Shown here one piece after another: positions 1 through 22,845 of a stretch of DNA of 22,845 nucleotides. A program made the position numbers and the translations under genes. The notes under the pieces are model-generated. The model made no database searches. It was not told the DNA's origin and was given only the letters and a program-made list of their open reading frames with translations. Every line of letters begins with the position of its first letter. Within the stretch, counting starts at the first letter, position 1. The stretch lies in IMG/VR virus record IMGVR_UViG_3300000116_000252, positions 1-22,845 of that record; one strand, given 5' to 3'. This DNA comes from a virus.

Positions 1-160
1 TACCGCTAGAACGATAACGTGGAATAGCTCAATCAAGTGGGCAGCAGATACTGCTCCAACTCTATCAACCGCAAATGATGCTGTAGACATTTTTGTGTTC
101 TACACGGTGGACGGTGGTACAACCTACTACGGATTCACAGCCGGTCAGGTAATGTCCTAA
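1..160 (+). CDS. Tail fibre protein, C-terminal end only
   Basis: This is an open frame running in from the left edge (first complete codon at position 2) to a TAA at 158-160. It encodes 52 residues with no start inside the window. The fragment contains ITWNSSIKW, a TLSTAND stretch, VDIFVFYTVDGGTTYYGF and a short AGQVMS end. This pattern of an 'ITW..S.KW' strand followed by 'DGGTTYYGF' is, as I know it, common at the C-terminus of tail fibres from marine phages, so the full protein is probably a fibre or receptor-binding protein. The stop overlaps the ATG of the next fibre gene by one base (TAATG), which indicates the two are translated together. The family call rests on this tail alone; the size and domains of the whole protein are unknown. 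Confidence 0.7.
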   Translation, partial: TARTITWNSSIKWAADTAPTLSTANDAVDIFVFYTVDGGTTYYGFTAGQVMS

Positions 161-2529
161 TGAGTACCGTTGCTAAGAAAGTAATCATGGGCAGTGGTGC
201 TGTAGCTGAAGCCTACGAGATAGAGCAGTCGTTGATATTTCAGCCTAATGCACATTTTTCAAGAAATGTTGGTTCTGCTAGTAACAGAAAAACATGGACT
301 TGGAGTGCATGGGTTAAGCGTCATGCTCTTGGCCTTTCTAATGACCAAATGCTTTTTAACGCTGGCCCTAATGGAAGTGAAAGTGATAGCATTTATTTTG
401 CTCTCCGATTTGCCCGTACAGCTTTTGGCGCACAAACAGATGCTCTTGTTGTCAATGGATGGAATACTAACTGGAGAGTAACTAATCGTTTATTTAGAGA
501 TGTATCCGCCTGGTATCACATTGTTGTAGTCCTAGACACTACACAGTCAACCGCAAATAACAGGATAAAAGTTTACATAAACGGTACTCAAGAAACTTCT
601 TTCCATACAACCAACAACCCTAGTCAAGATGCTACTTTAGGAATTAATCTTAATCAATATCACATGATCGGCGCAGAAAATCTTAGCGGCAGTGATAGAT
701 ATTTTAGCGGTCAAATGGCTGAAGTTAACTTTATTGACGGCACCGCGCTTACTCCTAGCTCTTTTGGAGAAACCAACTCAGCCACAGGGCAGTGGATACC
801 CAAAGAATACAGCGGTAGCTACGGAACGAATGGTTTTTACTTAAAGTTTGTAAGCGGTGCTTTAGGTACTGATTCAAGCGGTGAAGGCAATAACTATACT
901 GCGGCTAACCTCGAAAACGGTGACGTTGTAACCGACACGCCTACGGATAACTTTGCTACGTTCAATCCTATCTTTATAAGCGGTGACACTAATACGTTTA
1001 GCGAAGGGAACCTTAAGATTGTAATGGCAAGTACTGGCGGTGGTCTAGCTGTCGCAACAATTGTTCCAACCGCAGGAAAGTATTACGCAGAGTTTCAGAT
1101 GAAGGCAGGTGACCCTTCCTACGGATACATAGGTGTAACTCCGGTTACAACAAATTCAAAAGCTCCAGCATACATGACAGCAGCAAATAACAGCATTGCG
1201 TATTACGGCTACAACGGACAAATTATAGCATACCCAAATGACACTGTTCTTTCCTCAGAAGAGTACTACAGGGTTAACGATATCATAGCAGTCGCTATAG
1301 ATTATGATAACTCTACAATTAAGTGGTATAAAAACAACTCTCTTCAATACACCAAAACTAGCGCAGTTTTAACAGATGTTACTTTTGGTATAGGCGACAC
1401 TAGCGGTGGTGCTGGTCAAACGGTAGAAGTTAACTTTGGACAAAAAGCGTTTGCCTACACACCACCATCAGGTTACACAACCCTATCAACCGCAAACCTC
1501 CCAGACCCAGCAATCCCCCTGCCGTCAGCGCAGTTTAATACTGTGTTGTATACGGGTAATGGTGGAACTCAATCAATCTCTGGAGTAGGTCATCAACCTG
1601 ATTGGGTTTGGATTAAAAACAGATCGGCAGCAGATAATCATAAAGTTGTTGATGCGGTTAGAGGCGCGACTAAAGAGCTTGAACCTAATCAAGCTAATGC
1701 AGAAACTACCAACGCAGACGGCTTAACTGCGTTTGCTTCTGATGGATTTGCTTTAGGCGATGACGATGAGTACAACACTAACAGCGAGGCATACGCTTCT
1801 TGGAACTGGAAAGCCAATGGAGCAGGGTCAACGGACACAAGCGGAGACATTGACGGAGTACTTTCAGCAAACCCTACCGCTGGTTTTAGTATTGTTACTT
1901 GGACAGGGACAGGGACATCAGCACCAAATGCCAATGCCACAGTTCCTCATGGTTTAGGCGTTGTTCCAGATTTTGTGTGGTACAAGTCAAGAGTAGGCAG
2001 TAGCTGGGAAAATTGGATTCACTCTAGCATCATTAGTGGCAACAAGCGGATGTTGCTTCAATCTACTGCCGCAGTAAGCAGCATTAACACCAATTACCTT
2101 TTAAGCGGAGAAATAGCTACATCAACAATGATTAGCAATAATGCCCATACTACTTCTCAGACTGTAGTTGCCTACTGCTTCGCCTCAAAACCCTCCTTCA
2201 GCAAAGTTGGTATTTACACCGGCAATGGAAATGCGTCGGGGCCATTTGTTAATTTAGATTTCAGACCTGCTTGGATACTGATTAAAAGAACTGACGCTTC
2301 GGGTTTTCACTGGGCAATTCTTGATAACAAAAGAAGCCCTGAAAATGTGATGAATAAACTTTTATACGCAAATAAGAATGACGCTGAATATAGTGATGAT
2401 CCTGACATAGATTTTTGTTCAAACGGGTTTAAGCTAAGAAGCACAGCTAACTTTTTAAATAATGCTAGTGGAACCTACCTCTACATGGCTTTTGCAGAGT
2501 CACCCTTCAAAACAGCCAACGCCCGATAA
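160..2529 (+). CDS. Large tail fibre / adhesin with LamG-like, SPRY-like and DUF7483-like regions
   Basis: This 789-residue virion protein probably binds the host surface. Residues about 25-215 resemble a LamG/concanavalin fold: WTWSAWVKR, then WYHIVVVLD and IKVYINGT, ending in a GQMAEVNFIDG strand. Residues about 270-445 look like a SPRY-type beta sandwich: GKYYAEF, GYIGV, VAIDYDNSTIKWYKN and VEVNFGQKAF. From about 459 to the end the protein resembles DUF7483. It carries three degenerate copies of a strand pair, at 464-487 (YTGNGG..GVGHQPDWVWIKNR), 581-611 (WTGTG..GLGVVPDFVWYKSR) and 686-710 (YTGNG..FRPAWILIKR). The ATG overlaps the preceding stop, and AGGT at 147-150 may serve as the ribosome site. 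I see no enzymatic motif. The structural role is fairly sure; receptor binding is inferred from the lectin-like folds and the fibre neighbours. Confidence 0.8.
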   Translation: MSTVAKKVIMGSGAVAEAYEIEQSLIFQPNAHFSRNVGSASNRKTWTWSAWVKRHALGLSNDQMLFNAGPNGSESDSIYFALRFARTAFGAQTDALVVNGWNTNWRVTNRLFRDVSAWYHIVVVLDTTQSTANNRIKVYINGTQETSFHTTNNPSQDATLGINLNQYHMIGAENLSGSDRYFSGQMAEVNFIDGTALTPSSFGETNSATGQWIPKEYSGSYGTNGFYLKFVSGALGTDSSGEGNNYTAANLENGDVVTDTPTDNFATFNPIFISGDTNTFSEGNLKIVMASTGGGLAVATIVPTAGKYYAEFQMKAGDPSYGYIGVTPVTTNSKAPAYMTAANNSIAYYGYNGQIIAYPNDTVLSSEEYYRVNDIIAVAIDYDNSTIKWYKNNSLQYTKTSAVLTDVTFGIGDTSGGAGQTVEVNFGQKAFAYTPPSGYTTLSTANLPDPAIPLPSAQFNTVLYTGNGGTQSISGVGHQPDWVWIKNRSAADNHKVVDAVRGATKELEPNQANAETTNADGLTAFASDGFALGDDDEYNTNSEAYASWNWKANGAGSTDTSGDIDGVLSANPTAGFSIVTWTGTGTSAPNANATVPHGLGVVPDFVWYKSRVGSSWENWIHSSIISGNKRMLLQSTAAVSSINTNYLLSGEIATSTMISNNAHTTSQTVVAYCFASKPSFSKVGIYTGNGNASGPFVNLDFRPAWILIKRTDASGFHWAILDNKRSPENVMNKLLYANKNDAEYSDDPDIDFCSNGFKLRSTANFLNNASGTYLYMAFAESPFKTANAR

Positions 2530-2543
2530 CACAGGAGAATATA

Positions 2544-3137
2544 ATGTTTGCAAAAATTACAGATGGGGCGATTGAGGCTACAGGAACTTTGAAGCAGTTG
2601 TTCCCTAACACCAGCTTTCCCGCAGGAGTAGCTGACTCAGACTTCAAGACAGCCAATGGCCTACAAGATATCGTCAACGCAGAGCAGAAAGACCGCAAGT
2701 ATTACTTCGTCACACAAGGCGATGTAACACTTGTGGGCGGCGTAGCTACGCAAGGATTCACCAACACTGCAATGGCTATCGAAGACGTTGACGCTGTAGA
2801 CGATGACGGCAATCAATTGTATGTGCAAGTGTTTGATGCAAGTGCAAACGGTGGTGAAGGCGGGATGGTTGATACAAGCGAGAAGCTAATCACCCGTGGA
2901 CTCAAGTACACTTTTAAAAATCAAATCAAGTTTCAAGCTAACAGCGCACTAGCTCCGACTGATTGGATGGTAATACGCAAAGCAGAACGAGATGTAGCGA
3001 TACCTGACTCTACTGTCACTTATCGAGCAGCAGTAATAACAGAATGTGCTAGGCTAGAAACAGCAATTACTGGTGCAGCAGATGTAGATGCGCTTGCTGT
3101 AGTGATGGGCGCACAGAACTGGCCCGAACAAGTATAG
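2544..3137 (+). CDS. Tail fibre assembly-like protein
   Basis: This 197-residue protein starts MFAKITDGAIE, an opening I associate with small fibre-linked proteins of marine phages. Its C-terminal third, about residues 139-197, has the pattern DWMVIRKAERDVAIPDS, then a helix with TYRAAVITECARLETAI, ending in QNWPEQV. Tail fibre assembly chaperones (Caudo_TAP-like) commonly finish this way, with 'DW..IR..E....P....YR..V' followed by 'WP'. Such proteins usually help fibres fold or trimerise, and the position between fibre genes agrees. The start is supported by AGGAGA nine bases upstream. There is no signal peptide or membrane segment. It could instead be a minor fibre subunit. Confidence 0.6.
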   Translation: MFAKITDGAIEATGTLKQLFPNTSFPAGVADSDFKTANGLQDIVNAEQKDRKYYFVTQGDVTLVGGVATQGFTNTAMAIEDVDAVDDDGNQLYVQVFDASANGGEGGMVDTSEKLITRGLKYTFKNQIKFQANSALAPTDWMVIRKAERDVAIPDSTVTYRAAVITECARLETAITGAADVDALAVVMGAQNWPEQV

Positions 3138-3146
3138 GAGCAAGAC

Positions 3147-3890
3147 ATGGCAACCTTTGTAAATGATTTAAGACTGAAAGAAATAGCGACCGGAGATGAG
3201 TCTGGAACCTGGGGAACATCCACCAATACTAACTTAGAGTTGATTGGCGAAGCGTTAGGCTATGGAACTGAAGCGATTACGACTAATGCGGATACGCATA
3301 CTTCTACGGTTGCAGATGGATCTACTGACCCTGCGAGAGCAATGTACATTAAGTACACAGGGACTTTAGACTCTGCCTGCACAATAACGATTGCTCCTAA
3401 CACGATGAGTCGAGTTCAATTTATTGAGAATGCGACAAGCGGAAGTCAAAACATTATTATTAGCCAGGGTAGTGGGGCTAACATCACCATAGCGACAGGC
3501 GCGACCAAGATAGTTTACTTAGATGGCGCTGGAAGTGGAGCGGCTGTATTCGATGCGCTTGCAACTCTTGCAGATTTTGTAAGACCTGCAGACTTAGTGA
3601 CCTTAGATACTACCGTTAGGACATCTGCGTTTACTGCTGTTGCAGGCAATACTTACATGATAAACACTAGTTCTGCTAGTTTTAATATCACGTTGCCTAG
3701 TTCTCCTGCAGTTGGTGATCAAATAGGATTTATGGATGTGAACAGTACATTCGATGTTAACTCAGCAACTTTGCTTAGAAACGGCGTTAAGTTATTTAAC
3801 GCAACAGCAGATGGCGCTATCGATATTAAAGGCTATGCGGGGACTCTGGTTTATACCGGGACAACGTATGGCTGGATGCCAATGAGCTAG
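3147..3890 (+). CDS. Tail fibre / receptor-binding-like structural protein
   Basis: This 247-residue protein opens with MATFVNDLRLKEIATGDESG and continues WGTSTNTNLELIGEALGYG, an N-terminus I recognise from fibre proteins of marine phages that probably attach to the tail. The remainder is rich in Thr, Ser, Ala and Gly and alternates short beta strands (ARAMYIKYTGTL, QNIIISQGSGANITIATG, TKIVYLDG, LVYTGTTYGWMPMS), as expected of a beta-structured fibre. No catalytic motif or membrane segment is visible. The ribosome site AGGAG overlaps the preceding stop codon, and the next gene begins nine bases downstream behind another AGGAG. It is one of four consecutive adhesin-like genes, so it may form part of a composite receptor-binding tip. 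Confidence 0.65.
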   Translation: MATFVNDLRLKEIATGDESGTWGTSTNTNLELIGEALGYGTEAITTNADTHTSTVADGSTDPARAMYIKYTGTLDSACTITIAPNTMSRVQFIENATSGSQNIIISQGSGANITIATGATKIVYLDGAGSGAAVFDALATLADFVRPADLVTLDTTVRTSAFTAVAGNTYMINTSSASFNITLPSSPAVGDQIGFMDVNSTFDVNSATLLRNGVKLFNATADGAIDIKGYAGTLVYTGTTYGWMPMS

Positions 3891-3899
3891 GAGAAAAAT

Positions 3900-4304
3900 A
3901 TGGCTAATTTATCAGCATTAAAAGCAGGGGGTGTACCTTCTGTATATGTAGGAAGCACCATCCTTAGCGCAGCAACAGGAAATGTAGCGATCACTGGAGT
4001 AGGATTTAAGCCTAGATGGATAATGGTTACAGGATCTTATGATTCTAATGCCGGTACAGTTAACACTAATACCGGCCATGTTGGGCCTATCGGTACTAGG
4101 ATGAGGGGTAAGATTGTATATAACAGTGGCGGAACTCCTACCTTTACTAACCTCACAACTTCTGGCGAACTCTATCAAGCGTATACTAGTGGAAATAGTC
4201 TCCAAGCAACTGGCGATATAGCTAGTTTTGATGCTGACGGGTTTACATTAACAAAAGCCGTAGCCGGAATGATACTTGAAATATTCTGGATAGTAGGCCG
4301 CTAG
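3900..4304 (+). CDS. Small beta-rich adhesin-like protein
   Basis: This 134-residue protein contains YVGSTILSAATGNVAITGVG followed by FKPRWIMVTGS at about residues 16-46. The strand pair 'GVGFKPRWIMV' matches the repeated element of the upstream 789-residue fibre ('GVGHQPDWVWI', 'LDFRPAWILI'), so this is plausibly a stand-alone copy of the same fold. The rest is a beta-type sequence ending FTLTKAVAGMILEIFWIVGR. AGGAG lies just before the start. A small hairpin, CCGCT at 4298-4302 with AGCGG at 4306-4310, spans its stop codon. Role inferred: a receptor-binding or fibre-tip accessory protein. It lacks any enzymatic signature. Confidence 0.6.
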   Translation: MANLSALKAGGVPSVYVGSTILSAATGNVAITGVGFKPRWIMVTGSYDSNAGTVNTNTGHVGPIGTRMRGKIVYNSGGTPTFTNLTTSGELYQAYTSGNSLQATGDIASFDADGFTLTKAVAGMILEIFWIVGR

Positions 4305-4316
4305 TAGCGGTAGCCT

Positions 4317-4496
4317 ATGAAGGATTCAGAAGCATTAGCGGAAATCCGCGCACATGAAAGAGAGTGCAAGATACGTTGGGATCACATAGAGACTAGGCTG
4401 GAGCGTGGCTCTCAGCGCATGGATCGAATGGAGTTATCTATATGGGGTGTGTATCCATTCATCTTGGCATCTGTATTCTTAGCTAGATACCTCTAA
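4317..4496 (+). CDS. 59-residue protein with C-terminal membrane helix
   Basis: This short gene begins with ATG at 4317 and ends in TAA at 4494-4496, and the TAA shares its last base with the next start (TAATG). The product has a charged N-terminal half, probably a helix (EIRAHERECKIRWDHIETRLERG), followed by one hydrophobic segment at about residues 42-57 (IWGVYPFILASVFLARY). That layout, a cytoplasmic amphipathic helix then a single membrane anchor, resembles small holin-associated proteins such as XhlA, but I cannot assign a family. No good ribosome site precedes it; translation may be coupled to the preceding gene, whose stop lies twelve bases upstream. It opens the lysis module. The main support for it being real is the tight fit between neighbours. 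Confidence 0.6.
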   Translation: MKDSEALAEIRAHERECKIRWDHIETRLERGSQRMDRMELSIWGVYPFILASVFLARYL

Positions 4497-4945
4497 TGAT
4501 CGGGGAAGTTGTTGCCGTCTTGTCTGCGTTAAAGGCTTTGAATGATGGCATAGCTACGGTCAAAGAAGGTAAGGGTAACTTAGATACTATACTAGGTAGC
4601 TGGGCCGAGGCAGACGAAAAATACAATGATGTAGAGAAAGCCAAAGCCGGTGCGATGAGCTATAAAGACGCGCTGAAAATGGAGTCAGCAAAAAGACAGT
4701 TAGCTAACTTTGATCAACAGCTGAAAGATATATGTATGATGCAAGGGCAGTATGACTTGTATAAAAGCATCAAAGCTAGAATGGAAGAGAGCCGCTACGC
4801 ACATGAGAAAGAACTTCGGATCTTAAAAAAACGGAGGGCTGAGTTTAAAAAGACTATGAAGCTGATAGGAACGGCAGTGTTTGCCTGGGTCTTCTTTATG
4901 ATCTTTCTTTTCGCTGCAATATGGATGTATCGGCAGGGTGACTAA
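4496..4945 (+). CDS. 149-residue helical protein with C-terminal membrane anchor
   Basis: The product has an N-terminal helix (MIGEVVAVLSALKALNDGIATVKEG would fit one), a long charged and probably coiled-coil region from about 40 to 120, and a single strongly hydrophobic segment at about 122-144. The tail after it is short (YRQGD). I read it as a tail-anchored inner-membrane protein with most of its mass in the cytoplasm. It overlaps both neighbours by one base (TAATG), so it is co-translated with the 59- and 71-residue proteins. The position within the lysis cluster suggests a holin, antiholin or holin-regulating role. The topology does not match an i-spanin, which carries its membrane helix at the N-terminus. 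The family is unrecognised. Confidence 0.65.
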   Translation: MIGEVVAVLSALKALNDGIATVKEGKGNLDTILGSWAEADEKYNDVEKAKAGAMSYKDALKMESAKRQLANFDQQLKDICMMQGQYDLYKSIKARMEESRYAHEKELRILKKRRAEFKKTMKLIGTAVFAWVFFMIFLFAAIWMYRQGD

Positions 4946-5160
4946 TGTTGATGGCATTTTTACTTGTTGTCATTGTAGACGGCGCTGTAGTAAGTACAGA
5001 AGATATGCTTTTTGAAGACATATATAGATGCAACAAATTTGCTAACGCTATAGAGCGAGGAGAGTCAGGTCCAGAAAAAAGACCCTATATTTGGCAAGAG
5101 AACATATCGGCCTACTGCATACCTGAAATGGTTAGCAAAGAGACTTTCTTATTTAAGTAA
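4945..5160 (+). CDS. 71-residue protein with N-terminal hydrophobic segment
   Basis: The product opens with MLMAFLLVVIVDGAVVS, a short hydrophobic stretch that could be a signal sequence or membrane anchor. The remaining ~54 residues are polar and contain two cysteines (Cys29 and Cys58) that could pair if the protein is exported. The ATG overlaps the stop of the preceding gene (TAATG); a second Met at residue 3 is an alternative start. There is no lipobox. It is followed by a ~90 bp non-coding gap, the longest in the plus-strand part of the window. Function unknown; the lysis context makes an envelope role reasonable but unproven. Confidence 0.5.
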   Translation: MLMAFLLVVIVDGAVVSTEDMLFEDIYRCNKFANAIERGESGPEKRPYIWQENISAYCIPEMVSKETFLFK

Positions 5161-5211
5161 TATGTGTTGAAATTTTAAATGACGTAGGCTAATCCAAGCC
5201 GACCCCGCCTC

Positions 5212-5237
5212 GCGGCCAGGTGCGTCAAAGGCCGCAC
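5212..5237 (+). promoter_or_regulatory. Two mutually exclusive GC-rich hairpins upstream of the lipoprotein gene
   Basis: Within the 5161-5251 gap, GCGGCC (5212-5217) can pair with GGCCGC (5230-5235), and GTGCG (5220-5224) can pair with CGCAC (5233-5237). The two stems share bases 5233-5235, so only one can form at a time. Neither is followed by a T-run, so this is not a typical terminator. AAGGAG at 5241-5246 lies just after, suited to the ATG at 5252. A leader or processing structure for the lipoprotein-lipase transcript is possible. I found no convincing promoter in the gap. Confidence 0.3.
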
Positions 5238-5251
5238 TACAAGGAGTTTGC

Positions 5252-5446
5252 ATGAAACACTTATTTTTAATTGGAATTTTTGCTTTGTCTGGATGCTCCT
5301 CTATTCAGACCTGTGGCACTAGAGAATATAGCTTTGAAGTTCCCAGCACAGTTCCTTTTTTAAACGGTGCTTTTAAGATAAAGCGTAGCTCAGACCATGT
5401 AGATTGCGAAAGAGATCCTGAGGAAAGAGCTATTCAGAATGACTAG
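5252..5446 (+). CDS. Small lipoprotein (lipobox LSGC), lysis module
   Basis: This 64-residue protein has a classic lipoprotein signal: positively charged MKH, a hydrophobic core LFLIGIFA, then the lipobox Leu12-Ser13-Gly14-Cys15. The mature protein would be about 50 residues, lipid-anchored at Cys15, with further cysteines at 21 and 52 in a polar, beta-leaning sequence. AAGGAG at 5241-5246 gives it the best ribosome site of the cluster. It overlaps the lipase gene downstream by eight bases, so the two are probably made together. An o-spanin (Rz1-like) role is possible because of size, lipobox and position, but it is not proline-rich and no i-spanin partner is evident. Another option is a partner of the lipase at the outer membrane. 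Confidence 0.7.
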   Translation: MKHLFLIGIFALSGCSSIQTCGTREYSFEVPSTVPFLNGAFKIKRSSDHVDCERDPEERAIQND

Positions 5447-6011
5447 CCATCAGAAACTATCCAGCATCTGCGCTGAAAGTTACCGTAAAGCTACCTTTGA
5501 AGAAGCTAATATTGAGGTGCTCGTTAAAGGAAACATCTTTGCTTTTCGAGGAACTGATGAGCCAAAGGATGCGTTAAGAGACATGCGTATCCTGCCTTTA
5601 TGGACGCGAGAACTGGGGTGGTGCCCAGCGGGATTCCTCAAAGCCAGTAGAAGGCTGGTTAATAAAGTAACCAGCGTTTGCCTAGAAAAAGACATTGACC
5701 ATAAAGATATTATCTTGACGGGCCATAGTCTTGGCGGTGCTGTAGCTCTTATCCTAGGGGCTTTGATGACTAGGGATGAGATTCCTCCTACAGAAATAGT
5801 GACTTTTGGAGCACCTAGGTGTGGCCGATTAAAGATATTAGACGATGTTTCTGTAACTCAATACAGGCATGGGAAAGACATAGTTCCTTTAGTGCCTCCT
5901 CTCATGCGGCGACATAACAACCTTATTCGGATTGGCAGCCCTAAAAGCTTAATAAAAGATCATTTTATAATTAACTATGTTAAAACAAAAAAACCAAAGA
6001 AATCATCATGA
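5439..6011 (+). CDS. Class 3 lipase-like alpha/beta hydrolase
   Basis: This 190-residue enzyme would hydrolyse an ester bond in a lipid. It matches the lipase class 3 family (fungal lipase-like, PF01764): FAFRGTD at 34-40 fits the oxyanion-hole strand, GHSLGG at 95-100 is the nucleophile elbow with Ser97, VTFGAPRCG follows at 121-129, RHGKDIVPLVPP carries the probable acid Asp147, and KDHFI carries the probable His175. The triad is therefore complete and the protein should be active. No signal peptide is visible, so it would need a holin or another route to reach the envelope. The start overlaps the lipoprotein gene by eight bases and AGGAAAG lies about ten bases upstream. The stop shares ATGA with the EF-hand membrane protein. 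Likely role, inferred: phospholipid hydrolysis during lysis; a metabolic role is the alternative. Substrate unknown. Confidence 0.8.
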   Translation: MTSHQKLSSICAESYRKATFEEANIEVLVKGNIFAFRGTDEPKDALRDMRILPLWTRELGWCPAGFLKASRRLVNKVTSVCLEKDIDHKDIILTGHSLGGAVALILGALMTRDEIPPTEIVTFGAPRCGRLKILDDVSVTQYRHGKDIVPLVPPLMRRHNNLIRIGSPKSLIKDHFIINYVKTKKPKKSS

Positions 6012-6352
6012 GCCCAAAAAAGTTAGAACCTAATTCTGAATACGCTAAATACGACACTGATGGCGATGGAATTGTCAGCGATGATGAGATAGCTTCTTCA
6101 GAAAGGCTACAACAGCTAGAAGTTATTCATGAGAAAGCAGATGCTCAGAAAAATATGTGCTGGCTGGCCCTGCTTGGAATGCTGCTTTACCCATCCTTGG
6201 TTGTGTTGAGTGACTTACTGGGATTGGATAAGTCTGCTGACGTTCTAGGGGCTATGAGTTCAATTTACTTTGTAAGTGTGGGCGGTCTTATTTCTGTTTG
6301 GTTTGGAAGCCAAGCGTACACGAACGCTAAAAACAATAACGGAGATAAATAA
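6008..6352 (+). CDS. EF-hand protein with two membrane helices, holin candidate
   Basis: This 114-residue protein has a canonical 12-residue EF-hand loop at residues 16-27 (DTDGDGIVSDDE), with Asp at 1, 3 and 5, Gly at 6, Val at 8, Ser at 9 and Glu at 12, so calcium binding is expected. A charged linker leads to two hydrophobic helices, at about 51-72 and 79-100, joined by a short turn (DKSAD). The protein ends in a polar tail. Two helices, small size and a place directly before the endolysin fit a holin, with the EF-hand most likely on the cytoplasmic side. The start shares ATGA with the lipase stop, and its TAA overlaps the next ATG. The single EF-hand might dimerise. The holin role is inferred; calcium binding is well supported by sequence. 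Confidence 0.7.
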   Translation: MSPKKLEPNSEYAKYDTDGDGIVSDDEIASSERLQQLEVIHEKADAQKNMCWLALLGMLLYPSLVVLSDLLGLDKSADVLGAMSSIYFVSVGGLISVWFGSQAYTNAKNNNGDK

Positions 6353-6414
6353 TGGAGATTGTTTTAGTTGTTGGTTTTGTTTTTGGGTATTTAATTGGGA
6401 GGTTAGCTAAGTGA
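6352..6414 (+). CDS. 20-residue single-helix membrane microprotein
   Basis: This gene runs ATG at 6352 to TGA at 6412-6414 and encodes MEIVLVVGFVFGYLIGRLAK, almost entirely one hydrophobic helix with a basic end. Gly12 and Gly16 make a GxxxG motif, often used for helix packing in membranes. The start overlaps the EF-hand gene's TAA (TAATG), with GGAG at 6341-6344 upstream. The stop overlaps the endolysin start as GTGA. Both junctions match the style of the surrounding genes, and the frame exactly fills the space, which supports a real gene despite its size. Possible roles are a holin subunit, an antiholin partner of the EF-hand protein, or simply a coupling leader for the endolysin. No family is recognised. 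Confidence 0.55.
   Translation: MEIVLVVGFVFGYLIGRLAK
6397..6402 (+). promoter_or_regulatory. Ribosome binding site for the GTG-started endolysin
   Basis: GGGAGG lies eight bases before the GTG at 6411, the best-placed Shine-Dalgarno match nearby. It supports GTG as the endolysin start and lies inside the microprotein's coding region, so ribosomes finishing the microprotein could reinitiate here. Confidence 0.65.
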
Positions 6415-6896
6415 CCGTAGACATTAAAGATCTCTATGAAGAAATTTCATCTGATGAGGGTAAAATCCTTCATGCTTACCTTTGCACTGAGTTACATGCA
6501 ACTGTTGGAATAGGTCATAAAATATTAGACACAGACCCAGAAAAAGAACTAGAGATATACGGAGTTAATTGGGAAGAGGTTCCTGATGATCAGCGCATTA
6601 CAGAAGACCGTTGTTACATTTTATTTCAAGAAGACGTTCAGATAGCCATAGGTGGCTGCATGAATATCTACAATAACTGGGATGAGTTGCCGCAAGAAAT
6701 GCAACATGTCTTAGTTAACATGGCCTTTCAAATGGGGCAGCGAGGGCTATCAAACTTTAAGAACATGAAGGCAGCTATTGAAGAGCAAGACTTTGCTAAG
6801 GCTGCAATAGAAATGATGGACAGTCGGTGGGCAAGTCAAACGCCAGAACGAGCCGAAAGATTAAAATTAAGAGTCGAAAGACTCGCAGGTAGATAA
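6411..6896 (+). CDS. Endolysin, T4-type lysozyme (glycoside hydrolase family 24)
   Basis: This 161-residue enzyme should cleave the glycan strands of peptidoglycan at the end of infection. The N-terminal catalytic pattern aligns with T4 lysozyme: Glu16 in SSDEG, Cys25 where T4 has Asp20, and Thr31 just before VGIGHK. The spacing is E-8-C-5-T, an accepted variant of the family's E-8-(D/C)-5-T triad. The later part matches as well, with LVNMAFQMG and SRWASQTPERAERL. Length is that of T4 lysozyme (164). There is no signal or signal-anchor sequence, so release depends on a holin, which fits the upstream membrane proteins. The GTG start overlaps the microprotein stop (GTGA). Function is confident; the Cys variant is the only oddity. 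Confidence 0.9.
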   Translation: MTVDIKDLYEEISSDEGKILHAYLCTELHATVGIGHKILDTDPEKELEIYGVNWEEVPDDQRITEDRCYILFQEDVQIAIGGCMNIYNNWDELPQEMQHVLVNMAFQMGQRGLSNFKNMKAAIEEQDFAKAAIEMMDSRWASQTPERAERLKLRVERLAGR

Positions 6897-6897
6897 C

Positions 6898-8766
6898 ATG
6901 CCATTAGAGCCTTTACTATTTAAGCCAGGGATAAACAAAGAAAGCACTAGCTATACTGCTGAAGGCGGATGGTTTGACGGCAACCTAGTCAGGTTTAAAA
7001 AAGGGTACGCTGAAAAAATAGGCGGATGGCAAAAGTATCTTTTAGTTTCTTATGAGGGAACCGGAAGAAAGCTGCACAACTGGGTTAACTTAGGCGGATC
7101 AAAACTCTTAGGGCTTGGCACTAGGTTTAAGCTATACATACAGGAAGGAGCAAACTTTAACGATATTACGCCATTAAGATCTACAACAGCAGCAGGCGAT
7201 GTAACCTTTGCCGCGAGTAACGGATCTAGCACCATTACAGTAACTGATGCTTCTCACGGTGCTGCTCAAAATGACTTTGTTACGTTTTCAGGCGCAGTTA
7301 GTTTGGGCGGTGTTATTACTGCTGCCGTTCTTAACCATGAGTACCAAGTAGCTTCTATTGTTAACGGCAACTCTTACACTTTTCTAGCAACTGATGTTAA
7401 TGGAAACTCTGTAACTGCTAACGGTAGCGACACTGGTAATGGCGGCGGATCAACTGTAGGTAAATATCAAATTGGCGTTGGCCTTGATGTCTTTGTTGGC
7501 AGCACAGGTTGGGGTGCAGACACTTGGGGTAACTCAACATGGGGATCAACCTCATCGTTAGCTGCAAACAATCAGCTTAGATTGTGGTCAATGGATAACT
7601 TTGGAGAAGACTTAATTGCAAACCCAAGAGCAGGCAGTGTTTATTACTGGACTAACTCTGGCGGGGTGGCAACAAGAGGAGTTGCTTTAAGCGACCTTGC
7701 CGGGTCTAACCTTGCTCCTACCAGAGGTCTTCAGGTTATTGTCTCAGACGTAGACAGGCATGCTCTTGTCCTTGGCGCAGATCCAATATCAAACTCAACG
7801 GGATTAAGATCGGGATCTATAGACCCGCTGCTTATTGCTTTCTCTAACCAAGAGGATATAACTGATTGGGAGCCTAGGTCTGATAACACGGCAGGATCTC
7901 TCAGGTGCTCTGCTGGCTCTGAAATAATTGGAGGGATAAGAGCTAGGCAGGAAACTTTAATATGGACTGACGTAGCCCTCTACAGCTTGCAGTTTATTGG
8001 AACCCCTCTTACCTTTGGATTAAATTTAATTAACGAAGGCGTTACTTTGATTGGTCCTAACTGCGCTGTTAACACCCCGGCAGGCGTGTTTTGGATGGAC
8101 AGAAAGGGCTTCTACAAATACTCAGGTACTGTGCAAAGCATTAAGTGTTCTGTTCAGTCTTATGTTTACAGTGACTTTAATCAGTCACAGTCATATCAAT
8201 TTTTTGGATTTGTTAATAAAGAATTTAATGAAGTCGGATGGTTTTATTGCTCTTCTTCTACCACGGTAATTGATCGATACGTCACTTATAACTATGTAGA
8301 AGACCATTGGTCAATAGGGCAAATGTCCAGAACTGCTTGGATAGATGAGGGCGTATCGGTCAATCCAATCGCTGCAGGGAAGAGCTCTTCCACCCCATAC
8401 CTGTATAGCCATGAGGTGGGGAATGACGATGACGGGTCTGCTATGGCCTCTGTGTACATTCAGTCAGGAGACTTTGACATAGGTAACGGGCAAGACTTTC
8501 AGTTTATTAAAAGAATGATTCCAGACATTAATTTTAATGGTACTGGTGGTAGCGGCCAAGCAGTGGACGCTGTGTTAAAGGTAAGGAACTATCCTGGAGA
8601 TTCTCTAGCAACAGAGCAGACCACCTCGTTTACAGGCGCTACTACCAAGATAGACATGAGGGCTAGAGGCAGGCAAGCTGCGCTAAGGTTTCAGTCTAGT
8701 GCTGCTGGGGTAGGATTCAGGCTTGGTAATACAAGGCTAGACCTACAGCCCAACGGCAAAAGATAA
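6898..8766 (+). CDS. DNA stabilisation / head-tail connector protein, P22 gp10-like
   Basis: This 622-residue virion protein starts MPLEPLLFKPGINKESTSYT, with WFDGNLVRFKKGYAEKIGGW soon after, an opening typical of a family that includes P22 gp10, the packaged-DNA stabilisation protein. That family plugs or extends the portal channel. The body is beta-rich with many Trp-Gly turns (STGWGADTWGNSTWG at about 202-216). Core strands such as LLIAFSNQEDITDWEP and GVFWMDRKGFYKYSG suit a propeller-like domain. Residues about 101-187 look like an inserted small beta domain (ITVTDASHGAAQNDFVTFSG), of a type sometimes annotated as FCCH-like in phage proteins. The ATG lies one base after the endolysin stop. 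The structural role is fairly certain; gp10 equivalence is inferred from recall of the family. Confidence 0.7.
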   Translation: MPLEPLLFKPGINKESTSYTAEGGWFDGNLVRFKKGYAEKIGGWQKYLLVSYEGTGRKLHNWVNLGGSKLLGLGTRFKLYIQEGANFNDITPLRSTTAAGDVTFAASNGSSTITVTDASHGAAQNDFVTFSGAVSLGGVITAAVLNHEYQVASIVNGNSYTFLATDVNGNSVTANGSDTGNGGGSTVGKYQIGVGLDVFVGSTGWGADTWGNSTWGSTSSLAANNQLRLWSMDNFGEDLIANPRAGSVYYWTNSGGVATRGVALSDLAGSNLAPTRGLQVIVSDVDRHALVLGADPISNSTGLRSGSIDPLLIAFSNQEDITDWEPRSDNTAGSLRCSAGSEIIGGIRARQETLIWTDVALYSLQFIGTPLTFGLNLINEGVTLIGPNCAVNTPAGVFWMDRKGFYKYSGTVQSIKCSVQSYVYSDFNQSQSYQFFGFVNKEFNEVGWFYCSSSTTVIDRYVTYNYVEDHWSIGQMSRTAWIDEGVSVNPIAAGKSSSTPYLYSHEVGNDDDGSAMASVYIQSGDFDIGNGQDFQFIKRMIPDINFNGTGGSGQAVDAVLKVRNYPGDSLATEQTTSFTGATTKIDMRARGRQAALRFQSSAAGVGFRLGNTRLDLQPNGKR

Positions 8767-9095
8767 TGGCTAAGATCCTGCAAACACAGTTACCAATATC
8801 TTCTGATGAAGAGGTAACTTCAGATACATTTAACCGTGCTATCAGGGTGCTTGAGCTTAATCTAAACGCTATTGATATTGATCAGACTCCACAGTTTAAC
8901 CAAGCAATTATTGATGGGTCTAAGTTTAGGGATGGAGATGTAATATGGAACACCACGCTGCAAAAGCTTCAGGTGTTCTCTGAGGATTCTTTTAAGACAA
9001 TATCTTATCCCGCTCCAACGCTACTAGCCACATCAGGCTTAGGTACAGTACAAGTCACCGCAAGCGGAGACATCACAGTAGAGGTAGGGCTATGA
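8766..9095 (+). CDS. Small virion-associated protein
   Basis: This 109-residue protein has an N-terminal helical half (ISSDEEVTSDTFNRAIRVLELNLNAID would form it). A beta-type second half contains FRDGDVIWNTTLQKLQVFSE and ends GTVQVTASGDITVEVGL. The phrase 'GDVIWNTTLQKLQVF' resembles short beta elements seen in fibre and neck proteins. The ATG overlaps the preceding stop by one base and the end overlaps the next gene by four (ATGA), so it is embedded in the structural operon. There is no signal peptide, membrane helix or catalytic motif. A minor head-tail or tail component is the simplest reading; no family is assigned. Confidence 0.6.
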   Translation: MAKILQTQLPISSDEEVTSDTFNRAIRVLELNLNAIDIDQTPQFNQAIIDGSKFRDGDVIWNTTLQKLQVFSEDSFKTISYPAPTLLATSGLGTVQVTASGDITVEVGL

Positions 9096-9298
9096 CCAAG
9101 CTATGTGCGCGTGGCAAAAGCGCAGCTAAGAAGAAGTTTGACGTTTATCCGTCAGCCTATGCGAATGCTTATGCCAGCAAGATATGCGCGGGAAAGATTA
9201 AAGATCCCTCCGGTAAAAAGAAAAAAGATTGGGGCCCAAAGAAAAAGAAGATGAATGGCGGTGGCTTTGTAGCTAAGAGATACAGGATGATCAAATGA
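9092..9298 (+). CDS. Small basic protein, DUF5872-like (1)
   Basis: This 68-residue protein contains 21 Lys or Arg. Its core, KKFDVYPSAYANAYASKICAG at about 15-34, is a motif I recall from small proteins of marine phages and cyanophages, often labelled DUF5872. A Lys-rich run (GKKKKDWGPKKKK) follows, then NGGGF at 55-59 and a basic end. The charge suggests binding to DNA or RNA, perhaps as an internal head protein packaged with the genome, but no activity is known to me. It shares ATGA junctions with both neighbours and is the first of three basic proteins in a row. Confidence 0.65.
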   Translation: MTKLCARGKSAAKKKFDVYPSAYANAYASKICAGKIKDPSGKKKKDWGPKKKKMNGGGFVAKRYRMIK

Positions 9299-9621
9299 GC
9301 CTGCGTAAATGGTTTGATAAGGAGAAGTGGGTAGACATTGGCGCTCCTAAATCAGGCGGTGGGTTTGAGAAGTGTGGCCGAAAATCAACTAAGGATTCTA
9401 AACGAGCGTACCCAAAGTGTGTGCCTGCAGATAAAGCGGCCAACATGACAGTGGCTCAAAGGAAAAGTGCGGTATCTAGGAAGAGAGCCCAGCCCCAGGG
9501 CGTAGGCGGCAAGCCTACCAACGTCAAGACCTTTGCATCTAATGGTGGATTCATCATGAAATACAACAAGGGGTGTGGCAAGGTCATGCCTGATCGCAGA
9601 AAACAGACAAGGTATAGCTGA
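9295..9621 (+). CDS. Small basic protein, DUF5872-like (2)
   Basis: This 108-residue protein begins MSLRKWFDKEKWVDIGAPK and has a cysteine-bearing core (FEKCGRKSTKDSKRAYPKCVP), then MTVAQRKSAVSRKRA. Cys27, Cys42 and Cys94 might bind a metal, but the spacing fits no zinc finger I know. Near residues 81-89 it has ASNGGFIMK, similar to a motif found in neighbouring virion-type proteins. It resembles the DUF5872 group, often found beside a 'YPSAYANAYASK' protein like the one just upstream. It overlaps both neighbours by a few bases. It probably belongs to the particle interior or to DNA packaging; this is inferred only from charge and position. Confidence 0.65.
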   Translation: MSLRKWFDKEKWVDIGAPKSGGGFEKCGRKSTKDSKRAYPKCVPADKAANMTVAQRKSAVSRKRAQPQGVGGKPTNVKTFASNGGFIMKYNKGCGKVMPDRRKQTRYS

Positions 9622-9923
9622 TGTATAAGCGACATGCATCATCCGAAAAGCCCAAGGCTAAGATGCCTAAGCGCAATAAAAAGAACTTCAGGCCCACTAA
9701 ATCAGGGGCTGGGATGACAGAAAAGGGTGTAAAAGCCTATCGAAAAGCTAATCCGGGTAGTAAACTACAGACGGCAGTAACAGAAAAGAAACCAACAGGC
9801 AAGAGGGCTAAAAGAAGAAAGTCCTTTTGTGCGAGATCGGCAGGTCAAATGAAGAAGTTTCCAAAGGCTGCAAAGAATCCAAACTCTAGACTACGGCAGG
9901 CCCGTAGAAGATGGAAGTGTTAA
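9621..9923 (+). CDS. Highly basic protein, DUF6321-like
   Basis: This 100-residue protein has 35 Lys or Arg and only three acidic residues. The segment GAGMTEKGVKAYRKANPGS at about 29-47, then KLQTAVTEKKP and KRRKSFCARSAGQMKKFPKA, is the pattern I associate with DUF6321, found in many marine phages. It ends in RRRWKC, with Cys70 and a C-terminal Cys100. Such charge suits DNA condensation or a packaged nucleic-acid-binding protein. The ATG overlaps the stop before it (TGATG), and the next gene starts right after its TAA. Expression should be in step with the other structural genes. Confidence 0.65.
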   Translation: MYKRHASSEKPKAKMPKRNKKNFRPTKSGAGMTEKGVKAYRKANPGSKLQTAVTEKKPTGKRAKRRKSFCARSAGQMKKFPKAAKNPNSRLRQARRRWKC

Positions 9924-12089
9924 ATGGGATTAGATACTTTAACAGACACGGTATTTCCTGGTACAGGCAAGGGAGATAGTCCTAGAATAAAATTAAGAGA
10001 TTGGTTAATGGGGGGGAACAACCCTGGCGGTGAATCTCGCTCTGGACTTTCTTTTACACAAGAACAAGCTAATGATCTTTTAGCGTATACTGGGGTTGGT
10101 CCTTTACTATCAATCTACAATGGGGTTGCAAGAGGTGCTGACTTTGCACTTACCGCTGTTCAAGATCTTGCAAGTTTTGCTGCAAACCCCGGAGAAAAAA
10201 CCCGCGATGAGTTAGGCCAGTTAGGCGGTAGATTAAAAAGTATTTGGAATAATTTAAATCCAATTGATAGATTAGATTTTAATCTTGGCGATGCTAATTC
10301 TCCTGGCTCTTCTAATATAGAAGCTATCAATCAAGAAGTTTTTGATGCAGGAGTAGAAGACCTTCTTTCCCCCACGGATCGGGATGTGCTAGATACTCTT
10401 TCCCCAGAGGATCGGGCTCAGTACATAAAGGATATAAAATCTGGAAAACGTGTAGATGTGCCGTTTGACAAAAATCAAACCCCCCCCGGCCAATCCTCCG
10501 ATACCAACCAAGCAGATGGAGAAAAAGAAAAAGTAGGCGGATTAAAAGGCATTGCAAACTTTCTAGTACCAGGGACTAGGTTTGATCCTTTTAAAGAAGG
10601 CAGTAGTGCATCTCCTCAAGCTCCTCAAGGAATAGGCGATCTTCTTAAAGGTTTGGGGTACGATGAAAATAGAACAGTGGTTAACCCAGATGGCTCAACT
10701 GCTACTAGAGCAGAGGTACAAGCTGCTATAAATAAAGGCCAAGATCGAGGCAAATTAACCAAGGTAGGAATAGCGGCTGGCGAAGAGATTCTGAGAAGAT
10801 TTGACAAAAATAATGATGGAAAAGTACAAGGTCCTGAAGAAATGGCTGCTTATAATAAAGCCATGGCTATGGACTTGGGGCCAAATAGTGCGCCCGGCAC
10901 AGGCGGCATCTTCCCCAACCAAGGAGGTCGCCGCCAAGAGTATGGCGGTGGTAACTACAGTCCTGTCTCTGGTTTTGACAACATGTCTAATTATCTTTTC
11001 CCTATGGCTTTAAATGATGCAGTAAAAAGAGGAGAAGATGTGAGTAGTCCAGAAGGAATCAAGTCCGTCTTCGATCAAACTTTTCCAGGCGGTGATTACA
11101 ACAGGTTTAAATATTCTAGCGGCCCAGGCGCTCTTGCATATTTTGGTTTAGATTCTCTTGGCGTGGATGGCAAGCCGCCAAAAAGTATTCCTGATGCTGA
11201 AATTAAAGACAAGGATGGAAATGTTGTTGATAGCAAAGATTGGTATCACTACGACACCTCCGATGGCGTAGGTGTTTTTACTGAAGCAGGATACGACAAG
11301 TGGATGGCGGCTAACCCCGGTAAAACTCCGCCAGTTGGGGTTAGAAGAGGAGCAAAGGGAAGCAATAAAAGAAGTGGTGAGCCATCAAATCCTGGGAATA
11401 ACTTAGAGCCAGGCGGAGAAAGAAATCTTCCGCCTATTCCAAGGCCAAATAATAATGGCGAATGTCCTTCAGGATACTATGGCGCTGACACTAATGGCGA
11501 TGGTTTCAATGATGTTTGTATTCCTTATCAATCAGATATTCCGGGCGCTCCTGATAATGAAGGCTTAGGAATGGGGGGAAGAAAAAGAGAAGATGCTTCT
11601 GACAATTTGCAAGAAGCTGCAGGTAAAGCAGCCCTAGACGTTTATAACGACCCAACAAACTTTATGAGGTTTCAACCTAGCGCGTTACAAATGATTGATC
11701 CTCGTTATTACAACATGACTTCGTTTGTACCAAGAGGTGAGCAGAAAGACTTTAACTTTGGGTATAAAACTGTCCCTGGTCAACAGTACGTTAACTATCC
11801 AGAAACTAAAATGGCAGCGTATGGTGGGTTAATGACCTTGGCGGATGGAGGATCAACCTCGTACCCCAGAATGAACGGCCAGATTGCTGGGCCGGGTACA
11901 GAAAAGTCAGATGATATACCAGCCATGCTTTCTGATGGAGAGTTTGTTGTTAACGCAGCAGCCGTCAGAGGTATTGGAAACTTAATGGGTAGGAAGAAAC
12001 CTAAAAGTAAAATGGATCAAAGACGCGAAGGAGCAAGAACCATGTACGCTCTTCAGAAAGCAGGCGAACAAGCAGCGAGGATGGGTTAA
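9924..12089 (+). CDS. Internal virion protein with SDDIPAMLSDGEF tail and calcium-loop motifs
   Basis: This 721-residue, Gly/Pro/Asn-rich protein ends with a signature common in phage virion proteins: GPGTEKSDDIPAMLSDGEF, then VVNAAAVRGIGN and RREGARTMYALQKAGE. Before it lies AAYGGLMTLADGG (631-643). Two calcium-loop-like motifs are visible: an EF-hand-like loop at 294-305 (DKNNDGKVQGPE) and DTNGDGFND at 522-530, like dockerin or thrombospondin type 3 repeats. Long stretches look disordered. The coding sequence contains G7 at 10010-10016 and C8 at 10480-10487, unusual in an AT-leaning gene. Its place, directly before three large ejection-type proteins, suggests a particle component, perhaps internal. 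I see no enzyme domain. Start ATG directly follows the preceding stop. Confidence 0.65.
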   Translation: MGLDTLTDTVFPGTGKGDSPRIKLRDWLMGGNNPGGESRSGLSFTQEQANDLLAYTGVGPLLSIYNGVARGADFALTAVQDLASFAANPGEKTRDELGQLGGRLKSIWNNLNPIDRLDFNLGDANSPGSSNIEAINQEVFDAGVEDLLSPTDRDVLDTLSPEDRAQYIKDIKSGKRVDVPFDKNQTPPGQSSDTNQADGEKEKVGGLKGIANFLVPGTRFDPFKEGSSASPQAPQGIGDLLKGLGYDENRTVVNPDGSTATRAEVQAAINKGQDRGKLTKVGIAAGEEILRRFDKNNDGKVQGPEEMAAYNKAMAMDLGPNSAPGTGGIFPNQGGRRQEYGGGNYSPVSGFDNMSNYLFPMALNDAVKRGEDVSSPEGIKSVFDQTFPGGDYNRFKYSSGPGALAYFGLDSLGVDGKPPKSIPDAEIKDKDGNVVDSKDWYHYDTSDGVGVFTEAGYDKWMAANPGKTPPVGVRRGAKGSNKRSGEPSNPGNNLEPGGERNLPPIPRPNNNGECPSGYYGADTNGDGFNDVCIPYQSDIPGAPDNEGLGMGGRKREDASDNLQEAAGKAALDVYNDPTNFMRFQPSALQMIDPRYYNMTSFVPRGEQKDFNFGYKTVPGQQYVNYPETKMAAYGGLMTLADGGSTSYPRMNGQIAGPGTEKSDDIPAMLSDGEFVVNAAAVRGIGNLMGRKKPKSKMDQRREGARTMYALQKAGEQAARMG
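10010..10016. repeat. G7 homopolymer tract in coding sequence
   Basis: Seven consecutive G residues lie near the 5' end of the 721-residue protein gene (around codon 30). The reading frame is intact as given. Tracts of this length can slip during replication or be miscalled in sequencing. Confidence 0.9.
10480..10487. repeat. C8 homopolymer tract in coding sequence
   Basis: Eight consecutive C residues lie within the same gene, coding for part of a QTPPGQ turn. With the G7 tract upstream and a G6 run near 11573, this gene has an unusual density of G/C runs for its base composition. Confidence 0.9.
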
Positions 12090-13021
12090 TGGGCCTTTTA
12101 GACAATCTTTTTGAATCAGACACAGAGTTAGTTGATCAGAGCCAGCCTTTTGTTGAGCCAACAGCCCAAACAAAATCTTCTGATCCAGCAGTAGAAAACT
12201 ATGCTAGGCAAATGCTTGGGTCTTATTTTGGCCCTAATGGCATGATGAGCCAACAGATTCCAGTTCCTGTGCAGCAAGTCGCAGGTCTTTCTGGGATGGA
12301 ACAACAAGCTAGAAACATGGCGGGTGGGCTTGGAGGTTTTGCACCTCAGTTAAATCAGGCTCAACAGTATTACCAGCAGAGCGCGATGGGGTACAACCCT
12401 CAGATGGCTCAGTCATTTATGAACCCTTATCAGAACGCTGTTATTGATCCTCAGATGCAGGCAATACAAAGACAAGGTGATACGGCAAGAAGAGACGCTA
12501 GAGCACAGCAAGTTACAGCAGGCGCATTTGGAGGGTCAAGAGGCGCGGTACAGGAAGCTGAGATAAGAAGAGGCGTTGGCGATAGACAAGCTCAGGTTGG
12601 TTCAGACCTAGCTTACAAGGGCTACAATGATGCTATAGCTAACTCCATGACTGGCTTTAATAACATGCAAGCAGGAAGAAGGGGTGCTGCTCAAGGCATT
12701 GCCGGGTTAGGTCAGCAAGGATTTGATATGCTTTCTAATCAGATAGGCACGATGAATCAACTTGGTGGACAAGGAAGAGGTATTCAAGACAGGGCGCTTG
12801 GTTATCAATATAACGCAGCTACTCAGATGGCAGATGAGCCATACATGAGGCTTCAGAGAGGCCAGCAAATGCTTGGTGGACTTAGCCCATATCTTCCTCA
12901 GTATCAATCTGGGTACGGTACAGGACAAGGTACTTACGGTGCTTATCAAGATCCTAGCTCTTTCATGAAAGGCATAGGGATGTTTCTGGGATTGAATTCT
13001 TTAGGGAGGGATAATGATTAA
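12089..13021 (+). CDS. Internal virion / DNA ejection-type protein, Gln-rich
   Basis: This 310-residue protein is rich in Gln, Ala and Gly and mostly helical. The central block, FMNPYQNAVIDPQMQAI through ARAQQVTAGAFGGSRGA, is a pattern widely shared among phage virion proteins encoded near the large ejection proteins. It then continues with helices carrying many Gln and Met residues and a Gly/Tyr-rich end. There is no signal peptide and no strong membrane helix, although MFLGLNSLG near the C-terminus is hydrophobic. The ATG overlaps the preceding stop (TAATG), and the stop overlaps the next start by eight bases. A role inside the particle, released with DNA on infection, is the likeliest reading, similar in position to T7 gp14 or P22 gp7, without claim of homology. 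Confidence 0.65.
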   Translation: MGLLDNLFESDTELVDQSQPFVEPTAQTKSSDPAVENYARQMLGSYFGPNGMMSQQIPVPVQQVAGLSGMEQQARNMAGGLGGFAPQLNQAQQYYQQSAMGYNPQMAQSFMNPYQNAVIDPQMQAIQRQGDTARRDARAQQVTAGAFGGSRGAVQEAEIRRGVGDRQAQVGSDLAYKGYNDAIANSMTGFNNMQAGRRGAAQGIAGLGQQGFDMLSNQIGTMNQLGGQGRGIQDRALGYQYNAATQMADEPYMRLQRGQQMLGGLSPYLPQYQSGYGTGQGTYGAYQDPSSFMKGIGMFLGLNSLGRDND

Positions 13022-15083
13022 CAACATTTATAACAGGCCAATGTTTCAGAATCCCCAACAACGTGCTGGCGGTGGCATCATGGCTGGCGTTGCACCAATT
13101 AATATGTCTAATGGCGGCTCTACTTGGGGCGATGTTGGAAGCAGTCTTTATGATACAGCTAGTGGGTACGGTAACGCTGGTGCTGAAGTTCTTGGAGAGT
13201 ACGGTAGAAATATTTATGACGGTATTAATATGCCATCTCCTGGAGAGCTAGGTTTTTCTGTTGATGATGATGGTATTGGTTTTGACTCAAGCCAATTGGG
13301 AGAATTTTATGACGAACAATCCACTCCGTCAGATAGCGGTATATTTGGAGTTTTAGATGGGAAAGAAATTACTGCAAGAGATGCGTTTAACTTCCTTGTT
13401 GTCGATCCTGATGATCCTGTTGACGTAAAGATAGCTGCTGCAAGTGCTGCATTGTTAGCAGTTCCATTTGCTGGATGGGCTGCTGCTGGTGCTGCAACAC
13501 TTGGAAGGTATGGATATAAAGGAGCTAAAGCTTTTAATGCTCTTAAAAAATTAAAACAAGGAGAAGGTATATCTACAGGATTTGTTCCAAGCGCAGATGC
13601 AGGAAGTAAAATTTCAAGATTTCTTGGAAAAAGAGTTTCTCCAACTAAAGAAAGTTTAAAAAAAGGGATTATAAAGAATCTGGTTCCCGTGCCTGGAGAA
13701 AGAGCCGCTCAATATCAAACCAATAGACTTTTAGGAGAACTTGGAGAAGGAGCCATAGATTTTGTAATACCTTCTGCACGGGCAGATCAAACCGCAGAGT
13801 TTGAAGATGCTCTTTCAGAAGAAGATAAAAATTTAATCTCCTTTTCTCAACAACAAGAAAGCGGTCCAGTTGAAACACCCGCTGGCATTGCTGCGATAGA
13901 CAATAAAACGCCTATACAAATAGATACCATGGTGCAAGAAGCAGAGACAGATGCCGAGGGCGGCATTGCCAAGGTAGCAAGAAGCATTGAGGAAGCAAGA
14001 AGCGATAGCTTTAAGTCTCCAACTTTTAGAAGAGGTGACAAGGATTTAGCTGCTGTCACTAAAGAAGACTTGATAGATTCTGGGTATGAGGGACCAGATG
14101 CTCTGACCAATTACCTCAACGACATGAAGTTTGATGATGAGCTTGGTGAATATATCAAAGACATTGAAGCCGAAGGTAAAGCAAACGGCGGCATCATGAG
14201 ATTAAAAAATGGTAAGTTTATAGATTTTGCAGATTCTACTTTTGGAAAAGTAGTTGAGACGTATAAGAGGAGACAGGCAGCGGCAAAGAAAGCCCCTTGG
14301 AGAGAACAAGATTTGCAGCCTACAGCCCCTAATACGCGAACAAAAACCAATGTCTCAGACGATACACCAGTGCTTCCAGATGGAGGCACGGCAACTAAAG
14401 GCGGCGGCCGACTTAAAAATGCTGCGAGGTATGGAACTGGTATGGCTATCGGTGGTTCTCTTGTAGCGTATCAACTTGCTGCTGATAATGCTGAAGAAAA
14501 AGTAACTGCTGCAGTAGATGCAGGCGCACCAGCCGCAGAAGTTGCAGCATTAGAAGCTGAGTTAGCAGTCGTAAAGGAACAATTAGCGGCAGCATTAGAA
14601 GCCAATGAAACTAACGGGGATACAACTGGCGAAGGCAATCCTTTAAAACAATTGTTTTCAAAGGTAAGGAAAGGATTAAGTTTTGATGATCCTCAGAAAG
14701 CTTTGTATATTGCTGGTCAAATGATGAAGCCAACAGAAGGATTTGTTCCGGTCAATGCATTTACTGTAGGTACTGAAGCAGGCGTGGCGTATGACAAGAA
14801 TAAAGCTGAGATGGCTAGAGATCAAGCTGCTGTTGATCAAGTCGGAACTGATTTAGAAAGAGAGTTCTTAACATTAAAATCTTCTGCAGAAACATCTCTT
14901 GGTAGAGAATTAAAACCAACTGAAGCAAACGACTTATTACTATATGTCAGACAAGACATGCAAAGCAAAAAAGCTTTAATGACTTTATTTACTACGACCG
15001 CTCCTGATCAAATTAACAAAGATACTGTTGATCAATTAAGTACAAGTGCAGCAGCAAACTATATTAGAGGGATTAAAGTCTAA
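13014..15083 (+). CDS. Internal virion protein with hydrophobic helix and coiled coil
   Basis: The N-terminus of this 689-residue protein has RAGGGIMAG (17-25) and MSNGGS; a related KANGGIMRLKNGK lies at about 389-401. A Gly/Ala-rich hydrophobic segment at about 140-163 (IAAASAALLAVPFAGWAAAG) could insert in a membrane. The segment around 490-535 is an Ala/Glu-rich coiled coil (AAEVAALEAELAVVKEQLAA). The C-terminal ~130 residues look helical and compact (TSLGRELKPTEANDLLLYVR). No enzymatic motif is seen. Membrane-active helices together with its place between two ejection-type genes suggest a pilot or ejection protein. It overlaps the upstream gene by eight bases and the downstream one by one. 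The family is not named with confidence. Confidence 0.6.
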   Translation: MINNIYNRPMFQNPQQRAGGGIMAGVAPINMSNGGSTWGDVGSSLYDTASGYGNAGAEVLGEYGRNIYDGINMPSPGELGFSVDDDGIGFDSSQLGEFYDEQSTPSDSGIFGVLDGKEITARDAFNFLVVDPDDPVDVKIAAASAALLAVPFAGWAAAGAATLGRYGYKGAKAFNALKKLKQGEGISTGFVPSADAGSKISRFLGKRVSPTKESLKKGIIKNLVPVPGERAAQYQTNRLLGELGEGAIDFVIPSARADQTAEFEDALSEEDKNLISFSQQQESGPVETPAGIAAIDNKTPIQIDTMVQEAETDAEGGIAKVARSIEEARSDSFKSPTFRRGDKDLAAVTKEDLIDSGYEGPDALTNYLNDMKFDDELGEYIKDIEAEGKANGGIMRLKNGKFIDFADSTFGKVVETYKRRQAAAKKAPWREQDLQPTAPNTRTKTNVSDDTPVLPDGGTATKGGGRLKNAARYGTGMAIGGSLVAYQLAADNAEEKVTAAVDAGAPAAEVAALEAELAVVKEQLAAALEANETNGDTTGEGNPLKQLFSKVRKGLSFDDPQKALYIAGQMMKPTEGFVPVNAFTVGTEAGVAYDKNKAEMARDQAAVDQVGTDLEREFLTLKSSAETSLGRELKPTEANDLLLYVRQDMQSKKALMTLFTTTAPDQINKDTVDQLSTSAAANYIRGIKV

Positions 15084-18000
15084 TGCCTTATAAGCAACTA
15101 ACAGATGGTAGTTACTTGCCGTATGAGCTTAACGATGATCCAAATGAAGTTGCTAGAAAAGTTAAAGAAAAAAATCTGACTATTAAAGCAGAAGAAGCTC
15201 AGTTTAATTATTTAAATTCTGACAAAAATAATCCAGCCACTGAATTAATTCAAGAAGACGTAAGCTTTGGCGGCAAGGTTGGCAGAGGCGCTCTCAATGG
15301 TCTTGTCTCTATACCAACAGAGATTGCTTCTACCATAGGGTATGGCCTTCAGTTAGCTGGAGAAGAAGAAGCTGGCGAAAAGATGGTGTCCAGAGCTAAA
15401 GCTGTTCAGGAAATGTATGCCCCTAACATCGAAGGTCTTGGGTTTGCTGCAGAGTTGCCTAAAGCTTTAGTTCAGTTTGGCGTACCAGGTGGAGCAATAT
15501 TAAAAGCTACAAAAGGAATTAGGAAAGGCGCTGGATTATTGCCTTTAGCGGCTGCTGAGTTTACAGTCGCGTCTCCTGACATGGAAACTTTTGGAGATTC
15601 TTTTCTTCCCGGCGGCCCAACTAAAACAAAAGACCTTCAATATCTTGATGGCCAAGAAAAAGCTTACGCAGCTTTAGAAAACAAAGGCAAGGTTGCTCTT
15701 GAAGGAGCAGCTCTTGCTTTGGGTGTTCCATTTGCTTTTGCTAAGACCGCGCAGATAGGGCTCCCCTTGATCTCAAAGACTGCTGCGCTGCCTATAGTAG
15801 GCGATGTTATTCGTGGGGGATTTACAGCGGCCAGAGAAACTGGAGCGTTTATAGGTAAGGGTGTTGATCAAATACTTAAAGAAAGCCCTAAATTAGATAG
15901 GGCTGCTGGTTCTCTTCGATACAGGGGTATGCTCCCAGATAAAGAGATTGCTGAAATTAGAGATGCAAGATCTCTTGAGTTTGCCTCTTTAATTCAAGCA
16001 AACAAGATAGCGTTAGACGATGCTCAAGATACTCTTGAGTATGTCTTTGGTAAAGGAGATGCCAACGGCATTACCTCTAAAAATATTATGGATGCTTGGG
16101 ATAAGGCGGTCTTTCCTTCTGGAGAATTGCTTGATCCTAATGCAAAAAATTATGGCAAAGTCAGAGACAGTTTAGAATCAGATCAAATAAAAGCTTTTGA
16201 AACTCTTGTCGAAGCAGACAAAGCATACAACTTAACGGGAAAGAACTTAAACATTAACTCTAATGTTGATGCAATAAAAACTGACTTTAGTTTGTTTCGA
16301 TCTGCAAAAAGAGCAAGAGAAACAATAGACAATTACAGTGAAGCAATACAGAAGCACCCCGATCTTCTGCCCAAGGGAGCCATGGATACAATCGGTGGAC
16401 AACTTGGCCTGTACGGAACAAGACAGTACCGGGCTTTCTTGGACAAAGATTATAAGCCATCAATTCAATTAGAAGAAAAAGCTATAGCCTCTGTTAAAGA
16501 AGCTAACAAAAAAAATGGTAAGAATGTTACAGATGATGAAGCAAGAGGACAGCTTCAACAGCTTATAGAAAAGCCTGGGTTCCTTAACTCTTCTTTAAAT
16601 CCAAAAAACCTTATTGAAGATTCAGTTCTTTTAAAAATGAACGATGGCATTTTAAAGGGAAGAACTTTAAACAGCAAAGCCATTAGAGAATATCTTGGAG
16701 AGTATAGCGGCAGAGATTATATCTCTCCAGAAAAAACATCTAGGTCTTTAGATGTGAGAAAAGCTGATGTTGCAGTAAAACTAAAAGAAACATTAGGCAG
16801 GCAGGCAGGCATCATAAGTAAAGGTAACTTCATTGATTACCTAGATGAGTACAATAAAAATTTACCGAAAGGAAAAGAAGTATTCAGAGATGTTCTTCCT
16901 GAAGGATCTGCTGGTAGTGGAGAGTATACAAAGTTAGCTGACTCTCCTTTCTATGGAAAGTTAAGAGGAAAGTTTGTTAAGAACGAGTATATTAATGCTT
17001 TAGAAAAAGACTCTTGGCAATTAGGAAGTGTTCTAGGTCCAGGATATACTTTTTTCTTAGGACTTAAAGGATTAAGCCAACTAGGTAAAACCGCATACAA
17101 CCCGGTTGGCCAAGTAAGAAACGTGACTAGCGCCATGGGTTTTGCGTTAGCTAATGGCAACGTACCCAATGGCCAAACAATGGCTGAATCTTTTTCCCTT
17201 GTATCTGCATCTATAAAGAATGAGTTTGGTAAAGATGCTACTGGGAAAGCCATGTTTGAAAAGTACAGCAGGCTTGGTGTAGTAGGTCAGCAAGCACAAC
17301 TAGGAGAATTAAACAGCCTGATTGATGAGGCTGCTGCAGCGTCTGGATTTACAGGAAAAGTATTCGGAAGCAAAGCTCTTCAAGGATACCAGAACAGCAT
17401 CATGACCAAGCTTTACCAGGGTGGTGATGATGTCTGGAGAATCTTTAACTTCAAGACAGAAAGCCAGAAGATTCAATCTATGATTGCTGCTTCTGATATT
17501 AAAGGTAAGCCTTTCATAATGAAGGCCAACACTCCAGCGCAAAGAAAAATAGCAGTTCAAGCTGGATTAGACCCAAATAGATTAGATGTCACCCAGCTTT
17601 CAAAGAAAAAATTTAATGATTTTGTAGATGAAGAGGCTGCATTTATAACGAGAGATGTTGTTCCTAACTATGAGCGAGTTCCTGAAGCGATAAGGATATT
17701 AAGACAAACTCCTTTAGGAAACTTTATTGCTTACCCTGCAGAAATAATAAGGACAAGCCTTAATATATTAGGTAGATCAATCACAGAGCTTTCAAGTGAG
17801 AATGCTTTGATGAGAGCTAGAGGAATGGAAAGGCTTCTAGGATTCTCTGCAACTACAGTGGGTATACCGTCAGGTATAGCATCTCTTGGATTAATGAACA
17901 CAGGGAGTACCGAAGAGCAGCTTGATGCTTATCGAAGATCGGGAGCAAATCCTTGGGATAAAAATGCTACGTTAGTTCCTGTTCAGTCTGATGAAAACGG

Positions 18001-19165
18001 AGTAGTGACAGAAGCTATAAACTTATCTTACACAATGCCCTATGAGTATTTAGTTACTCCGTTTCTTGCGGTTCAAAATGCAATAGACAATGGCATAAGA
18101 GAAGAGAAAGATATTCAAACGATTGCATACAATGCAATGCTTGGAGATGGTGGAGTTTACGATGAATTCTTCAAGCCATTCATGGGTCAGGCTATGATAA
18201 GCCAAAGGGCCATGGAAGTTTATAATGGAAGGACTGACACCGGGTATGAGATAGGCCCAGGAGATACGGCTCCTTGGAAAGATAAAGCTTTCTTTGGATT
18301 TTCTCACATTTTCAATGGGTTAATTCCAACGATTTCTCCTGCAGAAATTAATGCAGATGTACCACCATGGCAGCTAGGGGAGATAACTCCAGGCGGTGAG
18401 CCTGCCAGCGCAAAAAACTTTTATGGAATATCAAGAGCGCTTAACATTAAAGACCTCCCAACAGCGGCGCTCCAAGCTAGTGGGTTAGTTGATCCTAGGT
18501 ACAAGGTTTCAAAAAAGAATCAGTTAGATTTGTACGGCGAAATGTTTGAAGCTATGTCTGGCATTAAGACAGTTAAAGTAGATATGAAAAAATCTCTGCG
18601 CTACAAGGCCATTGATCTAGCAAATAAAATAAATAGCGATGCTGGTAAAAATCTTAGAAAATTAGGCAGGACTAACGAGTACAGAAGCACAGAAGAATTT
18701 GAATATAATTACGAAAAGAAAATACAGCAGCAGATGAAGTTAGCAGAAGAGCTAAGAGTTGCTATGCAAGATGCAAAAACTTTAGGCTTGTCTCAGCAAG
18801 AGATAAACAAAATATTGTCAGACAACAAGGTGCCTCGATGGCAGAGTTTGGTTAGAGGTAATTTTGTTCCTTCTCTACCAAATCCAAACCTTTATCTTGA
18901 TCAAAAAGATTTTGGCACAGAAAGAAATGAGATAAGAAACATTATAGACCAGCAACGTATGCGGGATATTTATGGTCAATATAGAGGCAGACCTTTGCCT
19001 GCGCTGCCTCCAGAAGTCCCGCAAGTTCCACGCACTCCACCGCCAGACTTACGGGCGTTTCCTAGCTCAAGAGAAGGGACTAGAAATTCTCTTACACCTC
19101 AGTCAAACTCTGCCGGTATATCTGCGCTAAGACAAGCGGAGATGAATAAACTACTAGGACTTTAA
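15083..19165 (+). CDS. Very large internal virion / DNA ejection protein
   Basis: This 1360-residue protein, the largest in the window, resembles the giant proteins encoded at the end of structural clusters in podovirus-like marine phages. The first ~250 residues are Gly/Ala-rich with amphipathic or hydrophobic helices (GGKVGRGALNGLVSIPTEI; ALALGVPFAFAKTAQIGLPL at about 210-229). The middle is charged and helical. A block near 640-950 has FFLGLKGLSQLGKTAYNPVG, GGDDVWRIFNFKTE and FIAYPAEIIRTSLNILGRS, which I have seen conserved in large phage virion proteins. The tail is proline-rich (LPALPPEVPQVPRTPPPDL). I find no convincing lytic transglycosylase motif. Probable role: delivery of DNA across the envelope, as T7 gp15/gp16 do. 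It overlaps the previous stop (TAATG). Confidence 0.65.
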   Translation: MPYKQLTDGSYLPYELNDDPNEVARKVKEKNLTIKAEEAQFNYLNSDKNNPATELIQEDVSFGGKVGRGALNGLVSIPTEIASTIGYGLQLAGEEEAGEKMVSRAKAVQEMYAPNIEGLGFAAELPKALVQFGVPGGAILKATKGIRKGAGLLPLAAAEFTVASPDMETFGDSFLPGGPTKTKDLQYLDGQEKAYAALENKGKVALEGAALALGVPFAFAKTAQIGLPLISKTAALPIVGDVIRGGFTAARETGAFIGKGVDQILKESPKLDRAAGSLRYRGMLPDKEIAEIRDARSLEFASLIQANKIALDDAQDTLEYVFGKGDANGITSKNIMDAWDKAVFPSGELLDPNAKNYGKVRDSLESDQIKAFETLVEADKAYNLTGKNLNINSNVDAIKTDFSLFRSAKRARETIDNYSEAIQKHPDLLPKGAMDTIGGQLGLYGTRQYRAFLDKDYKPSIQLEEKAIASVKEANKKNGKNVTDDEARGQLQQLIEKPGFLNSSLNPKNLIEDSVLLKMNDGILKGRTLNSKAIREYLGEYSGRDYISPEKTSRSLDVRKADVAVKLKETLGRQAGIISKGNFIDYLDEYNKNLPKGKEVFRDVLPEGSAGSGEYTKLADSPFYGKLRGKFVKNEYINALEKDSWQLGSVLGPGYTFFLGLKGLSQLGKTAYNPVGQVRNVTSAMGFALANGNVPNGQTMAESFSLVSASIKNEFGKDATGKAMFEKYSRLGVVGQQAQLGELNSLIDEAAAASGFTGKVFGSKALQGYQNSIMTKLYQGGDDVWRIFNFKTESQKIQSMIAASDIKGKPFIMKANTPAQRKIAVQAGLDPNRLDVTQLSKKKFNDFVDEEAAFITRDVVPNYERVPEAIRILRQTPLGNFIAYPAEIIRTSLNILGRSITELSSENALMRARGMERLLGFSATTVGIPSGIASLGLMNTGSTEEQLDAYRRSGANPWDKNATLVPVQSDENGVVTEAINLSYTMPYEYLVTPFLAVQNAIDNGIREEKDIQTIAYNAMLGDGGVYDEFFKPFMGQAMISQRAMEVYNGRTDTGYEIGPGDTAPWKDKAFFGFSHIFNGLIPTISPAEINADVPPWQLGEITPGGEPASAKNFYGISRALNIKDLPTAALQASGLVDPRYKVSKKNQLDLYGEMFEAMSGIKTVKVDMKKSLRYKAIDLANKINSDAGKNLRKLGRTNEYRSTEEFEYNYEKKIQQQMKLAEELRVAMQDAKTLGLSQQEINKILSDNKVPRWQSLVRGNFVPSLPNPNLYLDQKDFGTERNEIRNIIDQQRMRDIYGQYRGRPLPALPPEVPQVPRTPPPDLRAFPSSREGTRNSLTPQSNSAGISALRQAEMNKLLGL

Positions 19166-19540
19166 TTGATCCCTCAACGTAAGCGTAAGAGTAAGTACTT
19201 TGCAAAGAAGGTTGAGTACGATGGCATCGTCTTCGACTCTAAGCTTGAGGGTGCTAGGTACAAAATCCTGAAAGGTATGGAAGATCAAGGCTACATCTAT
19301 GACCTTGAGGTACAGATACCATATGAGTGCGTTGTAGAGGGCAAGAGGATCTGCAAATATATATCTGACTTCAGGTATAAGTGCGGGGAAGATGTCATTG
19401 TAGAGGACACCAAGGGCGTTATAACGGCAGTGTTTTCGTTGAAGAAGAAGTTGGTCGAAGCCCTGTATCCAGGGCTCGTTATCCAGATCATTGTCGATCC
19501 AAGAGAGTTGCCTAGAACGGAGTATTATCCTCGTCCATAA
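19166..19540 (+). CDS. DUF1064-type phage nuclease
   Basis: This 124-residue protein fits the phage DUF1064 family, relatives of PD-(D/E)XK enzymes suggested to act on branched or replicating DNA. It has KYFAKKVEYDGIVFDSKLEG (10-29, with Glu28), LEVQIPYE, then the core: Asp68 in YISDFRY and VEDTKG with Glu80/Asp81 and Lys83. Next come FSLKKKLVEALYP and VDPRELPR. The TTG at 19166 directly follows the TAA before it. I chose it because the first ATG (codon 38) would delete the conserved 'YDGIVFDSKLE' region; AGGA at 19155-19158 is a modest ribosome site. Its GC content and codon choice match the minus-strand replication genes, not the ejection gene before it. It overlaps the opposite-strand nuclease by 29 bases at the 3' end. 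Confidence 0.75.
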   Translation: MIPQRKRKSKYFAKKVEYDGIVFDSKLEGARYKILKGMEDQGYIYDLEVQIPYECVVEGKRICKYISDFRYKCGEDVIVEDTKGVITAVFSLKKKLVEALYPGLVIQIIVDPRELPRTEYYPRP

Positions 19541-20609
19541 CTTGTACCTTCTCTAGGTTATCAAACTCCCCGTCAAAGAAGTTTCTTAGTTTCTCCATGT
19601 CAGATATCCCGGTAAACATATAGTCTATCTTGGAGAGCTCACGCATCTCAGGGCTGCTGAAGTGCTTATCTCCTAGCTTATCTGCCGTGACATTGTAGAA
19701 CGTAAAGATCCCAGCACGGTACGCCATGACATCATCAGTGCATTCCTCCTCGATGAGGTCTGCCCTAACAAGGTTGGGATTCCATCGATGATCCCGACAC
19801 CCCTGCTTCTGCTCATCGAGGGTCAGGTCTTTACTGAATCTACTGCAGTGCCATGCTGCCTTATCGCTTTCCATATCAGGCTTACAAGAGTGACAGTTCC
19901 TGCAGTTAACTGACGGTGGTAAGCGATGGCCGAGGTAAGTACCCCTGTACTGTTCAGTCTCATTCTTTAATCGCCAATCAGTCTCGTTCAACCCAGCACC
20001 GGGCTTGTCAGAAGAGATGATCCTCTTAGCTTTCTCTTGAGCCTGCTCCCATATCTCTGGATTAAAGTCGATAATCTCTGAATAGATCTGGCTGTTGTTC
20101 TTATTCATGACAACAACCATGGTCTTCTTCAGATCAAAGCACCCCATGTAGCAATGTATCTGCCACTGATATGTCTTAGACCATGCCTGATAATCCTCCA
20201 GCTTAACAAGCGCATTAAACCTAGTGTTGTTGGCTGACTTAGCCTCAAAGACAAGCACCTGTTCTGGGTCTTCATCAATCACTCGCTTAACAAAACCATC
20301 ACAACTACCACCGAAGTGGCCTCCCAGGTAGGATGCGCGGTACTGATCACCGTTACCATCTACTGCAGAGACATCGAACACATCAGTCTTCTTGATGAAG
20401 TGAACCAGTTGATCCTCGATGTGATTGCCCAGGTCAAACAACCTGAGCATCCTGCCCTCAAATGAAGACGGCAAACACCAGTGGAAGTCCATCCATATCT
20501 TTCGCTCATCATCACCACCGATCACACTCATCCCCATGTGACCCCTGAACCTATCGTTGTCTTCAGCTATTCGCCTATCCATTTCTTCAAAAAGTAACTC
20601 CGATGACAT
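19512..20609 (-). CDS. PD-(D/E)XK (RecB/Cas4-like) nuclease with cysteine cluster
   Basis: This 365-residue protein should cut or resect DNA in phage replication or recombination. The nuclease core is visible in order: GNHIEDQ near 61-67, GGSCDGF with Asp104, LVFEAKS with Glu122 and Lys124 (the ExK), and WQIHCYM with Gln150 and Tyr154 (QxxxY). Together these mark the RecB-type branch. The second half has CRNCHSC (Cys236, 239, 242), Cys255 and Cys271, which could hold an iron-sulfur cluster as in Cas4 and AddB, or zinc. The start at 20609 has a strong AGGGGAGG ribosome site and overlaps the helicase end by 23 bases, so the pair is probably co-translated. It may instead be a single-strand exonuclease supplying recombination. 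No fusion or damage is seen. Confidence 0.8.
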   Translation of the reverse strand: MSSELLFEEMDRRIAEDNDRFRGHMGMSVIGGDDERKIWMDFHWCLPSSFEGRMLRLFDLGNHIEDQLVHFIKKTDVFDVSAVDGNGDQYRASYLGGHFGGSCDGFVKRVIDEDPEQVLVFEAKSANNTRFNALVKLEDYQAWSKTYQWQIHCYMGCFDLKKTMVVVMNKNNSQIYSEIIDFNPEIWEQAQEKAKRIISSDKPGAGLNETDWRLKNETEQYRGTYLGHRLPPSVNCRNCHSCKPDMESDKAAWHCSRFSKDLTLDEQKQGCRDHRWNPNLVRADLIEEECTDDVMAYRAGIFTFYNVTADKLGDKHFSSPEMRELSKIDYMFTGISDMEKLRNFFDGEFDNLEKVQVMDEDNTPF

Positions 20610-22251
20610 TCCAGTACCTCCCCTCTTTTCTTAGATTAACTTTCTTTATTTCAAGCAGTGCTCCGTTGTCTACCATCTGAACCGCTGAATCAATGCTGTA
20701 CGGAAGATCAAAACCTCTCGACATAATCCTCCATTTCTTTTCAGCTACCGCCCTAGGCTTACCCTTCATGGTCATCATGAGTGCGGTAGATCTAGGCCAG
20801 TAGTTTTCCTCAGTCTTAAACATGATCTTCAGGTAGTCATTACCGTTCTTTGATACAGCCCTTTCAGCGCGAACAAACTCCACTGCCTCTTGCACTTCAA
20901 TGATGTCAGCTTCACCCAACTCATCCGATAGCACATTGCCTTCTGCAGCGATGATTGTTTCAGATGCTCCGACCTCATCCTTAATAGTTTCAAGCTCTTC
21001 CGATACCGGAGGCAGTGGCTTGAGTGCTTCGCACTCCCTGCAGTTCTTATCATCGATGTCATTGACCGACAGACACTCATCACATATCCAGATCTTTTCT
21101 TCATCAGTAGCCTCATCATCTTTCTTGTTGCGCTCAGGTCTAGCGACATCGATGCAGCCATGACGGCCCATGTTTCCACCGTAGTCCAAAAGAAGACAAT
21201 CATCCTTGTCTGGCCAAGGTCGCATACCCCTGCCACATATCTGAACGTATAGGCCAAGTGACTTGGTAGGTCTGAGCAATGCGATGCAGTCGGTACGAGG
21301 CGCGTCCCATCCCTCAGTCAGGACCGCAACATTACACAGTGCGCTTAGAGTACCTTCTTCAAACCTTCCAAGGATATCTTCTCGCTCATCCATTGGAGTC
21401 TCAGCCGTCACGCAGGCCGCGCTAACCCCCTGGTTCTGCAGGAACAACGCCATCTTGTTCGCGTGGAGTACGCTGACACAGAAGAACACCGTGCTCTTCC
21501 TGCCCTTGAGATAAGCCTTCTCTAACCAATCGTTGATGATGGCGTAGATGGTGTCATCTACGATGGCCAATGCTTCAAGGTCCGACTCTCTGTAGTCCCC
21601 TCCCTTGAACTTGACCCTAGCCTTTGAGGCATCGATGACGGCATCCTTATTTACCTTGAACGATGACAACCTAGATAGATAACCCTGATTGATTAGCGCA
21701 GGGATGGTAGCCTTGTAAGCTACGCCTCCAAAGAAGTGATCATCCATACCATAGATGTACCCCTGCCCCATACGGTAGGGCGTAGCAGTTACACCCATAA
21801 TCTTGGGGCAACCTATCTCTTCAAAGTGATCGATGATCTTTCGGTATCGGCTGCTCATCTGGGGACCAACATGGTGGGCCTCATCGATGATGATGTAGTC
21901 GAACGGGTATGATTTCTCTAACCGTTTCTTTGAGGCCAGCGTATCTCTACTGGCAACAACAATCGGCGCTGTTTGATTAAACTTCTTCAGGCTGGCCGCA
22001 AGGATTCCAACTGGGGCATCAGGCCACACAGTGAGTAGCTTATCAACTGCCTGGCTGATCAGTTCTTGTCGGTGAGCTAAGATAAGAAATCTTTTCTCTG
22101 GGTTATTAAGGTATAGCTCTTTGATCAATGTTGTAAAGACAACTGTCTTACCCGCCCCGGTAGGTAGTACGATGAGGGGGTAAGTTGTTTCTTCTTTAAA
22201 CCAACAGTGAGCTTTTGCTAAAGCTTTTTTCTGATAGTTTCTGAGTTCCAT
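20587..22251 (-). CDS. Superfamily 2 DNA helicase with zinc ribbon
   Basis: This 554-residue ATP-driven helicase shows all core motifs: PTGAGKT at 30-36 (Walker A), IIDEAHH at 121-127 (DEAH), VTATP at 154-158, TEGWDAPRTD at 312-321 and QICGRGMR at 337-344. The N-terminal MELRNYQKKAL is the usual Q-motif-like opening. After the helicase core, Cys390, 393, 404 and 407 form a C-x2-C-x10-C-x2-C zinc ribbon. An acidic linker and a C-terminal ~100-residue domain of unknown fold follow. I chose the ATG at 22251, two bases after the upstream stop. A further ATG at 22281 would add ten residues but overlap the upstream gene. AGGAG at 22265-22269 is somewhat far. Probable role: replication or recombination, perhaps unwinding for the adjacent nuclease. 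Confidence 0.85.
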   Translation of the reverse strand: MELRNYQKKALAKAHCWFKEETTYPLIVLPTGAGKTVVFTTLIKELYLNNPEKRFLILAHRQELISQAVDKLLTVWPDAPVGILAASLKKFNQTAPIVVASRDTLASKKRLEKSYPFDYIIIDEAHHVGPQMSSRYRKIIDHFEEIGCPKIMGVTATPYRMGQGYIYGMDDHFFGGVAYKATIPALINQGYLSRLSSFKVNKDAVIDASKARVKFKGGDYRESDLEALAIVDDTIYAIINDWLEKAYLKGRKSTVFFCVSVLHANKMALFLQNQGVSAACVTAETPMDEREDILGRFEEGTLSALCNVAVLTEGWDAPRTDCIALLRPTKSLGLYVQICGRGMRPWPDKDDCLLLDYGGNMGRHGCIDVARPERNKKDDEATDEEKIWICDECLSVNDIDDKNCRECEALKPLPPVSEELETIKDEVGASETIIAAEGNVLSDELGEADIIEVQEAVEFVRAERAVSKNGNDYLKIMFKTEENYWPRSTALMMTMKGKPRAVAEKKWRIMSRGFDLPYSIDSAVQMVDNGALLEIKKVNLRKEGRYWNVIGVTF

Positions 22252-22253
22252 AG

Positions 22254-22496
22254 CTAGAAAAAATCTCCTATGTTTGCACATTCATCGTCTAACTCTTTAC
22301 GTTTCTTCAACGCTTCTTTCTTTATGTACCTCAAGGTCCAATCAACTTGATCTGGATCTACAGCAAAGATGAAGGCGTTGCTTACTGACAAAGACATAAG
22401 CTCTTGTACTAGAGTTGCGTTGTTTAACTCTTCCGTTTCATGCTCACCCATAAGTTCTTGAACGGCGGTCAGGAAGTCATTTATTTTTTCATCCAT
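22254..22496 (-). CDS. 80-residue acidic protein, unknown function
   Basis: This acidic helical protein begins MDEKINDFLTAVQELMGEHE and ends ELDDECANIGDFF. It contains FIFAVDPDQVDWTLRYIKKE in the middle, suggesting a small globular fold. It has no signal peptide, membrane helix or known motif. It overlaps the preceding 60-residue gene by eight bases, and its stop sits two bases before the helicase start, so it is part of the same operon. An accessory or regulatory partner of the replication proteins is possible, but I recognise no family. Confidence 0.6.
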   Translation of the reverse strand: MDEKINDFLTAVQELMGEHETEELNNATLVQELMSLSVSNAFIFAVDPDQVDWTLRYIKKEALKKRKELDDECANIGDFF

Positions 22497-22671
22497 CCTT
22501 GTTCTCCATCACTCTTTCTGCACAGTAGTTCATTGCTTCGCTCATGCTAGGGCTTATCCCCAGGCACGGGTTACCGTCTGACTTCTGAAACGCAGACCAA
22601 ATCTTTGTCAATTCTCCATCTACCATCACTTCATCAAATTTAACAATCATCTCTGAGTCCTCTAATTCCAT
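22489..22671 (-). CDS. 60-residue protein, unknown function
   Basis: This small acidic protein starts MELEDSEMIVKFDEVMVDGE and includes TKIWSAFQKSDGNPCLGIS, then a helical SEAMNYCAERVMENKDG end. It is predicted to be cytoplasmic and has no motif I know. The ATG at 22671 has GGAG seven bases upstream (ACGGAGAATAAAA on the coding strand), a good match. It is the first gene after the terminator-like double stem and overlaps the next gene by eight bases. Its reality rests on the ribosome site and tight packing. Confidence 0.55.
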   Translation of the reverse strand: MELEDSEMIVKFDEVMVDGELTKIWSAFQKSDGNPCLGISPSMSEAMNYCAERVMENKDG

Positions 22672-22684
22672 TTTTATTCTCCGT

Positions 22685-22761
22685 AAAAAGGTGGTGGATC
22701 GCCAAAGAGAAGTACTTGATCTGCTGAGATTCTCTTTGGCGTTGGTTCAGGATGCCACCAC
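22685..22761 (-). terminator. Double-stem terminator or attenuator with a 12-bp perfect inverted repeat
   Basis: CGCCAAAGAGAA at 22700-22711 is the exact reverse complement of 22730-22741, giving a 12-bp stem with an 18-base loop. A 7-bp outer stem pairs GTGGTGG (22691-22697) with CCACCAC (22755-22761). On the minus strand the outer stem is followed by CTTTTT (22690-22685), the form of an intrinsic terminator. It lies after the stop of the partial gene at the right edge and before the small-gene/helicase operon. Because no promoter is evident between it and the next start at 22671, partial read-through or RNA processing is likely. The inner arms could also be bound by a regulator as DNA. Confidence 0.6.
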
Positions 22762-22788
22762 ACCCTGTAGGGCTACCCAGCAGAAGTC

Positions 22789-22845
22789 TTACCAGTTAAC
22801 TGGCTGATTGCCTTGCGGTGCCTGAGCCTGTGGAGCTTGGGCTTG
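22789..22845 (-). CDS. C-terminal end of an unknown protein, Gln/Ala/Pro-rich
   Basis: An open frame enters from the right edge and ends in TAA at 22791-22789. The visible 18 residues are QAQAPQAQAPQGNQPVNW, a low-complexity tail with repeated Gln-Ala-Pro and a terminal Trp. Such tails occur on phage single-stranded DNA-binding or recombination proteins, but the fragment is too short to decide. It is followed by the terminator-like stems and is transcribed in the same direction as the helicase operon. The frame could be chance, but the lack of stops, the repeat-like composition and the terminator behind it favour a real gene end. Confidence 0.5.
   Translation of the reverse strand, partial: QAQAPQAQAPQGNQPVNW

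What the first reader, a model, noticed from the sequence alone, without database searches (positions are those of the whole stretch)
4317..6896. Compact envelope-breaking module combining lipase, EF-hand membrane protein, lipoprotein, microprotein and lysozyme
Eight genes, most joined by TAATG, ATGA or GTGA overlaps, appear to target every envelope layer: at least four proteins with membrane or export segments, one lipid-anchored protein, a lipase with a complete triad and a peptidoglycan hydrolase. No classical i-spanin is visible. The lipase and lipoprotein might do the outer-membrane step that spanins usually perform. Gene order and motifs are seen directly; the joint lysis role is inference.
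Basis: partly seen in the sequence, partly recalled or inferred. Interest (0 to 1): 0.62.

Follow-up and report, generated by a model that had tools for sequence, protein, structure and literature searches.

The report
Marine phage lysis genes with lipase
This is the gene set an uncultured marine phage most likely uses to burst its host; where related phages carry the usual protein pair that breaks the bacterial outer membrane (spanins), this one carries a tiny lipid-anchored protein followed by a fat-splitting enzyme, suggesting a different and still untested way of breaking that membrane.

Summary
The eight genes and six of their seven junctions overlap as reported. The region is almost certainly the phage's lysis cassette: order A-B-C-LP-LIP-EF-(MIC)-LYS recurs in IMG/VR, with a lysozyme downstream of the lipase in 75 of 80 close lipase loci, also in genomes with unrelated flanks. 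The slot upstream of EF is a lysis-gene hotspot. It holds lipoprotein+lipase (window type), a two-component spanin pair (PHROGs 739/812) with the same lipase, a spanin pair alone, or a 3-TM holin. LP and spanins were never found together (45 vs 26 non-identical slots). In a second gene order LP alone stands where relatives have the spanin pair. A six-frame lipobox scan of a 57.9-kb LP-type relative finds only LP. So the small lipoprotein, not the lipase, is the better candidate spanin replacement; the lipase works beside either. EF is a probable two-TM holin-like protein. The 'outer-membrane step by lipase plus lipoprotein' remains plausible but unproven; holin alleles in the same slot weaken the swap argument. 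I found no description of this arrangement in the papers searched. New variant of a known kind, testable by complementing lambda Rz/Rz1 defects.

The parts
4317..4496 (+). gene A, 59 aa, coiled-coil N-terminus + C-terminal TM, XhlA-like
   Evidence: TM; a longer version in the LIP-EF-A' loci (L111) hits phrog_937 hemolysin (E 0.0015); conserved in order
4496..4945 (+). gene B, 149 aa, cytosolic helical domain + C-terminal TM, function unknown
   Evidence: dN/dS ~0.04; lost together with C in some relatives
4945..5160 (+). gene C, 71 aa, N-terminal hydrophobic/export segment, two conserved Cys
   Evidence: precedes LP, the spanin pair or the holin in the cassette types
5161..5251 (+). GC-rich intergenic stretch, found only in window, L004 and L005
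   Evidence: no significant fold
5252..5446 (+). LP, 64-aa lipoprotein; mature part ~50 aa with conserved C21 and H49-x-D51-C52; candidate spanin replacement
   Evidence: lipobox; 40-sequence alignment; alternates with the spanin pair
5439..6011 (+). LIP, 190-aa class-3 lipase, catalytic Ser97-Asp147-His175, no signal peptide seen
6008..6352 (+). EF, 114 aa, one canonical EF-hand loop then two TM helices; probable holin or holin-like protein
   Evidence: relatives next to endolysin and u-spanin in Roseobacter phages CRP-345 and CRP-9
6352..6414 (+). MIC, 20-aa single-TM microprotein, optional
6411..6896 (+). LYS, 161-aa T4-type lysozyme (endolysin), catalytic E16-C25-T31
6898..8766 (+). context: virion stabilization protein (phrog_3287) that follows the lysis genes here and in phages DSL-LC04 and CRP-901

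Best explanation
The stretch is the lysis cassette of a marine tailed phage. Most likely order of events: EF (with A, B and possibly MIC as modulators) permeabilises the inner membrane; the leaderless lysozyme LYS and lipase LIP reach the periplasm; LYS cuts peptidoglycan; LP, exported early and lipidated, takes the place of the missing spanin at the outer membrane, and LIP hydrolyses membrane lipids to complete rupture. Shown: gene content, conserved order, catalytic residues, lipobox, alternation of LP with a spanin pair, absence of another lipoprotein in LP-type contigs. Inferred: holin role of EF, outer-membrane role of LP, substrate and timing of LIP.
For: (1) LYS downstream of LIP in 75/80 close homologue loci, EF in 79/80. 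(2) The unit LP-LIP-EF-LYS occurs beside unrelated genes: tail/stabilization genes (window), helicase and DNA polymerase (L061, L062), HNH/terminase-like genes (L265, L284). (3) The slot between C and EF holds LP-LIP, a spanin pair with or without LIP, or a 3-TM holin (PF11351 5e-20, phrog_3427 holin). (4) LP and spanin pair never together: 45 LP-only, 26 spanin-only, 0 both. (5) Second context LYS-B-C-[spanin pair]-basic gene (L234) versus LYS-B-C-[LP]-same basic gene (L273): LP replaces the pair without the lipase beside it. (6) LP is the only lipoprotein outside longer ORFs in 57.9-kb G001, 36.7-kb G002 and the window; the same scan recovers the o-spanin in G034, G027 and L074. (7) Precedent: LysB, a lipolytic lysis enzyme, acts 'similarly to spanins' in mycobacteriophage Ms6 (PMC5707550). 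(8) Distant lipases also lie in other lysis cassettes: Burkholderia phage BgManors32, next to a lipoprotein and a GH19 endolysin, and a Xanthobacteraceae contig with a GH25 enzyme.
Against: A holin gene also alternates with the spanin pair in this slot, with near-identical EF genes, so sharing a slot does not prove equal function; two such holin-type contigs (G032, G033) show no LP, lipase or spanin, so some relatives may manage without. LP (~50 aa mature, no C-terminal TM) cannot bridge the periplasm like a u-spanin; its model is low-confidence (pLDDT 64). LIP co-occurs with full spanin pairs, so it is not a spanin substitute by itself. LIP-EF can lie 16 kb from the endolysin (G011, G024). 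All contigs may be incomplete. Relatedness of the loci inflates the Fisher p (3e-9). No experiment.
Confidence: 0.5

Rival explanations
1. Ordinary lysis cassette with an accessory lipase: EF and LYS do the work, the host outer membrane needs no spanin (as proposed for marine cyanobacteria), LP is an unrelated lipoprotein such as a superinfection-exclusion (Cor-like) factor, and LIP is a bystander or lipid-recycling enzyme.
For: Holin-type contigs of the same group show neither LP, LIP nor spanins; Kongari et al. report 13% spanin-less phages and a possible fragile-membrane reason (PMC6139136); LP has a weak hit to phrog_1119 Cor (E 0.01, mostly the signal region).
Against: LP was found only in lysis-type contexts and alternates with spanins in two different gene orders; LIP and LP are under purifying selection and kept beside EF-LYS across unrelated flanks.
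Confidence: 0.25
2. The lipase alone is the membrane breaker, a LysB-like phospholipase, and LP is its membrane-targeting or protective partner.
For: LP and LIP genes overlap; BgManors32 has a different lipoprotein gene overlapping its lipase gene in a lysis cassette; PDB sequence hits include phospholipase A1.
Against: LIP stands beside full spanin pairs without LP, and LP stands without adjacent LIP in L256, L264, L273, so they are not an obligate adjacent pair.
Confidence: 0.15
3. LIP and EF are late or virion-associated functions (entry or ejection) that merely neighbour the lysis genes.
For: LIP-EF-A' lies among tail genes far from LYS in G011 and G024; EF relatives sit next to the tape-measure gene in HTVC008M and at the same place in Melnitz phages.
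Against: LYS adjacent in 75/80 loci; EF relatives next to endolysin and u-spanin in CRP-345 and CRP-9.
Confidence: 0.1

Closest known systems
Two-component spanins (Rz/Rz1; phrog_739, phrog_812)
   Same: small lipoprotein encoded in the lysis cassette; occupies the same slot in sister phages
   Different: no i-spanin partner; LP shares little more than the lipobox with the o-spanins of the sister phages
Unimolecular spanins (T1 gp11; u-spanin-like proteins of CRP-345 and CRP-9)
   Same: single lipoprotein; the EF relative sits next to one in CRP-345
   Different: LP has no C-terminal TM and is too short to span the periplasm
LysB of mycobacteriophages (Ms6)
   Same: lipolytic serine enzyme in the lysis cassette, third step of lysis
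   Different: different lipase family and host envelope; no spanin or LP partner
phrog_21992 esterase/lipase (Burkholderia phage BgManors32 gp42)
   Same: class-3 lipase in a lysis cassette, preceded by an overlapping lipoprotein gene
   Different: ~29% identity, different lipoprotein (162 aa), GH19 endolysin, no EF protein seen next to it
Spanin-less phages with a lone lipoprotein (Kongari et al. 2018, PMC6139136)
   Same: lipoprotein without i-spanin
   Different: here the lone lipoprotein is conserved, alternates with a spanin pair, and is linked to a lipase

Membership tests
Class-3 lipase (PF01764) | profile score above cut-off | tested here: met
   63.9 bits vs 22
Class-3 lipase (PF01764) | Ser-Asp-His triad with GHSLG | tested here: met
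   S97, D147, H175 invariant
T4-type phage lysozyme (PF00959) | profile score and E-8-[DC]-5-T | tested here: met
   36 bits vs 22.3; E16-C25-T31
Two-component spanin | lipoprotein plus adjacent N-terminal-TM periplasmic i-spanin | tested here: not met
   lipoprotein present, no i-spanin in window or LP-type contigs; A and B have C-terminal TMs; C also precedes true spanins
Unimolecular spanin | lipobox and C-terminal TM in one protein | tested here: not met
   LP has a lipobox, no C-terminal TM
Spanin function (works like) | outer-membrane disruption at lysis | not testable with these tools
   needs a complementation assay
Holin | TM protein of the lysis cassette that makes lethal inner-membrane lesions | tested here: inconclusive
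   EF: 2-TM helical hairpin, cassette position; no holin profile hit; co-occurs with a 3-TM holin in some relatives
EF-hand protein (PF00036) | profile score above cut-off | tested here: not met
   14.1 bits vs 25.4; a single canonical loop is conserved in the alignment
LysB | mycolyl-arabinogalactan esterase family | tested here: not met
   Lipase_3 and phrog_21992 are the families matched
Disruptin (cationic peptide) | small cationic amphipathic outer-membrane-disrupting peptide | not tested
   LP is not strongly cationic by eye; MIC is a single TM segment

The most novel reading that the evidence does not exclude
LP and LIP form an alternative third step of Gram-negative lysis: a short lipoprotein without an i-spanin plus a periplasm-released lipase destroy the outer membrane enzymatically instead of by membrane fusion, and this allele has exchanged with the Rz/Rz1 pair in marine phages, possibly timed by a Ca2+-binding holin (EF).
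Probability: 0.3. Interest if true: 0.8.

Novelty: new variant of a known kind. Interest (0 to 1): 0.55.

Why it matters
About 13% of the phage genomes in one survey lack recognisable spanins (PMC6139136) and how such phages break the outer membrane is open. Here closely related phages carry, at one locus, either a spanin pair, a lone lipoprotein with a lipase, or lipase plus pair. That gives defined candidates and built-in controls for a standard complementation assay, in a group of phages common in marine metagenomes.

Tried and rejected
Lipase as sole spanin substitute: rejected, it co-occurs with spanin pairs. Gene C, A or B as i-spanin partner of LP: unlikely, C is present with true spanins too, A and B have C-terminal TMs. 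LP as homologue of the sister o-spanin: the alignment shares little beyond the lipobox. First lipobox scans missed a CSGC lipobox in the positive control G034; repeated with a looser pattern and controls. PF11351 search over LP-type contigs rang nowhere, controls included, so it is uninformative. Intergenic 5161-5251 as a structured RNA: fold not better than shuffles, no Rfam hit. Structure models of LP and EF were low-confidence (pLDDT 64 and 66), so no fold search was made. LP against cultured phages: no match. Literature searches for lipase with spanin, EF-hand with holin, and phospholipase with spanin found no description of this arrangement; most subscription papers are not in the library. 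Host not identified: the genome-contig scan returned only distant lipases.
Full report
Observation. All eight genes exist as described. Six of seven junctions overlap; between C and LP there is a 91-nt gap. LIP is a class-3 lipase with an invariant Ser97-Asp147-His175 triad, LYS a T4-type lysozyme with E16-C25-T31, LP a 64-aa lipoprotein, EF a 114-aa protein with one EF-hand loop and two TM helices. The seven longer genes are under purifying selection. MIC (20 aa) is an optional member.

Neighbourhoods. The lipase was used to fetch 80 IMG/VR loci. The order A-B-C-LP-LIP-EF-(MIC)-LYS is kept in most; B and C are lost together in some; LYS follows in 75 of 80 and EF is present in 79. The unit is found beside quite different genes: tail and stabilization genes (window), helicase and DNA polymerase (L061, L062), HNH/terminase-like genes (L265, L284). 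In the cultured phages DSL-LC04 and CRP-901 the same place, just upstream of the stabilization protein, holds endolysin and holin-like genes. The module is therefore a lysis cassette.

The slot upstream of EF. In L072-L076, L079 and L080 LP is absent and an overlapping pair precedes the lipase: a 169-aa protein with a TM near its N-terminus and a coiled coil, and a 134-aa lipoprotein; PHROGs calls both Rz-like spanin (phrog_739, 5.7e-8; phrog_812, 5.5e-11 and 1.6e-14). Fetching by EF and by the i-spanin and scoring with profiles shows further alleles: spanin pair without lipase (for example L128, L130, L161-L169), and a 3-TM holin (PF11351, 5.2e-20; phrog_3427) in loci such as L106, L107 and L116. 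Anchored on gene C and with identical slots removed there are 45 LP slots (41 with the lipase), 26 spanin slots (5 with the lipase), 21 holin slots, and none with LP and spanins together (Fisher p 3e-9, but the loci are not phylogenetically independent; after collapsing similar slots 29 and 15, still 0 together).

A second context. In another gene order, LYS-B-C is followed by the spanin pair and a small basic gene (L234) or by LP and the same basic gene (L273), without a lipase beside it; L153-L160 and L256, L264, L274 show the same two arrangements of LYS-B-C with pair or LP. The contig of L274 (G024) carries LIP-EF about 16 kb away. This is the strongest sign that LP, not LIP, stands in for the spanin pair.

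Spanins elsewhere. No i-spanin or o-spanin of this family is present in 17 LP-type contigs beside the window, while G011, G012 and G013 hit. A six-frame lipobox scan, loosened until it recovered the o-spanins of G034, G027 and L074, leaves LP as the only lipoprotein outside longer ORFs in the 57.9-kb G001, the 36.7-kb G002 and the window. Contigs may be incomplete, and spanins with other anchors are not excluded.

Caveats that lower confidence. The same slot also exchanges a holin for the spanin pair among phages with nearly identical EF genes, so position alone does not show equal function. Two holin-type contigs of 46.9 and 53.8 kb show no LP, lipase or spanin. LIP co-occurs with spanins and can lie far from the endolysin (G011: lipase at 17 kb, spanins at 33 kb). 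The lipase tree needs three changes of the LP/spanin/none label, with weak support for more than one switch.

EF. Relatives in cultured phages keep the EF-hand loop and two TMs and lie next to an endolysin and a u-spanin in Roseobacter phages CRP-345 and CRP-9, near a peptidase and an i-spanin-like gene in Limnohabitans phage DC31, but next to the tape-measure gene in HTVC008M and at the same place in Melnitz phages. A holin role is likely, not shown. A single Ca2+-binding loop on a membrane protein of the lysis cassette is a curious, untested feature.

Other lipase cassettes. Burkholderia phage BgManors32 has, around a GH19 endolysin, an XhlA-like gene and a lipoprotein gene overlapping its lipase gene. 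A Xanthobacteraceae contig has a GH25 enzyme, a small TM protein, lipase and a coiled-coil protein. Lipases in the cyanophage CrV and in AG-345-O18 are not next to recognised endolysins.

Known work. Two-component and unimolecular spanins and the open question of spanin-less phages are described in PMC6139136; it reports lone lipoproteins without a linked i-spanin in 31 genomes and does not mention lipases. LysB of phage Ms6 is the precedent for a lipolytic lysis enzyme in the third step (PMC5707550). A 2025 survey of viral lytic proteins does not mention lipases (PMC12596118). I found no description of the LP/LIP arrangement in the library searched.

Verdict. Lysis cassette: about 0.9. EF as holin or holin-like: about 0.65. 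LP as functional replacement of the spanin pair: about 0.5. LIP as lipid-attacking lysis enzyme: about 0.6. The joint outer-membrane mechanism stays inference.

Noticed in passing
window 5161-5251: GC-rich 91-nt insert between C and LP, shared only with L004 and L005; not structured as RNA.
   Followed up: partly
L069 2467-4839; L070: LP lies next to EF, and a different 86-aa lipoprotein gene precedes the lipase: two lipoproteins in one cassette.
   Followed up: partly
L061 3057-3221, L062 1452-1616, L052 6589-6738: Small CxxC...CxxC (zinc-ribbon-like) gene inserted around EF and LYS in several relatives.
   Followed up: no
L285 2887-3468 (Roseobacter phage CRP-207 gp73): Annotated 'putative lysozyme', but the sequence looks like an N-terminal TM plus coiled coil, more i-spanin-like.
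   Followed up: no
L287 3459-3791; L288 3459-3788: EF-hand two-TM proteins next to the tape-measure gene in T4-like Pelagibacter phage HTVC008M and at the same place in Melnitz phages.
   Followed up: partly
L227 5998-7134; L111 3202-4322: LIP-EF-A' unit among tail genes, far from the endolysin; lipase and EF stay together when separated from LYS.
   Followed up: partly
L294-L299 (G032, G033): Holin-type relatives of 47-54 kb with no recognisable spanin, LP or lipase: their outer-membrane step is unknown.
   Followed up: partly
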